Assembly: GCF_015645385.1 (NCBI RefSeq)
Contig: NZ_JADOET010000006.1
Span: forward strand, 62,001 to 126,000
DNA from: Winogradskyella marina
GTDB taxonomy: Bacteria > Bacteroidota > Bacteroidia > Flavobacteriales > Flavobacteriaceae
Length of the DNA stretch: 64,000 nt
Direction of reading: 5' to 3'
Translations under genes and position numbers: made by a program
Notes under the pieces: model-generated
The model's database searches: none
The model's input: the letters and a program-made list of their open reading frames with translations, nothing else
Told to the model about the DNA's origin: nothing
Shown: positions 1-64,000 of the stretch, one piece after another
Layout of the letters: every line of letters starts with the position of its first letter
Numbering within the stretch: the stretch's first letter is position 1

Positions 1-56
1 AATTTTTCATGCTTCGAAATCACCCGAAGTGACAACTATGATGTGATTGTTATACA

Positions 57-1964
57 TTACTTAAGCACAGTAAACTCTATTGATGAGTCATTAAACACCT
101 TATGCGTTTGCTTTTTGAAATCACTTTCCTTCGCTTCAAATATATTATCTACGTAAGTCTGCGGATTGGCATCGATATACGGAAAGAATGTACTCTGTAC
201 TTGCACTTGAATCTTATGTCCTTTTTTAAACGTGTGAAACACATCTTGCAACTTCAAATTAACTGCAGTTTTCTCATTTGGCACAAATGGTTCAGGCTGA
301 GACATACTATTCCTAAAACGTCCTCTCAGGACTTCACTTCGCACCATCATGTGATAATTACTCAGTTTTAAATGATCCTGAACATCTGCTGTGTTTTTAG
401 TATCCGACGGAAAAACGTCAATCACTTTTACTATCCAATCGGCCGCGGTTCCTGTGGTAGATACGTTTAGTTTTGCCAAAATATCACCTGCAAGTGTAAC
501 GTCGTTTTCTAAAACTTCAGTTTCAAACGTTAGCACATCTGGTCGTCGAGATGAAAAACGCTGATCGTCAGTCATGAATTTTCGAGGTGTAAAACCTACT
601 TTTATATCTTCGGTATATGGAACTGGTTTCTTAGGATCACTAACAAATTCAGAAGCAGCATACATTTTATTTGGCAGCTGTGTTAAACGTTCATAAGGCT
701 GCATATAATAGTTTTCCTTAGTCGTGTTTTGAGGTGGCCAAGTGTCAAACGACTCCCAAGTTTTAGTTCCTGTGTTAAACATATACGCTTCTGGTAGCCC
801 TGTTTCTCCAGTCGCTTCACCTTTTAAGAAATGATTAAAAAATTTAGTTTCAACATTTTTTTGAAAATCATCTGATAACTCATCTCCAAAATAGATATTC
901 CCGACCACTTGTCTTTCGCTTCCTCTTGCCCAATCTCCATGACTCCAAGGTCCGAAAACCACCGTATTATAATTGTCACTATGTTTTTCTATGCTTTTAT
1001 ACGTACTGAATGGACCGTATAAATCTTCGGCATCAAACAAACCTCCAACAACCATTGTTGCTGGTTTTATATCTTTTAAATGTTGAATAATACCTCTACT
1101 CTGCCAAAATTCATCGTAAGTGACATGTGTTTTTATTTGTTCCATAAACACATTGGTACTATCATAAAATTTATTCAATTTACTTAAGGGTGTGTGATCT
1201 AAGAAAAACTGATGCTGATCTTCTGTGCCAAAATTCGGAAAACTATACCATGACTCAGTTGTTGGTTCATCTTTCATAGCACCAAATAATGCTGTTGCTC
1301 TCCAATAACTTAATAAGAACGCACCATTATGAATAAAATCATCAAAAAAGAAATCTCCAATACAAGCTTGTGGTGAAACCGCTTTTAAGGCAGGATGCGC
1401 ATCTAATAACGAATAGGTGGCATAAAATCCTGGATAAGAAATACCGTAAGTTCCAACATTACCATTATTGTTTTCTACATTGTTTACTAACCATTCAATA
1501 GTATCATAAGTATCACTGGCTTCATCAAATTGTGTTCCTGTTTTATTCGGGATATAAGCACGCATATTATCGTAAACGCCTTCACTATTCCAACGGCCTC
1601 GAACATCTTGATATACCATAATATTACCTTCTTCCATAAGGTATTTATTAGGGCCTATTTTAGATTTAAACTGATCCTCTCCATATGGTTTGCAACTGTA
1701 TGGCGTACGCATCATTAAAATCGGATAGGTTTTAGACGTATCTTTTGGGGCATAAATAGTCGTATGGAGTTTAATACCGTCTCGCATTTCTACCATAACC
1801 TCTTTTTTTGTGTAATGGTCTTGTGGATTATAGATATCTACAACCTCAACTATGGCAGGTTTTTCAATTGTTTTAAAGCCTTTATCCGAAGGCTTATCAA
1901 CTGATTTACAACTTGAAAATGCAATAATAAATAATAAGAAAAGGTAAATTCTTTGGAAAATCAT
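57..1964 (-). CDS. CocE/NonD (S15-type) alpha/beta hydrolase, lipoprotein
   Basis: A 635-residue protein of the X-Pro dipeptidyl-peptidase/CocE esterase family, which cleave amide or ester bonds with a Ser-Asp-His triad. The N-terminus is a lipoprotein signal with a hydrophobic stretch and lipobox SSC (Cys19), so it is probably anchored in an envelope membrane. The N-terminal half has the alpha/beta-hydrolase core with the nucleophile elbow GTYGISYPGFYA (Ser176), preceded by the family-typical VYQDVRGRWNSEG. The region near residues 305-315 (VVGGLFDAED) fits the acidic triad member and GPWSHGDW (about 340) the histidine. The C-terminal third matches the jelly-roll domain of this family. Length is normal. 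The real substrate cannot be told; X-Pro peptides, glutaryl-amides and esters are all possible. It stands alone, downstream of adenine deaminase on the same strand. Confidence 0.88.
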   Translation of the reverse strand: MIFQRIYLFLLFIIAFSSCKSVDKPSDKGFKTIEKPAIVEVVDIYNPQDHYTKKEVMVEMRDGIKLHTTIYAPKDTSKTYPILMMRTPYSCKPYGEDQFKSKIGPNKYLMEEGNIMVYQDVRGRWNSEGVYDNMRAYIPNKTGTQFDEASDTYDTIEWLVNNVENNNGNVGTYGISYPGFYATYSLLDAHPALKAVSPQACIGDFFFDDFIHNGAFLLSYWRATALFGAMKDEPTTESWYSFPNFGTEDQHQFFLDHTPLSKLNKFYDSTNVFMEQIKTHVTYDEFWQSRGIIQHLKDIKPATMVVGGLFDAEDLYGPFSTYKSIEKHSDNYNTVVFGPWSHGDWARGSERQVVGNIYFGDELSDDFQKNVETKFFNHFLKGEATGETGLPEAYMFNTGTKTWESFDTWPPQNTTKENYYMQPYERLTQLPNKMYAASEFVSDPKKPVPYTEDIKVGFTPRKFMTDDQRFSSRRPDVLTFETEVLENDVTLAGDILAKLNVSTTGTAADWIVKVIDVFPSDTKNTADVQDHLKLSNYHMMVRSEVLRGRFRNSMSQPEPFVPNEKTAVNLKLQDVFHTFKKGHKIQVQVQSTFFPYIDANPQTYVDNIFEAKESDFKKQTHKVFNDSSIEFTVLK

Positions 1965-2011
1965 TTTGGTTAAATTTTAATGGTTCTAAGGTAATTAATT
2001 TTGAAGATTAT

Positions 2012-2040
2012 ACCTGTCAGGTTTTAGAAACCTTACAGGA
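2012..2040. repeat. Imperfect hairpin of the ACCTGTCAGG type
   Basis: The arms ACCTGTCAGGTTT and AAACCTTACAGG are separated by three bases, with one mismatch. It lies between the hydrolase and adenine deaminase, just after the adenine deaminase stop. The same sequence in a perfect form recurs at 13024-13055, so this is a dispersed palindrome that may also act as a terminator. Confidence 0.65.
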
Positions 2041-2052
2041 TATAATAGCGTT

Positions 2053-3675
2053 TTATACAACTTCAACTGAAGTAAACTCAAATTTTCCACCGTTAAAAAG
2101 CCCTTTATCACTCAGCTTTAAAGCCGGAATAACCAACAAAGCCATAAACGACAAACTCATATAAGGTGCATGAAGCTGACTTCCTAACTGTTTTGCCATC
2201 TTATCTAATTCGGAATATTGTTTACCTATGGTTTCTGCATTTTTATCACTCATAATTCCAGCAACTGGTAACGGCACTACTTTTTCTTCGGTGTCACTAA
2301 TAGCACAAATACCTCCTTCATTTTCAATTAAAAGATTAACCGCCTTACAAATAGCTTCGTCTGAAACTCCAACAGCAATAATATTATGAGAATCATGACC
2401 AACAGAGCTTGCGATAGCACCTTCTTTTAAACCATAATTTTTTATAAAAGCCAATGCAGGTTTATCGTTATTATAACGGTTTACAACCGTCATTTTTAAA
2501 ATATCTGTTTTAGTGTTTGACACTAGATTGCCATTTTTAATTGTAGACGCGGCAATGATTTCATTAGTTACGAGTTCACCATCTAAGCATTCAATAACTC
2601 TGATATCTTTTGCCTTAGATTCAAATTTGAAATCAGAAACTTCTTTTTTAGCCGTGTTGAAATTATTTAAGTTTTGAAACGCAACATGTTTTATTTTTGA
2701 AACTCCGTTATCGTAAACTAAGTCACCATTTATATAAGTTTGAAGTGTTTTAAAATCTTTTAAATCCTCTAGCACAATACAATCGGCATCATCACCAACA
2801 TGTAATAAACCAACATCTAAGTTGTAATGTTTAACAGGGTTCACACAAGCTGCCTGCAATACTTTAAAAATGTCATTTCCCTTAGCCACAGCTCGAGCAC
2901 AGACTTGATTAATGTGCCCAAGTAACAAATCATCAGGATGCTTGTCATCGCTACAAAACATCATATCCTCATAATGCTCGTCTAGTAAGTCAATTAAGGC
3001 TTCAAAGTTTTTTGCGGCACTACCTTCTCGGACAATGACCTTCATGCCTTTGTTCAATTTTTCTAGACCTTCTTCGTAAGTAAAACATTCGTGATCTGTT
3101 GAAATTCCAGCAGAAATGTATTTGGTTAAATCATCGCCTCGTAATCCTGGTGCATGACCATCAATGGGTTTATTATACTGTTTTGCCCAGTCTATTTTCT
3201 TTAAAACTTCGGCATCATCGTAAATAACACCAGGATAATTCATCATTTCGGCTAAATACTTAATATCCGGATTTGCCATCAACGTTTTAATTGCGTCAGA
3301 ATCTATAATAGCTCCAGCCGATTCAAAACTCGTTGCTGGCACACAAGATGGTGCTCCAAAATTGAATTTAAAAGGGGTTTGCTTTCCGTTTTCAATCATG
3401 AATTCCACACCTTTTACTCCAAGCACATTTGCGATTTCATGAGGGTCAGAAACTGTTGAAACTGTGCCGTGTTTTACAGCAATTTTAGCAAACTCCGAAG
3501 GCACTAACATAGAGCTTTCAATATGAATGTGTGCATCTATAAAACCCGGTAAAATGTAATGGTTTTCTTCGCACTCTTTTTCTTCAACGGATTTTATTTT
3601 ACCGTTTTCGATGGTAATTTCTCCTTTGAAGATTTTACGATTTATAATGTCTACTATGTTTCCTTTTAATTTCAA
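2053..3675 (-). CDS. ade: Adenine deaminase
   Basis: A 540-residue amidohydrolase that converts adenine to hypoxanthine and ammonia for purine salvage, in the cytoplasm. The metal-binding HxH motif is in [14 protein letters not shown] (His49, His51). Further family signatures are the central GHAPG with DHECFTYEE, and [12 protein letters not shown] near residue 243. The C-terminal part ([11 protein letters not shown]) belongs to the adenine deaminase C-terminal domain, which separates this enzyme from dihydroorotase-like relatives. Length agrees with bacterial Ade (about 540-600). A promoter-like site lies 39 bases upstream (3714-3747). It is followed by the S15 hydrolase on the same strand, with a palindrome in the gap, so co-transcription is doubtful. 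Confidence 0.93.
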
Positions 3676-3713
3676 ACTATATAATTTATATTACTATCAC
3701 ATAAACAAATAAA

Positions 3714-3747
3714 CAAACCTATTTGCTTTGTAATATATTAGTTACAA
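3714..3747 (-). promoter_or_regulatory. Bacteroidota-type promoter for ade
   Basis: Read on the minus strand this is TTG (3747-3745), 23 bases, then TAGGTTTG (3721-3714), matching the Bacteroidota consensus TTG/TAnnTTTG. It ends 38 bases before the ade ATG. The match is by eye, and the spacer is at the long end of the usual range. Confidence 0.55.
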
Positions 3748-3755
3748 CCACTTAA

Positions 3756-5069
3756 CTAAACACTAACTTTAAGTATTGATTTTGTGGTTTTAGTGATTTT
3801 AAAGCGTTCGTCTGCACGTTTTCCCACTACCCAAATCACGTAATCACCTGAAGTTAAAACCCAAGTATTTTCTTTTTCTACTAAAGAGGTTTTTTCGTCT
3901 TTAAGGTATTTACTGACTTTCTTTTTTCCTGTCATTCCTAACGGTTGAAAACGGTCTCCTTCTTTCCAAAGTCGTAATTCCAAGGGAAATTTTAAAAGGT
4001 CTTTATCAACGTAAATGATGTGTTTTGAGGTTCCAGAAATGGCATCTACTTCATCAAAAAATAGGTGTCCAAACGGTGTTTCAGTCTTAGTATTATTTTC
4101 TTCAATTATAAGAGATGCTTCACTTGGCTCAGAACGACATAACGCTGTTAAAATTAAATGGTCGCGATGTTTAATTAATCGATGCGTATTTGACTTTACC
4201 AATTTACCAGATTGCGCCTCTAATAAATCCACGACATCATTCCATTCTGGAAATCCGTAAGGTTTAAAAACTTCAAACAAATACGCTTTTGGATTGCTTG
4301 TGTTTTTAAATTCTGAAATTCTATACGTTGTACCAAGGTTATCCTTAGACACAATAGCGCGCTCAGTAAAATCACGTAATTGCTCATCAACAATTAACGC
4401 GGTATCACTAAGATTACTCAACGTATTCTGAAAACTGTCTAATAATTGCGGATTGATTTCCTTTAAAATTGGCACAACTTCGTGTCTCAACTTATTCCTC
4501 AGGTATTTTCTAGAGGCATTACTCGCATCTTCTCTCCACCTTATATTTTTATCTTTTGCATAAGCTTCAATTTGCACTCTAGAAAACGGCAATAATGGTC
4601 TTGCCACATTAGCGTTTATCATCGGAATTCCGGTTAACCCGTTTAAGCCTGTTCCTCTTGTAAAGTTAATCAGGAAGGTTTCAAGATTATCGTCAGCGTG
4701 ATGTGCTGTTAGAATATAATCGAAATTTAATTGCTCTGCTAAATCTTTAAACCAGTCGTAGCGCAATTCACGAGCAGCCATTTGAATAGAGCGTTTGTGT
4801 TGGTTTGCATAGACTTCTGTATCAAAATTTTGAATAAAAACTTCAACATCTAATCCTTCGGCTAAATCAATCACAAAGTCTTCATCTTTATTACTTTCTT
4901 CTTCTCGTAAATTGAAATTGCAATGCGCAAGGGAGAAATTGAGTCCTAATGTTTGGCATAAATGTGCTAATACTACACTATCTATACCGCCAGAAATAGC
5001 AATGAGTAGCTTGCATTCCTTTAAAAAGGAAAGGTTTTTATCGATATGATTTTTGAATTCTACTAGCAC
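3756..5069 (-). CDS. tilS: tRNA(Ile)-lysidine synthase
   Basis: A 437-residue cytoplasmic enzyme that attaches lysine to C34 of the tRNA-Ile with a CAU anticodon, so that it reads AUA codons. The PP-loop ATP-binding motif SGGIDS is at residues 26-31, followed by HCNFNLREEESNKDE and LTAHHADDNLETFL, both typical of TilS. RKYLRNKLRHEVVP, near residue 190, is also a family hallmark. The C-terminal TilS domain (RLWKEGDRFQPLGM) is complete. The start is GTG at 5069. A TAnnTTTG-type box (TACCTTTG, 5081-5074 on this strand) lies only four bases before the GTG, so the message may be nearly leaderless or the start may be slightly downstream. pabB lies nearby on the same strand, an association often seen in Flavobacteriia. 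Confidence 0.95.
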   Translation of the reverse strand: MLVEFKNHIDKNLSFLKECKLLIAISGGIDSVVLAHLCQTLGLNFSLAHCNFNLREEESNKDEDFVIDLAEGLDVEVFIQNFDTEVYANQHKRSIQMAARELRYDWFKDLAEQLNFDYILTAHHADDNLETFLINFTRGTGLNGLTGIPMINANVARPLLPFSRVQIEAYAKDKNIRWREDASNASRKYLRNKLRHEVVPILKEINPQLLDSFQNTLSNLSDTALIVDEQLRDFTERAIVSKDNLGTTYRISEFKNTSNPKAYLFEVFKPYGFPEWNDVVDLLEAQSGKLVKSNTHRLIKHRDHLILTALCRSEPSEASLIIEENNTKTETPFGHLFFDEVDAISGTSKHIIYVDKDLLKFPLELRLWKEGDRFQPLGMTGKKKVSKYLKDEKTSLVEKENTWVLTSGDYVIWVVGKRADERFKITKTTKSILKVSV

Positions 5070-5073
5070 TTCT

Positions 5074-5081
5074 CAAAGGTA
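5074..5081 (-). promoter_or_regulatory. TACCTTTG -7 box directly before tilS
   Basis: This is a perfect TAnnTTTG match on the minus strand, with only AGAA between it and the GTG start of tilS. No convincing -33 TTG is visible at the usual distance. If used, transcription would begin at or just inside the annotated start. Confidence 0.4.
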
Positions 5082-5140
5082 TTGAAATTATTTGATGAGA
5101 AATAAGAAATTAGAGATGAGAAATGAGACAACGATAACTT

Positions 5141-5210
5141 CTGACTGAGAACTGTGGACTGAGAACTGTGGACTGTGGACTGTGGACTGTGGACTGTGGA
5201 CTGTGGACTG
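5141..5210. repeat. Heptamer tandem repeat (ACTGTGG)n with degenerate flanks
   Basis: About seven nearly uninterrupted copies of the 7-base unit GACTGTG are preceded by longer variants of the type CTGAGAACTGTGGACTGAG. It occupies the 220-base gap between the divergent tilS and sigma-like genes. Related words (AACTGTGGACTGCCAACTGAGGACT) recur around 21284-21325 next to the four-helix-bundle gene, so this is a dispersed low-complexity repeat family. Confidence 0.85.
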
Positions 5211-5292
5211 ACTACTAAAGTTAAACTGACAATAATCATAACAACCTAATCGCTTTTTAATTATCTTTAAGAGAATTTAAAATTATAGGTTT

Positions 5293-5982
5293 ATGAGTGT
5301 CTCAGAAAAATTATTAGAAAAATCTGCACGAACTACCTTTGATAAAAAGGTTCTTTCTGCACTACCACATCTTCATCCATACGTAAAACACAGAATTTAC
5401 ATCGCTGAAACCACAGGTATTTTACCAAAAAACATGTTTTCCTCCAATGGACTTATCGATGAAAGTATTATTATTTTATACAATGATGATTTTGATGTTG
5501 AAGCGGATGCAATGGCTATAAAATTAGAACTTTTTAGAATTGTAGATAATTTTATGAATGTGCTATTTAAGAACGAAGCCTATCATAAAAACACCATAAG
5601 TACTGATGAAATTCTTAAAAAGGAAATCTCTAAATTAAGTGAAGATTATACTGTTGATGGTGATTTTGATTATATACTTAATACAGAGCTTAACGATATA
5701 TCTTACCATCAAGATGAGGACATTTCTTTAAATTTATATTCAGACAAGGAAGCTTCCATTTTACATGCTTTTGATGTTAAAGACCTTTCTGCATCGCAGT
5801 CTTCAAAAGTATTTAGTCAGTTTTACAATTGGTTGCCTTTTAATGTGTCTAATATTGTGGATTTATACATCATTGGAAAATTAGATTTTGAATCTATTGC
5901 CAAGGTTAAGAAGATTGAACAAAAACGTGTTGAAGCTATATTTGATAAGGTTAAGCGTACTTTTAGACGACATATAGAATAA
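5293..5982 (+). CDS. Sigma-70-like / HTH protein of unknown role
   Basis: A 229-residue soluble protein. The last 45 residues, NIVDLYIIGKLDFESIAKVKK followed by a basic helix, look like sigma-70 region 4 (helix-turn-helix). Similar flavobacterial proteins are, as I recall, labelled sigma-70 family, but no clear region 2 (-10 recognition) can be read. The N-terminal 150 residues are acidic and helical. It stands alone on the plus strand between tilS and pabB, both on the minus strand, with a heptamer repeat upstream. A near-match to the -7 box (TATCTTTA) lies about 30 bases upstream. It could be a transcription accessory factor or simply a conserved flavobacterial protein of unknown function. 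Confidence 0.6.
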   Translation: MSVSEKLLEKSARTTFDKKVLSALPHLHPYVKHRIYIAETTGILPKNMFSSNGLIDESIIILYNDDFDVEADAMAIKLELFRIVDNFMNVLFKNEAYHKNTISTDEILKKEISKLSEDYTVDGDFDYILNTELNDISYHQDEDISLNLYSDKEASILHAFDVKDLSASQSSKVFSQFYNWLPFNVSNIVDLYIIGKLDFESIAKVKKIEQKRVEAIFDKVKRTFRRHIE

Positions 5983-6088
5983 TAGATGTTAAGAAAATTA
6001 AAATATTACTCAGAGCTACACTGAAGGCACGAAGATGCACAGAGAAATTTTTCTAAATGATAGTATTTCTGGAAACTGAGATTAAAAG

Positions 6089-7411
6089 CTATCCTTCCAG
6101 AGCTTCACGCATTGCTTTTGCTTTTATTAAGCACTCTTCATACTCTAGTAAGGGATCGCTCTTTGCTGTAATGGCTCCACCAACAGAATAAGAAATATAG
6201 CGTTTTGAACTGTTATAAAGTATGCTTCTAATGATAACATTAAAATCAAAATCGCCATGTGGTGTAAAATAACCTACTGCGCCAGAATACAAGCCTCGTT
6301 TGGTTTCTTCTAAAGCTTCAATGATTTTCATGGCTGAAATTTTCGGAGCTCCTGTCATGCTTCCCATCGGAAAAGTGGTTTTTAAAATATCAACTGGATG
6401 GGTTTCTGGCTTTACCTTAGATTGAATTGTAGAAATCATTTGATGTACTTGTAAAAACGAATACACCTTACATAATTCTTTAACTTCTACACTTCCCTTT
6501 GTTGCTGTTTGCGATAAGTCATTGCGGACCAAATCTACTATCATAATATTTTCGCTACGCTCTTTAGGGTCTTTAGATAAGTCTTGGGCGAGTTTTAAAT
6601 CTTCAATCTCATTATCAGAACGTTTCGCGGTTCCTTTAATAGGTTGAGATATTACAGTATCTCCCGTTTTTTGAATATAGCGCTCTGGAGAGGCAGACAA
6701 CATATAATTACTTTCAAATTTCAGGAAACTTGCAAATGGAGGTTTTGAGATATCATTTAACGTCTTAAATGTTTCCAATGGGTTTATCTCGCTACCTTCA
6801 GCATAAAACTCTTGGCAGAAATTAGCTTCGTAGATGTCTCCTCTATGAATATGAGCGAGCATTCGGTTTAGCTTTTCAAAATAATCATCTTTATGGATTC
6901 TTAGTTTGATTTTGATAGCATCTAGATTCTGAGACTTCTCCACTGCGCTCGACGTGACAATACAGCGAATAGAACGTAAATCATCCTCAATCTCATCATC
7001 TACCATTTTTAGATATTGAATTTCAACGCAATTATCTTTAATTAAAAAGAGCTTTTTAGGTTGAAAGAAATACAAATCAGGAAAACCTAAACCATCAAAA
7101 TTATTGGATTCTAACTGTTCTGTTGTGTTTTTTAAATCGTAAGTAAGGTAACCAAATATCCAATCATTGGTTATGGATTGATATTCTTTTAAACGTTCAA
7201 ATGCATCAAAATAATCGGTACGTATCGTTGTAAAAGCATCAACAGCCAAAACAGCATCATAGTTACTGTATTTATCTTTGTGGTTATTAGAATCTAACCA
7301 AACGACATCATCAAATTGCTGACTCCAACTTAAAAGTTGAAGTTTAAATGTGTCGGCATTTGTTATACTATGGAAATTTACGGTTCTCAATACTATTGTT
7401 GTAGACCACAA
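6089..7411 (-). CDS. pabB: Aminodeoxychorismate synthase component I
   Basis: A 440-residue chorismate-utilising enzyme. It aminates chorismate to 4-amino-4-deoxychorismate for folate synthesis, normally with the PabA glutaminase. The chorismate-binding domain (residues about 180-440) shows YEANFCQEF, SASPERYI, QPIKGTAKR, ENIMIVDLVRNDLS and the signature GSMTGAPK. PIKGTAKR, with Lys in place of the Thr of anthranilate synthase, supports PabB over TrpE. Residues around 150-160 (IVTSSAVEKSQ) are encoded by a copy of a dispersed intergenic palindrome-type repeat (6931-6961), at the junction of the N-terminal and catalytic domains. The insertion keeps the frame, so the enzyme is probably intact. 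Confidence 0.93.
   Translation of the reverse strand: MWSTTIVLRTVNFHSITNADTFKLQLLSWSQQFDDVVWLDSNNHKDKYSNYDAVLAVDAFTTIRTDYFDAFERLKEYQSITNDWIFGYLTYDLKNTTEQLESNNFDGLGFPDLYFFQPKKLFLIKDNCVEIQYLKMVDDEIEDDLRSIRCIVTSSAVEKSQNLDAIKIKLRIHKDDYFEKLNRMLAHIHRGDIYEANFCQEFYAEGSEINPLETFKTLNDISKPPFASFLKFESNYMLSASPERYIQKTGDTVISQPIKGTAKRSDNEIEDLKLAQDLSKDPKERSENIMIVDLVRNDLSQTATKGSVEVKELCKVYSFLQVHQMISTIQSKVKPETHPVDILKTTFPMGSMTGAPKISAMKIIEALEETKRGLYSGAVGYFTPHGDFDFNVIIRSILYNSSKRYISYSVGGAITAKSDPLLEYEECLIKAKAMREALEG
6931..6961. repeat. Dispersed palindromic repeat embedded in pabB
   Basis: On the minus strand it begins TTGTCACGTCGAGCGCAGTG and ends GAGAAGTCTC, the same architecture as the intergenic element at 16000-16028 (GAGATTC..GACTGTGCTCAG..ATGACA). 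Such words are normally intergenic in flavobacterial genomes. Here it is translated in frame as VTSSAVEKSQ. Confidence 0.7.
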
Positions 7412-7530
7412 AATTAATCAGAATACTTTGAAATAAAATATAATATATCTTTTCATTTTATTTTAACAAATTGAGCATTTTCCTAAAAAGTATACTATTT
7501 TGCTACTTATTCACCTATTAAATCTCAAAC

Positions 7531-10500
7531 ATGAATTGTTGCCGCTTCAATAAAAATGTTTCGTTTTACATTTTAATCTTCGTTTTCTTCTTATCGTATT
7601 CTGGTTTTTCACAAGAGCACAGCCCTTATGAATTACTTTGGAAAATAGAAGGCAACAACTTAGAATCTCCGTCGTACCTCTTCGGAACAATGCATATAGA
7701 TGATGCTAGAGTTTTTAACTTTAGTGACGCTGTAATGCCTGCCATAGAAAGTTCAGAGTTCTTTGCTTTAGAAGTTAATGCCGACTCTCTAATGACGGCT
7801 ATAATGCGAAAAGAGTACGACATCACTGCAAATGATTTCTATAAAAACCTACTACAACCCAATGATTATAAACGACTTTTAAAACGTTTTGAAGAGGTTA
7901 ATGAGTATTCTTTAGTGGATTCAGAAATTATGAGTCCAGATCAGATTGTAAGCATGCTTATTCCAGATATTGACAAAGATGATGACAAAGCAACTTTTGT
8001 AGATTTTTACCTTTTAAGTCAGGCACAAACAATGAATAAAACTATTGTTGGTTTAGAAGATATTGATGACCAAATTAATTATTTTGATAACCTTTCGGAT
8101 GATCAAAAAATAAATAAAATTTTAAGTCATTTAGATGTTGATGTAGATAGCATTAATAGAACAAAGGAAATAATGACCAAAATATATGCTACTGGTAATT
8201 TAGATAAAATCGAAGAGTTTATAAATGAACACGATGTTATTGATGATGTCATGATCTCTAGAAATAGAGTGATGAAAAATAGCATTATAGACATTATGAA
8301 AAAAGGCAGTCTGTTTGCTGGTGTTGGTGCAGCTCACTTAGTTGGAAAAGAAAATGTTATTGAACTGTTACAAAAGGAAGGTTACAATGTGAGCGTCGTT
8401 GATGCCAAATTTACTGGTGTTGCAGATACTTATAAAATTGACACATCAAAAGGCTATTGGTATAACTATATAGATCAAGAATTAGGGTTTAAACTTGAAG
8501 TTCCAAAAGCACCAAACATACATCAAGATTTCGATAAGTTTATTATCCATGGCTATGGCGATTTTCCAACAAGTACCAGCTACCTTTTTATGGGATTTGA
8601 CACGGGTTACAATTTAGCACAGCCTCAAATTGACACCTTATTAGAAGCTATGATTTCTAACATTATTGAAAAAAGAGAAGGTGAAATTATTAGTCGTGAA
8701 AAACTAACTGATACAGATAAATATGGCTACGATATTTTGTACAAAATATCAAACAACAAAATTATAAAAGCAAGATTTGTTATTAAGTATAATCATTTTT
8801 ATTATTTCTCAGTTGAAACAACAAAAGAACAAATCAACGAAAACTATGTTGATCGTTACTTTAATTCAATTACTATCGATGGTATAAAGCCTAAAAAGAA
8901 AACTACAGGATGGCGAGAATTTAAAAGCGAAAATGGTGCTTTCACCATTCAAATACCTGCGGATGCAAAAGAGGTCTCTAGAGAACAAGCAAATCCTATT
9001 GATCCTGAAGGTGAGCCCTATTTCCTTAACCTTTATATGGCCACTGACACCAAAAACTTAAATAACTATTTGATTCGGTATAACGACCAACCCATGGGAT
9101 ATTTTCTTCAAAATCCTGCCGTTGCATTTAAAGAAACCGAAAATGGATTAACACAAACCTCTAAATTACTGTCAGAACCTAAAGTTATTGATTTAGATGG
9201 TTTTGAAGGTAGAGAATATGAAATACTACTTAACAACAAATTCCATTGTATTGTACGTGCCTATTTCAGAGGAAACAGAACGTATCTATTACTAAAACAA
9301 AAACTTAATGAAACAGATAAAGTTAGTGTAGACGACCTCTTTTTCGATAGTTTTAAATTATTACCATATAAAGAATCAAAACTTACCGATTACGAATCAC
9401 CAAATAAAGATTTTAAAATAAAGCTGTTTGAAAGGGTAAGTGAAACCATAGATACACTAGATCTTGGCGACTCTAATGTTATTGATTCTCACGACTACAC
9501 AACTGTAAACCCAAATACTGGTAGCATTTATCAGTATGGTTATAATAATATTGGTAAATACTTCAGATTAAAATCTCATAAAAAGTTTATTGACGACTAT
9601 AAAAATGGCATCCTCGAATATAATGATAGCATAGTTGATGAAAAAACCATAGTTAAGAATGGCGATTCATTGATTCAGTTTACAGTGAAAAACAAATTAT
9701 TTGAAAAGACGAGTCGTGTTACGGTTAACCAGATTTGGTACAACAACTACAGAATGCATATTGCTAAAGCTATTGTAACAGAAGAAGAAATGCAAACGGG
9801 TATTGTGCAAGACATATTTAGCTCTATTGATGTAAAACCGGTAAGCTCTAAAATTAATATTTCTGAATCTAAAGCGCAATACATTATTGAAGACTTAAAG
9901 TCAAAAGATTCAACAGTTTACAATTATGCTTTAAGAGCTTTTGAGTATTATGAGTTTGATAAAGATGATTTGCCAGTTATAAATAAAGCGCTTAATCACA
10001 AGTTTTCAGATGAAACTAACGATGTTATAAAGGCTTATTTAATTAATGAATATAGCTTAATTAACGATGAAAGCTCTCTAGAAGACCTTGAAACATTTTA
10101 TAACAAAACCACTACTTCAGACGATTTAAAAACAGCCATTCTGCTTGCTATTCAAGATATTGAATCAGAAAAATCGTTACCTCTTTACAATAAATTATTG
10201 TTTTCAAATCCTCCAACACAAGAAAGCTCTTATGAATATAGCTTGCTGCAACCCTTTAGAGACTCCTTAAATTATACCTTAGAAAACTACAATAAGCTGT
10301 TAACATTATTACCTATAACTAAATACAGAGACGACCTTATTTATATTTCAAATGACCTTTATGATTCCGGATTAGACACTGAGAATGTTATCGTTTTAAA
10401 TTATAACAAAATACTAGATTATTTAACTAAAGATGCTGAAGTGTATTTTAATCTGCCTCCACTTTCAGATGAAAACGAACACGAATATGATTACACCTAT

Positions 10501-11067
10501 TATAATATAATGGTGGCTTACTTAAGTAGTTTTAATACCGTAAAATATGACGATAGTATTAGTAATGCTTTCACCTCAAAACTTTTAAAAGAAGATGATA
10601 ATAATAAATGGCTGAGGTTATTGGCTATTACTGCTCGTGTGTATAATAACTACTCCATTTCAGACACGCTTTTACATGACTATTTGGAAGATAAATATTT
10701 CAGGTTTGAGATTATGGAAGCTTTTCATAAAATCAATACACTTGAAGCTATTGACAAAAAGTACCTTAAAGAAAAAGAATTTGCTAAACTGTCCTTTTAC
10801 AATTATGCAGGTGGTGACGGAGGCTATCCAGATGACATCACGTTTTTGAAGAACATTAAGAAAGATGGTGCTGAGTTTTACGCTGTTAAATTCGACTATA
10901 TTGATGAAGCGTCTAAAGAAACAACATCATATTTAGGTATTGTTGGTCCTGTTGAAAACGTAGCTCAAACTACTGAATTTAAAATGTATGATTCTTACAC
11001 CTATTGGGATGAATATGATGATGAATGGGAAGCTAAAATAGAGACACTAATTACAGATTTTTTATAG
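7531..11067 (+). CDS. TraB/GumN-family protein with a long C-terminal extension
   Basis: A 1178-residue exported protein with an N-terminal signal peptide (hydrophobic residues 10-26, ending GFSQ). Residues about 30-290 match the TraB/GumN family: LWKIEGNNLESPSYLFGTMH at the start, and SLFAGVGAAHLVGKENVIELL at the end. The conserved GT-H and GxxH residues are the proposed metalloprotease-like active-site residues. Family members are usually near 300 residues. Here about 880 extra residues follow, with three related segments that start in similar ways (YWYNYIDQELGFKLEVP near 308, GWREFKSENGAFTIQIP near 460, YESPNKDFKIKL near 625), then a helical, HEAT-like acidic region (about 770-1100). It is probably periplasmic. 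It lies between pabB (divergent) and a helicase; function unknown. Confidence 0.75.
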   Translation: MNCCRFNKNVSFYILIFVFFLSYSGFSQEHSPYELLWKIEGNNLESPSYLFGTMHIDDARVFNFSDAVMPAIESSEFFALEVNADSLMTAIMRKEYDITANDFYKNLLQPNDYKRLLKRFEEVNEYSLVDSEIMSPDQIVSMLIPDIDKDDDKATFVDFYLLSQAQTMNKTIVGLEDIDDQINYFDNLSDDQKINKILSHLDVDVDSINRTKEIMTKIYATGNLDKIEEFINEHDVIDDVMISRNRVMKNSIIDIMKKGSLFAGVGAAHLVGKENVIELLQKEGYNVSVVDAKFTGVADTYKIDTSKGYWYNYIDQELGFKLEVPKAPNIHQDFDKFIIHGYGDFPTSTSYLFMGFDTGYNLAQPQIDTLLEAMISNIIEKREGEIISREKLTDTDKYGYDILYKISNNKIIKARFVIKYNHFYYFSVETTKEQINENYVDRYFNSITIDGIKPKKKTTGWREFKSENGAFTIQIPADAKEVSREQANPIDPEGEPYFLNLYMATDTKNLNNYLIRYNDQPMGYFLQNPAVAFKETENGLTQTSKLLSEPKVIDLDGFEGREYEILLNNKFHCIVRAYFRGNRTYLLLKQKLNETDKVSVDDLFFDSFKLLPYKESKLTDYESPNKDFKIKLFERVSETIDTLDLGDSNVIDSHDYTTVNPNTGSIYQYGYNNIGKYFRLKSHKKFIDDYKNGILEYNDSIVDEKTIVKNGDSLIQFTVKNKLFEKTSRVTVNQIWYNNYRMHIAKAIVTEEEMQTGIVQDIFSSIDVKPVSSKINISESKAQYIIEDLKSKDSTVYNYALRAFEYYEFDKDDLPVINKALNHKFSDETNDVIKAYLINEYSLINDESSLEDLETFYNKTTTSDDLKTAILLAIQDIESEKSLPLYNKLLFSNPPTQESSYEYSLLQPFRDSLNYTLENYNKLLTLLPITKYRDDLIYISNDLYDSGLDTENVIVLNYNKILDYLTKDAEVYFNLPPLSDENEHEYDYTYYNIMVAYLSSFNTVKYDDSISNAFTSKLLKEDDNNKWLRLLAITARVYNNYSISDTLLHDYLEDKYFRFEIMEAFHKINTLEAIDKKYLKEKEFAKLSFYNYAGGDGGYPDDITFLKNIKKDGAEFYAVKFDYIDEASKETTSYLGIVGPVENVAQTTEFKMYDSYTYWDEYDDEWEAKIETLITDFL

Positions 11068-11094
11068 TTGTAGAAAATTTCAGCTATTAACAAC

Positions 11095-11102
11095 TATCTT
11101 TG
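11095..11102 (+). promoter_or_regulatory. TATCTTTG -7 box for the DEAD-box helicase
   Basis: A perfect TAnnTTTG match 17 bases before the GTG start. A TTG at 11068-11070 lies 24 bases upstream, slightly longer than the usual spacing. It supports separate transcription of the helicase and the choice of the GTG start. Confidence 0.55.
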
Positions 11103-11119
11103 CACCTTAAATCAGCAAC

Positions 11120-12469
11120 GTGACTTTTCAAGATCTTAATTTAAATACACCTTTATATAACGCCTTAGACGACTTAGGGTTTACAACTCCTACTCCAATT
11201 CAAGAAGAATCATTTAGTGTGGTGGCTTCTGGAAAAGATGTCGTTGGTATTGCGCAAACAGGAACAGGAAAGACTCTTGCCTATATGTTGCCTATTTTAC
11301 GAAATCTAAAATTCTCTAAACAAGATAACCCAAGGGTTTTGGTTTTGGTACCAACACGAGAACTGGTTGTACAAGTGGTTAGTGAGATTGAAAAATTTTC
11401 TAAGTACATAAACAATCGTGTGTTGGGTGTTTATGGTGGCACTAATATTAATACGCAGAAACAAGCTGTAGCACAAGGTCAAGACATAATAGTTGCGACT
11501 CCTGGTCGTTTGTACGATTTGGCTGTGAGCAGAGTTTTACAATTAAAATCCATTCAGAAATTAGTGATAGATGAAGTTGATGTGATGCTCGATTTAGGGT
11601 TTAGACATCAACTCCTTAATATTTTTGATATTCTACCTCCGCGTCGTCAGAACATTATGTATTCGGCAACGATGACAAAAGATGTTGATGATTTAATTAC
11701 AGACTTTTTTAAAAATCCGACAAAAATAGCAATTGCTGTTTCTGGTACTCCATTAGAAAACATAAAGCAACAACGTTTTGATGTGCCTAATTTTTATACC
11801 AAAGTCAATTTATTAGAACATTTACTTCGCGATAAAGACAACTTTTCAAGAGTCTTAATTTTTGTGGCTTATAAGAAAATGGCTGACCGACTTTTTGATA
11901 AGCTTGAAGAATTATTTCCAAGTGAAACTTGTGTTATTCACTCTAATAAAACGCAAAACTACAGGTTGCGAAGTATTGAGCAATTTAGAGAAGGTGAAAA
12001 TCGCTTATTAGTGGCTACAGACGTTATGGCAAGAGGTTTGGATATAGAAGATGTATCTCATGTTATTAATTTTGACACACCAGATTATCCTGAAAACTAT
12101 ATGCATAGAATAGGACGAACTGGTCGTGCAGAACAAGAAGGACACACCATATTGTTTTCTACAGAAACTGAACAAGAAGGTTTAGAACGTATTGAGGAAT
12201 TAATGCAAATGAACATTGAAACGCTCCAAATTCCTGAAGATGTTACAATTTCAACGGAATTGATCGAGGAAGAACGTCCACAAATTAGAGAACGTAATAA
12301 CCCAACAAAGCGTCGCGATGAAGATGCACCTGGACCTGCATTCCATGAGAAAAAGGAAAAAAACCAAAAGGAAAATTTAGGTGGTTCTTACAAATTTAAA
12401 ATTGCCGCAAAATATAAGAAGCCAAAAACTAGAGGTGATAAGAATTACAATCGTCGGAATAAGAAATAA
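11120..12469 (+). CDS. DEAD-box RNA helicase
   Basis: A 449-residue ATP-dependent RNA helicase, cytoplasmic, probably in ribosome assembly or RNA turnover. All core motifs are visible: Q motif (TPTPIQEESF), Walker A (AQTGTGKT), PTRELVVQ, motif II as DEVD rather than DEAD, SAT in YSATMTKD, ARGLD and HRIGRTGR. The C-terminal tail (residues about 375-449) is basic and disordered, as in RNA-binding extensions of DbpA/RhlE types. The start is GTG, 17 bases after a TAnnTTTG box. The DEVD variant is seen in some DEAD-box subgroups and does not imply inactivity. Which paralogue (RhlE, DeaD, CshA) it represents cannot be decided by eye. Confidence 0.93.
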   Translation: MTFQDLNLNTPLYNALDDLGFTTPTPIQEESFSVVASGKDVVGIAQTGTGKTLAYMLPILRNLKFSKQDNPRVLVLVPTRELVVQVVSEIEKFSKYINNRVLGVYGGTNINTQKQAVAQGQDIIVATPGRLYDLAVSRVLQLKSIQKLVIDEVDVMLDLGFRHQLLNIFDILPPRRQNIMYSATMTKDVDDLITDFFKNPTKIAIAVSGTPLENIKQQRFDVPNFYTKVNLLEHLLRDKDNFSRVLIFVAYKKMADRLFDKLEELFPSETCVIHSNKTQNYRLRSIEQFREGENRLLVATDVMARGLDIEDVSHVINFDTPDYPENYMHRIGRTGRAEQEGHTILFSTETEQEGLERIEELMQMNIETLQIPEDVTISTELIEEERPQIRERNNPTKRRDEDAPGPAFHEKKEKNQKENLGGSYKFKIAAKYKKPKTRGDKNYNRRNKK

Positions 12470-12480
12470 GAACTAAGCTT

Positions 12481-12951
12481 CTACTCTAGCGTTAATAAAT
12501 CATCGCAGTGACGATTATAATCTAAGCACAGAATTTCTAAGGTTTCCAAAAGTAGCGCGTTCAATTCTACATTATCTGGTTTAATTGCATAGGCCAATTT
12601 AAATTCTGAATACGCTCCAGAAATTCTCCCTTTATTTAATCTCCATTTTCCAGATTTTAATAAGAAGTTAAAGGCATAATTATCTTTTTGAATCGCCCAA
12701 GCCAATTCTTGTTGGTGACGTAATCTAGAATCTTCTATCCAACGTGGAATTGCTAACGCAATTACTAAAACCATTATTAAAAACAAGATGATACCAAAAT
12801 TATAACTGCCTTCATTATTTGAATATTGAAGTTTAAATTCTCGACTATAGGTTGGAACAGCAGTAAATGAGCCTTTTCGTTGCATAGAAAATGGCTTACG
12901 CGGTCGCATAGCGTAAATCCATTTTTGCAATCCTAAACCCATATAACCCAT
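12481..12951 (-). CDS. Single-pass membrane protein of unknown function
   Basis: A 156-residue protein with a basic N-terminal 40 residues (RPRKPFSMQRKG), one strong transmembrane helix (about residues 52-68, FGIILFLIMVLVIALAIP), and a C-terminal helical region (about 70-150). The latter contains a TPR-like stretch (GAYSEFKLAYAIKPDNVELNALL). The positive N-terminus suggests a cytoplasmic N-terminus. It converges on the helicase with 11 bases between stops. No family name is recognised. The length and clean reading frame support a real gene. Confidence 0.7.
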   Translation of the reverse strand: MGYMGLGLQKWIYAMRPRKPFSMQRKGSFTAVPTYSREFKLQYSNNEGSYNFGIILFLIMVLVIALAIPRWIEDSRLRHQQELAWAIQKDNYAFNFLLKSGKWRLNKGRISGAYSEFKLAYAIKPDNVELNALLLETLEILCLDYNRHCDDLLTLE

Positions 12952-13023
12952 AACGTTGCTTTATCTTATAGGTCGCAAATGTGAGGGTTTTGTTACAGCT
13001 ATTTCGTTGTAAAAAACAAAAAA

Positions 13024-13055
13024 GACCTGTCAGGTTTTGAAAAACCTGACAGGTC
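13024..13055. repeat. Perfect 15-bp hairpin (GACCTGTCAGG type)
   Basis: Arms GACCTGTCAGGTTTT and AAAACCTGACAGGTC are separated by only GA. It lies between two minus-strand genes, 12 bases after the stop of the upstream one. It is a second member of the family seen at 2012-2040 and could act as a terminator, although no clear U-tract follows on the minus strand. Confidence 0.8.
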
Positions 13056-13067
13056 TGACATTAGTTG

Positions 13068-13676
13068 TCAATACAATTCCTGTTCTATAAGTTTTCTCAG
13101 TTGCAAAATTGAAATACCATCATCAATATCCATCTCGTCACTCCAATGTTTAAAATCAATGTAACCAACTTTAGTAATCGTATTAAATTCTCCTAAAATA
13201 TGATCTAGGTATAAAAAAGCTAAAGTTTTATGTTTGTTTGGATCTGAATCCATGTTTTTGATATATATCTCAATATCTACTTTTTCTTCATTTTCATTAA
13301 TTACTGTTCGTATTTTAATATCTGAACTTGGATATTCTACTCCATCAAAATTCAACTCTATTTCGTCATTAGGTTGCCTAAACTTTTTCACAATCCAATT
13401 GTCTAAATCTGGTTTGGCGTCAAATAGTTTTTGTGTTGGCAGAATCCCATCCTTCATGCCATCTGGTGTAATAATTAGAACTACTTTTTCATCAGAAAGT
13501 GTCATTTCAGGAAACAATAACGGATTGTACTTTTTAAGTGCTTTACTTAATCCATTATAAACGGTATAATCTTCAAAATCTGAGTGAATAAAGGCTTCGA
13601 GTTTTGTTTTATTCTTAACGACCCAATTCCAAAACCGTTCTTCTTTTGTTGATGTATTGAAAAATGAAAATAACAT
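13068..13676 (-). CDS. Unknown soluble protein (FWxW N-terminus)
   Basis: A 202-residue protein without signal or membrane segment. It starts with an aromatic-rich ERFWNWVVKNKTKLEAF. The middle contains VVLIITPDGMKDGILPTQKL and PDLDNWIVKKFRQP, a pattern I associate with an uncharacterised bacterial family with an N-terminal FWxWF and central ADGIK-type motif. I cannot name the family. The C-terminal half is a beta-rich acidic region ending in a short helix. It is followed by a small membrane protein upstream on the same strand (25 bases), so the two may be co-transcribed. Probably cytoplasmic; role unknown. Confidence 0.7.
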   Translation of the reverse strand: MLFSFFNTSTKEERFWNWVVKNKTKLEAFIHSDFEDYTVYNGLSKALKKYNPLLFPEMTLSDEKVVLIITPDGMKDGILPTQKLFDAKPDLDNWIVKKFRQPNDEIELNFDGVEYPSSDIKIRTVINENEEKVDIEIYIKNMDSDPNKHKTLAFLYLDHILGEFNTITKVGYIDFKHWSDEMDIDDGISILQLRKLIEQELY

Positions 13677-13701
13677 ACTTTTTTACAGATTATTTAATGG
13701 G

Positions 13702-14226
13702 TTAGAATGTATTATAATAAAGATTATATCTTTTGATAAGTAATAATATACTTGTTCCACAACCAAGTATAAACGCAACTAGATTAAAAATTAAGAGTGA
13801 TTTTTTTTCAATGCCGTAAAAATTTTTATAGGTGTTTTGTCTATTTAATATATAAATTGAAATAATCGGAAGAATCAAAACCGCAATAATTGTGAGAATA
13901 TAAACGACGTCGAATGTCATTACTTCATACGTCATATCAAATAATGAAACTGCAAAAATGTTGCATTTAAGTAAATAAAAGGAACTAAGTAATAGAAACC
14001 AACTTAATTTACTCTTATATAAAACTGCAAAAACGGGAATTAACAAATATAGCAACGGTTTAAATAGACTATAATAACTCAATGTTCTCAGAATGGACGT
14101 CATATTATATTCATTTTCATTCCGACTATGTAATTCTGGAAACTGAATTATAGCACTAATTGAGTAAACAATAAATATTAGAAGTATTATAACATAAACA
14201 ATATATACTGGCTTAAACCATTTCAT
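13702..14226 (-). CDS. Four-TM membrane protein of unknown function
   Basis: A 174-residue, very hydrophobic protein with about four transmembrane helices (residues near 8-28, 54-85, 100-125 and 143-165) and few charged loops. Its start codon lies one base from the stop of the 564-residue gene, so the two are very likely translated from the same message. No family recognised. Such tight coupling suggests it works with, or was acquired next to, the cluster that runs from 24.7 to 14.2 kb. Confidence 0.65.
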   Translation of the reverse strand: MKWFKPVYIVYVIILLIFIVYSISAIIQFPELHSRNENEYNMTSILRTLSYYSLFKPLLYLLIPVFAVLYKSKLSWFLLLSSFYLLKCNIFAVSLFDMTYEVMTFDVVYILTIIAVLILPIISIYILNRQNTYKNFYGIEKKSLLIFNLVAFILGCGTSILLLIKRYNLYYNTF

Positions 14227-14227
14227 T

Positions 14228-15922
14228 CTAATTGCTAACAGCCTTCAAAGAATCCAACTCTCGTTGCAACGCATTAATCTTATCTGAATTATCTTCAGCC
14301 TTTGGAATACGCATTAACGAATCAATAACTTGTTCCACAATATCTTCATCCTTTGGTTCTTCTTTGTAGTAATAGCCAATGCCTTCACTAGATCTCCACG
14401 CTTCGTTTAATTGCTTATATACTTCTTCATCCCAAGTGCTTGGATGTTTTACATCGATCCAAATGACATCTCTGTACTCACTATCAATCAACACCAAATC
14501 TGGTGTTGCAGAACCATCAAATTGTTGTGCGTCTGTAGAACTGATGGAAGAAATGGTTCCTAAGAAAAACATACGTTTTCTCCCGGCGATATCTTTTATA
14601 TAAGGTCTGAATTCAACAGGTGTACTCGCACTCCAATCGTATTCCTTCCGCGATTCTTTAACTTTAAGTGGCATGGCAGACACACCTGCATAACCTTGCT
14701 TTTTAGTAGCATGATCGTAGTAAAACATGGCATCCGTTCCGTCTGCAGGTACAAACACACTATAACTTAAACTGGTACGTTCATCACCTACAGGTTCTAA
14801 TCCAAACCAATGATATAAACCACTGTAGGCATCGGAATTTGATCCTGAAAAATCAAAATCAGTAACATAAGGTTGTTGATTCTGGTCTTTAGGCATTAAC
14901 GGTATTTTAACCGCTGTTTTCATATTCCATGGCAAAGGGTCGCTAAAGCCTCCTAAAAACTTTAAGGATTCGGCTTGTAATTGAGATACCTCTTCCGCTA
15001 GTGTATTTTGTTTATTTAAAAATGGATAGTTCTTTATATCATCTGGACTTACAAAAGTTCCTTTTCCGATGGTAATTCGTTCTAAATAATCGTTAAAGTC
15101 ATGTTCTCCGCTATCAATAATCATTACACCACCAAAACTTGGGTATGGAAAAAAGAAACCTTTCCACTTAATTAAGCTGACCACTTCTACCCAATTACCG
15201 GCATCATTCTTCATATAAAATGTATCACTTGGTTCATAATTAAATAGCATCCAAGGATTAAAACGTTGCACAACGGCATTGTAGGTGTTTCTACTGAATT
15301 TTAAGGATTCACCTATTGAAAATGTGACATCAATTCTGTTTTCATTAGAAAATCTTGGAAAAGGCGTTGTACTACTTACCGAAAACACTTCTTCAGTATT
15401 ATCACTAATACGCTGCATCACATACTTCTCACTAGGCTGAATGGCCATGGTCCATTTATTCTCAGTACCAATGCGCACCAAATGTGGTAAAGACACATCC
15501 TTGGTTTCACCAACACTCTCGTTGGCCATTGAAAACACATTTCTTAACGGCTGTATACGTTCGTTTTGCGTTAATGGTAATTCGTTAATTTCTACTTTAT
15601 TGAGATCATTAAAAACATTGTAAGTTTTCATGTAATCGTACATTTTATAGTGCCAACCAACAACATATAGAATTCCGAAGAACACAATTAATAAGGCTAA
15701 AATACCTAAACGACTACTGACATTTGCTGATTTTCTGAATTTTCGTAAACCCAAAAATAAAACCAGTAAACTGATTATAATGACGAATATGTATTTGCGT
15801 AGAAATAATAAAACAGGTTGATAATCGTCCCTAAAAAAGAACAATAACACAACCAATAGCAATGCCGTGAATATTACGATTCGTTTTTGTTTGCCTCCTT
15901 TGTTCCAGTAGTTTTTTATCAT
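14228..15922 (-). CDS. Three-TM protein with a large soluble domain, unknown
   Basis: A 564-residue protein. The N-terminal 100 residues carry three closely spaced transmembrane helices (about 14-30, 42-60 and 71-91) and no lipobox. The large remainder (residues 110-500) reads as beta-rich soluble sequence with many aromatic residues (VVSLIKWKGFFFPYPSFGG, GLYHWFGLEPVGDERTSLSY). The last 50 residues are acidic and helical (IVEQVIDSLM, INALQRELDSLKA), probably a short coiled coil. No enzyme motif was found. It is the distal member of a minus-strand set that includes an AAA+ ATPase and a long coiled-coil protein, and could be the membrane anchor or receptor of that set. Palindromes at 15926-16028 separate it from the next gene. 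Confidence 0.72.
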   Translation of the reverse strand: MIKNYWNKGGKQKRIVIFTALLLVVLLFFFRDDYQPVLLFLRKYIFVIIISLLVLFLGLRKFRKSANVSSRLGILALLIVFFGILYVVGWHYKMYDYMKTYNVFNDLNKVEINELPLTQNERIQPLRNVFSMANESVGETKDVSLPHLVRIGTENKWTMAIQPSEKYVMQRISDNTEEVFSVSSTTPFPRFSNENRIDVTFSIGESLKFSRNTYNAVVQRFNPWMLFNYEPSDTFYMKNDAGNWVEVVSLIKWKGFFFPYPSFGGVMIIDSGEHDFNDYLERITIGKGTFVSPDDIKNYPFLNKQNTLAEEVSQLQAESLKFLGGFSDPLPWNMKTAVKIPLMPKDQNQQPYVTDFDFSGSNSDAYSGLYHWFGLEPVGDERTSLSYSVFVPADGTDAMFYYDHATKKQGYAGVSAMPLKVKESRKEYDWSASTPVEFRPYIKDIAGRKRMFFLGTISSISSTDAQQFDGSATPDLVLIDSEYRDVIWIDVKHPSTWDEEVYKQLNEAWRSSEGIGYYYKEEPKDEDIVEQVIDSLMRIPKAEDNSDKINALQRELDSLKAVSN

Positions 15923-15925
15923 GGT

Positions 15926-15952
15926 AATGCTTCCTGCGAAAGCAGGAATCTC
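15926..15952. repeat. Palindromic repeat, TTCCTGC-GAAA-GCAGGAA
   Basis: A perfect 7-bp stem with a GAAA loop (15931-15948), followed by TCTC. It belongs to the dispersed GATTCCTGC..AGGAATGACA word family and lies just upstream of the 564-residue gene. A second member with different arm bases is at 18389-18413. Confidence 0.8.
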
Positions 15953-15999
15953 CTAGTTTAAATTAATATTTCTAATTATTTAAGTTTCAAATGCTTTAT

Positions 16000-16028
16000 G
16001 AGATTCTTCGACTGTGCTCAGAATGACA
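16000..16028. repeat. Dispersed palindromic repeat (GAGATTC...ATGACA)
   Basis: It starts GAGATTCTTCGACTGTGCTC and ends AGAATGACA. ATTCT and AGAAT form the outer arms and GA..GTGCTC the inner part. It shares the GAGATT start and ATGACA end with the elements at 16994-17020 and 18389-18413, and the central words with the copy inside pabB. Confidence 0.75.
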
Positions 16029-16035
16029 TTTAGAA

Positions 16036-16578
16036 TTACATAAGTCCTTTATCCTTTAAACGTTCCCGAGCACTTTTTTCATTCATTTTTGCTTCAGGTT
16101 CGTTTTCAATTTCTTTTTTAGCTTCTTCTACGGCTTTGTTATCCTTGTTTTTTAGGTCTTCTAAAAAATCTTTTCCTTTTTCAACAACATCATCAAATTT
16201 ATCTTCCAAGGATACGCTTTGTTCTTCAATAACTTCAGACGATTTAATTATAAAACTAGCCAAGTAAGTACCTATAAGTGTGCCCACGGCAAATGAGGCA
16301 AATGCGGATATCCCGTTATAACTGCTAAATACAGCAATTGGTGTTAAAAACTCAATAATTAAAGCTGCAACCAACACCAGACTTACCACAAAAATAAGAC
16401 GCGGTAAAAGCGATTGTTTATACACAAATCCTTTAGGATTATTAGCTTTCATTTGTAGTTCTTTACTATTCACTATTTTATTTAAAAAGCGATAGGCACC
16501 ATTTCCATTGGACTCTCTCCAGTACAGAAAAATTCCAAATAAAATGGCTGCTATAAATATGACGAGTTCTATTCCCAT
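16036..16578 (-). CDS. Small membrane protein with acidic C-terminal tail
   Basis: A 180-residue protein. There is one hydrophobic helix at the N-terminus (residues 3-18), two more in the middle (about 60-80 and 92-112), and a highly charged helical C-terminal tail (about 115-180, with KGKDFLEDLKNKDNKAVEEA) that is likely coiled or disordered. No family recognised. It sits in the minus-strand set between the 564-residue membrane protein and the 411-residue unknown. The GIY-YIG unit and palindromes fill the gap on its upstream side, which may have separated it from its operon partners. Confidence 0.65.
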   Translation of the reverse strand: MGIELVIFIAAILFGIFLYWRESNGNGAYRFLNKIVNSKELQMKANNPKGFVYKQSLLPRLIFVVSLVLVAALIIEFLTPIAVFSSYNGISAFASFAVGTLIGTYLASFIIKSSEVIEEQSVSLEDKFDDVVEKGKDFLEDLKNKDNKAVEEAKKEIENEPEAKMNEKSARERLKDKGLM

Positions 16579-16600
16579 GGTTGTTTTGTTTTAAATTTAA

Positions 16601-16633
16601 TTTTGAATTCAACGTCAAGTATAGGATGACAAA
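16601..16633. repeat. Degenerate palindromic repeat copy, reverse-oriented
   Basis: The end AGGATGACAAA (16623-16633) is the exact reverse complement of TTTGTCATCCT at 16656-16666, giving an 11-bp inverted repeat with 22 bases between. The preceding TTCAACGTCAAGTAT resembles the inner part of that element. It looks like a decayed third copy next to the GIY-YIG unit. Confidence 0.55.
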
Positions 16634-16657
16634 TATTATACTAATATTACTAGCGTT

Positions 16658-16684
16658 TGTCATCCTGAACTTGATTCAGGATCC
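16658..16684. repeat. Left palindrome of the GIY-YIG unit
   Basis: TGTCATCCTGAACTTGATTC followed by AGGATCC. Arms CCTGAA and TTCAGG enclose CTTGA. On the minus strand it reads GGATCCTGAATCAAG then TTCAGGATGACA, parallel to the right-hand copy. Confidence 0.8.
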
Positions 16685-16685
16685 A

Positions 16686-16988
16686 TTAATATTCCCAATC
16701 TTTTGATAAATCTATCCAATCTTTATTATCCTGTTCAATTAAATCAATTTTCCATTGACGATTCCAATTTTTCAATTGCTTTTCTCTTTTAATGGCATCG
16801 TTTATATATTGAAAAGATTCAAAATACATTAATTTATTTATGTTATACTTCGAAGTAAAACCTTTCACTAATTTGTTTTTATGTTCATACATTCTTCGAT
16901 CTAAACTATTCGTAACACCAATATATAATGTTCCATTTTTCATATTGGATAAAATATAAATATAGTATTGATGACCATTTCTTTTCAT
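16686..16988 (-). CDS. GIY-YIG domain nuclease (UPF0213/YhbQ-like)
   Basis: A 100-residue protein consisting of a single GIY-YIG nuclease domain. YYIYILSNMKNGTLYIGVT (residues 8-26) holds the two signature strands. It is followed by the conserved Arg/His-containing helix (SLDRRMYEHKNK) and KLMYFESFQYINDAIKREKQ, where the glutamate that would bind metal and the KREKQ helix lie. The full core is present, so it could be active. It ends KDWIDLSKDWEY, typical of this subfamily. Palindromic repeats lie one base after the stop and five bases before the ATG, with no room for an independent promoter outside the repeats. In-cell role unknown; DNA repair, homing-like mobility or repeat maintenance are possible. 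Confidence 0.88.
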   Translation of the reverse strand: MKRNGHQYYIYILSNMKNGTLYIGVTNSLDRRMYEHKNKLVKGFTSKYNINKLMYFESFQYINDAIKREKQLKNWNRQWKIDLIEQDNKDWIDLSKDWEY

Positions 16989-16993
16989 ATTAT

Positions 16994-17020
16994 GGATTCC
17001 GCATCAAGTGCGGAATGACA
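16994..17020. repeat. Right palindrome of the GIY-YIG unit
   Basis: GGATTCCGCATCAAGTGCGG followed by AATGACA. Arms ATTCCGCA and TGCGGAAT enclose TCAAG. It ends 26 bases before the stop codon of the next gene (17047), and begins five bases upstream of the GIY-YIG ATG. Confidence 0.82.
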
Positions 17021-17046
17021 GTTTCTATAAAATTAGTCTAAAAAAC

Positions 17047-18282
17047 TTAAATATTATTACCAATCCTCCCAATTACCCAATCCCTAAAAGAATCCTCCCA
17101 AGTCTCATAACTCTTATAAAACTGTTCCTTATCGTACCAATATAAAAATAAAACATCCCTTGGTGCAATGTTAATTAACAGCTTATGGATTAAATCGCGA
17201 TGCTCAGAAGATAATGACGAATGCGGTTGATGTAACGCAAAGTAAAAGGTTTGATCTACGATGTCTTCAATTTTATAAGCATTGCTACGTTCTAATTTTT
17301 CAAGATAGATTTCCACGCTCATCACTTGTTTTCTAGCATTGATATCTATTTTGTTTAAATAACTTTTAAATAGTACATTATCATTCAAAATATCATTAAT
17401 AGGATGTTCCGTTTCTTTTAAAAACTGTGCCAATTCATATTTTTTAATGCGGTCGTAATTTGGTGTTTTTACCATGTCTTCCAAATCACATTCAATAATT
17501 AAATGGTCTTTTAATTTATCGACTAATTCTGGTTGCGCAATGTGGTAAATTAACACATCATGGATCGTATCTTTTATAGCTTCTTTATAAGCTTCTTTAT
17601 TTTCAAAAACCACAATAGGTTTTATAAAGTCTCTCAGTACATACACACCACCAAAAGCTCTAGTAAAAAATGAATTAGTAGAAAAATGTAAAGGGTGTAA
17701 GCTTAAGTCCCTATGTCTTAAATCACCATATGTATTTGCCGAATCTAAAAGTTGCTGATGAATATTCTCATCTATAAAATTGTTACCGGTTTTAAAGATA
17801 TCAACTAATGCTAATTGGTCTTTTTGAACTTGTTCTAGATGATCAATAAGCCTAAAAGTGATATTGATATTGTCATATTTTAAAACATCTAATGGCTCGT
17901 AAAAGACATCAATATTTTGGTCAAAATCTATGCAAATAGCAGAATCTCTGGTAATATCATTAATTTTTTGACCATGGGTTCTAAACACATGTTGCATCAT
18001 TTCTTTATCAAACGAGTGAAATGGCAAATAAACCGGTTTACCTTTTTGTAATGGTGTAATAATAATGCCATGTGGATTTGCCTCACCATGATTAAGGTAA
18101 TGCATATTCTTATGTTCTTCAGCTACTTCTGGACTCCAACCCATACCATCAATAAAAAACGACTTCAATTTGGTTTCTGCAAAGCCCATCGTTTTTAAGC
18201 ATTTGTTATAACGCTCCACTAGTTTTCCGCTTATGGGAATAAGTTCGCTGCGGTATAAGTTGGCTTGTTTTAGTTTTTGCAT
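17047..18282 (-). CDS. Uncharacterised protein of the AAA+ cluster (possibly DUF6638)
   Basis: A 411-residue soluble protein counted from the ATG at 18282 (MQKLKQANLYRSEL). The frame is open to 18312, but that longer start adds only ten residues that look unlike the rest. There is no signal or membrane helix. The N-terminal part contains LVERYNKCLKTMGF and HGIIITPLQKGKPVYLPFHS. The middle has FFTRAFGGVYVLRDFIKP, and the C-terminus YWYDKEQFYKSYETWEDSF. From memory it may match the Bacteroidota family DUF6638, which I could not check. It is encoded between the NUDIX hydrolase and the small membrane gene, on the same strand as the AAA+ ATPase, which suggests a shared process. Confidence 0.7.
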   Translation of the reverse strand: MQKLKQANLYRSELIPISGKLVERYNKCLKTMGFAETKLKSFFIDGMGWSPEVAEEHKNMHYLNHGEANPHGIIITPLQKGKPVYLPFHSFDKEMMQHVFRTHGQKINDITRDSAICIDFDQNIDVFYEPLDVLKYDNINITFRLIDHLEQVQKDQLALVDIFKTGNNFIDENIHQQLLDSANTYGDLRHRDLSLHPLHFSTNSFFTRAFGGVYVLRDFIKPIVVFENKEAYKEAIKDTIHDVLIYHIAQPELVDKLKDHLIIECDLEDMVKTPNYDRIKKYELAQFLKETEHPINDILNDNVLFKSYLNKIDINARKQVMSVEIYLEKLERSNAYKIEDIVDQTFYFALHQPHSSLSSEHRDLIHKLLINIAPRDVLFLYWYDKEQFYKSYETWEDSFRDWVIGRIGNNI

Positions 18283-18316
18283 AGTTATATCCCACAAAAG
18301 TGGTAATCTCATATTT

Positions 18317-18357
18317 TACGCTGAGTTTCGCTGAGTAACACAGAGATACACAGAGTT
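18317..18357. repeat. Dispersed CTGAG/CACAGAGATACACAGAG repeat
   Basis: The words CGCTGAGTTTCGCTGAG and AACACAGAGATACACAGAG lie just upstream of the 411-residue gene. Close relatives lie in the gaps at 6008-6047 and 41780-41862, in either orientation. Confidence 0.6.
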
Positions 18358-18388
18358 TATTGTTATTATTTAATTTTTTAATTCATTA

Positions 18389-18413
18389 GATTCCTGTTTT
18401 TACAGGAATAACA
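18389..18413. repeat. Palindromic repeat, TTCCTGT-TTTT-ACAGGAA
   Basis: A perfect 7-bp stem (18391-18408) with GA before it and TAACA after it, the same frame as the palindrome at 15926-15952 but with a changed inner base pair. It ends one base from the NUDIX stop codon and could also serve as a hairpin at the 3' end of that gene. Confidence 0.75.
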
Positions 18414-18414
18414 A

Positions 18415-18999
18415 CTATTCTAATAATTTATTAATCTGAGCATATTGTACTAACATAATGGTCTTAGCATCAATAATCTCTTCATTTGTAATCATTTCTA
18501 TAACTTTAGAAAACGGAAGTTCTAGAATGTCTATTTCTTCATCTTCACTATCTAAACCACCGCCTTTAGCAATTTTCATGTTTTCATTATATGCGGCTAC
18601 GAATAAAAACATCTTTTCCGTTAAAGCGCCTGGTGACGTATAAGCAGTTAATACTTGCTCAGCATCGTTTATTTTATAGCCTACCTCTTCCTCAGTTTCT
18701 CGAATAATAGTTTCTAAAGCACTATCGTTATTATCAATTGCACCAGCACAAGCCTCAATTGACATGCCATCTGTATTGTTATTTTCATAAGCTGGCATGC
18801 GGAATTGTTTGGTTAAAATTACCGTTCTTTTTTCTGGATTATATAATAAAATGGCCGCACCATTTCCACGATTATAACACTCTCTTGATAAACGTTTCCA
18901 TTCGCCATTTTCGAATTGATAATCGTAATCTATTCTATCTAGTTTTGCCCAATCATTTGATAGGTTTGTTTTGGTTATGTTTTTTAGGTTGTTATTCAT
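18415..18999 (-). CDS. NUDIX hydrolase (NudK/ADP-sugar type)
   Basis: A 194-residue NUDIX-family pyrophosphatase. The Nudix box reads GAIDNNDSALETIIRETEEEVGY, allowing Asp for the first Glu; the catalytic RETEEEVG helix is intact. The upstream RTVILTKQFRMPAY and the downstream YTSPGALTEKMFLFVA fit the ADP-ribose/GDP-mannose pyrophosphatase (NudF/NudK) group, which hydrolyse nucleoside diphosphate sugars. Length fits NudK (about 190). Cytoplasmic. It lies inside the minus-strand unknown cluster, but NUDIX enzymes are common bystanders, so participation is uncertain. Confidence 0.9.
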   Translation of the reverse strand: MNNNLKNITKTNLSNDWAKLDRIDYDYQFENGEWKRLSRECYNRGNGAAILLYNPEKRTVILTKQFRMPAYENNNTDGMSIEACAGAIDNNDSALETIIRETEEEVGYKINDAEQVLTAYTSPGALTEKMFLFVAAYNENMKIAKGGGLDSEDEEIDILELPFSKVIEMITNEEIIDAKTIMLVQYAQINKLLE

Positions 19000-19136
19000 A
19001 TTAAAAGCCTATCCTAAATCCTTTCCATAAGAAAGGACTATATTAACGTTATTGTTCTTTAAATTTCCTTTGTTTTTACATTAAATACTTCTCTAACTTC
19101 TAATCTCTAAATTCTCATTTCTCTATTTCCAAACCT

Positions 19137-21092
19137 TTACTTCCCAAACTGCGCTCTCGCTTCAGTCTCAATATTTAACTGATTCACTCTTGCATCTACT
19201 TTTCGTTTAAAATCAGTATCTGCAATGGTTGCCACGTTATCTAAATATCTTATAACCTCTTGTCGTCTTATATCTGAAAAGTTTAAACCTTTCATATTCG
19301 CTTTCATCAATTCTTGAAGCATCTTAAATTTGGTATCATAATCCTTTTTGAAATACGTTTCAGGATTCTCAAACCAATCTTTTTCTAGATCGAAATCTGT
19401 TAATCGTAATGAAATTGCTGACTGAATGTTTCTAACATCTCTCGAAGAGAAAAACGGAAATATTTTTTGAATCTCTTTGTATAAAGCGGCATAAAACATG
19501 TGATCGTTATTTTGATGCAACTTTTCAACTTTATCAAAGGTATCATGTACACGCGCTTCTGTTGGATGTTCTACCAAATTTAAGATTTCGCCCATACTAT
19601 TTGCTAAACCTTGGTCGGACAAATATTTATATACTTCAGGATCATTCATGTTTACAAAATCGGGCATGGTTTCCTTTAACTTCTTCCACCAAATGTAATC
19701 TTGATCTACAAAATCGTGTTCCGTACGTGCACCATCAATTTTAAATCTTCCTTGTACACGCGAAATCACAGCTTTATCCAACATTTCTGGTAAATTGGTA
19801 AATAAACCAATAGAGCTGTTACCATAATTCACCGCATAAGCTCCTTCAGTATATCTTAAAAACACACCAATCACTTCTTTTACACCAGCCGAAACACCTT
19901 GTGCAGTTCGTTCTTGTAGGTTATTTTCGGCATCGTCAATTGGTGCAAAAATTAAGCGTGTAGGATCTTGTAAAGGTTTCATCCACTCCACCATTTTTTC
20001 GGCAGAACCACCCTGAAATGTAGATATCAATGTATCTGGCATTGGGTGGAATAAAAATGGAATCTCTAAATTATCGGAATGTTCTTTTAATCGGGTTGCA
20101 ATAGCTGCAATTAACATACTTTTCCCTGTTCCTGGTATGCCGTAACCCATAAACACAGGCATAAAACCACCTAGTTCTTGAAATGGGTTTTTCTTTGCTT
20201 CAATATCATAACTCAACAAACGCTCAGTTAAACGACGTGCAAAATGCTTGGCATCTCGGTTTCCTACAATTTGTTCGAATTGTATTTTATTGAATTCGAT
20301 ACTTTTTGCTGTACCTTGAAATACATTTTCCCATCCTGAAACTGCAAAATCACTGTTTTCTAATTTGTAAGTTCTGTCTGAAACGGTTTCTGTATATTCT
20401 AAACTACTTTTTCGAAGTTGAATTTCATCTATTAAAGCCTCAAAATAAACGACTGTAAAATCAATAACATCTTTATCTGATTTTATAATCTCAGGATGCC
20501 CTAAATACTTGTCGTAATAAAACAATTGACACGATATACCTTTTAAAGGTGTTAATAGTGACACCTCAGGAATACCTGCAAACTTCTGTTTCATTACAGA
20601 TAAATCGTCTGAAGCATGAGGTTTTAAATCGTGAAGAATCTTATAAGCCGTTGCAAATAACATGAAAGCGGTTGCTGTATGCATTTTACTTTCATACTCA
20701 CGTCTTCCAGAATTATCTAATGCCGATTTGTTCTCACTTAAACTCGATAAACCTGAAGCATCGTAATACGAATCCTTAATCCAAAGCCCTAAGTTTATGC
20801 CTTCTTGAACAGCATACAAGGATTGATTTAGATAAATAGGCAGTGCAACCGATTCTGGTAATAACCGCTTTTTTAACGCTAAAATGGTTTTTGAAACCGA
20901 CGTTACATTAACATTGCTCCCATTGTTGGCTCTCGATAAATACAATAAAATTGATTCGTCTTTGGCATCATTATCTCTATTCTTTGCACGTTGACTTTGC
21001 TCCCATTGAATGGATTTTAAATAAGAGGTTGCTTCATCGCGAAGCATATCTAATTCGTTTTGTTTTATTGGGAAGGTTGAGTTGTGTTCCAT
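19137..21092 (-). CDS. AAA+ family ATPase, uncharacterised
   Basis: A 651-residue ATPase without signal or membrane helices. The N-terminal 300 residues are helical and not recognised. The AAA core begins near 300: Walker A GYGIPGTGKS (316-325), a pore-loop-like STFQGG (357-362), Walker B IFAPIDDAEN (381-390) with Asp in place of the usual catalytic Glu, sensor-1-like GLFTNLPEMLD (429-439) and arginine-finger candidates in SRVQGRF (444-450). The C-terminal 200 residues are helical. The layout suggests a hexameric remodelling or unfolding ATPase. It is flanked by unknown proteins with coiled-coil or membrane segments on the same strand. The repeats just upstream (21099-21325) and the inserted four-helix-bundle gene separate it from the 364-residue gene. 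Confidence 0.85.
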   Translation of the reverse strand: MEHNSTFPIKQNELDMLRDEATSYLKSIQWEQSQRAKNRDNDAKDESILLYLSRANNGSNVNVTSVSKTILALKKRLLPESVALPIYLNQSLYAVQEGINLGLWIKDSYYDASGLSSLSENKSALDNSGRREYESKMHTATAFMLFATAYKILHDLKPHASDDLSVMKQKFAGIPEVSLLTPLKGISCQLFYYDKYLGHPEIIKSDKDVIDFTVVYFEALIDEIQLRKSSLEYTETVSDRTYKLENSDFAVSGWENVFQGTAKSIEFNKIQFEQIVGNRDAKHFARRLTERLLSYDIEAKKNPFQELGGFMPVFMGYGIPGTGKSMLIAAIATRLKEHSDNLEIPFLFHPMPDTLISTFQGGSAEKMVEWMKPLQDPTRLIFAPIDDAENNLQERTAQGVSAGVKEVIGVFLRYTEGAYAVNYGNSSIGLFTNLPEMLDKAVISRVQGRFKIDGARTEHDFVDQDYIWWKKLKETMPDFVNMNDPEVYKYLSDQGLANSMGEILNLVEHPTEARVHDTFDKVEKLHQNNDHMFYAALYKEIQKIFPFFSSRDVRNIQSAISLRLTDFDLEKDWFENPETYFKKDYDTKFKMLQELMKANMKGLNFSDIRRQEVIRYLDNVATIADTDFKRKVDARVNQLNIETEARAQFGK

Positions 21093-21104
21093 TGTTTTTA
21101 GTCT

Positions 21105-21325
21105 TCAGTTTTCAGTCTTCAGTTCGCAGTACTTACTGTTGTGGCTTACTGTTGCGTTAATTTAGTATTCAGTTGGCAGTCTTCAGTATTCAGTACTTAC
21201 TGTTGCGGCTTATTGTTGCGTTAATTTAGTATTCAGTTTTTTAAATCATTTAATCTTATTTTGAAAAATCACATTATGTTACACCAACTGTGGACTGCCA
21301 ACTGAGGACTGCCAACTAGAGGACT
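21105..21325. repeat. Repeat-rich spacer beside the four-helix-bundle gene
   Basis: Short words CAGTCTTCAGT, TATTCAGT and GGCAGTC alternate through the first part. Two 48-base direct copies with two mismatches lie at 21127-21174 and 21191-21238 (period 64). The end (21284-21325) has AACTGTGGACTGCCAACTGA and related units. This is low-complexity repeat DNA with no gene. Confidence 0.8.
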
Positions 21326-21335
21326 TACTTTGTAT

Positions 21336-21698
21336 TTATAATCCGAATTTACCAGGATTCTTCATCATGTAATTGATAAGTTTTCCTATTTCTTCACTTT
21401 TATATTGTAATTCTTGTTTTTTAGTTTCAGTTATATATTCACATGCTAATGCAAAATCTAACCACAATTGAGTCTCTGAATTTTCACTATCTGCATCTGA
21501 CAATTTGCTTTTAAAATGCTTTTCATATTGACGTTTTCTATATCCTTCAGCAATATTGGAACAAACCGCTCTACTCGACCTTACCATTTGTGATGTTAAG
21601 CCAAACATTTCGGACTTAGGAAAATTTTTAGTCATATGAAATATTTCCATAGCTGATTCAAATCCTTTTTGATATGCCAACAATGTTTTAAACGACAT
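21336..21698 (-). CDS. Four-helix-bundle protein (23S rRNA IVS / S23 family)
   Basis: A 120-residue helical protein of the four-helix-bundle family found inside 23S rRNA intervening sequences and also free-standing in many Bacteroidota. Typical signatures are LLAYQKGFESAMEIFHMTKN, FGLTSQMVRSSRAVCSNIAEGY and ALACEYIT. The family is known to form pentamers; its cellular role is not established. It sits between the AAA+ gene and the 364-residue gene, both on the same strand, with the low-complexity repeat block on one side and related sequence (21717-21744) on the other, so it looks inserted into a pre-existing operon. Confidence 0.92.
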   Translation of the reverse strand: MSFKTLLAYQKGFESAMEIFHMTKNFPKSEMFGLTSQMVRSSRAVCSNIAEGYRKRQYEKHFKSKLSDADSENSETQLWLDFALACEYITETKKQELQYKSEEIGKLINYMMKNPGKFGL

Positions 21699-21706
21699 AT
21701 TATACT

Positions 21707-22801
21707 TTACTTTTTATAACTGCTAACTGAGGACTCTAAACTGCTTATTTGCACTGGTGCCATCGCCAACTTATTCATAACCTCAGGTGTTTTATTATAT
21801 AGCATTTGAATTATTCTATGTGGTGCAAAAATATACCGTTGCCTATATGCGGCATCCCAACGTTGATAGGTTTGCTTACTAAAAAAGCCACCCTCTTTAA
21901 ATTCGCTTCCGGATTTTAACTCGTCTACCTTAAATGAAACTGCAAACGATTCTAACGGAATTTCCTTATTTGCGATACTCTGTAAAATAGCATGAGTCAC
22001 TTTGTTTTCGTCTTTAGCAAATACATTATGAATTGGTCCTAAATCGACACGCTTAATTAATTTAGGTAGCACTTTAGGTAAACGTTTATCAATGCCATAT
22101 GCCATAGTATCTAAAGCCATTTCTCTATCTGCAATAGTTTTTAAAGCCCTGTAAATTTCGTTGCGGTCATTTAAAGGATCTTTACCATCGTAATTAAAGT
22201 ACATGTAACAAATAAATGGTCTGTTATGCGACACATCGTAGAAACTCCAGCTGACTAAGTATTCTGCCGGCGAACCTTCTGGAGCTGTTATAATTTTACC
22301 TTGAACAAAACGGTTAAAAATATATTCTTTCTTTGCTGATGTATAATAAACAATAGATGCCGCTTGAAAGAGTTTGCGTTTAGAAATTGGCTCTTTCTTT
22401 CGCATTAATGTATCTAAAAACTCTTCTTTTAAAGTATCTACATCTGTGAGTTTACCTAAATAATCTTCTCGTAAGGCGAGATCGTTAAACAAATAGCGGA
22501 ATTCTAAATAATTAGGAAAGCTAGAGTCGGTTAAATCGACTTTCATGTTTTCCTCTTCGTCATACATATATTTTACACGCATGGCTTCAATAGAATACAA
22601 CAATAAATCGCTGTATTGTTTAAACAAGAGTACTTCTTGCTGATTTAATATTTGTTTTTGTTGAACAGCAACAATGAGTTCCTTTAATGTGAAATCTATC
22701 ATTTTGTGATAGAACACATATTGTTCTTTGGAATCTAATATTGCGGAGTCTAAAGGTGTAACTATCATTTTTGTAGGCCGTTGGTAGTATTTTGTTTCCA
22801 A
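21707..22801 (-). CDS. Uncharacterised soluble protein of the AAA+ cluster
   Basis: A 364-residue protein without membrane segments. The N-terminal half is helical (FTLKELIVAVQQKQILNQQE, LLLYSIEAMRVKYMYDEEE). The middle contains beta-like SFYDVSHNRPFICYMYFNYDG. The C-terminus ends APVQISSLESSVSSYKK. No family recognised. The last ten or so codons are written in a sequence (AACTGCTAACTGAGGACTCT, in 21717-21744) that resembles the repeats at 21284-21325. The native C-terminus may therefore have been replaced when the neighbouring four-helix-bundle gene arrived. It is encoded after the coiled-coil gene and before the AAA+ ATPase, and probably works with them. Confidence 0.7.
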   Translation of the reverse strand: METKYYQRPTKMIVTPLDSAILDSKEQYVFYHKMIDFTLKELIVAVQQKQILNQQEVLLFKQYSDLLLYSIEAMRVKYMYDEEENMKVDLTDSSFPNYLEFRYLFNDLALREDYLGKLTDVDTLKEEFLDTLMRKKEPISKRKLFQAASIVYYTSAKKEYIFNRFVQGKIITAPEGSPAEYLVSWSFYDVSHNRPFICYMYFNYDGKDPLNDRNEIYRALKTIADREMALDTMAYGIDKRLPKVLPKLIKRVDLGPIHNVFAKDENKVTHAILQSIANKEIPLESFAVSFKVDELKSGSEFKEGGFFSKQTYQRWDAAYRQRYIFAPHRIIQMLYNKTPEVMNKLAMAPVQISSLESSVSSYKK

Positions 22802-22831
22802 TAAATCATGAATACCAATCTTTATATTTTA

Positions 22832-23017
22832 TTACAAATTATACTTTTCTTTACATAAATGGATTTCAGAAATTATTTTTTCTCCATTATTCCCGTATGT
22901 AATTTCTGATTTTGTGTCACACTCTAAATGATTATTCGATCTACTAATAAATATTATAGTCACAATTGAAAGTAACACTATTATAACAGAAAAACTGATA
23001 GATTTATTCATATTCAA
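22832..23017 (-). CDS. Small single-TM protein, hypothetical
   Basis: A 61-residue protein: a short basic start, one hydrophobic helix (residues 7-25, SFSVIIVLLSIVTIIFIS), then a 35-residue extracytoplasmic-looking tail with two cysteines (LECDTKSE and HLCKEKYNL) that could form a disulphide. It is placed 14 bases from the neighbouring small membrane gene. No homologue recognised. It is plausible because of the membrane-protein-like layout and clear start, but short. Confidence 0.45.
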   Translation of the reverse strand: MNMNKSISFSVIIVLLSIVTIIFISRSNNHLECDTKSEITYGNNGEKIISEIHLCKEKYNL

Positions 23018-23031
23018 TTAATTTTCAACAT

Positions 23032-23214
23032 TCACTTTTTTTTGTTTTTATCCCATTCACGCTTTACAATAAAAATCAAGAGAACGACTAATGAAGAAAC
23101 TGCAGAAATTGCTATTGAAGAAATAATATCTTTCTCATGCCGAAACATATAATTTCCAATTGACGAGAACACAAAGAATATGATTAAAAATAGTAGCAAT
23201 CCTCTATTAGTCAT
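23032..23214 (-). CDS. Small two-TM protein, hypothetical
   Basis: A 60-residue protein with two hydrophobic helices (about residues 5-22 and 32-50), separated by a short polar loop (YMFRHEKD) and followed by a basic end (KREWDKNKKK), as expected for a cytoplasmic C-terminus. It lies between the coiled-coil gene and another small membrane gene on the same strand. No family recognised. Confidence 0.45.
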   Translation of the reverse strand: MTNRGLLLFLIIFFVFSSIGNYMFRHEKDIISSIAISAVSSLVVLLIFIVKREWDKNKKK

Positions 23215-23271
23215 AGTTCTTTCTATTTTGTTATAATTAGTAATTGTTTCCTTCTATGAACTCGAGTTATT

Positions 23272-23368
23272 GCGTTAAGGATTGAACGGCCTGTTTGAGC
23301 TCCTCGCAGAGAGCGAGTAGTGAAAGCCTGACCTACTTTTGTCATTAAAAACAAAAGTAGGTAACGCC
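23272..23368. repeat. Composite dispersed element with GCGTTA/TAACGC ends
   Basis: A 97-base element. It starts GCGTTAAGGATTGAACGGCC, has AAAGCCTGACCTAC in the middle, and ends in a hairpin (ACCTACTTTTGT / ACAAAAGTAGGT) plus TAACGCC. The same blocks in the reverse orientation, with different hairpin bases, form 59628-59715. It lies just after the coiled-coil gene stop. Confidence 0.8.
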
Positions 23369-23377
23369 ATTATTAAA

Positions 23378-24724
23378 TTACCCTAAAAGATCATCTTCAC
23401 TAGCTTCTGGTTTTGGTTGGCCTGCTGGCTCTCCTCCTCCATCACCAGTTGGTGCATTTGGATCTACTTTATAATATTCATCAAAAATTTCTTTCATGTC
23501 AATACCATAACGGTCTGCAAAGTTCTTTTGGATTTCTGCATCTTTAGTTCTGATTTCTCCTAAGGCTTCTGCATAACTGCCGTAAACACCTTGCATTACT
23601 TTTTCGTGAACCGGTATATTATCCATCATTTCTTGACGCGCTTTAGCACTTGCGGTATGCATGGCAGCCAATGTTTCTCCAATATGCTCATCGGTTTTAA
23701 CCCCTAAATGCTCTAAAATAGCTGCGAATTCTTGATCTGTACGTGCTTTTAATGCTACCACATAACCATCGTAATATTTAAGTCGCTCGTCTGTATCTGA
23801 CTTTAATTTTGCACGATGTGTTTGTAAATTACTACGTAACGACGTTAACACTTTAATGGTAAGATTATGCTTATGCACAAAACTATCCTTTGAAGCTGCT
23901 AAGGTGGTGTAAGCATTTTTGAGACCTTCTAACTCTTCAACTTTTTGCTCTAAAGTGGTTACTTTGGCTAAGGCATCTGAATATTCTGTAGATTGTTTAT
24001 CTGCTACTTCTTCTAAAGCCTGACGTGCTTGTTTTAAAAGTGCATACTGCTCTTCGAGCTTATCTTCTACTTCTTGTTTCTTTTGAAGGGCTTTTGTATG
24101 ATTATTAGAAGCTTCTACTATGGCCGTTTTAAGACTTTCTTCAACTTCTTTTATTTCGATTTCTCTATCTTTTAAACGTTGGATTGCCGCCTGACTTTTA
24201 AATGACAACTCGTTTAATAACGTCTGAACATCTGCAGTTTCGATACGTTGCTGAAACATAGCTTTTGCTTTGTTGTCTGAAGCATCGCGCTCTTTCTGTG
24301 CATTTTGAAGTTCTTGTTCTGCATCTCTTATTTTACTTTTTCGTCCCCAAAGATTATTCCACCACGTATCTGGTTTGTTTTTAGCGTCTTCTAGTTCAAC
24401 TTTTGCACGCTCTAAACGTTTAATAGCATCGTCAATGATTTTTTGTTCTGCAGCATTTAGGGCCGAAAAGCCTTCAAACATTATACCTACTTCATCTTGG
24501 TAATCTGTTAAGTCTTTAATGGCATCTAATAAAGTAGTTCTATCTTTTTCTGCCATATCTACAACATTGTCTAATGTTGCGTTTAATATTTTCTGACGAC
24601 TTTCTGGGTCATCTTCTTGAGCCAGCTTTGACTTCATTTGGTCAATCGCTTTTCCCCAATTGACATCAACTTTTTCAGTTTTTTCTTGCGAATTGGTTTC
24701 TAATAAATCAAAATCATCAGGCAT
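23378..24724 (-). CDS. Long coiled-coil protein of the AAA+ cluster
   Basis: A 448-residue acidic protein, nearly all alpha-helix. Heptad-rich segments run from about 95 to 300 (IDDAIKRLERAKVELEDA, VEDKLEEQYALLKQARQALE, LAKVTTLEQKVEELEGLKNA). The N-terminal 50 residues are polar and the last 25 are disordered with a GDGGGEPAGQPKPE tract. No signal or membrane segment. Similar flavobacterial proteins carry misleading labels such as microtubule-binding. A distant relation to TelA-type toxic-anion-resistance proteins is possible but unproven. It is probably the first gene of the set leading to the AAA+ ATPase, and could be a scaffold or substrate adaptor. Confidence 0.75.
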   Translation of the reverse strand: MPDDFDLLETNSQEKTEKVDVNWGKAIDQMKSKLAQEDDPESRQKILNATLDNVVDMAEKDRTTLLDAIKDLTDYQDEVGIMFEGFSALNAAEQKIIDDAIKRLERAKVELEDAKNKPDTWWNNLWGRKSKIRDAEQELQNAQKERDASDNKAKAMFQQRIETADVQTLLNELSFKSQAAIQRLKDREIEIKEVEESLKTAIVEASNNHTKALQKKQEVEDKLEEQYALLKQARQALEEVADKQSTEYSDALAKVTTLEQKVEELEGLKNAYTTLAASKDSFVHKHNLTIKVLTSLRSNLQTHRAKLKSDTDERLKYYDGYVVALKARTDQEFAAILEHLGVKTDEHIGETLAAMHTASAKARQEMMDNIPVHEKVMQGVYGSYAEALGEIRTKDAEIQKNFADRYGIDMKEIFDEYYKVDPNAPTGDGGGEPAGQPKPEASEDDLLG

Positions 24725-25038
24725 ATTTGTCTAGTGTTATTAAGTTGAACAATTTAAAGGATAACAATTTCGGTAAATTTTTAAGACTATAAAAACTTTA
24801 ATTGCTAAAATATAAGTAGCATATATTTTGAAAATGTTACAAAAAATAAAAAATATTAAATTTGCTTAACAGTTAGATAACTTTCTGTTTCCCTTAAAAA
24901 CACAGTGGTTTAACGGACTTTTTTAACAGTTTATCGGTGTTATTATGAACTAAAAGATTGTAAATATTTTAATATTAAGTATTTAACATCAACTTTTTTT
25001 CTATATTTACATTATAGAATCCAAATCTACAAAGTAAA
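24725..25038. other. 314-base AT-rich divergent spacer without a gene
   Basis: It separates the minus-strand coiled-coil cluster from two plus-strand small membrane genes. No open frame, tRNA or strong hairpin was found. TATATTTA at 25003-25010, a one-base variant of the TAnnTTTG box, lies 28 bases before the first plus-strand gene. The rest is simple AT-rich sequence. Confidence 0.6.
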
Positions 25039-25266
25039 ATGATAAATATTAACCTGTTTTCAAAGGCTATAATTGTGACGACAACACAACTTACAATGAT
25101 TTTAATAGCTGTGGCAACGATTTTTCTTGTTTTTATTTTAGTAGCAATCCTTAAGATGTATAAGCTCAAAGCAGAAAATAGAAAGTTAATGCAAACTAAC
25201 GCTTATACGGATTATGAAAAATCTGGTGAAGATTTATCAAGCGGTCATCTTTATGATGATAATTAA
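25039..25266 (+). CDS. Small single-TM protein, hypothetical
   Basis: A 75-residue protein with one long hydrophobic helix (residues about 18-40, LTMILIAVATIFLVFILVAI), a short amphipathic continuation (KMYKLKAENRKLMQ) and an acidic end (YEKSGEDLSSGHLYDDN). It is followed after three bases by another small membrane gene, so both are probably one transcript ending at the terminator at 25478-25510. No family recognised; size and layout recall small subunits or assembly factors of membrane complexes, but there is no direct evidence. Confidence 0.6.
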   Translation: MININLFSKAIIVTTTQLTMILIAVATIFLVFILVAILKMYKLKAENRKLMQTNAYTDYEKSGEDLSSGHLYDDN

Positions 25267-25269
25267 TAA

Positions 25270-25479
25270 ATGACTATGAGTCTTATAGTATTAATTCCTT
25301 TTTTTATATTTTTTGCCATATTTATCTTTTATAGTAAAGCTGATTTGTACGCACATGAGCATGATGCATCTATAAATAGGGAAATAGGTAATTTTCAGTC
25401 TAATTTTGAAGACTTACAAAACTTAAATATTGAAAACAATTATTACCTAAATAATAATCACATCTACAGTGATAAATAA
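25270..25479 (+). CDS. Small single-TM protein, hypothetical
   Basis: A 69-residue protein with one N-terminal hydrophobic helix (residues 3-23, rich in Phe and Ile), then a polar tail with histidine-rich LYAHEHDAS and asparagine-rich ENNYYLNNN. It lies three bases after the upstream small membrane gene and directly before a strong terminator hairpin. No family recognised. The shared transcript suggests the two small proteins act together. Confidence 0.55.
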   Translation: MTMSLIVLIPFFIFFAIFIFYSKADLYAHEHDASINREIGNFQSNFEDLQNLNIENNYYLNNNHIYSDK

Positions 25480-25510
25480 AAAGAGCCAGCAATTTGCTGG
25501 CTCTTTTTTT
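25478..25510. terminator. Bidirectional terminator
   Basis: AAAAAGAGCCAGCAA pairs with TTGCTGGCTCTTTTTTT, giving an 11-bp GC-rich stem with A and T tracts on both sides. It lies between the plus-strand small gene pair and the convergent ettA, and can serve both. Confidence 0.9.
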
Positions 25511-25529
25511 CGTTTAAATGCAATTAAAA

Positions 25530-27221
25530 TTATCGCACTAATTTTCTATACTTAATTCGTTTTGGCATGATATCTCCACCTAAACGTTTCTTCTTATTTT
25601 CTTCGTAATCACTAAATCCTCCTTCGAAGAAATAGACTTGTGAATCACCTTCAAAAGCTAAAATATGCGTACAGATTCTATCTAAGAACCATCTATCGTG
25701 ACTAATAACAACGGCACAACCTGCAAAGTTTTCTAAACCTTCTTCTAGCGCACGTAATGTATTAACATCTAAATCATTAGTAGGCTCATCTAAAAGTAAT
25801 ACATTACCTTCTTCTTTTAGTGTCATTGCTAAATGTAAACGGTTTCGCTCACCACCAGAAAGTAGTTTTACCTTTTTATTTTGTTCACCACCAGAGAAAT
25901 TAAATCGACTTAAATAGGCTCTAGAATTGACTTCTTTTCCACCCATCATAACCAACTCTTGCTCGTCACTGAAGTTCTGCCAAATTGTTTTTTCCGGATC
26001 AATGTTAGAGTGTTTTTGATCGACGTAAGCAATCTTAGCTGTTTCTCCGACTTTAAATTCTCCTTTGTCTGGTGTTTCTTCTCCCATTATCATTCTGAAA
26101 ATGGTTGTTTTACCAGCACCATTTGGTCCAATAATACCAACAATACCTGCCTGAGGCAAATTAAAATTTAAATCATCATACAATAATTTATCATCGTAAC
26201 CTTTAGCAACACCAAGGGCTTCAATAACATTAGTTCCTAAACGTGGACCGTTAGGAATATAGATTTCTAATTTTTCGTCGAGTTGTTTTTGATCTTGACT
26301 CATAAGTTTGTCATAGTTCTTCAAACGTGCTTTTTGCTTTGTTTGACGACCTTTTGTCCCTTGACGTACCCAATCGAGCTCGCGTTCTAAGGTTTTTTGA
26401 CGTTTAGAAGCTGTTTTGCTTTCTTGCGCCATACGTTTCGATTTTTGATCTAACCAAGACGAGTAGTTTCCTTTCCAAGGAATACCTTCACCTCTATCGA
26501 GTTCTAAAATCCAACCCGCCACATTATCTAGAAAATATCTATCGTGTGTTACAGCAATAACCGTTCCTTTATATTGTGCTAAATGATGTTCTAACCAATG
26601 CACAGATTCTGCATCTAAATGGTTGGTAGGCTCATCTAATAATAGCACATCTGGTTCTTGTAATAATAAACGGCATAACGCTACACGACGACGTTCACCA
26701 CCAGAAAGCACTCCAATTTTTTTATTTCCATCTGGAGTTCTTAATGCGTCCATGGCTATTTCTAGCTTGGTATCTAATTCCCATGCTCCTGCAGCATCAA
26801 TTTGATCTTGCAATTCAGCTTGACGGTTCATAAGTTTCTCCATCTTATCTGGATTACTATAAACTTCTTCTAAGCCAAACTGATCGTTAATACTATTGTA
26901 TTCATCTAGAATGGCAACCGTTTCAGCAGCACCTTCTTTAACGACTTCCATAACCGTCTTTTCATCATCTAGTTGTGGCTCTTGTTCTAAGTATCCAACC
27001 GAATAACCAGGTTGAAAAACAACATCACCTTGGTAGTTTTTATCGACTCCTGCGATAATCTTTAATAAGGTAGATTTACCTGATCCGTTGAGACCTAAAA
27101 TCCCAATCTTAGCTCCATAAAAGAAGCTTAAGTATATATTTTTTAAAACAGGAGTGTTTGCTCCTGAAAAGGTCTTTGTAAGACCAGACATTGCGAAAAT
27201 TACTTTTTTATCGTCACTCAT
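25530..27221 (-). CDS. ettA: Energy-dependent translational throttle protein EttA
   Basis: A 563-residue ABC-F protein, cytoplasmic, with two ABC domains and no membrane segments. The first has Walker A GLNGSGKS and signature LSGGERRRVALCRLL. The second has GPNGAGKT and LSGGERNRLHLAM, both followed by LLLDEPTN. The linker near residues 240-320 (arm and P-site interaction motif) contains the LERELDWVRQGTKGRQTKQK stretch typical of EttA. EttA binds the ribosomal E site and tunes early elongation to the ATP/ADP ratio in E. coli. Length (about 555-565) is normal. It has its own terminator (25478-25510). An extended C-terminus (KKKRLGGDIMPKRIKYRKLVR, read without the last residue) matches the usual end. 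Confidence 0.96.
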   Translation of the reverse strand: MSDDKKVIFAMSGLTKTFSGANTPVLKNIYLSFFYGAKIGILGLNGSGKSTLLKIIAGVDKNYQGDVVFQPGYSVGYLEQEPQLDDEKTVMEVVKEGAAETVAILDEYNSINDQFGLEEVYSNPDKMEKLMNRQAELQDQIDAAGAWELDTKLEIAMDALRTPDGNKKIGVLSGGERRRVALCRLLLQEPDVLLLDEPTNHLDAESVHWLEHHLAQYKGTVIAVTHDRYFLDNVAGWILELDRGEGIPWKGNYSSWLDQKSKRMAQESKTASKRQKTLERELDWVRQGTKGRQTKQKARLKNYDKLMSQDQKQLDEKLEIYIPNGPRLGTNVIEALGVAKGYDDKLLYDDLNFNLPQAGIVGIIGPNGAGKTTIFRMIMGEETPDKGEFKVGETAKIAYVDQKHSNIDPEKTIWQNFSDEQELVMMGGKEVNSRAYLSRFNFSGGEQNKKVKLLSGGERNRLHLAMTLKEEGNVLLLDEPTNDLDVNTLRALEEGLENFAGCAVVISHDRWFLDRICTHILAFEGDSQVYFFEGGFSDYEENKKKRLGGDIMPKRIKYRKLVR

Positions 27222-27318
27222 TTGGTTGTTAGTTTTTAAACTTTAGTCAAAGAGATATAAAGTTTTAGAATTAATAATGTTTTTAAAAAAGCGGTTGTTA
27301 TAAAGTACAGTTAAGAAA

Positions 27319-27507
27319 TTAAACTCTACCCTTTAGCGCATTAAATACCCATGCGATGCAGAAAAAACCGCCTCCAACAGCTGCGAATCCCCAACCTGCA
27401 ACATCATCGTACCTAAATGCTCCAAGAGCAATAAGCCCAAGTCCTACAAATATCATAATCCAGGTAGCCCAAGACAGTACTGTATTTTTATTCATTGCCA
27501 TAATCAA
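27319..27507 (-). CDS. CAL67264-like small membrane protein
   Basis: A 62-residue protein with two transmembrane helices (about residues 10-28 and 36-56) and the sequence GLIALGAFRYDDVAGWGFA. This matches my memory of a small flavobacterial family named CAL67264. Function unknown. The translation may begin at the internal Met5 (AMNKNTVLS). It is preceded by the pirin operon on the same strand at a distance of 87 bases, so it is probably separate. Confidence 0.7.
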   Translation of the reverse strand: MIMAMNKNTVLSWATWIMIFVGLGLIALGAFRYDDVAGWGFAAVGGGFFCIAWVFNALKGRV

Positions 27508-27594
27508 TCTTAGTTTAATAGTTAGTTAATTTACAAATATCGTATTTTAAATAAACAAAATGCCACAATTGGTGATGCTTCTATCATAAATAAA

Positions 27595-28320
27595 TTACAA
27601 TTTTAGCATAGGAACTTCAATACATAATAATTCACTGTCGGAATATGATGTGACAGTAAAACTATCAATTTCTGAAATTCCGACAGCATCTCTAGCGTCT
27701 AAAATGTCTCCTTCCACTTCAATGGATCCAAAGATATTCATCATATAAACTCCGTGTTTTTCACTTTTCAATTTATATTTGAACGACGTTCCTTTAGATA
27801 AGTCAATACGTGAAATTTTTACATCTTGATGAATTTTCAAACTCTCATTATCCGCATCTTTAAAAGACGTTACTACTGTTTGAAGTTTATTTTTTCTAGC
27901 GTTTGCATTAAACCGTTTTTGATCATAACGAGGTTCTACATTTCGTTTTTCGGGAATAATCCAAATTTGAAACAAACTCAAATGTTCATCAACAGATCCG
28001 TTAATTTCAGAATGCTGAACTCCTGTTCCTGCTGACATTACTTGCACCTCACCTGGAACTACAGCTTGCCATTCAGTATTCATGTTATCTCGATGTTTTA
28101 AAATGCCTTGTAATGGCATTGTAATAATTTCCATATTATCGTGTGGATGTGTACCAAAGCCCATTTTTGGTGCAATGACATCATCATTTAAAACTCTTAA
28201 AGCTCCAAAATGTACTTTTTCGGGATTATGCCAACTTGCAAAACTAAACGAATGATTAGCCTGTAACCACCCATGGTTTGCAAACCCTCTGTCTTCTGCT
28301 TTATGTATTATTTTTTTCAT
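27595..28320 (-). CDS. Pirin family protein
   Basis: A 241-residue bicupin protein of the pirin (YhaK/YhhW-like) family. Motifs include GFGTHPHDNMEIITMPLQG, with the metal-binding histidines, and MSAGTGVQHSEINGS, with His and Glu of the first cupin. Known members are quercetinase-like oxygenases or redox-responsive cytoplasmic proteins. It is the last gene of a four-gene set with MarR, an acetyltransferase and an FMN reductase, a combination that fits a small oxidative or electrophile stress unit. Confidence 0.93.
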   Translation of the reverse strand: MKKIIHKAEDRGFANHGWLQANHSFSFASWHNPEKVHFGALRVLNDDVIAPKMGFGTHPHDNMEIITMPLQGILKHRDNMNTEWQAVVPGEVQVMSAGTGVQHSEINGSVDEHLSLFQIWIIPEKRNVEPRYDQKRFNANARKNKLQTVVTSFKDADNESLKIHQDVKISRIDLSKGTSFKYKLKSEKHGVYMMNIFGSIEVEGDILDARDAVGISEIDSFTVTSYSDSELLCIEVPMLKL

Positions 28321-28351
28321 GATATGAGATTACTGCATTCGTAGGAATTGG

Positions 28352-28789
28352 TCAACGCATTTTATCTAACAAGTCACTTAGCTGGTTGGCCTCATCTTCA
28401 TTCAGGTTTTTAATAATCTCGTTATTAAAATCATCTGGAATGGACTCTAAGAGATTCATACCCGTTTTGGTGATTGCAATTTTTACAACACGTCTATCAT
28501 TCTCAGACGGAAACCGTTCAATGAGGTCTTTAGCACAAAGTTTATCCATTAATCGCGTGGCGTTTGGTGAACGCTCTAACATTCTGCTTTTAATGGTTTT
28601 AACCCTTAGTGGTTTGTCAGCGCCTTTTAATATTCGTAATATATTATACTGTTGTTGAGAGATGCCATAGTCTTTAAAAAATATATTCTGACGACTCGTA
28701 ATCCAATTTGCTGTATAAACGATATTCAGCATGGCTTTAATTCGATTATTCTCGAAGGTTGAATTGATATCTTTTGCTATGTTTCCCAT
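28352..28789 (-). CDS. MarR family transcriptional regulator
   Basis: A 145-residue winged-helix DNA-binding protein. The MarR core is visible as YGISQQQYNILRILKGADK, LERSPNATRLMDKLCAKDLI (recognition helix and wing), and FPSENDRRVVKIAITKTGM with the DxR wing motif. MarR proteins are dimeric repressors that release DNA on binding phenolic or oxidised ligands. It lies in the pirin/acetyltransferase/FMN-reductase operon and probably controls it, likely through palindromes in the spacer at 29637-29821. Confidence 0.93.
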   Translation of the reverse strand: MGNIAKDINSTFENNRIKAMLNIVYTANWITSRQNIFFKDYGISQQQYNILRILKGADKPLRVKTIKSRMLERSPNATRLMDKLCAKDLIERFPSENDRRVVKIAITKTGMNLLESIPDDFNNEIIKNLNEDEANQLSDLLDKMR

Positions 28790-28820
28790 ATAAGTCTTTG
28801 GTCTTTTGAAGAGATGGAGT

Positions 28821-29102
28821 TTAAACTTTTACAGCAGAATACTGTTCGCTTCGCTCTAACATCTTTTTAGCATAAGGACAACTTGCTGTCGCTTTTAAAT
28901 TGTTTTTTATTAAAAAATCTATGGCAGCATTAATCAGTTTTTGTCCTAGACTTTGCCCTCGGTAAGCGCTATCAATTTCTGTATGGTTAAGGTCAATAGT
29001 TTGGTCTTCGGTATATACATAAGTCATCTCACCTATCTCTTTATCTCCGTCTAACAGGTAAAATTTATTTTCTGATTTTGATTCTATATGTTTTAATTCC
29101 AT
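28821..29102 (-). CDS. Small GNAT-type N-acetyltransferase (YjdJ-like)
   Basis: A 93-residue protein of the compact GNAT group (Gcn5-related, as in human GTLF3B and bacterial YjdJ). EIGEMTYVYTEDQTIDLNHT is the beta sheet, YRGQSLGQKLINAAIDFL the acetyl-CoA loop and helix, and SCPYAKKMLERSEQY the characteristic C-terminus. The acceptor is unknown. It is three bases downstream of the FMN-reductase gene and certainly co-transcribed with it. Confidence 0.9.
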   Translation of the reverse strand: MELKHIESKSENKFYLLDGDKEIGEMTYVYTEDQTIDLNHTEIDSAYRGQSLGQKLINAAIDFLIKNNLKATASCPYAKKMLERSEQYSAVKV

Positions 29103-29105
29103 GAT

Positions 29106-29636
29106 TTAAATACTATTTTTAAATTGTTTGACTTGCGTTAATAATTCATTATTTAACTCTGTATTGGTAATCTTTCCTTCAGAAAAGTTATCATTAAAAG
29201 ATGGAAGTGAATATTTTCCAACGATATCAGCATTATGTCGCGGAAAACGATCTAAAGCTATTTGTAAAACCGATTGTCCGCCTCTAGCTCCTGGTGAGGA
29301 TGCCATTAATAACATAGGTTTTCCTAACCAATTTTTCTGTTCTGCTCGCGACAACCAATCGAATAAATTTTTAAATACAGCTGCATATGATCCATTATTT
29401 TCTGCTAATGATACTATAATGCCATCCCCTTCTTTCAGGATATCTAAAAATTTGATGGCATTTTCTGGAATACCTTCTTTGGCTTCCAAATCTTTACTAA
29501 AGATTGGTAAATCGAAATCATTAAGATCTAAAATTGTAGCTTTTGCATTATCTACAAGCGATGCTGTATAGGTTACTAATTGTTTATTGATTGAATCGGA
29601 ACTGTTACTACCAGCAAATGCTATTATATGTTTCAT
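29106..29636 (-). CDS. NAD(P)H-dependent FMN reductase
   Basis: A 176-residue flavodoxin-like oxidoreductase. The N-terminus has AGSNSSDSINKQLV, the FMN phosphate loop. GIIVSLAENNGSYAAVFKNLFDWLSR and the catalytic-loop region PMLLMASSPGARGGQSVLQ match the NADPH-dependent FMN/azo-reductase family (PF03358). Such enzymes reduce flavins, quinones or chromate. First gene of the acetyltransferase/MarR/pirin operon, consistent with a redox-stress unit. Cytoplasmic, normal length. Confidence 0.92.
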   Translation of the reverse strand: MKHIIAFAGSNSSDSINKQLVTYTASLVDNAKATILDLNDFDLPIFSKDLEAKEGIPENAIKFLDILKEGDGIIVSLAENNGSYAAVFKNLFDWLSRAEQKNWLGKPMLLMASSPGARGGQSVLQIALDRFPRHNADIVGKYSLPSFNDNFSEGKITNTELNNELLTQVKQFKNSI

Positions 29637-29689
29637 TAAAATTGTTTTTTTTGAAGTTTAAATTTACAATAAAATCATATATATCCCAA

Positions 29690-29768
29690 GGAATATAATT
29701 CCCTGTATTATATTTTAACAAAACATTCACTTTCCAAACATGGATTCGTTTTGTAAATTCGTACAAAA
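29690..29768. promoter_or_regulatory. Candidate MarR operator region
   Basis: Two inverted repeats lie in the 185-base divergent spacer: GGAAT-ATA-ATTCC (29690-29702) and TTTTGTA-AATTCG-TACAAAA (29749-29768). MarR regulators often bind such short palindromes in the promoter of their own operon. Binding is inferred from position only. Confidence 0.35.
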
Positions 29769-29821
29769 CAAAGTAAAGCTATAACCTTATAAAAGACACC
29801 CGCTTTTGTGGGCAAAAAAAT

Positions 29822-31450
29822 ATGGATATCAAATTCAATAAAAACGAAGATCACAATAAACTTTTAGTTTCTGATCTAAAAAAACGTTTCGCTCAGGTAA
29901 AATTAGGTGGTGGCGAAAAAAGCATCGCTAAACATCACAGTAAAGGTAAGATGACGGCTCGTGAGCGCATAAACTACCTGTTAGATCCTAAAGCTAAATC
30001 TATAGAAATAGGTGCATTTGCAGGTGATGGTATGTATGAACAATATGGAGGCTGCCCTTCTGGAGGTGTGGTTGTAAAAATGGGTTATATACAAGGAAAG
30101 CAATGCATTGTTGTGGCCAATGATGCTACAGTAAAAGCTGGAGCTTGGTTTCCTATTACAGGAAAGAAGAATTTACGTGCTCAAGAAATTGCTATTGAAA
30201 ACCGATTACCGATTATTTATTTAGTAGATAGCGCTGGAGTTTTCCTCCCAATGCAAGACGAAATTTTTCCAGACAAGGAACACTTTGGACGCATTTTTAG
30301 AAATAATGCCGTAATGAGTAGTATGGGAATTACCCAAATTGCTGCTGTTATGGGAAGTTGCGTTGCAGGTGGAGCGTATTTACCTATTATGAGTGATGAA
30401 GCGTTGATTGTTGATAAAACAGGAAGTATTTTCTTAGCTGGAAGTTATTTGGTAAAAGCTGCTATTGGAGAATCAATAGACAATGAAACTCTAGGAGGTG
30501 CAACGACACATTGTGAAATTTCTGGGGTTACAGATTATAAAGCCAAAGATGACAAAGCTGCTTTAGACAAAATAAAATCTATAGTTGATAAAATTGGTGA
30601 TTTTGATAAAGCAGGTTACAATAGAGCCGATTCTAAAAAACCTAAAGAGAATCCTGAAGATATCTACGGCATTCTTCCAAAAGGTCGAGCGGACCAATAT
30701 GATATGAAAGAGATCATAAAGCGCTTGGTTGATAATTCTGAATTTGATGAATACAAAGAAGATTATGGTAAAACCATTATCACTGCTTATGCGAGAATTG
30801 AAGGTTGGGCTGTTGGTATTGTGGCTAATCAACGAAAACTAGTAAAAACTAAAAAAGGCGAAATGCAGTTCGGTGGAGTTATTTATAACGATTCTGCAGA
30901 TAAAGCCACACGTTTTATAGCGAATTGTAATCAGAAAAAAATTCCTTTGGTATTTCTTCAAGATGTAACAGGATTTATGGTGGGTAGTAAGTCTGAACAT
31001 TCCGGAATAATTAAAGATGGCGCTAAAATGGTAAATGCCGTTAGTAATTCTGTAGTACCTAAATTTACTATTGTTTTAGGAAATAGTTATGGTGCAGGAA
31101 ATTATGCGATGTGCGGAAAAGCTTACGACCCAAGGTTGATTGCTGCTTGGCCAAGTGCAGAACTCGCTGTAATGAGTGGAAATTCTGCTGCAAAAGTATT
31201 GCTTCAGATTGAAACGGCTTCGCTTAAAAAGAAAGGCGAAACCATTACTAAGGAAAAAGAGGAGGAATTATTCAACAAGATAAAATCGAGATACGATGAC
31301 CAAGTGTCTCCATATTATGCAGCTTCTAGAATTTGGACAGATGGCGTTATTGATCCTTTAGATACCAGAACTTGGATTTCTATGGGCATTGAAGCCGCTA
31401 ACCACGCTCCTATTGAGAAACCTTTTAATATGGGAGTTCTGCAAGTATAA
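29822..31450 (+). CDS. Acyl-CoA carboxylase carboxyltransferase subunit (MCC-beta-like)
   Basis: A 542-residue carboxyltransferase of biotin-dependent acyl-CoA carboxylases. Typical parts are KMTARERINYLLDP near residue 43, YQGKQ-type IQGKQCIVVANDATVKAGAW, VMGSCVAGGAYLPIMSDE (oxyanion and acyl-CoA site), and VLGNSYGAGNYAMCGKAYDP in the C-terminal half. Features such as the AFAGDGMYEQYGG start and GRIFRNNAVMSS resemble the methylcrotonyl-CoA carboxylase beta subunit (leucine degradation), but a propionyl- or geranyl-CoA role is not excluded. No biotin carboxylase is seen near it. It is followed one base later by an MFS transporter. Confidence 0.9.
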   Translation: MDIKFNKNEDHNKLLVSDLKKRFAQVKLGGGEKSIAKHHSKGKMTARERINYLLDPKAKSIEIGAFAGDGMYEQYGGCPSGGVVVKMGYIQGKQCIVVANDATVKAGAWFPITGKKNLRAQEIAIENRLPIIYLVDSAGVFLPMQDEIFPDKEHFGRIFRNNAVMSSMGITQIAAVMGSCVAGGAYLPIMSDEALIVDKTGSIFLAGSYLVKAAIGESIDNETLGGATTHCEISGVTDYKAKDDKAALDKIKSIVDKIGDFDKAGYNRADSKKPKENPEDIYGILPKGRADQYDMKEIIKRLVDNSEFDEYKEDYGKTIITAYARIEGWAVGIVANQRKLVKTKKGEMQFGGVIYNDSADKATRFIANCNQKKIPLVFLQDVTGFMVGSKSEHSGIIKDGAKMVNAVSNSVVPKFTIVLGNSYGAGNYAMCGKAYDPRLIAAWPSAELAVMSGNSAAKVLLQIETASLKKKGETITKEKEEELFNKIKSRYDDQVSPYYAASRIWTDGVIDPLDTRTWISMGIEAANHAPIEKPFNMGVLQV

Positions 31451-31451
31451 C

Positions 31452-32717
31452 ATGCAGAAAGACAACATAAAAAAACAGCCTTTGTATGTTATAATATTAT
31501 TGATATTAGCAGCTGAGGCTGTTTTTATTTTACCTTTTGTATTGCAACGTATTTTTAGACCAACATTTCTTGAAGTCCTTGCTATCAATAATGAAGATAT
31601 TGGATATTGCTTTTCAATTTATGGTATTGTAGCACTGGTCTCCTATTTGTTTGGTGGTCCATTAGCTGATAAATTTCACCCCAATAAGTTGATGGCTTTA
31701 GCACTACTCTTAACTGCTGTTGGCGGTTTATATTTGGCGACATTCCCTAATTATTTTGAGCTAAAGATTTTATATGGCTATTGGGGTTTTACAACCATTT
31801 TTTTATTTTGGGCAGCAATGATTAAAGCCACTAGAATTTGGGGAGGCGACAAAAAGCAAGGTTTGGCTTTTGGCTTCTTAGATGGTGGTCGTGGTTTAGT
31901 AGCAGCTGCATTTGGCTCTATTGGTGTCTTTGTATTTACATTATTTATTGCGACTGATATTTCTAATAGTACACTTATAGAACGTAAAGAAGCTTTTAAA
32001 CAAGTAATCCTAGTTTGTTCTATACTTGTTGCATTAATAGCTTTATTGGTTTATTTCTTTTTAAAACCACTACAAACCAAATCAGCTCAGAAGCAATCAG
32101 AATTATTTGACAGGTCAAGTTTTAAAGTATTATTAAAAATGCCATCTATTTGGTTGTTGATGCTCATTATTATTTGTGCTTATACAGGTTATAAAGCGAC
32201 TGATATTTTTACACTTTACGCTACTAGCGTAATGAAATACGATCCTATTGATTCTGCAGCTATTGGAACTTTCCTTTTATATATTAGACCAGTTATTGGA
32301 GTGGTTATTGGGCTTTTGGCAGATAAAACGAAACCGTCTTTATGGCTTATGATAGGATTTATAGTCTCTATAATATCGAGCTTGTTATTTACGTCTGATC
32401 TTATTAATGCCAATACGACGTTGCTATTTACCATCAATATTTTGCTTTTAGCTATTGGAGTTTATTCTTGTCGAGTGTTGTATTTTGCAACCTTAGATGA
32501 AGCAAAAATTCCCGTTGCTTTAACCGGAACTGCTGTTGGATTGATTTCTGTAATTGGCTATACTCCTGAAATTTTCTCAGGTCCACTTTTTGGAATTTTA
32601 TTAGATAATCCGGATAAAATCACAGGTTTACAGAACACCTTTATGGTATTAGTATTATTTAGTTGTATTGGGTTATTAGCTTCGTATGGTTTTTACCGTA
32701 CTACCAAGAAAAGATAA
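31452..32717 (+). CDS. MFS transporter
   Basis: A 421-residue membrane protein with about 12 hydrophobic helices. The reading frame is open further upstream (31389), but the ATG at 31452 (MQKDNIKKQPLY), right after the stop of the preceding gene, is the natural start and avoids a 62-base overlap. The MFS-type loop GGPLADKFHPNK follows helix 2, and FGFLDGGRGLVAAAFGSIG sits in helix 4-5. Substrate unknown. Tight coupling to the acyl-CoA carboxyltransferase suggests a carboxylate or branched-chain substrate. A terminator (32721-32753) follows the stop. Confidence 0.9.
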   Translation: MQKDNIKKQPLYVIILLILAAEAVFILPFVLQRIFRPTFLEVLAINNEDIGYCFSIYGIVALVSYLFGGPLADKFHPNKLMALALLLTAVGGLYLATFPNYFELKILYGYWGFTTIFLFWAAMIKATRIWGGDKKQGLAFGFLDGGRGLVAAAFGSIGVFVFTLFIATDISNSTLIERKEAFKQVILVCSILVALIALLVYFFLKPLQTKSAQKQSELFDRSSFKVLLKMPSIWLLMLIIICAYTGYKATDIFTLYATSVMKYDPIDSAAIGTFLLYIRPVIGVVIGLLADKTKPSLWLMIGFIVSIISSLLFTSDLINANTTLLFTINILLLAIGVYSCRVLYFATLDEAKIPVALTGTAVGLISVIGYTPEIFSGPLFGILLDNPDKITGLQNTFMVLVLFSCIGLLASYGFYRTTKKR

Positions 32718-32720
32718 GGC

Positions 32721-32753
32721 ATAAAAAAAGAGCGCAAATTGCGCTCTTTTTTT
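32721..32753. terminator. Rho-independent terminator after the MFS gene
   Basis: AAAAAAAGAGCGCAA pairs with TTGCGCTCTTTTTTT, a 15-base stem including the A and T tracts. The symmetrical form would also stop the convergent small membrane gene. Confidence 0.9.
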
Positions 32754-32770
32754 AATATGATATAAAACTA

Positions 32771-32953
32771 TTACTGCGTTAAACCTTCACGCTTAGCTTT
32801 CTTTTCTGCTTTCATTTCTTTTAAACGTTCCATTGTTGAACCAAATAACCAATAAGGGATTACAAAAGTCATAAGGAAAATCATTAACCAAAACCCAATT
32901 GTTAATATGGTTAAAAATGCTAAAAATCCTAAGTACTGATCAAAGTCGAACAT
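32771..32953 (-). CDS. Small membrane protein, hypothetical
   Basis: A 60-residue protein with a broad hydrophobic region (residues 8-38, two short helices or one long) and a basic amphipathic C-terminus (MERLKEMKAEKKAKREGLTQ). It has its own TAnnTTTG-type promoter (32985-33015). A similar architecture is common in flavobacterial hypotheticals; function unknown. Confidence 0.65.
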   Translation of the reverse strand: MFDFDQYLGFLAFLTILTIGFWLMIFLMTFVIPYWLFGSTMERLKEMKAEKKAKREGLTQ

Positions 32954-32984
32954 AATAATTGTCGTTTTTTACGTTTTGTTGGTA

Positions 32985-33015
32985 CAAAGATATAACCAAT
33001 TAATAAGTTTTACAA
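32985..33015 (-). promoter_or_regulatory. Bacteroidota-type promoter for the small membrane gene
   Basis: On the minus strand: TTG (33015-33013), 20 bases, TATCTTTG (32992-32985). It matches the consensus in sequence and spacing and ends 31 bases before the ATG. Confidence 0.65.
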
Positions 33016-33071
33016 CAGGTAAGCCGTGTTTTATTAACAGGAAATGAACAAAACTGCGTTGTAAAGTTTTT

Positions 33072-33941
33072 TTATTGTTTTAAATTTTTAACGTGATAAT
33101 CTACTAAGCCTTCTATTGGTCGTCTTACAAAATTACCCACTTTAAATCCGTATTCTTTTGCAACTTGCTTAATTTCAGCTTGACCAAAATAAGCGATAGA
33201 ACCTGCAAAGTGAACTGGAACACCTGATTTTAATTCATCTTTATACTGAAGAATCATATTTTCGGCAAATAACCGAATGCCTTTGGTAATAATATTACTT
33301 ATATATTCTGAATCTTTATTTATAAACATAAACTCAGCATGATCTGCGAGATAGGCACTTGGATTGGTTTGCTTATAAAGATTATATTTAATAAAATCTG
33401 CATCTAAATTATGCTTATGCGCAAACGCAACACTAATGGTATCTGGCATTTTATTAAAGAAATAGTCTCTAATGAGTTGTTTACCGAAATAATTTCCGCT
33501 GGCATCGTCCATTAAAATAAAGCCAAGACTAGATACACGTTGGTGTAGATCTTTACCATCAAAATAACTACAATTAGATCCGGTTCCTAAGATACAAACC
33601 ACAGCAGCTTCATCATTAGACTCAATACATGCTCTTACTGCAGCGTAGGTGTCTTCTCTAACTTCTACAATGGCGTTTTTAAAGTAAAACTCTAGTATTG
33701 ATTTTAGTAGTAAAGTTGGCTTATCAGTACCACAACCTGCTCCATAAAAATAAATATGAGTCACCTCATCAGCAAGAGCCATTAACTCTTTACTCTTTCG
33801 AATAATTTTATTTAGTTTTTTTTCTGCAACAATGGCTGGGTTTAATCCTTTGGTGCGGATTTTATCAACGCTTTGTTTACCATCGTCATCAATGGCAATC
33901 CAATCACACTTTGTAGACCCTCCGTCTGTAATTAAAATCAT
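33072..33941 (-). CDS. BadF/BadG/BcrA/BcrD-type sugar kinase (N-acetylglucosamine kinase-like)
   Basis: A 289-residue ASKHA-fold ATPase. The phosphate-1 motif DGGSTKCDWIAID is at residues 5-18, and CILGTGSNCSYFDG is the second phosphate motif. VHFAGSIAYFGQAEI is near the C-terminus, as in eukaryotic and Bacteroidota N-acetylglucosamine kinases. It likely phosphorylates an amino sugar or peptidoglycan-derived sugar in the cytoplasm. It follows gapA and pfkA on the same strand with a strong hairpin between, so it probably uses its own promoter. Length is normal. Confidence 0.88.
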   Translation of the reverse strand: MILITDGGSTKCDWIAIDDDGKQSVDKIRTKGLNPAIVAEKKLNKIIRKSKELMALADEVTHIYFYGAGCGTDKPTLLLKSILEFYFKNAIVEVREDTYAAVRACIESNDEAAVVCILGTGSNCSYFDGKDLHQRVSSLGFILMDDASGNYFGKQLIRDYFFNKMPDTISVAFAHKHNLDADFIKYNLYKQTNPSAYLADHAEFMFINKDSEYISNIITKGIRLFAENMILQYKDELKSGVPVHFAGSIAYFGQAEIKQVAKEYGFKVGNFVRRPIEGLVDYHVKNLKQ

Positions 33942-33958
33942 GAAATTAAAGTATAATA

Positions 33959-34002
33959 AAAATTCCGTAGACTATGACTAATTCATAATCCTACGGAATT
34001 TT
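33959..34002 (-). terminator. Terminator after gapA
   Basis: AAAATTCCGTAG (33959-33970) and CTACGGAATTTT (33991-34002) form a perfect 12-bp stem with a 20-base loop. On the minus strand it is followed by TTTATTATAC, so it ends the pfkA-gapA transcript. Confidence 0.75.
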
Positions 34003-34024
34003 AGAATTATTACAATGTTATATA

Positions 34025-35053
<1,029 letters not shown>

Positions 35054-35057
35054 TTAT

Positions 35058-36044
35058 TTATATTGACATTATATCAGAAACTCTTAAAAGTTCCTTGTTT
35101 ATTTTTGATTTTCCTTTTACAGCTTGGTCAAATGGTGTTAAATCAATAACATCGTTTTTCATACCAACCATGTAATTACTTTTTCCTGTAATTATACTTT
35201 CTACAGCTTTTACTCCCATTCTACTTGCAAAGACTCTATCGAAACATGAAGGTGCACCTCCACGTTGCATGTGTCCAAGTACAGATACTCTTACATCGTA
35301 ACCTTCCATATTCTCATCGACATAATCCTTAAGTTCAAAAACACTTTTACCTATTTTATCACCTTCGGCAACGACAACGATACTCGATGATTTTCCAGAT
35401 TTTTTACTTCGTCTCAGCGATTCAACTAACCTGTCTAATCCTAAATCTTCTTCGGGAATTAAGATTTCTTCAGCACCACCTGCTATACCAACATTTAATG
35501 CAATGTGCCCGACATCTCTACCCATCACTTCAACAAAGAACAATCTGTTATGCGAGCTGGCTGTATCTCTAATTTTATCGATAGCATCTACAACTGTATT
35601 TAAAGCTGTATCGTATCCTAATGTATGCGTTGTACCAAAAATATCGTTATCAATGGTTCCAGGAATCCCCATAACTGGAAAGTTAAATTCCTGATTAAAA
35701 ATCATGGCTCCTGTAAAACTACCATCTCCACCAATGATCACCAAAGCATCAATTCCTGCTTTTTTTAATTGGTCATAACCTTTTTGTCGACCTTCTTTTG
35801 TTCTAAACTCTTTAGAACGTGCAGATTTTAAAATTGTACCACCTTTATTAATGATACCTTTAACACTACGTGCATCCATTTCAACAAAATCTCCATCAAT
35901 GACACCTTCATATCCTCTATAAATACCGAAGCATTGAATATTATGAAAAGCACAAGTTCTTACTACGGATCTAATTGCAGCATTCATTCCTGGCGCATCT
36001 CCTCCAGAAGTTAAAACACCTATTTTTTTTATTGTTTGTAGCAT
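35058..36044 (-). CDS. pfkA: 6-phosphofructokinase
   Basis: A 328-residue ATP-dependent phosphofructokinase (group A), which makes fructose 1,6-bisphosphate. Landmarks: GVLTSGGDAPGMNAAIRSV, GGDGSFTGA (ATP site), PGTIDNDI with the proton-transfer Asp, and MGRDVGHIALNVG. The end LGHMQRGGAPSCFDR is also typical. Length is close to the 320 of E. coli PfkA. First gene of the pfkA-gapA pair. Confidence 0.96.
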   Translation of the reverse strand: MLQTIKKIGVLTSGGDAPGMNAAIRSVVRTCAFHNIQCFGIYRGYEGVIDGDFVEMDARSVKGIINKGGTILKSARSKEFRTKEGRQKGYDQLKKAGIDALVIIGGDGSFTGAMIFNQEFNFPVMGIPGTIDNDIFGTTHTLGYDTALNTVVDAIDKIRDTASSHNRLFFVEVMGRDVGHIALNVGIAGGAEEILIPEEDLGLDRLVESLRRSKKSGKSSSIVVVAEGDKIGKSVFELKDYVDENMEGYDVRVSVLGHMQRGGAPSCFDRVFASRMGVKAVESIITGKSNYMVGMKNDVIDLTPFDQAVKGKSKINKELLRVSDIMSI

Positions 36045-36179
36045 TTACGTATTTATTTACAGTAAAATTAAGAAACTCTTCATATAAAAAAGTGACTATT
36101 GTCATAAAAATAATTACTAAAAAACAATTCAAACGTTTTCGTTAATAAGTATTTAATAACTATGAAGATTTTGAAGGAT

Positions 36180-39100
36180 TTAAGGCTTCGATTTTGACTT
36201 TTCTTCTTTCATTGTCATGTAACTTGGCAATAAATCATCCTCATTTTCTTCCTTTTTATTTTCCTTCTGTCTGCTTTTATCTTTTTTGTTTTTTCCAGAA
36301 AAGATAGTTTGAAGTAATTCTTTGAACGTATCAAACTCTACATTATAAGACAAACCGACACCTTGCGTATAACCAATTTCTTCACCAAAGTTTCTAATAC
36401 TATTTTCTCTATTAAACACTTTAGCTCTAAGCGTACCATCTTCATTTAATAATAAATCGATCTGTACATCACCACTAATTACTGTTTGACTCGCACTTCC
36501 AAACGGTACACCAACCTTACCATTTACTAATACTTTATCGCTAATTTTGGTTTGAAGTGTTAATCCAAATTTATTATTGGTTTGTAATTCTGGTGTGTCT
36601 TGTCCTAGTTCTAAATCAATGCCAATATCTAAGTTTCCGTTATTTGTTCCAAATAGATTATTTACAATTCCTGTTAATCGTTCTGAAATAGTACCCGTAA
36701 AATTAGCACCACCCAAACTACTTGAAAACCCTCCTGTTGCTAAAAATATTAAGGCTTGATTATCGCGTTCATCTTTAGAAGCCAACCTATAATCTAGCTC
36801 TGATTTAACCGTTGAACTTACGTTTGGAAATCTAAAATCGAATTGAGGATCTGGCTGCTCTAACTGACCTGTTAAATGGATTTCCACTTCGACATCAATA
36901 CTTTGATTTATTGGATTATCTAATAACACAGAAGGGTTAGCGCTACCAGCATACAGAGCTTTGAGGTTAATTTCTGCGCCCAAAGGATCTCCTTCCCAAA
37001 CGATACTTCCACCTTGTTCCACCTTAAATTTCTTTTCAACAAAACCACCGTATTTAAAATTATAGGTTCCGTCGTAAACCACAAAATCTCCCCACATATT
37101 AAAGGTTCCATTGGTATTAATTAAGAAATTTAATCCTCCTACTCCTCTACCTTTTATGGTGCTTCCGGCTTCTTTATCTATTACTATTTCTATGGTTGCG
37201 TTTTGGTTTACATTTAAATCAAAATCTAAAACCAATCCTTTAACTTCTATAGTTTCCGTTAGCTCTCCTTTAACTCTGGCTGCTTTTTCTTCAGGACTTA
37301 AAAAGTGTATAAATGAATTATCCCCAAAACTTTCAGAATCATTAAGCGGAATAAAAAATTCAGTTCCGGCTTCAGTTCTTCCATTTATAACTTTGATGGT
37401 TAATTGATCTGTTGGTCCTTTAATTTCAGCTCTTCCTGAAATAAATCCTGTTCCATAGTACAATTCGTCTTCAGATTCTTCTGTGTTTAACACTAAAAGT
37501 CGGTCTGTATTTAATTCTAATCCTAGTTTCCAATCTGAAAAATTATTATGCGCAATAACTCCGTTTAAACTTCCTTTAGAAAAGTATTTAGAATCTGTCA
37601 TAGCAACATCATTAAAGATAAATTGCTGACCTCTTAGCGATACCTTAGAGTCAAAATCAAATCCATAATCTACATTAAGATACGGAATAGATAAACCAGC
37701 TCTATCTAATAACAACTCGCCATAAATTGCGGGTTTTTTTAAACTACCTGTTACATTGGCATAACCAGATACCAAGCCTCTAATATTACTAATAACTCCT
37801 TCGCCTAATGGATTTAATGGATCTAATAAAAACTCTTCGAAATTAACATTTAGGTCTATCTCAGGGTTATTATCGGCAACATCTATGGTTCCTTTTGCGT
37901 CTAATGATTTTAAATTATCATTAATTAAAGTGACATCTACATTATAGTTGGTTATAGAATTATTACCTTCAATATTGGCTTTAAGATTTCCTAAATCGTA
38001 ATCGTTTACAAAAAAGCCACTTATTTCTACGTTAGATTTTGGTAAATATACTCCGTCTTTTTGCACCACATCTAAATTACCATTTACAATACCTTTGAGT
38101 GCCAAACTATCTATGCGAGGCGTAATTTTTACTAACTCAACATCTTTAAAATCTACATTAAAGTCTTTGTTGGTTGAATCTGTTACTTTTCCTGATACTA
38201 AAATTTCTTCGCTATCGTGGGTTATTCTGATTGGAAAAATGTCGAATGTTTTAAAGTCCCTATCAAACGTTACTTTATTTAAGGTGTCTTTTTCAGAGTT
38301 TAACTGCCAATCAAACCCTTTAAATTTTAAGTCAGATTTTCTAATGCCTACTACAGATTTATTAGATTCGTCTATAGTGTAAAACAGATTTAAATTAAAA
38401 TCATCAGCATTATTTGTTCCTCCTTTAAATTCAGACTTAAATAATAAAGTATCTCGTTTTGTAACGTTTATAAGGCTAAATTGAGAAGCGTTATAAATCC
38501 CAGCACTTAGACTATCAATCTCTACATAGGTATTATATAAGGGATTACTATTATCAACATCTATATTAATATTGGTGGCAAAATAATCTTGAAATTTAAT
38601 TTCAGGCGAATTAAAGGTAAGTTCAAAGCCTTTTTCGTCGGTTTCAATACGGCCTTCAATAAAAGTATTTTTTCCAAGGATGAGATCTTTGAAAAATACG
38701 GTGGCAATTTTTGAATAAATATTGAATCTAAAATCGACATACTGATTGGCATCAACGACATTCGGAACATAATTAGTGTAAATACTTCCAACAGAGTTTT
38801 CTACTAAACCTAAGAGGTCTTTAGTTTTAAACTGTCCTGTAATTTTACCATCTATAATATCTGGTGAGTTTATAGAAATTGTACGCTCATTATCTTCAAA
38901 GGTGGATACAATATCAAAATCTTGAAAATTGTAATTACTATCTTGATTTTTATACGTTGTGTTCTTAATATTAATAGCTCCAACGGCATTATCTAAAGTT
39001 GTACCTGTTGCAGACATAGTTACTAATCCTCTAAACTCCGAAATACTATCTCTAGTAACAAAATTTAAATTGCTTAGGTTAGCATAACCAACGTTAGCTT

Positions 39101-40601
39101 TAAAGTCGAATTTTTTAAGGTCTTCAGAAAAATCAGCTAAACCATTGAAATCAATTTGTAAGTTTAAATCTTCTACTTTTACTATACCGTTAAAAATACT
39201 ATTTCCAAGATCTCCAGAAAGTGTGATATCTCTATACGTGTAACCGTTATAATCTAACACAAAGACATCTCCTTTTACATCTGTCTTTAAATTTTTTACT
39301 GTAAACCCTTTCCCATCAACATCTAAATTTAAAGAGGTCGTTTTTACCAATGGATTATTGATGAGTTCTCCAATATTAAATTCATCTAAAACAATGTTTC
39401 CGATGTAACTGGCATTATCAATATTATCTATGTTTGTAAGTTGTAAATTAGATTTAATAAAACCTAAATCGGTATCGATATCTAAATCGGCTTCAACGCG
39501 TTTAGCTGTAATAAATGATGTTCCGGTTATTTTGAAATTACCAACTTTTGAAATCACACTTGGAATAGACTTACCTAACAGTTTTGGTAGTAACGCTGTT
39601 AAGTCTCTATAGTTTGACGCTAAATTTTGAAAATTTCCACGCAAAGCAAAACTATCATCTTCCTTACTAAATAAATTTTTAAACGTAATATCACCAATGA
39701 TTCTGGTATTTGTAGTTGTACTAATATTGAGATTTTTAGCTTCAAGATTATTTAGTGTACCAGATAAATCTGCATTGAAATTTGCATGCTGACTAACACC
39801 AAATTCATCAAAAAACACGTTGAGTTCTGTTAAGGAAATATCCGACTCTCTAAAACTTGCGACTACATTAACCTTGTCTGTAAATTGTTTAAAATCTTCT
39901 CGGTTGTAATTAAATCTTAAATCCCCTTTTAACTCAGATTGTTCAGTGGTTATGTTAAGATCTCCAAAAGACATATGATCTAGTGTATATTCAAAATTTG
40001 CCATTAAATTCTTAACCGCAATGCCTCTGCTATCTATAAAACTGAACTTATTAATACGAGAACTTACCTCAGGACCATTAATTAAAAAATTAGTGGTATT
40101 TGCATATAACTCTGTGAATTCAAATATTTTTGGTGTTTCTAAATTTTCGTCAGTTAGTCTAAATATTCCTCCTTCAATAGAAACATCGCTCGAAGAAAAT
40201 AGAAACTCACTAGGACCAACTCTTGGGTTATCGCTGTCAAATTTCGCAACAAAAACATCTAAATTAGTATCGTTTTCTCCTTTATAGGTTTTTAAGTTAA
40301 ATAACACATCTTGAAGATCAATATCCCCAAAATTGAGTTTACTGTTCAACAAATTCCGAAAACTAATAATCGAACTGTTTAATTCGCCAACACTAATAAG
40401 CGTATCTTGTTTGTAATCTCTAATCAGTATATCTTTCAACTCAACATCACCATTGATCTGAAGCCCAACACGACCAATATTTATATCTGTTTTAAAATCG
40501 TTATTTACTCTATCGGTTGCGTATCTTCCTAACTTAGTTTGTACAGCCGGAATCGATAGCACCAAAAACAAAATGAAAAAAAGCAGCAGTATAATTGCCA
40601 C
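36180..40601 (-). CDS. tamB: TamB-family translocation/assembly module protein (DUF490)
   Basis: A 1473-residue envelope protein. A single N-terminal hydrophobic helix (residues 2-18) anchors it in the inner membrane. The rest is a long beta-rich region with repeating patterns (beta-taco-like). The C-terminal part (about 1060-1420) is the conserved DUF490 domain, with GRGVGGLNFLINTNGTFNMW and QALIFLATGGFSSSL. TamB and relatives bridge the two membranes and move lipid or help outer-membrane protein assembly. The start is GTG at 40601; the frame stays open for about 12 more codons without an ATG (RILKILGKIV), so the true start may be slightly upstream. Divergent from tsaD, an arrangement common in Flavobacteriia. 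The final 50 residues are highly charged. Confidence 0.9.
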   Translation of the reverse strand: MAIILLLFFILFLVLSIPAVQTKLGRYATDRVNNDFKTDINIGRVGLQINGDVELKDILIRDYKQDTLISVGELNSSIISFRNLLNSKLNFGDIDLQDVLFNLKTYKGENDTNLDVFVAKFDSDNPRVGPSEFLFSSSDVSIEGGIFRLTDENLETPKIFEFTELYANTTNFLINGPEVSSRINKFSFIDSRGIAVKNLMANFEYTLDHMSFGDLNITTEQSELKGDLRFNYNREDFKQFTDKVNVVASFRESDISLTELNVFFDEFGVSQHANFNADLSGTLNNLEAKNLNISTTTNTRIIGDITFKNLFSKEDDSFALRGNFQNLASNYRDLTALLPKLLGKSIPSVISKVGNFKITGTSFITAKRVEADLDIDTDLGFIKSNLQLTNIDNIDNASYIGNIVLDEFNIGELINNPLVKTTSLNLDVDGKGFTVKNLKTDVKGDVFVLDYNGYTYRDITLSGDLGNSIFNGIVKVEDLNLQIDFNGLADFSEDLKKFDFKANVGYANLSNLNFVTRDSISEFRGLVTMSATGTTLDNAVGAINIKNTTYKNQDSNYNFQDFDIVSTFEDNERTISINSPDIIDGKITGQFKTKDLLGLVENSVGSIYTNYVPNVVDANQYVDFRFNIYSKIATVFFKDLILGKNTFIEGRIETDEKGFELTFNSPEIKFQDYFATNINIDVDNSNPLYNTYVEIDSLSAGIYNASQFSLINVTKRDTLLFKSEFKGGTNNADDFNLNLFYTIDESNKSVVGIRKSDLKFKGFDWQLNSEKDTLNKVTFDRDFKTFDIFPIRITHDSEEILVSGKVTDSTNKDFNVDFKDVELVKITPRIDSLALKGIVNGNLDVVQKDGVYLPKSNVEISGFFVNDYDLGNLKANIEGNNSITNYNVDVTLINDNLKSLDAKGTIDVADNNPEIDLNVNFEEFLLDPLNPLGEGVISNIRGLVSGYANVTGSLKKPAIYGELLLDRAGLSIPYLNVDYGFDFDSKVSLRGQQFIFNDVAMTDSKYFSKGSLNGVIAHNNFSDWKLGLELNTDRLLVLNTEESEDELYYGTGFISGRAEIKGPTDQLTIKVINGRTEAGTEFFIPLNDSESFGDNSFIHFLSPEEKAARVKGELTETIEVKGLVLDFDLNVNQNATIEIVIDKEAGSTIKGRGVGGLNFLINTNGTFNMWGDFVVYDGTYNFKYGGFVEKKFKVEQGGSIVWEGDPLGAEINLKALYAGSANPSVLLDNPINQSIDVEVEIHLTGQLEQPDPQFDFRFPNVSSTVKSELDYRLASKDERDNQALIFLATGGFSSSLGGANFTGTISERLTGIVNNLFGTNNGNLDIGIDLELGQDTPELQTNNKFGLTLQTKISDKVLVNGKVGVPFGSASQTVISGDVQIDLLLNEDGTLRAKVFNRENSIRNFGEEIGYTQGVGLSYNVEFDTFKELLQTIFSGKNKKDKSRQKENKKEENEDDLLPSYMTMKEEKSKSKP

Positions 40602-40656
40602 AATTTTCCCTAATATTTTGAGTATCCGTTTGATGATTTACTTTATGATTTCTTAT

Positions 40657-40664
40657 TACCTTTG
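40657..40664 (+). promoter_or_regulatory. TACCTTTG -7 box for tsaD
   Basis: A perfect TAnnTTTG match 75 bases before the tsaD ATG, with a TTG at 40630-40632 (24-base spacer). It lies in the divergent tamB/tsaD spacer. Confidence 0.5.
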
Positions 40665-40739
40665 TCCTTACAATACGTTGTTAATAAGGTAATGGACTTT
40701 ACCTGGTAAAATTAACAATTATTGTGCCTAATATCGACT

Positions 40740-41762
40740 ATGGAAAAAGAAAATATTTATATCCTTGGAATTGAATCATCTTGTGACGATACAAGTGCTG
40801 CAATTCTTTGTAATAACCAGATTTTAAGCAATATAGTTGCCGACCAAAAAATACATGCCGAATATGGAGGTGTTGTTCCAGAATTGGCGTCGCGAGCACA
40901 CCAACAAAATATTGTTCCTGTTGTTCACCAAGCGCTTGAAAAAGCAAACATAAAAAAAGAGCAATTAAGTGCAATTGCCTTTACACGAGGTCCTGGATTA
41001 ATGGGTTCTTTATTAGTGGGAACGTCTTTTGCTAAATCATTAGCTTATGGTTTAGATATTCCGTTGATTGATGTTAACCACATGCAAGCTCATATTTTAG
41101 CACATTTTATAGACGAAAAAGATCACAACAAACCACCATTTCCATTTTTAGCCATGACGATTTCTGGTGGACATACACAGATTGTAAAAGTGTCTAGTTA
41201 TTTTGAAATGGACGTTCTTGGAGAAACGGTTGACGATGCCGTTGGTGAAGCTTACGATAAAAGTGGAAAAGTTTTAGGCTTAGGTTATCCTGCTGGTCCG
41301 GAAATAGACAGACGTGCACAACTTGGAAATCCGAAAGCCTACCAGTTTACAAAACCAAAAGTTGATGGCTTGAATTTTAGTTTTTCAGGATTAAAGACTA
41401 ATATCCTTTATTTTGTTCAGCGTGAAGTGAAAGCGAATCCTAATTTTATTGAAGAAAATCTCAATGATATTTGTGCCTCAATTCAATATACCATCATCGG
41501 AATTTTGATGGCGAAGTTAAAACTAGCCGTTAAACAAACTGGTATAAAACATATTGCCATTGGTGGAGGTGTTTCTGCAAATTCGGGTATTAGAAAAGCC
41601 TTAAAAGATGCTGAACAGAAATTTGGATGGACAAGCTACATTCCAAAATTTGAATACACTACAGATAATGCCGCCATGATTGCTATTGTTGGTTACTTGA
41701 AATATTTAGAAAAAGATTTTTCTGATTTTGATGTGATGGCAACTGCACGATTGAAACTGTAA
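40740..41762 (+). CDS. tsaD: tRNA threonylcarbamoyladenosine biosynthesis protein TsaD
   Basis: A 340-residue ASKHA-fold protein which, with TsaB and TsaE, transfers the threonylcarbamoyl group to A37 of ANN-decoding tRNAs. ILGIESSCDDTSAAI is the start; HMQAH provides the metal-binding histidines. SGGHTQIVKV, GEAYDKSGKVLGLGYPAGP and GGGVSANSGIRKAL are typical. The start at 40740 (MEKENIYIL) is chosen because the six extra residues of the longer frame (MCLIST) do not match the family. It is divergent from tamB. Confidence 0.97.
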   Translation: MEKENIYILGIESSCDDTSAAILCNNQILSNIVADQKIHAEYGGVVPELASRAHQQNIVPVVHQALEKANIKKEQLSAIAFTRGPGLMGSLLVGTSFAKSLAYGLDIPLIDVNHMQAHILAHFIDEKDHNKPPFPFLAMTISGGHTQIVKVSSYFEMDVLGETVDDAVGEAYDKSGKVLGLGYPAGPEIDRRAQLGNPKAYQFTKPKVDGLNFSFSGLKTNILYFVQREVKANPNFIEENLNDICASIQYTIIGILMAKLKLAVKQTGIKHIAIGGGVSANSGIRKALKDAEQKFGWTSYIPKFEYTTDNAAMIAIVGYLKYLEKDFSDFDVMATARLKL

Positions 41763-41779
41763 TTTTAAAAACACCATTT

Positions 41780-41862
41780 ACGTTCTCTGTGTATCTCTGT
41801 GGAACTCTATGTGTATCAGTGTAATTACAATAACGGAGAGATACACGGAGAAAATGAGATGC
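41780..41862. repeat. Dispersed CTCTGTGTATCTCTGTGG repeat
   Basis: The words TTCTCTGTGTATCTCTGTGG and CGGAGAGATACACGGAGAAA are near reverse complements and could form a stem. Relatives are at 18317-18357 and 6008-6047. It lies in the 278-base gap after tsaD, which otherwise shows only AT-rich sequence. Confidence 0.65.
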
Positions 41863-42040
41863 ACGGAAAAATGAGAAATAGAATCATAACCTCGGTTAAA
41901 TTCAGAAAATTACATCTTAAGAAAATCTATTTTCAAAATTGTTAAAACATCTGTTAACATCCTTACAACCTTTACTTCAATAGTGTCTTAAAATTTAGTT
42001 GTTTTGCAATAACCCAAATCAAACCAAATTCAATTCAATT

Positions 42041-42673
42041 ATGAAACACTTATTTACACTTTTACTTTTTATACCTTTATTTAGCTTCTCTCAAGACGCA
42101 TTTGAACAACAACTCGATTCAATTTCAACCTCAGAAGAAGCGACATCATTTATAAAAGAAAACAGATCTAGTAAAGGCAAATTGTTTACGTTCAATAAAG
42201 CAAAACATAAAACCAGATTAGCTAACGACCTGTTTAATTTGTCCAAAGGTGGAAAAAAAGTCATTAGAACAGACTTTAAAAAAACCTATTATAAAGTAAT
42301 AGATAAGGCTGAAGTAGATTATTATAAATTCAATATCATTGTCATTGATGCCTCAAAATCATCAAGCAAAGAAGCCATATCTAAACGCAATAAAGTACTC
42401 GCACAATACCACGAAGGTTATAGATTTAAAGATTTAGCTAGACATCATTCTAGTGGAAATACCGCAAAAACAAAAGGAGATACAGGTTGGATAAAAGCAG
42501 GCGATATGTCAGCGGCTTTTGATGCTGTTGCACTTAATGAAAACCATGGCATTAACGATGTTTTTACGGTTGATGACATTGAAAATAAAAAATACTACCT
42601 CGCTATTAAAACTGAAAATAGAACACCTATTGAAGAAATTACAGTTTTAAAATTCACAGAAGATATTGAGTAA
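42041..42673 (+). CDS. Parvulin-type peptidyl-prolyl isomerase, exported
   Basis: A 210-residue protein with an N-terminal signal peptide (MKHLFTLLLFIPLFSFSQ). A parvulin-like rotamase domain follows in the C-terminal two thirds: ISKRNKVLAQYHEGYRFKDLARHHSS, then the signature GDTGWIKAGDMSAAFDAVA. Probably periplasmic and involved in folding of envelope proteins. The start at 42041 is chosen because the signal begins there; the longer frame from 41999 adds unrelated residues. It overlaps rsmE by one base (TAATG), so the two are coupled. Confidence 0.88.
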   Translation: MKHLFTLLLFIPLFSFSQDAFEQQLDSISTSEEATSFIKENRSSKGKLFTFNKAKHKTRLANDLFNLSKGGKKVIRTDFKKTYYKVIDKAEVDYYKFNIIVIDASKSSSKEAISKRNKVLAQYHEGYRFKDLARHHSSGNTAKTKGDTGWIKAGDMSAAFDAVALNENHGINDVFTVDDIENKKYYLAIKTENRTPIEEITVLKFTEDIE

Positions 42674-43377
42674 TGCAGTTATTCTACAACGCAAATATTT
42701 CCGAAAACGATACCAGCTTTAGTTTTGATAAAGACGAAAGCAGACATATTGCAAAAGTTTTACGAAAAACTATTGGAGACACCTTACATATTACCAATGG
42801 TAATGGTTGGTTATTTACTGCCGAAATCACATTAGCAGATCAAAAACATTGTACGGTTTCTATTCTATCTAAAAGCAAAGAGCCTAAACGTAATTACAAT
42901 CTTCATTTAGCTGTTGCACCAACAAAAATGAACGATAGATACGAATGGTTTTTAGAAAAAGCTACTGAAATTGGTGTCGAAAGTATTACCCCAATAATTT
43001 GCGATCATAGCGAACGCAAGGTTGTAAAGATTGAACGTTTTGAAAAAATAATTCAATCTGCCATGAAACAATCACTGCACTATTATTTGCCAAAATTAAA
43101 TGCGCCAATTACTTTTAAAGATTTTATAAATCAAGATTTAAAGGGACAGATTTTTATTGCGCATTGTGAAGAAACAGATAAAAAATCTTTAAAGTCGCAA
43201 TTACAACCTGCGGTAGATATCACTATTTTAATTGGACCAGAAGGTGATTTTAGCGTTAAAGAAATCGAAATGGCCTTGCAGCACCAGTTTATTCCTGTAA
43301 CTTTGGGTGAGACACGTTTACGAACAGAAACAGCTGCCATTGTTGCTTGTCATTCTGTGGCGTTTTTAAATGAATAG
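42673..43377 (+). CDS. rsmE: 16S rRNA (uracil1498-N3)-methyltransferase
   Basis: A 234-residue SPOUT-class methyltransferase that methylates U1498 of 16S rRNA. The N-terminal PUA-like part has DESRHIAKVLRKTIGDTLHI. The C-terminal SPOUT domain shows MNDRYEWFLEKATEIGVESI, the LIGPEGDFSVKEI knot loop and LGETRLRTETAAIVAC. Normal length (about 235). Its ATG overlaps the parvulin stop. Confidence 0.95.
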   Translation: MQLFYNANISENDTSFSFDKDESRHIAKVLRKTIGDTLHITNGNGWLFTAEITLADQKHCTVSILSKSKEPKRNYNLHLAVAPTKMNDRYEWFLEKATEIGVESITPIICDHSERKVVKIERFEKIIQSAMKQSLHYYLPKLNAPITFKDFINQDLKGQIFIAHCEETDKKSLKSQLQPAVDITILIGPEGDFSVKEIEMALQHQFIPVTLGETRLRTETAAIVACHSVAFLNE

Positions 43378-44023
43378 ACTAATGAGACTCATTTTTACTA
43401 TATTTTTTTCACTTTTTACTTTGTTCTTGTTTTCTCAAGACGTCGCCATTTTAAAATATAAAGGTGGTGGAGATTGGTACAGTAACCCTACAGCTTTACC
43501 TAATTTAGTAAAGTATTGTAATGATAATATTGGTACTAATATTAACGAAAGTATTCAAACTGTAGAAGTAGGAAGTATTGATATTTTTCAATTTCCTTTA
43601 TTACACATGACAGGTCATGGCAATGTGTTTTTCTCCGATGATGATGTAGAAAACCTAAGAAACTACCTTATTTCTGGTGGCTTTCTTCATATTGATGATA
43701 ATTATGGCATGGAACCTTACATTACTAAGGAGCTAAAAAAAGTATTTCCGAATAGTGAATTAATTGAAATTCCTAAGGATCATAAACTATTTAGTGCGGC
43801 TTTTGAATTTCAGAATGGATTACCTAAAATTCATGAACACGATGGAAAAACACCACAAGCATTTGGGATTTTTCACGACAGCAGATTAGTCTTATTATTT
43901 ACTTTTGAAAGTGATTTAGGAGATGGTTGGGAAGATCAAGAAGTTCACAACGACCCTGAAGATGTACGTGAAAAAGCACTTAAAATGGGAGCTAATATCG
44001 TAAAGTATGTTTTTGAGAATTAG
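43370..44023 (+). CDS. DUF4159 domain protein, exported
   Basis: A 217-residue protein with a signal peptide (MRLIFTIFFSLFTLFLFSQ) and a single DUF4159 domain: FPLLHMTGHGNVFFSDDDVENL, GGFLHIDDNYGMEP, and GWEDQEVHNDPEDVREKALK. The fold is related to class I glutamine amidotransferase-like proteins. Function unknown; it is common in Bacteroidota next to rsmE. An alternative start at 43382 (four residues shorter) would avoid overlap with rsmE and place the signal peptide at the very N-terminus. Confidence 0.88.
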   Translation: MNRLMRLIFTIFFSLFTLFLFSQDVAILKYKGGGDWYSNPTALPNLVKYCNDNIGTNINESIQTVEVGSIDIFQFPLLHMTGHGNVFFSDDDVENLRNYLISGGFLHIDDNYGMEPYITKELKKVFPNSELIEIPKDHKLFSAAFEFQNGLPKIHEHDGKTPQAFGIFHDSRLVLLFTFESDLGDGWEDQEVHNDPEDVREKALKMGANIVKYVFEN

Positions 44024-44058
44024 ATTTATTGGAATCAAGAACAAAGACTAAACAGATT

Positions 44059-44265
44059 ATGAAGAGCTTTTCTCTTAAATATAAAATTGTTGCTTTCCTA
44101 TTAGTTTTGGCTTTTACATTTCAAACTATGGAATCTATTAATAGCCATACTTACGCTACTGGTTTATCAAACTTTCATGAAGATTGCCCAAAAGGAATAA
44201 CGTGTTGTTTTGGTCATTCCTACCATTCTATTTATAAATGCGGAAAAGCGAATCATATTAATTAA
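44059..44265 (+). CDS. Small exported cysteine-rich protein, hypothetical
   Basis: A 68-residue protein: MKSFSLKYKIVAFLLVLAF is a signal peptide or anchor. The short mature part has four cysteines (EDCPKGITCCFGHSYHS, then YKCGKAN), perhaps disulphide-bonded. The TTG-started frame from 44029 is less likely. It lies between DUF4159 and the TrmH-like gene on the same strand. No family recognised. Confidence 0.55.
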   Translation: MKSFSLKYKIVAFLLVLAFTFQTMESINSHTYATGLSNFHEDCPKGITCCFGHSYHSIYKCGKANHIN

Positions 44266-44327
44266 ATAATCAAAGTAACGTTTGAATCAGCGAAACGTCA
44301 TGCTTCGTGTTTCTATCTTCTAATTTT

Positions 44328-44831
44328 ATGCAACTCAACCATTACAATTCCAACTTCAAAAAACAAAAACACCCAATTAAAGTCATTTGCGATAATGTTA
44401 CCAATGCTCCAAATATTGGAAGCTTATTCAGAATTGCCGATGCCTTTGGTGTAGAAGAACTCATTTTTTGTGGTTCAGATATTCCATTTGGAAAACGCAT
44501 GACAAAAACGTCGCGTTCTACTGAAAAGTATGTTAGCTATCGTATTGAAGACGGAATTGAAACTCAAATTAAAGCTTTAAAAGCTAATAATTATTATTTA
44601 ATTGCTTTAGAAATTTCTGAAAACAGTCAACCATTAACAGAGTTTAAAATACAAACTAATCAACCTATTGCATTAATTTTGGGTGATGAGAATTTTGGAG
44701 TTGCAGAAGCTGTGCTAAAGCAAGTGGATGCTGTAGTTCATATAAATATGTTTGGAAATAATAGTAGTATGAATGTGGTACAAGCCACAGGTATTGCACT
44801 TTATGAAATCACAAAACAACTTAACAATTAG
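44328..44831 (+). CDS. TrmH/SpoU-family RNA 2'-O-methyltransferase
   Basis: A 167-residue SPOUT protein. The ATG at 44328 (MQLNHYNSNF) is preferred over the longer frame (44307). Motif 1 is NVTNAPNIGSLFRIADAFG, motif 2 ALILGDENFGVAEAVL, and motif 3 NNSSMNVVQATGIALYE, the three SpoU motifs. It methylates a ribose in tRNA or rRNA; which one cannot be read from sequence. The single-domain form resembles TrmL or the catalytic half of TrmH. Cytoplasmic. Confidence 0.93.
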   Translation: MQLNHYNSNFKKQKHPIKVICDNVTNAPNIGSLFRIADAFGVEELIFCGSDIPFGKRMTKTSRSTEKYVSYRIEDGIETQIKALKANNYYLIALEISENSQPLTEFKIQTNQPIALILGDENFGVAEAVLKQVDAVVHINMFGNNSSMNVVQATGIALYEITKQLNN

Positions 44832-45010
44832 TTTTCCTGAAAGGTTTAAAATACCCTGTTGGTATGAAATATAATTTTAAAAATTACACCTAAAAGGTCT
44901 ACAAGTCCTTGCTGAATTGTGAACAGATAGCTACCAAGCAATGCTATTCAACATCTTTAACTATATTTAACCCATAAAAGGAGCTAATTAAAAGCAATAA
45001 ATACGAATAC

Positions 45011-46099
45011 ATGAATTCAAAAATAATAGCTAACGGTATTTTAAGAGCAGTGGGAATTATGCTGGCCGTAATTTTAGTTTTGTATTTCCTTTTCAAAATT
45101 CAGTCTGTAATCGTTTACATTCTTTTAGCTGTTGTTATTTCGTTAATCGGACGACCAATCATTTTATTTTTAAGAGAAAAATTAAAGTTCAATAACACCG
45201 TAGCTGTAGTAACCACAATGGTGGTTTTACTAGGTCTTTTTGTGGGTCTCATTGGTCTCTTTATCCCTTTAATTATTGAACAAGGGCAAAATTTAGCCTT
45301 ACTAAATATTGAGCAACTTCAAGTAAATATTGAAAATCTATACGACCAAATAATCACCTATTTTCAATTTAACCAAATAGATATTGAACAATCAATTGAA
45401 GACTCGCACTTGCTCTCAAAATTAGATTTTGCAGTAATACCTAACTTTTTAAACAGCTTTATCAGTGGCTTAGGTAGTTTTAGTATTGGTTTGTTTTCAG
45501 TACTTTTTATTTCGTTCTTCTTTTTAAAGGACAGCAAGTTATTTGAAGATGGTTTAATGACTTTTATTCCAAGTGGAAATGAAAAACGTTCTAAACGCTC
45601 AATTACAACTATCAAAGACTTATTATCGCGCTATTTTGTTGGACTTATCTTTCAAATTTTAATCCTATTTGTTATTTATACCATCATTTTATTAGTCTTT
45701 GATATTGACAACGCCATAGTCATTGCATTTTTATGTGCGCTACTTAATCTTGTGCCTTATGTTGGCCCTTTAGTAAGTGGGTTTTTAATGCTGCTACTAA
45801 GTATGTCAAGCAATTTAGGTGAAAGCTTTAGTGACGTTATTTTACCAAAAACGACTTATGTAATGATTGGTTTTATTATTGCACAATTGGTCGATAATTT
45901 CTTTAGTCAGCCATACATTTTTTCGAAAAGTGTAAAATCTCATCCTTTGGAAATTTTCTTAGTAATTATCATAGCAGGTATTTTATTTGGTGTGGTTGGT
46001 ATGATTGTAGCTATTCCAACGTACACAGCTATAAAGGTTGTTTTAAAAGAGTTTTTATCAGATTACAATATCGTTAAAAAATTCACTAAAAACTTATAG
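45011..46099 (+). CDS. AI-2E family transporter
   Basis: A 362-residue integral membrane protein with about eight transmembrane helices. The pattern of the family (PF01594) is seen in IYILLAVVISLIGRPII, LCALLNLVPYVGPLVSGFLM and AGILFGVVGMIVAIPTYTAIK at the end. Members export autoinducer-2 (TqsA) or act as sodium/proton antiporters; the substrate here is unknown. It is followed after seven bases by a methyltransferase gene. Confidence 0.92.
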   Translation: MNSKIIANGILRAVGIMLAVILVLYFLFKIQSVIVYILLAVVISLIGRPIILFLREKLKFNNTVAVVTTMVVLLGLFVGLIGLFIPLIIEQGQNLALLNIEQLQVNIENLYDQIITYFQFNQIDIEQSIEDSHLLSKLDFAVIPNFLNSFISGLGSFSIGLFSVLFISFFFLKDSKLFEDGLMTFIPSGNEKRSKRSITTIKDLLSRYFVGLIFQILILFVIYTIILLVFDIDNAIVIAFLCALLNLVPYVGPLVSGFLMLLLSMSSNLGESFSDVILPKTTYVMIGFIIAQLVDNFFSQPYIFSKSVKSHPLEIFLVIIIAGILFGVVGMIVAIPTYTAIKVVLKEFLSDYNIVKKFTKNL

Positions 46100-46106
46100 T
46101 ATTAGA

Positions 46107-47288
46107 TTGAACGAATCCTTACTACATATTGATATTCAGAGTTTTATAACTGATAATATAAACTCAAACACTTTAGACTTATTATTAAAAGGTGTACCGT
46201 TTGAAACCGTTGATTCAAAATTAATTATAGAACAAATTGAAGCAAAAAAACGATGCCAAAAAAAGTTACCGACCTGGTTTAACGCTAAGAACATATACTA
46301 TCCTAATAAGCTAAATATTGAACAAACGTCTTCAGAAACAACTGCTGAGTTTAAAGCAAGTTTAGTTGCTAGAAAAACACTTATTGATCTCACAGGAGGC
46401 TTTGGGGTTGATGCGTATTATTTCTCAAAACAAGTACATCATGTTACGCATTGTGAAATTAACTCTAAACTGTCAGCAATAGTAAAACATAATGCAGAAA
46501 CGCTCAACATTTCTAATATTACATGCATTAACGACAATGGAATTGAAGCCTTAAAAGATATCGATAAACCATTCGATTGGATTTATGTAGATCCATCGCG
46601 TCGCGACGATTCTAAACAAAAAGTGTTTCTGCTTTCCGATTGTGAACCTAACATAAAAACGCATCAAGATGTATTTTTAAAGTATGCTAAAAATGTGATG
46701 ATTAAAACCTCACCATTGTTAGATTTAACAGCGACACTTTTAGATATAACAAACGTCAAAACGATTTATGTGGTTGCAGTACATAATGAGGTTAAAGAGT
46801 TACTATGGATTTTAGAACGGCATTTTGAAGGAGATGTTGAGATAAAAACGGTTAACATTCAAAAATCGAACACGCAGTATTTTAGTTTTAAATTTAGTGA
46901 TGAGCCTGAAGCAATAGAAACTTACAATGAACCACTCACCTATTTATACGAGCCAAATGCTGCCGTTTTAAAATCGGGTGGTTTTAACTCTGTAAGTCAA
47001 CTTCTAAAAGTTGATAAACTGCACAAGCACTCTCATTTATATACTTCAGAGGAGCTTATAGATTTTCCTGGTAGACAATTTAAAATTGAAAAGGTATTGC
47101 CTTATAACAAAAAGGTTTTTTCAAAAGAAAACATAACAAAAGCGAATGTTACCACTCGTAATTTTCCATTGTCTGTAAATGATATTCGAAAAAAACTAAA
47201 AATCAAAGACGGAGGACATACGTATTTGTTTTTTACAACAAACCTAAATGAAGAAAAAATAGTTTTAGTTTGTTCAAAGGTTAATTAA
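46107..47288 (+). CDS. Class I SAM-dependent methyltransferase, THUMP-like
   Basis: A 393-residue protein whose central methyltransferase has motif I LIDLTGGFGVDAYYFS, motif II HCEINSKLS, and the catalytic DPSRRD in FDWIYVDPSRRDDSK. The C-terminal third (THUMP-like domain; PNAAVLKSGGFNSV, then FPGRQFKIEKVLPYN) is the known companion in Bacteroidota. The target is likely RNA but unknown. The start is TTG at 46107, eight bases after the previous stop; there is no ATG nearby that keeps the N-terminal residues. Confidence 0.88.
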   Translation: MNESLLHIDIQSFITDNINSNTLDLLLKGVPFETVDSKLIIEQIEAKKRCQKKLPTWFNAKNIYYPNKLNIEQTSSETTAEFKASLVARKTLIDLTGGFGVDAYYFSKQVHHVTHCEINSKLSAIVKHNAETLNISNITCINDNGIEALKDIDKPFDWIYVDPSRRDDSKQKVFLLSDCEPNIKTHQDVFLKYAKNVMIKTSPLLDLTATLLDITNVKTIYVVAVHNEVKELLWILERHFEGDVEIKTVNIQKSNTQYFSFKFSDEPEAIETYNEPLTYLYEPNAAVLKSGGFNSVSQLLKVDKLHKHSHLYTSEELIDFPGRQFKIEKVLPYNKKVFSKENITKANVTTRNFPLSVNDIRKKLKIKDGGHTYLFFTTNLNEEKIVLVCSKVN

Positions 47289-47292
47289 GTTA

Positions 47293-47886
47293 TTACAAAA
47301 AGCCTTTTTGCGCAATAACCATTTCATTTCCCCAAAGTTTTACTAAATATGAAATATCTATAGGAAAGAAGGATGAAGAGCCATCTGTATTATATTTCAC
47401 GGGACATTCTATACGATTACCGTCTAAAATTTCAGATTTATTTTTACCATTATCAGAAATATAGATAACACCAGAATCAATTTTCTCGTACACTTTTTTT
47501 AAATCTATAATCGCGAATTTTAGAAATTTGGAAGACTCATTTACCTCCTGTTTTGAGCAATCTAAAATTCCGTAAGTAAAATAATGAGCTTTCATTTTAA
47601 AGTATTCTGATTCGTGACGGTCTTGGTGTTTATTTTCATCACGCCTATAACGAATTGTAAAATCAGTAAAAGATTTATATGTCTTTTCTCTAAAACGTTC
47701 TTGCACAGTTTTTACAACATTTTCATTTAAAAAAACGTAATCAATACCGACAGTCATATCAATATATTTAGCGTAACTTTTCTTTAATTTAACTTCTTTC
47801 CAGTTAATGGGTTTATAAATGCTAGGTAATGCAATATGTTTATGCACATAATCTGTAAAAGCTCTATCATTTTTATATTTAGACAT
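47293..47886 (-). CDS. Uncharacterised soluble protein
   Basis: A 197-residue, basic protein with no signal or membrane segment. It contains DRAFTDYVHKHIALPSIYKPI near the start, RYRRDENKHQDRHESEYFKM in the middle and a C-terminus ending LWGNEMVIAQKGFL. No family recognised. It has a TAnnTTTG-type promoter (47897-47930) and stands alone, converging on the methyltransferase and divergent from the tRNA array. It may be a lineage-specific gene. Confidence 0.65.
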   Translation of the reverse strand: MSKYKNDRAFTDYVHKHIALPSIYKPINWKEVKLKKSYAKYIDMTVGIDYVFLNENVVKTVQERFREKTYKSFTDFTIRYRRDENKHQDRHESEYFKMKAHYFTYGILDCSKQEVNESSKFLKFAIIDLKKVYEKIDSGVIYISDNGKNKSEILDGNRIECPVKYNTDGSSSFFPIDISYLVKLWGNEMVIAQKGFL

Positions 47887-47896
47887 TTTAAAATTT

Positions 47897-47930
47897 CAAA
47901 GTTATAGTTTTACTTTTGGTGGATTTACAA
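47897..47930 (-). promoter_or_regulatory. Promoter for the 47293 gene
   Basis: Minus-strand TTG (47930-47928), 23 bases, then TAACTTTG (47904-47897), a consensus -7 box ending 10 bases before the ATG. Confidence 0.5.
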
Positions 47931-48012
47931 CACAAATTATTCTTATACCAATCTGATAAATATACACTTAAATAAATGATATAAAATTTTATAAAAAAAC
48001 TCAAAAAAATTG

Positions 48013-48043
48013 TTGCGTTCTTTAAAATGTTGCGTTACATTTG
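48013..48043 (+). promoter_or_regulatory. Promoter of the tRNA array
   Basis: TTG (48013-48015), 20-base spacer, TACATTTG (48036-48043). It fits the Bacteroidota consensus exactly and lies 34 bases before tRNA-Ser. Confidence 0.75.
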
Positions 48044-48077
48044 CATCCGCATTTGAAGGAATGTTCTTTTATATATT

Positions 48078-48166
48078 GGAGAGGTGCCTGAGTGGCCGAA
48101 AGGAGCGGTTTGCTAAATCGTCGTAGGTGGAAACACTTACCCAGGGTTCGAATCCCTGTCTCTCCG
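48078..48166 (+). tRNA. tRNA-Ser (GCT)
   Basis: An 89-base class II tRNA. Acceptor GGAGAGG pairs with TCTCTCC; the anticodon loop is TTGCTAA (anticodon GCT, reads AGC/AGU), followed by a long variable arm and the T loop TTCGAAT. Discriminator G. CCA is not encoded. Confidence 0.95.
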
Positions 48167-48221
48167 CTAGTTTTACTGCAGCTTATGCGATTCTGTAAGT
48201 AATATTAATGATAATCATTTT

Positions 48222-48296
48222 CGGGGTGTAGCGTAGCCCGGTTATCGCGCCACGTTTGGGACGTGGAGGCCGCAGGTTCGAATCCTGCCACCCCGA
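48222..48296 (+). tRNA. tRNA-Pro (TGG)
   Basis: A 75-base tRNA. Acceptor CGGGGTG pairs with CACCCCG; anticodon stem CCACG/CGTGG with loop TTTGGGA (anticodon TGG); T arm GCAGG-TTCGAAT-CCTGC; discriminator A. CCA not encoded. Confidence 0.96.
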
Positions 48297-48329
48297 CTTT
48301 TATTGAATTTTTAGAGTTTTACTCTAAAT

Positions 48330-48403
<74 letters not shown>

Positions 48404-48407
48404 CAAG

Positions 48408-48437
48408 AAGCCTTAACATTTATGTTGAGGCTTTTTT
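48408..48437 (+). terminator. Terminator after tRNA-Arg
   Basis: AAGCCTTAACA pairs with TGTTGAGGCTT (one G-T pair) around TTTA, followed by TTTT. The same hairpin type, with a changed loop, follows the broken tRNA copy. Confidence 0.75.
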
Positions 48438-48516
48438 GTGTTTTATAATGATGTTTACTAGCTATATTTTATTCTGAATTAAAAAATAAAAAGCAAAAGA
48501 GATTATACATAAACGG

Positions 48517-48625
48517 ATTAATGACCTTATGAAATAGAGCATCCCAATTTATAATCGGGACGGTCCTAGGTTCGAATCCTAGTGCGATCACAAGAAGCCT
48601 AACTAGAAATAGTGAGGCTTTTTTT
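48517..48625 (+). pseudogene. Broken second copy of tRNA-Arg plus its terminator
   Basis: Forty bases (48561-48600), from CGGTCCTAGG to the start of the terminator stem, are identical to 48374-48413 of tRNA-Arg. ATAGAGCA at 48534-48541 also matches. The anticodon-arm region (TCCCAATTTATAATCGGGA) forms a different, longer stem. The 5' acceptor strand and most of the D arm are missing, so the cloverleaf cannot close. A terminator hairpin (48595-48620 plus T tract) follows. A recombination or insertion scar rather than a working tRNA. Confidence 0.7.
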
Positions 48626-48750
48626 AGTGTGGTTTCGGTACGTATTCTACAATCTATATTTTATTCACAATATCCTAAAACAAGTTCTATGTTGGACGAA
48701 CAATATTTTTTATAGTTTAAAAAAATCACAGTATTTCTAAGAAATATTTA

Positions 48751-48758
48751 TATATTTG
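48751..48758 (+). promoter_or_regulatory. TATATTTG -7 box for tRNA-Gly
   Basis: A perfect TAnnTTTG match 18 bases before tRNA-Gly, after the terminator of the broken tRNA copy. It indicates a second transcript for tRNA-Gly, tRNA-Tyr and perhaps the histone-like gene. Confidence 0.6.
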
Positions 48759-48776
48759 CGCTCGCTTACCAAAAAT

Positions 48777-48849
48777 GCGAGAGTAGCTCAGTTGGTAGAG
48801 CGTCAGCCTTCCAAGCTGAATGTCGCCGGTTCGAACCCGGTCTCTCGCT
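48777..48849 (+). tRNA. tRNA-Gly (TCC)
   Basis: A 73-base tRNA. Acceptor GCGAGAG pairs with CTCTCGC; anticodon stem TCAGC/GCTGA with loop CTTCCAA (anticodon TCC); T arm GCCGG-TTCGAAC-CCGGT; discriminator T. CCA not encoded. Confidence 0.96.
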
Positions 48850-48850
48850 C

Positions 48851-48882
48851 AAAAGACTTCATCAGTTTATGAAGTCTTTTTA
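48851..48882 (+). terminator. Hairpin between tRNA-Gly and tRNA-Tyr
   Basis: AAAAGACTTCAT pairs perfectly with ATGAAGTCTTTT around CAGTTT. It may end the tRNA-Gly transcript. Confidence 0.75.
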
Positions 48883-48943
48883 AATTTATAAAACACACAT
48901 TAATTAATTTTATAGTGTATTAAATATAGATTTTTAAGCTTTG

Positions 48944-49025
<82 letters not shown>

Positions 49026-49046
49026 CTATAATTTAAAACAAAACTT

Positions 49047-49223
49047 ATGAAAGAACTTATTGAAAATATCCAAAGTACTTACGAATCTTTTAACTCTGAT
49101 GCAGATTCACAATTAGAAAGTGGAAATAAAGCAGCAGGTACACGAGCTAGAAAAGCTTCTTTAGCTTTAGAAAAGCTTTTAAAAGAATTCCGTAAGGTTT
49201 CTGTAGCGGAATCTAAAAAATAA
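49047..49223 (+). CDS. Histone H1/Hc1-like DNA-binding protein
   Basis: A 58-residue protein. The start MKELIENIQSTYESFNSDAD, the middle GNKAAGTRARKASLALEKLL and the basic end KEFRKVSVAESKK match the small histone H1-like (Hc1) family of Bacteroidota, thought to bind DNA through lysine and arginine-rich helices. It is clearly bounded: 22 bases after tRNA-Tyr and ended by a strong terminator (49231-49266), so it is probably transcribed together with the tRNA. Too short for most gene finders but unmistakable in pattern. Confidence 0.88.
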   Translation: MKELIENIQSTYESFNSDADSQLESGNKAAGTRARKASLALEKLLKEFRKVSVAESKK

Positions 49224-49230
49224 TTACTAA

Positions 49231-49266
49231 AAACTCCTCTTTAAAAATAAAGAGGAGTTTTTTTTT
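49231..49266. terminator. Terminator after the histone-like gene
   Basis: AAACTCCTCTTTA pairs with TAAAGAGGAGTTT around AAAA, followed by six or more T. It also lies just downstream of the convergent LRR gene. Confidence 0.9.
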
Positions 49267-49299
49267 ACAAAGTAATTACTTATTAATTTCTATTCCCGT

Positions 49300-51801
49300 T
49301 TATACCCTAAAAGGTACTTCACTATCTATATCATCAAAATTACGTTGAGACACTAATTTATGTTCTAAAGGTTCATAGAGTTCAGATTTCATATTGCTAC
49401 CATTAAATTTAGAGGTCCAATACACTAATTTTTGTAGGTTAAGGTTTCTAAAGTCTTCGGATACCTTTTCAGAAAATTCACAACCGCTAATACTTAATAC
49501 TTCCAGCTGTGTTAATGATGCTAGTTCTACCGGTAAAACAACTTGTTTGAAATTGTTTATTCCTAAAACACGTAGATTTTTTAGATTGGCAATCCAAGTT
49601 GGTATTTTTTCCTCTTTATGATGTGCTCTGATAAAAAGCGTTTCTAAATTCAACTCAGAAATCGATTCAGGATATTTATCTCCATTTTCATCTAACCCTT
49701 CTAACCAAAGGTGCTTTAAAGTATTCCAACGCGATATTGCTTCAATACTTTCATCACTGATGTTATTACAATGTATCAGTTTCACTGCTTCAATAGTATC
49801 AACATTTAGATTGTCTATGGTTTTAAGCGCGACACTTTGCATTCTTAATTTTTTAAGCTTCGGTAAAGTTACAGCAGGAAAAGCATTAAAACCTTTGGCT
49901 TCAAATACCCCTAAAAACTCAAGGTTTGGTGTATGTGTTAATAAATGCTCTAAAGCTTCGGTACTTCCATTATAATCATCAATTCGTAATACTTTTAGAT
50001 TCGGGTGTTTAAAAACGGTTAATGCATTGTTATGTTCTGGATTGTCTTTCTTAAACGTAATCGTGAGCGTTTTTAAATTCACGAAGTTTTTAAGTAAACT
50101 TCCTAATTGACTCACATCACTGGTAAAATCAAACGATTCAATTTTTTCTGGATACCTAAATTTTTCAAAATCTAATACATTATTTACATCATCATTTCTA
50201 TGTCCTAAATCAAATTTAGCAGCACCAATTACCGTATAAAATTCTTGTAAATTAAGTATTGGTGTGGCCTTAACTTCCAAATGAGACACATCAAACTGTT
50301 CTGTTCCTGCTTTTATGCCTTTAATTTCTGAAATAGTTAAATTGGTAATATGTTTAGGTAAATGGTCGGTGTCTACAACTAAAGCACTCGCATTTTTAAT
50401 GGTCAGGTTTTCTAACTGCGTTATTTTTGAAAACACATTAGGAAAAATTCTAACAGCTAATTTTATATCTTTAGTATGCCACTCTTTAAATCTGTATAAT
50501 TCTACATTTTTAAGTTTTGTACATTGCTCAATACCTTCAAAAAGCCAATCTAATTTATGCTCTAGTTTGTAATGAAGCGTAGTTAGATTCTTAAATACAG
50601 CTAATGATGTTTTATGCGGAATTTCTGGTGCTTCACAATCTACTGTAATCGTCTTTAAATTAGGAAAAAACGAAGCATTGTCTAACACAAAGTTCAGAAG
50701 TTTAGGCGAATCTATTCCTATAGACTCTCGCAGACTAACTTCCGTCATTGGTGCAATATTTATATAACTATTCCCAATTTTGGTCACTAATTTAGGTCTA
50801 GACTCATCTCCAAAAAATAAGGTAGATGATATGGAATCTATCTTAGGGGCATGAAGTTCAAAAAGTTCTAATTTTGGTAAATCTTCAAAACCATATGGTA
50901 AGCTAGCTATGCTTTTAGATAAAACCTGAAACTCTTTTAGTTTCTTTAAATGGCTAACATCTCTAGGTAATGCTGTTAATTCATTTAAGTAAAACAATTC
51001 TATACGTTTTAAAGATGCAGGAAACACGACTTGAGACAGGTCTTGCACGCCTACATAACGTAGTTTGAATACTTTTAATTCAGTAAGGTTTGTTAGCCAA
51101 TTAAAATCGGTTAGATTCATATTAGGAATAATTTTTCCAATCCAATAATCACCTTCAATACGTATTTTTTTTAAGGCTGTTAACTGAGACATTGTACTTG
51201 GAAACTTTTTTAAAGAAGGCGCAACAAGCTTTAGTTTTTTTAAATTTGATAAATTACCAAAATCTTCTGGTAGCTGTTCATAATCACCTTCTAGATCTAT
51301 TTCTTCTAAAGACGTTAATTTTGATATCTCTTTAATAATACTATCATATTTATTGCCTTGTCGTTTTAAATGGATTTCTAAACTTTTTACGCCGTTAAAT
51401 CGGCTTAATATATGTGGATGTTCTAACAAGCGATCTAAAAAATCTGTCGAAGAATGAAAAAACCATAGTTCTGATGCTCCACCAATTAGGTTATATAATT
51501 TAAGAAGGTCTAAGTCTTCAGATAGCAATCCATATTCTAAAATAGAAATCATTCTGGCTACGCGCTTTCCTTTTTGTGTTATTTTTTTTCGACTTTTAAA
51601 AGCTAATTGCAAAGCTTCTGGGGCTTGTTTTTTTATGATGTTAGCACACTCTGTTCTATTTTTTTTATTAGATGTTGCTTTTGCAATCACAAAAATTTCA
51701 TAATAAAAATCCTCTGGAAAGTTTTTACACTTTTTAATGTCTTCATAATATTCATCCATTGTATAAAACTTGAAAACAGGTGTTTCTACTGGTTTTGTCA
51801 T
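49300..51801 (-). CDS. Cytoplasmic leucine-rich-repeat protein, copy 1
   Basis: An 833-residue protein without signal peptide or membrane helix. An N-terminal helical domain (about residues 20-110) holds FPEDFYYEIFVIAKATSNKK and NIIKKQAPEALQLAFKSRKK, almost identical to the neighbouring paralogue. From about 150 to the end there are many leucine-rich repeats of the LxxLxxLxL type (LTSLEEIDLEGDYEQLPEDF, LKKLKLVAPSLKKFP, LRVLGINNFKQVVLP). The family usually mediates protein-protein recognition. It is the second of two tandem LRR genes, both divergent from a giant DUF4132 gene. No catalytic domain seen; partner unknown. Confidence 0.85.
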   Translation of the reverse strand: MTKPVETPVFKFYTMDEYYEDIKKCKNFPEDFYYEIFVIAKATSNKKNRTECANIIKKQAPEALQLAFKSRKKITQKGKRVARMISILEYGLLSEDLDLLKLYNLIGGASELWFFHSSTDFLDRLLEHPHILSRFNGVKSLEIHLKRQGNKYDSIIKEISKLTSLEEIDLEGDYEQLPEDFGNLSNLKKLKLVAPSLKKFPSTMSQLTALKKIRIEGDYWIGKIIPNMNLTDFNWLTNLTELKVFKLRYVGVQDLSQVVFPASLKRIELFYLNELTALPRDVSHLKKLKEFQVLSKSIASLPYGFEDLPKLELFELHAPKIDSISSTLFFGDESRPKLVTKIGNSYINIAPMTEVSLRESIGIDSPKLLNFVLDNASFFPNLKTITVDCEAPEIPHKTSLAVFKNLTTLHYKLEHKLDWLFEGIEQCTKLKNVELYRFKEWHTKDIKLAVRIFPNVFSKITQLENLTIKNASALVVDTDHLPKHITNLTISEIKGIKAGTEQFDVSHLEVKATPILNLQEFYTVIGAAKFDLGHRNDDVNNVLDFEKFRYPEKIESFDFTSDVSQLGSLLKNFVNLKTLTITFKKDNPEHNNALTVFKHPNLKVLRIDDYNGSTEALEHLLTHTPNLEFLGVFEAKGFNAFPAVTLPKLKKLRMQSVALKTIDNLNVDTIEAVKLIHCNNISDESIEAISRWNTLKHLWLEGLDENGDKYPESISELNLETLFIRAHHKEEKIPTWIANLKNLRVLGINNFKQVVLPVELASLTQLEVLSISGCEFSEKVSEDFRNLNLQKLVYWTSKFNGSNMKSELYEPLEHKLVSQRNFDDIDSEVPFRV

Positions 51802-51880
51802 AGTAATCGTTAATTTTTAAAGTATAAATTTCTTTTTGAAACAGTTTTTTTGAATTGCGGTAGGTTGTGCTTTAATTTCT

Positions 51881-54391
51881 TTAACAGTACAGATTATATT
51901 TTTCATCTCTGTTATCAAAATCCTCTTTTAATATTTTATTTCCAGCTAATGCGTAAAATTTAGAGGATTTCATATTGTTTCCATTAAATTTTGAATACCT
52001 GTAAATTAAATCCTCTAAATTCAGATTCTTAAATTTATCAGAGACTTGTTCTGTAAAATCACAGCCTCTGATACTCATTATTTTTAATTGGGTTAATTCG
52101 GCTAATTCTTCTGGTAATGGACAATAAAACTGTTCTATTCCTAGAACTCGTAAGGATTTCATTCTGCCTATCCATTTTGGTATTTGTCTTTTAGTTAAAA
52201 ATCCATCAATAAAAAAGGTGTCTAAATTTAAGTCTGCAATGGTCTCTGGGTAGGTTTCAAGATCTTTACTAATGTGTTCTAACCAAAGAAACTTAAGCGT
52301 TTTCCAATGCGATGCCGTAACCATAGCATTGTAACCAAAATTGTCACAGAATAAAACTTTAAAAAGTTCTATGTTGGGCACTGTTAAGTTTTCTATAGAC
52401 TGTATATCATCGCTATAAAATAATTTCAGTGTTTTTAGTTTGTTTAAAGTAACTTTAGGTAAGTCGGCAAGTCCTACACAATCGTAAATTTCTAAAAATT
52501 CTAGATGAGGCGTATGCTCTAATAATAATTTAATAACACTAGTGTCACCATTAAAATTTTTAATGGTTAAGTTTTTTAAATTATGGTGTGTATAAGCGGT
52601 TAAACCATTGTTTTGTTCGGCATTATCTTTATTAAAATCAATGGTTAGTGTTTGTAAATTACAAAGTGCTTTTAATGCCTTATCTAAGCCTTTTACATTA
52701 CTATTAAATATGAAATTTTTAATGTTTTCAGGGTCTTTAAAATTATCAAAATCTAGAATCTCATTTTTAACTCTATTTTCATCGCCTAACTTCATTTTTT
52801 TAGCACGTATTACCGAATAAAATTTTTGCAATGCGGTAATAGGTGTATCTATTACTTTTATATGATTTACCTCAAAATCTTCAACACCTGGCTCAATGAC
52901 TTTTATATCTGTAATGGTAAGACTATCTGTCTTTATAGGTAAATAATCTGTATTTAAAACTAATGCTTTTGCACGGTGCACTTTTAAGGTTTGCAAATGC
53001 TCTATTCTAGAAAATGCTTGAGGGAAATTAGCAACATCAGCGTTTGTCATTTTGGCATTAGTCGCATCGTATATTCCGAAAATAAGAACGTCTTCTAGCT
53101 TTTTACATTCGTGAACACCCTCTAAAACCCATTCTAAATGATGTGCTAATCTATACTTAAGATTTTTAAGTTTTTTAAATGCAGAAAGCGTATGTGCACT
53201 TCTTCTTTTTGGTGCATCACAATTAATTTCTATCTCTTTTAAATTAGTAAAAGACAAGGCATTATCTAATACAAAACTAAGAAGCTCTGGATGAGTGAAA
53301 TCGATTCTTTTTAGCTTAGTTACAGGTGTTTCACCGTAAGGCATAAACTCTGTATGGAAACCTAGTAAACATTTAATATTTGGTCCAAAAATAAAAGATG
53401 CTGGAACTTTCTTTAATTTAGATAAATGAATAACTTCTAAAACCTCTAAGGTTTTAAATTCACTAACAGATGCAGGAAAGTGTTCTAGCTCCCTCATACC
53501 ACTTAGCCTTAATGTTTTTAGTTTTGGTAAGTGACCAAGTGTTTCTGGTAAAGCGGTTATATTTTCTAACCTAAAAAGCTCTAATTTTTTCAAACTTGCC
53601 GGAAGCTCTACATTAGAGAGGTCTTGTACCGTAAAAGAACCTATTCTTAAATGCTTTAAACTTGTCAATTCTTTAAGCCAAGTAAAGTTAACTATGTTAG
53701 GATTAGGCTCGTCATTACCAAAAGAAAAACTCCCCCTAAACTCCAACTTTTTAAGTGTTTTTAACTTGGTTATTCCTACGGGAATCCATACCAAATTAGG
53801 TGCTGCTAGTATAAACTCTTTTAAGTTAACTAATCGTTCTAGTTCTTCTGGTATGTATTTATAATCAATTTCAAGCTCAAGTTTCTCTAATGAGGTAAGT
53901 TGCGTTATGTTGTTTACAACGTTACTAAAACCTTCTTTCTGTTTAGAAGTGTTAATTGTTAATTCTTTAATGCCATTAAACTGACTTAAAAGCCGTGGTG
54001 TTTCTATGAAAAGTTCAATAACTTCTTTACTTCTATATTCAAGCGAAAGCGTTAAACGCTTACAAACAAGTGTGTATAGTTTACAAAGGTCTAAGTCTTC
54101 TGAAAGTACACCGTACTCTAATATAGTGATCAGCTTCTTGTTAAAAGATTGAGAATCTTGTATTGTCGTTATTTTTTTTCGGCTCTTAAAGGCGAGTTGT
54201 AAAGCTTCTGGTGCCTGTTTTTTTATGATATTGGCACATTCGGTTCTAATCTGCTTGTTTTTAGTAGATTTAGCAAGTACAAAAATCTCGTAATAAAAAT
54301 CTTCTGGGTAATTTTTACATCCTTTAATTTTTTCAAAAGATGTTTCGTCTTCATAAAAGTTGAAACCAAATTCGTGTTTAGCAAGTATCAT
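51881..54391 (-). CDS. Cytoplasmic leucine-rich-repeat protein, copy 2
   Basis: An 836-residue paralogue of the next gene on the same strand, with the same layout: an N-terminal helical domain (YPEDFYYEIFVLAKSTKNKQ, then NIIKKQAPEALQLAFKSRKK) and a long LRR region (LTSLEKLELEIDYKYIPEEL, LPKLKTLRLSGMRELEHFP, LTQLKIMSIRGCDFTEQVSD). No signal peptide, so cytoplasmic. The N-terminal domain and the C-terminal repeats are better conserved between the copies than the middle, as expected of a tandem duplication that diversified its recognition surface. A TAGGTTTG box lies 22 bases upstream (54421-54414). It is divergent from the DUF4132 gene 220 bases away, so they may be co-regulated. Confidence 0.85.
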   Translation of the reverse strand: MILAKHEFGFNFYEDETSFEKIKGCKNYPEDFYYEIFVLAKSTKNKQIRTECANIIKKQAPEALQLAFKSRKKITTIQDSQSFNKKLITILEYGVLSEDLDLCKLYTLVCKRLTLSLEYRSKEVIELFIETPRLLSQFNGIKELTINTSKQKEGFSNVVNNITQLTSLEKLELEIDYKYIPEELERLVNLKEFILAAPNLVWIPVGITKLKTLKKLEFRGSFSFGNDEPNPNIVNFTWLKELTSLKHLRIGSFTVQDLSNVELPASLKKLELFRLENITALPETLGHLPKLKTLRLSGMRELEHFPASVSEFKTLEVLEVIHLSKLKKVPASFIFGPNIKCLLGFHTEFMPYGETPVTKLKRIDFTHPELLSFVLDNALSFTNLKEIEINCDAPKRRSAHTLSAFKKLKNLKYRLAHHLEWVLEGVHECKKLEDVLIFGIYDATNAKMTNADVANFPQAFSRIEHLQTLKVHRAKALVLNTDYLPIKTDSLTITDIKVIEPGVEDFEVNHIKVIDTPITALQKFYSVIRAKKMKLGDENRVKNEILDFDNFKDPENIKNFIFNSNVKGLDKALKALCNLQTLTIDFNKDNAEQNNGLTAYTHHNLKNLTIKNFNGDTSVIKLLLEHTPHLEFLEIYDCVGLADLPKVTLNKLKTLKLFYSDDIQSIENLTVPNIELFKVLFCDNFGYNAMVTASHWKTLKFLWLEHISKDLETYPETIADLNLDTFFIDGFLTKRQIPKWIGRMKSLRVLGIEQFYCPLPEELAELTQLKIMSIRGCDFTEQVSDKFKNLNLEDLIYRYSKFNGNNMKSSKFYALAGNKILKEDFDNRDEKYNLYC

Positions 54392-54413
54392 AAGGCCGTT
54401 TAAGTTTATGTTA

Positions 54414-54421
54414 CAAACCTA
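54414..54421 (-). promoter_or_regulatory. TAGGTTTG -7 box for the LRR pair
   Basis: A perfect minus-strand TAnnTTTG match ending 22 bases before the ATG of LRR copy 2. A -33 TTG is not clear. Confidence 0.45.
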
Positions 54422-54512
54422 TTTTAAATGTAGCTGTGTTTTGTCACTGTATTCTGTGATATTTGAAACCTAAAAAAAAAGCCTTTATAAAAATCACTAA
54501 ATACCGTGAGTT

Positions 54513-54561
54513 TAAACAAACAGATTTCTTTTACCTTGCCATCAGTAATTCAGTTTGTTTA
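54513..54561. promoter_or_regulatory. Inverted repeat in the LRR/DUF4132 divergent spacer
   Basis: TAAACAAAC (54513-54521) and GTTTGTTTA (54553-54561) form a perfect 9-bp inverted repeat with 31 bases between. It spans a near-consensus -7 box (TTACCTTG) 75 bases before the DUF4132 start. A regulator-binding site is possible but unproven. Confidence 0.3.
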
Positions 54562-54611
54562 GAAAAAGACAAACCATTGTTAATGACCATAGTTAAAAAT
54601 ATTTAAGAGAT

Positions 54612-57600
54612 ATGATCCCTATAGAAGATGCTAGAAAACACTTGGAGAAATACGCAAAACCAGCCGTAGACCGGTTTGAATTTCGTGCGTATTCTGAGCC
54701 TTATCGTGTTTTAGCAAAAGTACTTGGTGGTATAGAAAAAGAGAAACACGTTTATTATAATCAGCACGATTTTATTGCCGCCTTTGAAGATCCATTCAAT
54801 ATAAATCCTTGGACCACACCAGAAGGAATGCGTTTAGGAATGCAATTATATGGTGTTATTCAAGCGCCATACTTAGCAGCAATGTGGGATTTTATAAACA
54901 CCTTACCGTATCAAGATTCTTATAACAGGCAAGCCTTTAGATCGCGAGATGGCGAAGATGTTATACACAAAAAAATAGTCAGTTTTAGAGCATTTCTGAA
55001 TTCTAGTAGAATGGGATTTGGTGGATTATCTTTAGTGGAACAATTTCAATACAACACGTATTTTTCTGGTAACCAAGACCTTTTTCTAGCCATTGTTTTA
55101 CACAATGCAGAAGGCGCATTTGATGCCTTGCTTGACGATATTATTCAAGGAGAAGATGAGATTGGTGGCGTAAGTTCAGATATTATCAAGGCCTTATTGT
55201 ATTCTGAAGAGGAGAAACATTGGGAAATGGTTGCCAAATTACTACTTGCAGCGCAACGTCAAGAAGGTTTACGCCAAACCATAATAGAAGCTTTGGATAG
55301 CTGTAGTCTTACTGCATTTAAATATATGTTACAAGTTATTATAGATAATGATCTAGCCCGTTTTAGTAGTGTAAATAGAGCGGTTTGTACCTGGTTTAAT
55401 CTGAATTGGGAAACGCCTAAAAAAGCGCTTATCAATCGTATATTAACCCTTGCGCAATCTTTAATTTTTAACTTAAAAGAAGTAGATACTTATTTAAAAA
55501 GTAAAGATAATATTGAAGTGCTTGTTGGGCTTTGGGCCATTGGTATTTTAGATGTAGATACAGCCAATAGAAAAGCATTAGACATTGTATTTGACAACGA
55601 CGACCGAAATAAAAAGATACTCGCGTTGTATTTTATGAGTCAAACTGATAAAACAAATGATGCGCTAGTACCTTATTTTATAGAGAATATTGGAAAAGAT
55701 TACGCCTTAGACCATTGGATGGCGGTAAACTTACCAGAAACGTCTTTAGATGATACTACGTTTGAAAAATTACTTACTGTCGCTAAAAATGCTTCAGATA
55801 AAGGAAAGGTTTACGAAAGTAAAATATTCTCGTGGTGGAGTTTTATCCCAAGGTCAGACTATTTCTTCAATTTTATAATGAATAGTGCTACGGAAGCACA
55901 ATTAGAATTAATGGCACCTGATTTTGAAGACTTTCCTTCAGAATTTAGAGAGGCTTATTTTAGAAAAGTATTTCCTAAAAACTACAGCTATTCGTTATAC
56001 TACAACAAAGAACAAATAAAGCACAAAGTAGAATTAAATTACGATAAGAATTCTTGGAAACGCGCTTTAGCAAGACGAGCCATTTATAACAGAAACGAAT
56101 TGGTAATGGCTACAGGATTAAGCCTGTTCTTTAAAATGCACTTGTACGATACCGAGTTAGAGATTATTGAAGATTTATTAAGGCGAAAAAGTAAAATGTT
56201 ACGGACTTCGCTAATACAGTTATTAATAAACTTACCTGTAGATACTTTACGTCATAGCACCACTAATTTAATTCAGGCTAAAAACATAGAACAACGTATA
56301 GCCGCTTTAGAAATTTTAACGATTTTACACGATAATAACAGACAGTCTAATTTTACTGAAGAGCAAATAGCACTTTATAAACAGCGCCCTAAAATCACTA
56401 AAAACGAGCAAGTTTATCTCGATAAATTTTCTGACAACACAGAAGAATATAATTACACTAACGGTTTTGGGGCTATAGATTATGATAATTTATCCCCGCT
56501 TTACATCCCACAGTCACATTTTAAAACCAAGACCAATATTTTTGATAAGCTAGGAATTTCCACTTCAGAGGCTTCTGGGTTTAAATTCAAAGATTTTATT
56601 GATGTAAAGAAAATTGTGACTCAAGTCAATCAATTAATTGATATAGTCATAGAACATCGCGACCACGAATATCAAATGTTAGCCTACGATGGTGAAATGC
56701 GTACCACGTACCTTAACAAAGGGATTCACGATATGAAAAACTTAGGGGAAGATGCTACAGCTTTAGAACAACTGCATAGTTTACCTCTAGCCGACCTTTG
56801 GATTTCTTGGTATGAAAAAAGCAAGCTTAACGATTTTGAAATGTATTCGGTCATTCGCTACATCAATAACAGAGAAGCCCCTTTTGGAGCCTACACGATT
56901 CTTCAGCCTTATTTACAACAATATTATCCAGATTTGTCTGGTTTAAATTTAGGAGAAACACAAAGTTATTATTCTAAATCTAAAACCTACAACAAAATTC
57001 TAAAGCGTTTGTTTAGAGCATTCGCAGATGATAAAATGGTGGGTGATTTTAAGTTTAAGCTATATGAGGATATGATTGCTAATTTTCCAGAAAAATACAA
57101 ACTCACTCAATATCAAGAGAAAAGTAGCTATTACAGTACCGTAACTTATAATTGGACAAGCATAGTACAAGCAAATACACCTAATTTTGGTTTAGATAAT
57201 CTAGAGCAACTAACTAACGAGCAACTGTATAAATATTGGGCAATTCAAATGTATTTATCGGCTCAAAATATGGAACATCCTAGTGAGGCCACTACCATTA
57301 AAGTGCTTACCGAAGAGAATATCAATAAGAGAACGTTAAAGTTTCCAGAGGTAGAAGTTACCCTAAAATTATACAGATACGGTTTAATAAATGATGACGA
57401 TTTATTATTCCAATCGCTGAACAATCATTCTATAATGAGCATTATGGATGGTGGTTTTAATTACAGAATGAACTTTAATAAAGGATTAAAACGTAATAGC
57501 ATCCCAAAACACGTTTTTCTACCTTTAAAAACCAACCTTTTAGAAACAGAATTAGAACGTGGTGATTTAGCAACACCGGCTTCTGGCTATATTAGTAGTA

Positions 57601-59615
57601 TTCATCGTGTAGAAGGAGTAGATTATGTGTTTCGCATTTTAGAACGTTTAGGAAAAGATACGTTTGAGCGTGGTTATAGTTATTACGGCGACAGTAAAAA
57701 ATCAAAATTCAGTACAATTCTTAAACGAACGGCCTTTAAAGATACAGAATCTTATGCCGATTTTGCCAAACTAGCCGATGCTTCTAAAGTAAGTAAAAAA
57801 CGCTTGATAGAATTAGCATGTTACGCCACACAATGGGCCAATGTTGTGGGTGAATATTTAAAAATTGAAAATCTAGAAAATGCCGTTTGGTGGTTTCAAG
57901 CGCACGCTTCAGAATATATGAATAGCGAAAAAGAAACCATTATCGCGCGTTATTCTAACATTCCTAAAAACGACTTTGCACTTGGTGCCATAGATATCGA
58001 TTGGTTTAATAAAGTGTACAAAAATTTAGGAAAAACTAATTGGAAACTGCTTCACGATGCCGCCAAATATATTACCGATGGTAATGGGCATAGACAAGTA
58101 AAACTCTATTCTAGCGTGATGCTTGGTGAAGTTAAAATCACCGAAACACTAAAGAAAATTAAAGACAAACGTGATAAAGATTACGTGCGCGCTTTAGGTT
58201 TAATTCCGTTAAGTAAAACCGTACCAGAAAAAGATTTATTAAAACGTTACAACCTGTTGCAAACCTTTTTAAAAGAAAGCAAACAATTTGGAGCGCAACG
58301 TCAAGAAAGTGAAGCTACCGCTGTAGAAATTGCATTAGACAATTTATCTCGTAATGCAGGGTATAAAGACCGCGTGCGTTTCAGTTGGGCAATGGAGGCC
58401 AAAGGCACACAAGCCATTATGGAAAACGCGGTAGTCACTATAGATGAAACAGTTATAGAACTTGGTATTACAGACTTAGGTAAAACCACAATTAAAGTGA
58501 CCAAAGCCGGTAAAACTCTAAAAAACATACCAGCAAAACTGCGTAAAGACAAGCAAGTCGTCGCTTTAAAAGAAAATAAAAACTACCTATCTAAACAATA
58601 CAGCAGAACGCGTTTATCATTAGAAAACGCAATGGTTAATGAAGATGAATTTGCGGCTAAAGAAATTCACGAGTTAATGCAACATCCTATTGTAAAAGCC
58701 ATGTTGCAAAACTTAGTATTGTATGTGCCAGAAAAAGAAATTTCCGGTTTTTACAACAATGGCACCTTGGTAGATACCGATGGTAAAGTACAAGCATTGG
58801 CAGAAGACGATGTGTTGCTTATTGCACACGCCTCTCATCTACACCAATCGGTTGCTTGGGATTTGTATCAGAAATATGTGTTTGCAGAGCGCATTACCCA
58901 ACCCTTTAAACAAATTTTTAGAGAGCTGTATTTAATCACTAATGACGAGCGTGAGCATAGTAACAGGTCTGAGCGTTACCAAGGGCATCAAATTCAACCT
59001 AAAAAAACGATTGCTTTATTACGTGGTCGTGGTTGGACGGTGAGTATGGAGGACGGCTTACAAAAAGTATATCACAAGCAAGGTTTTATTGCTACAATGT
59101 ACGCTATGGCAGATTGGTTTTCACCATCAGACACAGAAGCACCAACTTTAGAAGTGATTCAATTTCACGCTATAGATAGCTATAAAAACATTCCACTTAC
59201 AGAGATTCCGCCAGTAATTTTTAGCGAAATTTTGCGAGACATTGATTTGGTAGTTAGCGTTGCGCACGTTGGTGGTGTAGACCCAGAAGCCAGCCATAGT
59301 ACAATGGAAATGCGTGCTGCCTTGGCCAAAGCTTCGGCTCAATTATTCAAGCTTCCAAACATCACGGTTAAAGAGCGTCATATTTTTATAAAAGGAACTT
59401 TAGGCGAGTATACCATTCATTTAGGTAGTGGTTTAGTGAGCAAAAACGGATTGGCATTATCCATCATTCCGGTGCACAGTCAGCATCGCGGACGTATGTT
59501 CTTGCCATTTGTAGACGAAGATCCAAAATCGGCAGAAATTATTTCTAAAATGAAATTACTTGCAGAAGATAACAAAATCCAAGATCCAACGATTTTGGCA
59601 CAAATTAATAGTTAA
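54612..59615 (+). CDS. Giant DUF4132 (MolR/YehI-related) protein
   Basis: A 1667-residue soluble protein without signal or membrane helices. Most of the first 1200 residues are alpha-helical, HEAT-like (for example LRTSLIQLLINLPVDTLRHS, and IAALEILTILHD). The conserved DUF4132 domain occupies about 1300-1480: LRKDKQVVALKENKNYLSKQ, MLQNLVLYVPEKEISGF, then QPFKQIFRELYLITNDERE and ALLRGRGW. A further about 190 residues follow (DIDLVVSVAHVGGVDPEASH). E. coli YehI/MolR has the same domain with an N-terminal WGR, which I do not see here. Related clusters in other bacteria include MoxR ATPase, VWA and SWIM proteins; none appears in this window. Divergent from two LRR genes; function unknown. Confidence 0.85.
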   Translation: MIPIEDARKHLEKYAKPAVDRFEFRAYSEPYRVLAKVLGGIEKEKHVYYNQHDFIAAFEDPFNINPWTTPEGMRLGMQLYGVIQAPYLAAMWDFINTLPYQDSYNRQAFRSRDGEDVIHKKIVSFRAFLNSSRMGFGGLSLVEQFQYNTYFSGNQDLFLAIVLHNAEGAFDALLDDIIQGEDEIGGVSSDIIKALLYSEEEKHWEMVAKLLLAAQRQEGLRQTIIEALDSCSLTAFKYMLQVIIDNDLARFSSVNRAVCTWFNLNWETPKKALINRILTLAQSLIFNLKEVDTYLKSKDNIEVLVGLWAIGILDVDTANRKALDIVFDNDDRNKKILALYFMSQTDKTNDALVPYFIENIGKDYALDHWMAVNLPETSLDDTTFEKLLTVAKNASDKGKVYESKIFSWWSFIPRSDYFFNFIMNSATEAQLELMAPDFEDFPSEFREAYFRKVFPKNYSYSLYYNKEQIKHKVELNYDKNSWKRALARRAIYNRNELVMATGLSLFFKMHLYDTELEIIEDLLRRKSKMLRTSLIQLLINLPVDTLRHSTTNLIQAKNIEQRIAALEILTILHDNNRQSNFTEEQIALYKQRPKITKNEQVYLDKFSDNTEEYNYTNGFGAIDYDNLSPLYIPQSHFKTKTNIFDKLGISTSEASGFKFKDFIDVKKIVTQVNQLIDIVIEHRDHEYQMLAYDGEMRTTYLNKGIHDMKNLGEDATALEQLHSLPLADLWISWYEKSKLNDFEMYSVIRYINNREAPFGAYTILQPYLQQYYPDLSGLNLGETQSYYSKSKTYNKILKRLFRAFADDKMVGDFKFKLYEDMIANFPEKYKLTQYQEKSSYYSTVTYNWTSIVQANTPNFGLDNLEQLTNEQLYKYWAIQMYLSAQNMEHPSEATTIKVLTEENINKRTLKFPEVEVTLKLYRYGLINDDDLLFQSLNNHSIMSIMDGGFNYRMNFNKGLKRNSIPKHVFLPLKTNLLETELERGDLATPASGYISSIHRVEGVDYVFRILERLGKDTFERGYSYYGDSKKSKFSTILKRTAFKDTESYADFAKLADASKVSKKRLIELACYATQWANVVGEYLKIENLENAVWWFQAHASEYMNSEKETIIARYSNIPKNDFALGAIDIDWFNKVYKNLGKTNWKLLHDAAKYITDGNGHRQVKLYSSVMLGEVKITETLKKIKDKRDKDYVRALGLIPLSKTVPEKDLLKRYNLLQTFLKESKQFGAQRQESEATAVEIALDNLSRNAGYKDRVRFSWAMEAKGTQAIMENAVVTIDETVIELGITDLGKTTIKVTKAGKTLKNIPAKLRKDKQVVALKENKNYLSKQYSRTRLSLENAMVNEDEFAAKEIHELMQHPIVKAMLQNLVLYVPEKEISGFYNNGTLVDTDGKVQALAEDDVLLIAHASHLHQSVAWDLYQKYVFAERITQPFKQIFRELYLITNDEREHSNRSERYQGHQIQPKKTIALLRGRGWTVSMEDGLQKVYHKQGFIATMYAMADWFSPSDTEAPTLEVIQFHAIDSYKNIPLTEIPPVIFSEILRDIDLVVSVAHVGGVDPEASHSTMEMRAALAKASAQLFKLPNITVKERHIFIKGTLGEYTIHLGSGLVSKNGLALSIIPVHSQHRGRMFLPFVDEDPKSAEIISKMKLLAEDNKIQDPTILAQINS

Positions 59616-59627
59616 TAATAGTATTAG

Positions 59628-59715
59628 GGCGTTACCTCGCTTAGGCGAGGTCGGGCTTTCTGTTACAAGTCCTCGTGCTATCGCACTGTGGGCTTTCCAC
59701 GGCAATCCCTAACGC
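59628..59715. repeat. Composite dispersed element, reverse orientation
   Basis: It reads GGCGTTACCTCGC...GCGAGGTCGGGCTTTC...GGCAATCCCTAACGC. On the minus strand this is GCGTTAGGGATTG, then GAAAGCCCGACC, then a hairpin (CCTCGC/GCGAGG) and GGTAACGCC, the same frame as 23272-23368 with different hairpin bases. It fills the gap after the DUF4132 gene. Confidence 0.8.
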
Positions 59716-59734
59716 AAAAAAAATCCGTATACCA

Positions 59735-60148
59735 ATGGAACTGACATTACAACTTAAAAGACTAGGAAAGAAAAAAGTAAAAGAAGTGCCTTTTACCTTA
59801 GAATCGCATCCTAAAAACTTAGAAGAATTATTAATTGGCTGTGTCAACCATCAAGTAGAGGCGTATAATAAAAAACGAACCGAAGTAAACGTCATCGGAT
59901 TTTTAAGTCCAGCCGAAATACAAGAACAAGCCCAAAGGGGTAAAGTTGATTTTGGAGAGATTTCCAACACAACACTAGCCAATTATCAAGAAGCTATAGA
60001 CAATGTCTTGCTAGCCTTTAAAGACGGATTATTCGTGGTTTTTGTAAACGATGATGAAATCACCGATTTAAAAGCACCGCTACAACTTACGTCTAATAGT
60101 GTCGTTGCCTTTATCAGACTTACATTTTTAGTCGGCACCTATTGGTAA
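59735..60148 (+). CDS. Unknown protein downstream of DUF4132
   Basis: A 137-residue soluble protein from the ATG at 59735 (MELTLQLKRLGKKKVKEVPF). The frame is open to 59675, but those extra codons lie inside the dispersed repeat and are rejected. It reads as alpha/beta: VEAYNKKRTEVNVIGFLSPA in the middle, then DNVLLAFKDGLFVVFVNDDE, ending in FIRLTFLVGTYW. No family named with certainty. It lies immediately after the repeat and before another small gene (nine bases), so it is probably co-transcribed and may be a partner of the DUF4132 protein. Confidence 0.7.
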   Translation: MELTLQLKRLGKKKVKEVPFTLESHPKNLEELLIGCVNHQVEAYNKKRTEVNVIGFLSPAEIQEQAQRGKVDFGEISNTTLANYQEAIDNVLLAFKDGLFVVFVNDDEITDLKAPLQLTSNSVVAFIRLTFLVGTYW

Positions 60149-60157
60149 ATTGTAGCT

Positions 60158-60490
60158 ATGAAAACCTTTGAACAAGACTTAGCAGAACAAATCATGAATG
60201 AGCATTCGGTTTGGGCAGCATTATTAGCCAATACCAATTTGGGGAATTATGCTTCAAGCTTATGGAACGTCACTCTAAAACCAGAAGATGTTACCATAAA
60301 TAGTGATGATAAAACATTCACATTTCAACACGCTAATTTTCAATTTGATGTCGAAGCTGGATTATCTTTTGGTGATGACCATTCCCAATACACAAAACAG
60401 GTTTCCGGACACGGCACGTTTCAATCTAAAGATTCCAAAACTATTGAACTTAAAACTTTAAATACAGATAAAATCACAACCATTAAATAA
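60158..60490 (+). CDS. Unknown small protein downstream of DUF4132
   Basis: A 110-residue soluble protein. The N-terminal helix is TFEQDLAEQIMNEHSVWAAL. A beta-rich C-terminal part follows (FTFQHANFQFDVEAGLSF, then TKQVSGHGTFQSKDSKTI), reminiscent of a small lipid-binding or assembly fold, but no family was recognised. It starts nine bases after the preceding gene and 22 before the SIMPL gene. Same transcript likely. Confidence 0.65.
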   Translation: MKTFEQDLAEQIMNEHSVWAALLANTNLGNYASSLWNVTLKPEDVTINSDDKTFTFQHANFQFDVEAGLSFGDDHSQYTKQVSGHGTFQSKDSKTIELKTLNTDKITTIK

Positions 60491-60512
60491 ACAAATTCAA
60501 AATATAAACATC

Positions 60513-61244
60513 ATGAAAAATTATTCAAACGCCATTATTTTTGGAATAGCCATCGTTGCATCTTCCATTTTCTTAGGAAAAGCCTATACCGACCGAAATA
60601 AAAAAGACGGTGAAATTCAAGTTACAGGCCTAGGAAAAACAGATTTCTCTTCCGATTTAATTGTTTGGGAAGGGAGTTTTGGTTCTACAAGTATAGATTT
60701 AAAACAAGCTTATATCTCTCTAGAGGAGAATAAAAGTATTATAAATACCTATTTACAAAAGAAAGGAATTCCATCTGAAGAGATTGTCTATTCTGCTGTG
60801 CAAACCCGACAAAAAACCAAGCAATTATACACTATTAATGGTGATTATGCAGGCGAGGAATTTGTGGGTTATGAATTAACCCAGTCTTTAGAAATTAAAT
60901 CTGAGGACGTCGATAAAATAGAGAAAGTCTCTAGAGAGATCACCGAATTATTAAATCAAGGTGTTCAGTTCTATTCGCAAGCACCACGCTATTATTACAC
61001 CAAATTAGCTGACCTTAAAATTGAAATGATTTCTAAAGCGACCGAAGACGCGAGATTACGTGCCGAAAAAATTGCAGAGTTTTCAGGAGGCGAATTGAGC
61101 GATTTAGAATCGGCTAAAATGGGAATCTTTCAAATTACAGGACAAAATTCAGGCGAAGATTATTCTTGGGGTGGTACTTTAAACACCAGTTCTAGAGAAA
61201 AAACAGCTTCTATTACTATGAAATTAGTTTACAAAGTAGACTAA
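60513..61244 (+). CDS. SIMPL (DUF541) domain protein
   Basis: A 243-residue exported protein: an N-terminal hydrophobic helix (residues 7-24), then the SIMPL/DUF541 domain (IQVTGLGKTDFSSDLIVWEG, ELTQSLEIKSEDVDKIEKVS, KATEDARLRAEKIAEFSGGE, ending in SITMKLVYKVD). SIMPL proteins, such as E. coli YggE and mammalian IRAK1BP1, are periplasmic or cytoplasmic oligomers linked to stress; the biochemical role is unclear. A terminator (61270-61303) follows, ending the run after DUF4132. Confidence 0.9.
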   Translation: MKNYSNAIIFGIAIVASSIFLGKAYTDRNKKDGEIQVTGLGKTDFSSDLIVWEGSFGSTSIDLKQAYISLEENKSIINTYLQKKGIPSEEIVYSAVQTRQKTKQLYTINGDYAGEEFVGYELTQSLEIKSEDVDKIEKVSREITELLNQGVQFYSQAPRYYYTKLADLKIEMISKATEDARLRAEKIAEFSGGELSDLESAKMGIFQITGQNSGEDYSWGGTLNTSSREKTASITMKLVYKVD

Positions 61245-61269
61245 TCCCCTACTCGATTTATATGTTAAA

Positions 61270-61303
61270 AAAGGTATTCTTATCCATGAGAATACCTTTC
61301 TTT
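61270..61303 (+). terminator. Terminator after the SIMPL gene
   Basis: AAAGGTATTCT (61270-61280) pairs with AGAATACCTTT (61289-61299), followed by CTTT. It closes the DUF4132-SIMPL run. Confidence 0.8.
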
Positions 61304-61362
61304 ATATCTGAAATTAAATATTCAAAAAAGACCTTCAGTAGAGCGAAGTAAAACACATTACA

Positions 61363-61878
61363 ATGGTTGAAATTATAAAAGCAAACGCCTCACATTCTAA
61401 ACTCATTGTAGACATCGGAACACAAGCGTTTAGAGAGTCTCACGGACATAGTGCTTCTAAAGCCGACATAGAAACTTATATTTCTAGAACGTATAACAAG
61501 GAAGCTATCCTAGAAGAATTTAACAATGAGAAAGTCTGTTATCATCTTATTTCTTGTGATGGTGTTATTGCAGGATTTTCAAAAATTCAATTAGATACAA
61601 CCAACAAAAACATAGCTGATTTAAAAATTACGAAGTTAGACCGCATCTATCTTTTAGAAGCGTTTCACGGCAAACAAGTAGGGGCTAAATTGTTTCAATT
61701 TACTATTGAACTATCAAAAAAACAGCATCAGAATGGCATTTGGCTTGCGGTTTGGACAGAAAACCAAAAGGCTGTAAAATTTTATCAGACCATGGGCTTT
61801 AAAATTGTAGGCGCTTTTGATTTTAAAATATCGGAGACGCATAGCAATCCTAATCATATTATGTATTTAGAATATTAA
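61363..61878 (+). CDS. GNAT family N-acetyltransferase
   Basis: A 171-residue acetyltransferase. KLDRIYLLEAFHGKQVGAKL holds the acetyl-CoA-binding loop, and GIWLAVWTENQKAVKFYQTM is the conserved strand and helix of GNAT. Resembles spermidine or peptide acetyltransferases of the PaiA type; acceptor unknown. It is followed after four bases by an unknown gene, so the two are co-transcribed. Cytoplasmic. Confidence 0.92.
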   Translation: MVEIIKANASHSKLIVDIGTQAFRESHGHSASKADIETYISRTYNKEAILEEFNNEKVCYHLISCDGVIAGFSKIQLDTTNKNIADLKITKLDRIYLLEAFHGKQVGAKLFQFTIELSKKQHQNGIWLAVWTENQKAVKFYQTMGFKIVGAFDFKISETHSNPNHIMYLEY

Positions 61879-61882
61879 AACA

Positions 61883-62584
61883 ATGAAAAGCGCAGGTCTT
61901 GAAACGACAACGGATAATTCTTCAAAAGAGAAAAGTGACAAAAACACCTTCTTTGTCATCAATGTTTTTGGAGCGCAACTTTACGATAAACCTGCGTTAG
62001 ATTCAAAATTGATAAAACGCATAACCGTTGGAGATAAAATTGTTGCAGAGCACATTCTTGAAACCAAACAATCCATACACATTGGTGAAGGCTTTCGACT
62101 TCATGGACATTTTATTAAAGTAAAACATCAAGGCTGTTCTGGCTTTATTCACAGTTCAGACTTGACAACTTTTAGACCTCAATTAGAACAGGTATACGAT
62201 AGCGTTTTTATTCCTGATTTTAAAGGAAAACTAATACATAAAACAACGGATAAAAGAATTGAAAATTTTAACAATAAGCCTTTTGAAATTGAGGAAGATA
62301 TAACCACCTATGAGCATATCGTTCATACCTATACCGATTTTAATGATTGTTTTGAGAACACGTATCTATATAAAGACATGAGATTGCATGAAGTCTATCA
62401 CCAATTACCTGTGCATAATCCTAAAATTGATATCACTTCAAAAGGAAATTTTATTCTCATGCCTAAGTTTATAGAAAAGAAAGACAACCAATACCTATTT
62501 AAAGGAGTAGGCATCACACGCAGTGTGGCAATAAGTAAAAATAAAGATGGCCTGTTTTTAATTTCGTCATTAGACTGTCCGTAA
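61883..62584 (+). CDS. Unknown protein with SH3-like N-terminus
   Basis: A 233-residue protein without signal peptide. Residues about 22-95 read like a bacterial SH3 domain (FVINVFGAQLYDKPALDSKL, then HFIKVKHQGCSGFIHSSDL), as used for binding peptides or cell-wall parts. The rest is acidic and beta-rich with no recognised motif (YTDFNDCFENTYLYKDMRLH). Coupled to the GNAT gene. A perfect hairpin terminator (62625-62659) follows. Confidence 0.65.
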   Translation: MKSAGLETTTDNSSKEKSDKNTFFVINVFGAQLYDKPALDSKLIKRITVGDKIVAEHILETKQSIHIGEGFRLHGHFIKVKHQGCSGFIHSSDLTTFRPQLEQVYDSVFIPDFKGKLIHKTTDKRIENFNNKPFEIEEDITTYEHIVHTYTDFNDCFENTYLYKDMRLHEVYHQLPVHNPKIDITSKGNFILMPKFIEKKDNQYLFKGVGITRSVAISKNKDGLFLISSLDCP

Positions 62585-62624
62585 ATATCGTCAGCACCAA
62601 ACATGCTAATTGTCAGATATAATT

Positions 62625-62659
62625 AAGCTGTTCTTATTCGTAAGAACAGCTTTTCTTTT
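62625..62659 (+). terminator. Terminator with TTCG loop
   Basis: AAGCTGTTCTTA, TTCG, TAAGAACAGCTT: a perfect 12-bp stem with a tetraloop, followed by TTCTTTTT. Confidence 0.92.
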
Positions 62660-62749
62660 TCAATAAATTAAATAAAAACATCCTGTTTAGATAAACCACT
62701 AAATCTCATAATGGCTGAAAACAGTGATAAAAAAAAAGAAGTGTTGCTC

Positions 62750-62757
62750 TAATTTTG
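62750..62757 (+). promoter_or_regulatory. TAATTTTG -7 box for the 62783 gene
   Basis: A perfect TAnnTTTG match. It places the transcript start near 62761-62764, after the ATG at 62759 and before the ATG at 62783, so it decides the start codon. Confidence 0.55.
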
Positions 62758-62782
62758 TATGAAACAAAAAACATTCAATATT

Positions 62783-63397
62783 ATGAGTAATACCATTCAC
62801 GGACCAGAAAAAACACCTGAAGAAATAGCTAAAATAGTAGAGCAAACTGAAAATAGCGATAAAAAAATCTATCCTATTTTAAAACCTGGCGACTGGGTTG
62901 GATTAAAAGCAGGCGCATTGAGTTCAACTTTAATTCCGTCTGAAGATGGTGCTGAAGTTGTAATTGGTTACGGTATGGATACACCTGACAACTTTGTGTT
63001 TTTAACCAAACAGCATTTAGAAACTATGGATGCTAAACAAATTACGCAAGAAGCCTTCACCAATTTAGAGAACTGCGATCCAGGATTAGAATTTGTTGGA
63101 GCATTAGATAATAAAGCCGTTGGTGCTAACGGAAACGACTTTTCTAGTGAAGCCATTCTTTCTAGAACGCATATGCTAAAAGCACATGCTATGTTAGACG
63201 CTGAAGAATTACTAGTATCTATCCCTAGAAGAACTTGTATGACTATTATTTCTAGACAAGCAGATGAAGACACTATTAATAAGTTTGCTTTTTTGCACAA
63301 CCATACTTGGCAAGATGATAGTTTTGGTAACGCACCTATTACAAATTCATTTTTTATTGTAAAAGACGGTAGTATTGTAGGACATATTCCTTTATAA
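62783..63397 (+). CDS. Unknown protein, weakly DUF1444-like
   Basis: A 204-residue cytoplasmic protein. The start at 62783 (MSNTIHGPEK) is chosen because the upstream ATG (62759) lies at or before the expected transcript start. The C-terminal half has LSRTHMLKAHAMLDAEELLV and SIPRRTCMTIISRQ, a pattern resembling YtpQ/DUF1444 proteins, although I cannot confirm it. The N-terminal half contains ILKPGDWVGLKAGAL. A palindrome (63419-63450) lies after the stop. Confidence 0.65.
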   Translation: MSNTIHGPEKTPEEIAKIVEQTENSDKKIYPILKPGDWVGLKAGALSSTLIPSEDGAEVVIGYGMDTPDNFVFLTKQHLETMDAKQITQEAFTNLENCDPGLEFVGALDNKAVGANGNDFSSEAILSRTHMLKAHAMLDAEELLVSIPRRTCMTIISRQADEDTINKFAFLHNHTWQDDSFGNAPITNSFFIVKDGSIVGHIPL

Positions 63398-63418
63398 TTT
63401 CTAGAATTTATTAAAACC

Positions 63419-63454
63419 ATAATTACCGATGTACAAGCATCGGTAATTATTTTA
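63419..63454. terminator. Hairpin after the 62783 gene
   Basis: ATAATTACCGATG and CATCGGTAATTAT form a perfect 13-bp stem around TACAAG, followed by TTTTAA. Terminator or dispersed palindrome. Confidence 0.75.
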
Positions 63455-63473
63455 AACCTTAAACACACAACAA

Positions 63474-63848
63474 TTGAAAAATCTAGATTTCAGTATTAAC
63501 GGTAGAGTACAAAATTTAATGGTAGATGTTTTTGAGTCGGTGAGCGCTTCCAAGGAAACCGAAGTTAAAATCAATGAACTTTTAGATACAAGAAGCATTT
63601 TTGAGCTCGTCTTCGACATTGTGAATGCATCAGGATTTTACAACCAAGATGAAAATTTCAATCTTATTAAAGCTTTAAATATAGATACCAATGGGGCTAA
63701 TTTTGAAGATGCTTTGTTTGCTACCTGGGTAACTATGGGTGAAAACCTTAACACGGCTAAAACACAAGAAGAATTTAATGCAAAATTTGCTTTGTTTGTG
63801 CCTATTATTTTAAAACGTATGGAAGCAATTAACCGTATGTCGGCTTAA
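63474..63848 (+). CDS. Unknown small acidic protein
   Basis: A 124-residue, mostly helical acidic protein beginning at a TTG (MKNLDFSINGRV). It has SVSASKETEVKINELLDTRS in the first half and ANFEDALFATWVTMGENLNT in the second. No signal, membrane helix or known motif. The TTG start is the only one that keeps the N-terminal part; a shorter start at Met16 (MVDVFESVS) is possible. It lies 23 bases after the hairpin of the preceding gene. Confidence 0.6.
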   Translation: MKNLDFSINGRVQNLMVDVFESVSASKETEVKINELLDTRSIFELVFDIVNASGFYNQDENFNLIKALNIDTNGANFEDALFATWVTMGENLNTAKTQEEFNAKFALFVPIILKRMEAINRMSA

Positions 63849-63918
63849 TATCTTTTCACATTACCTAAATTCTTTTTAACCTAAGAATAACTAACGCTTT
63901 AGATTATAACTTTATACA

Positions 63919-64000
63919 ATGATTCTAAACCCTTCCAACCTTACTAGATATTACAAGCAATTACAGACGCAACCCAATTATCCAAAAGCTTATTTATATG
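63919..64000 (+). CDS. Start of a gene cut by the window edge
   Basis: An open frame from the ATG at 63919 (MILNPSNLTRYYKQLQTQPN) runs to the end without a stop. Only 27 residues are visible. Spacing from the previous gene fits a new gene, but neither family nor reality can be judged. Confidence 0.4.
   Translation, partial: MILNPSNLTRYYKQLQTQPNYPKAYLY

Follow-up and report, generated by a model that had tools for sequence, protein, structure and literature searches.

A GIY-YIG nuclease gene located in a 64,000-nucleotide stretch of the Winogradskyella marina genome (hereafter the window) is bracketed by two palindromes of one type in opposite orientation. The resulting 363-base unit is quite probably a small mobile element, with CGTC-type REPs as its ends and, as its sole protein, a GIY-YIG nuclease that would recognise its cognate hairpins. 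The association of the gene with the palindromes is observed directly, and we infer that cutting and movement are carried out by the GIY-YIG protein. It is fairly likely that units of this kind form a widespread class of minimal bacterial transposable elements, bounded by cognate CGTC REPs and encoding nothing but a single-domain GIY-YIG nuclease.

The unit is intergenic. Its 100-codon gene (16686..16988, minus strand) has on its stop side the hairpin TGTC-ATCCTGAA-CTTGA-TTCAGGAT-CCA (16658..16685, plus strand) and on its start side the hairpin TGTC-ATTCCGCA-CTTGA-TGCGGAAT-CCA (16993..17020, minus strand, read from 17020 to 16993). Both hairpins are recovered by a strict hairpin scan and by exact match (16659-16684, and 16994-17019 on the minus strand). 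Their TGTC tags point off the gene and their CCA tails point to it. Read on the minus strand, the unit runs TGTC-ATTCCGCA-CTTGA-TGCGGAAT-CCA, four bases, the 100-codon gene and, right after the stop codon, TGG-ATCCTGAA-TCAAG-TTCAGGAT-GACA. Four bases lie between the start-side tail and the ATG, and none between the stop-side tail and the stop codon. The earlier note had given these spacings as five bases and one base, and is corrected on this point; its description of opposite-orientation palindromes of one type, of the 363-base extent and of the ends TGTCATCC..GGAATGACA agrees with the sequence.

Each of the two hairpins occurs once in the window at up to 3 mismatches, where shuffles expect 0, and no further copy of the unit's palindromes was found within the 64 kb at this tolerance. 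A putative eroded extra copy (TGTCATCCTATACTTGACGTT, 16611..16631, minus strand) was noticed by eye; the resemblance is weak and was missed by the 3-mismatch search. The one intact solo palindrome nearby (GTCATTCTGAGCACAGTCGAAGAATC, 16002..16027, minus strand) belongs to another class, by eye closer to the palindromes of this genome's L008 unit than to those of the window unit. The proposal that the nearby solo palindromes are copies of the unit's ends is therefore weak. A sample of 464 kb of the genome, made up of the window and 20 further 20-kb stretches, contained 9 hairpins with a GTC tag and a stem score of at least 8. The GTC tag itself is not enriched in this sample (9, as against 6 to 16 for other triplets). 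Among the 9, the window pair alone resembles, by eye, GC-bearing CGTC REPs, and in the strict scan of the same 464 kb it is the sole outward-tagged pair within 1.5 kb.

The protein belongs to the GIY-YIG family (PF01541, E 5.7e-17), and a domain search found no Y1 domain in it. Residues Y11, Y22, G24, R32, H36 and E69 are invariant in 19 sequences; by the precedent of UvrC, we take them to be catalytic. The AlphaFold model has a mean pLDDT of 92. Its single fold match with E < 0.001 is UPF0213 protein BH0048, followed by Slx1 entries. The Slx1 structure entries bear titles on branched DNA, and those of UPF0213 give no function. A search with PADLOC returned no match, so that a defence role is unsupported, and NCBIfam gave only a weak match, below cut-off, to TIGR01453 (group I intron homing endonuclease type). 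The GIY-YIG protein is under purifying selection, with dN/dS of 0.03 to 0.17 in the 8 pairs, out of 10, for which a value was obtained. Stop codons are present in some gene copies, for instance in the L006 copy of this genome.

Eight small GIY-YIG matches were found in the W. marina genome. By eye, all eight are bracketed by opposite-orientation palindromes, which differ between loci; by inverted-repeat score seven pass, and L003/L321 scores 12. The genome also encodes three large GIY-YIG proteins (597, 466 and 449 codons), and neither of the two testable ones passes. The window unit is single-copy and its next relative is 67% identical, so that the many unit copies foreseen in the earlier note are not found in this genome. 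Three Y1 transposase matches (L070, L071 and L072) all lie away from the window unit. By eye, other kinds of repeat are found alongside them, such as GCTCCAGAGGAG, CCCGTTAGGGAC and CCTGTCAGGTTTTGGAAACC.

The bracketing extends well beyond this genome. Loci were picked on protein similarity alone: 137 from 60 Winogradskyella genomes (among the matches listed) and 80 named ones. For the former, sequence was retrieved at 100 of those listed matches that had no locus yet. After removal of 11 duplicates and of 2 loci with short flanks from these 217, 204 were scored. A locus passes when the best inverted-repeat score between its up and down flanks is at least 14; this score was used as the main measure because bulged classes such as GTCATTTCGAGCTTGCCGAGAAATC escape a strict perfect-stem search. 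Of the 204 distinct loci, 135 have matching inverted palindromes on their two sides, namely 73/133 in the 60-genome set (among the matches listed), 38/45 named Flavobacteriia and 24/26 other named loci. At the same threshold, 5/179 control ORFs (mechanically called ATG-to-stop frames, 90 codons or longer, drawn exclusively from the named loci), 3/1045 shuffles and 109/1000 mismatched locus pairs pass, in counts that date from the locus set still including the 11 duplicates. The mismatched pairs pass this often because related palindrome classes recur. A direct-repeat comparison (90/209 at 14 or above, in the set with duplicates) was rejected as a control since palindromes match themselves. Strict hairpins on both sides are tag-outward at 67/203 loci versus tag-inward at 11/203, and strict tag-outward pairs occur in 1/175 control ORFs and 0/208 shuffles, again counted before the duplicates were dropped. 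Among the 135 passing loci, GTC stands near both outer ends in 91 and near both inner ends in 14.

The 24 passing loci from outside the Flavobacteriia include Bradyrhizobium, two further Alphaproteobacteria, Nitrotoga, Sulfurovum, a spirochaete, Elusimicrobia, Omnitrophota, Atribacteria and several Patescibacteria; many of these loci are metagenome-assembled, so that any single taxon assignment may be wrong. The pairing of gene and palindromes is general across several phyla. It is not universal among small GIY-YIG genes. Below the threshold are 69/204 loci (60/133 of the 60-genome set), some because their two palindromes differ, others being without clear palindromes. In ten diverse genomes taken from the named loci, 30 of 40 PF01541 matches had loci. 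All ten seed loci pass, as do 6 of 13 other small GIY-YIG genes, one of which (L337) shows an AT-rich match that is probably due to chance. None of the four testable large GIY-YIG proteins of these genomes passes.

The palindromes vary with the protein. On deduplicated loci, REP similarity correlates with protein identity (Mantel r 0.544, reached in 0 of 999 permutations). Among passing loci with unlike outer flanks, mean REP similarity is 0.24 where the proteins are less than 40% identical and 0.66 where they are more than 70% identical. Units of the same genome whose proteins are less than 50% identical have a median REP similarity of 0.23 (49 pairs); it is 0.81 for units of different genomes with proteins more than 65% identical (239 pairs). 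Both sets of pairs come from the 60-genome set before removal of 3 within-set duplicates, and some of the 239 may join units that stand at orthologous sites. Protein and REPs travel as a pair. In one clade, 13 units fall into six flank groups, or possibly seven, since one of the six rests on a single 139-base match.

The earlier note had considered that the palindromes might occur without relation to GIY-YIG genes, and here the outcome is divided. The class GTCATTCCTGC..GCAGGAATCCA is found in 13/13 genomes with the matching gene clade (median 10 copies), and also in 18/47 genomes without it, with 36 copies in G018; clade presence was assigned by hand among the matches listed. The association has a Fisher p of 5e-5 and a Mann-Whitney p of 7e-4, values that are optimistic because the genomes are related. 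REPs can persist after loss of their gene or exceed it in copy number. For the class GTCATTTCGA..CGAGAAATC, 10 of the 11 copies with loop CTTGCC or CTTGTC stand at units, and other forms are found in genomes without its gene clade.

Both window hairpins have the design of CGTC REPs, with a C/TGTC tag, an 8-bp stem from AT, a 5-base loop and a CCA tail. The available part of Di Nocera et al. (2013, PMC3733652) describes these repeats as made of a CGTC or TGTC tag, an 8-9 bp stem starting with AT, a loop of 4-5 bases and a CCA tail, and as apparently lacking a dedicated transposase; the carriers that it names include A. lipoferum, S. meliloti and Neisseriae (dRS3). Head-to-head pairs predominate there, and the tag-outward window pair is read here as equal to that arrangement. 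No enzyme is tied to the repeats in that part of the article (PMC3733652), whereas here they bracket a GIY-YIG gene; in W. marina, copy number is moreover low for the two classes counted (10 and 6 copies, units included), which are not those of the window unit. In a plasmid collection, 35 records contain the gene and 7 loci were scored. Strict tagged CGTC hairpins flank the gene on both sides in A. lipoferum, Rhizobium CIAT894, Novosphingobium and N. gonorrhoeae. At the S. meliloti locus, the two flanks match perfectly in inverted orientation over 26 bases, and the strict tag is present on one side only. Such genes thus lie between CGTC REPs in all three of the carriers named above. Planktothrix (score 15.0, best shuffle 13.5) and Spirosoma (17.0, best shuffle 11.5) are without a strict hairpin. 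On the Planktothrix plasmid (L317), the GIY-YIG gene has a type IIL restriction gene (MmeI) on one side and the DISARM gene drmA on the other.

Sites with, without and with remnants of the unit were found. A DUF6638 gene adjoins the window unit; it is present in 55 genomes, and 30 orthologous intervals were read by eye. Three are intact, 12 are bare and 5 contain other sequence. One (L030) is internally deleted, with one palindrome whole and the other eroded; four (L020, L031, L032, L038) have one palindrome or a remnant, two (L034, L035) have doubtful remnants and three (L021, L027, L037) an unrelated gene. The gene is thus far from being carried by all orthologous loci, in keeping with the mobility that the earlier note had proposed. 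From its coordinates, G029 is judged to be a fourth genome with an occupied site. The window unit is single-copy and is also found at this locus in three or more further genomes, so that its present activity is low.

In W. marina, a unit about 380 bases long stands at the L006 site, between two genes whose counterparts in G003 and G014 are separated by a few bases. The L007 site carries a unit in this genome and in G002; G011, G033 and G037 have there a gene-less palindrome pair of another class. Three orthologues of the site (L279, L280, L281) show gene-less pairs of inverted ATTCCTGCG..GCAGGAATCTCA palindromes about 60 bases apart, which are REPIN-like, and at the same site G003 and G055 (L274, L277) show a different repeat pair, AGCCCATC..CTTCCC and GGGAAGG..GATGGGC. 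Azospirillum lipoferum carries the gene, together with its REPs, in the interval between sufB and sufC; in A. ramasamyi, A. oryzae and B510 the two suf genes are adjacent. Three states are seen in Sphingobium: the unit in MM7A, a single palindrome with a tag at each end in TYG64 and TYG74, and no palindrome in TYG72. The TYG64/TYG74 palindrome is the product expected from deletion between the repeated arms of the unit. No clear target duplication was seen in the empty-site comparisons (L006, L007, Azospirillum, Sphingobium).

These sites bear on a homing mechanism, in which the nuclease would cut pre-existing solo palindromes and homologous repair via the palindrome arms would copy the unit in. 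Homing endonucleases occur among GIY-YIG enzymes, some relatives have solo or eroded palindromes at the window site, and the one double-tagged palindrome of TYG64 and TYG74 stands where MM7A has the unit. However, deletion between the unit's arms would also leave that solo palindrome, the window site is bare in 12 of 30 relatives and the L006 site is bare in G003 and G014. We consider homing unlikely. It is quite improbable that the gene is a domesticated host factor, formerly mobile and now serving the host, for example by trimming REP structures: only 3 of 30 orthologous loci are intact, sites vary within a clade and some copies have stops, even if dN/dS is low, the gene is single-copy and several species share the locus.

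It is very improbable that the GIY-YIG gene is a passenger merely caught between two palindromes that another enzyme moves. REPs are found without the gene, and this genome does have Y1 transposase genes; yet other repeats stand beside all three Y1 matches (by eye), control ORFs are hardly ever bracketed (1/175 by the strict criterion, 5/179 by score) and the GIY-YIG protein and REPs co-vary. The available part of Di Nocera et al. (PMC3733652), too, ties no transposase gene to CGTC repeats. As for ordinary terminator-like hairpins placed by coincidence at the gene ends, gene-end hairpins are common, but one of the two lies upstream of the start, and the tag orientation and end-to-end match exceed the controls. 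Coincidence is next to impossible.

The reading that we prefer remains a mobile element moved by its own GIY-YIG nuclease. It would function on the principle of a RAYT/REP REPtron, its nuclease having an unrelated fold. The enzyme would nick or cut hairpins, once extruded or single-stranded, close to their tagged foot; the cut would free or copy the unit, and host repair would join it into mostly intergenic sites. Gene loss would leave paired, REPIN-like REPs and then solo REPs. GIY-YIG enzymes hydrolyse DNA without a covalent intermediate, so that strand joining should need host help, unlike with HUH transposases. In REPtrons, enzyme and REP co-evolve, and there are usually few enzyme copies, with solo REPs elsewhere. 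The unit resembles the RAYT / TnpA-REP REPtron, as presented in the available part of PMC8266576, in having a small gene between opposite-orientation REPs, and differs from it in having a GIY-YIG instead of an HUH Y1 protein and a C/TGTC instead of a GTAG tag. The central idea of the earlier note, a GIY-YIG gene in the place of the Y1 (RAYT) transposase, is supported for this genus and for loci of several other phyla: the palindromes track the protein and empty sites exist. GIY-YIG homing endonucleases of the group I intron type also bear a GIY-YIG catalytic domain on a spreading gene. Unlike them, the unit is without intron or intein, intergenic and single-domain, with palindrome ends. UPF0213 and Slx1 are alike in fold, being the nearest solved structures; Slx1 is a cellular repair enzyme with further domains.

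The recurrence of the pairing in many bacterial groups suggests that the enzyme moves a large repeat class that is without a known mover. If so, the GIY-YIG nuclease would supply the mobilising enzyme that the CGTC REP super-family, Neisseria dRS3 included, has so far been missing, and it would be an independent counterpart of RAYT REPtrons, two unrelated nuclease folds having converged on the REP life-style. Many genes labelled 'GIY-YIG nuclease family protein' or 'excinuclease ABC subunit C' would then be parts of mobile elements. CGTC REPs span several phyla, include repeats known for a long time such as dRS3, and were described in 2013 as lacking an enzyme of their own; a specific small candidate enzyme makes the question testable at the bench. 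Searches of open-access papers, judged from their result lists, turned up none that links GIY-YIG genes with REPs, and an earlier report may exist in subscription journals or preprints. A term search of the available part of RepRanger 2025 (PMC12306157) found neither GIY nor RAYT.

In the three intervals with an unrelated gene at the window site (L021, L027, L037), that gene (MKFKFEG..IWQK..) has about 118 codons and immediately follows the DUF6638 gene. Its product presumably resembles four-helix-bundle / 23S rRNA intervening-sequence proteins. Inverted GAAGCTTGAAGCACGAAG-type repeats stand beside it, with scores of 18.5, 15.5 and 13.0, and it is possibly a second repeat-bounded element. In G018, one REP class forms four tandem copies with a spacing of 185 bases (G018:C24:3219-3799). 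Finally, three frames of about 440 codons with a GIY-YIG match (L165, L167, L168) have a palindrome pair (GGCTGAGCGTAGTCGAAGCC) near the domain ends, and a short frame (L146) carries the same palindrome class.
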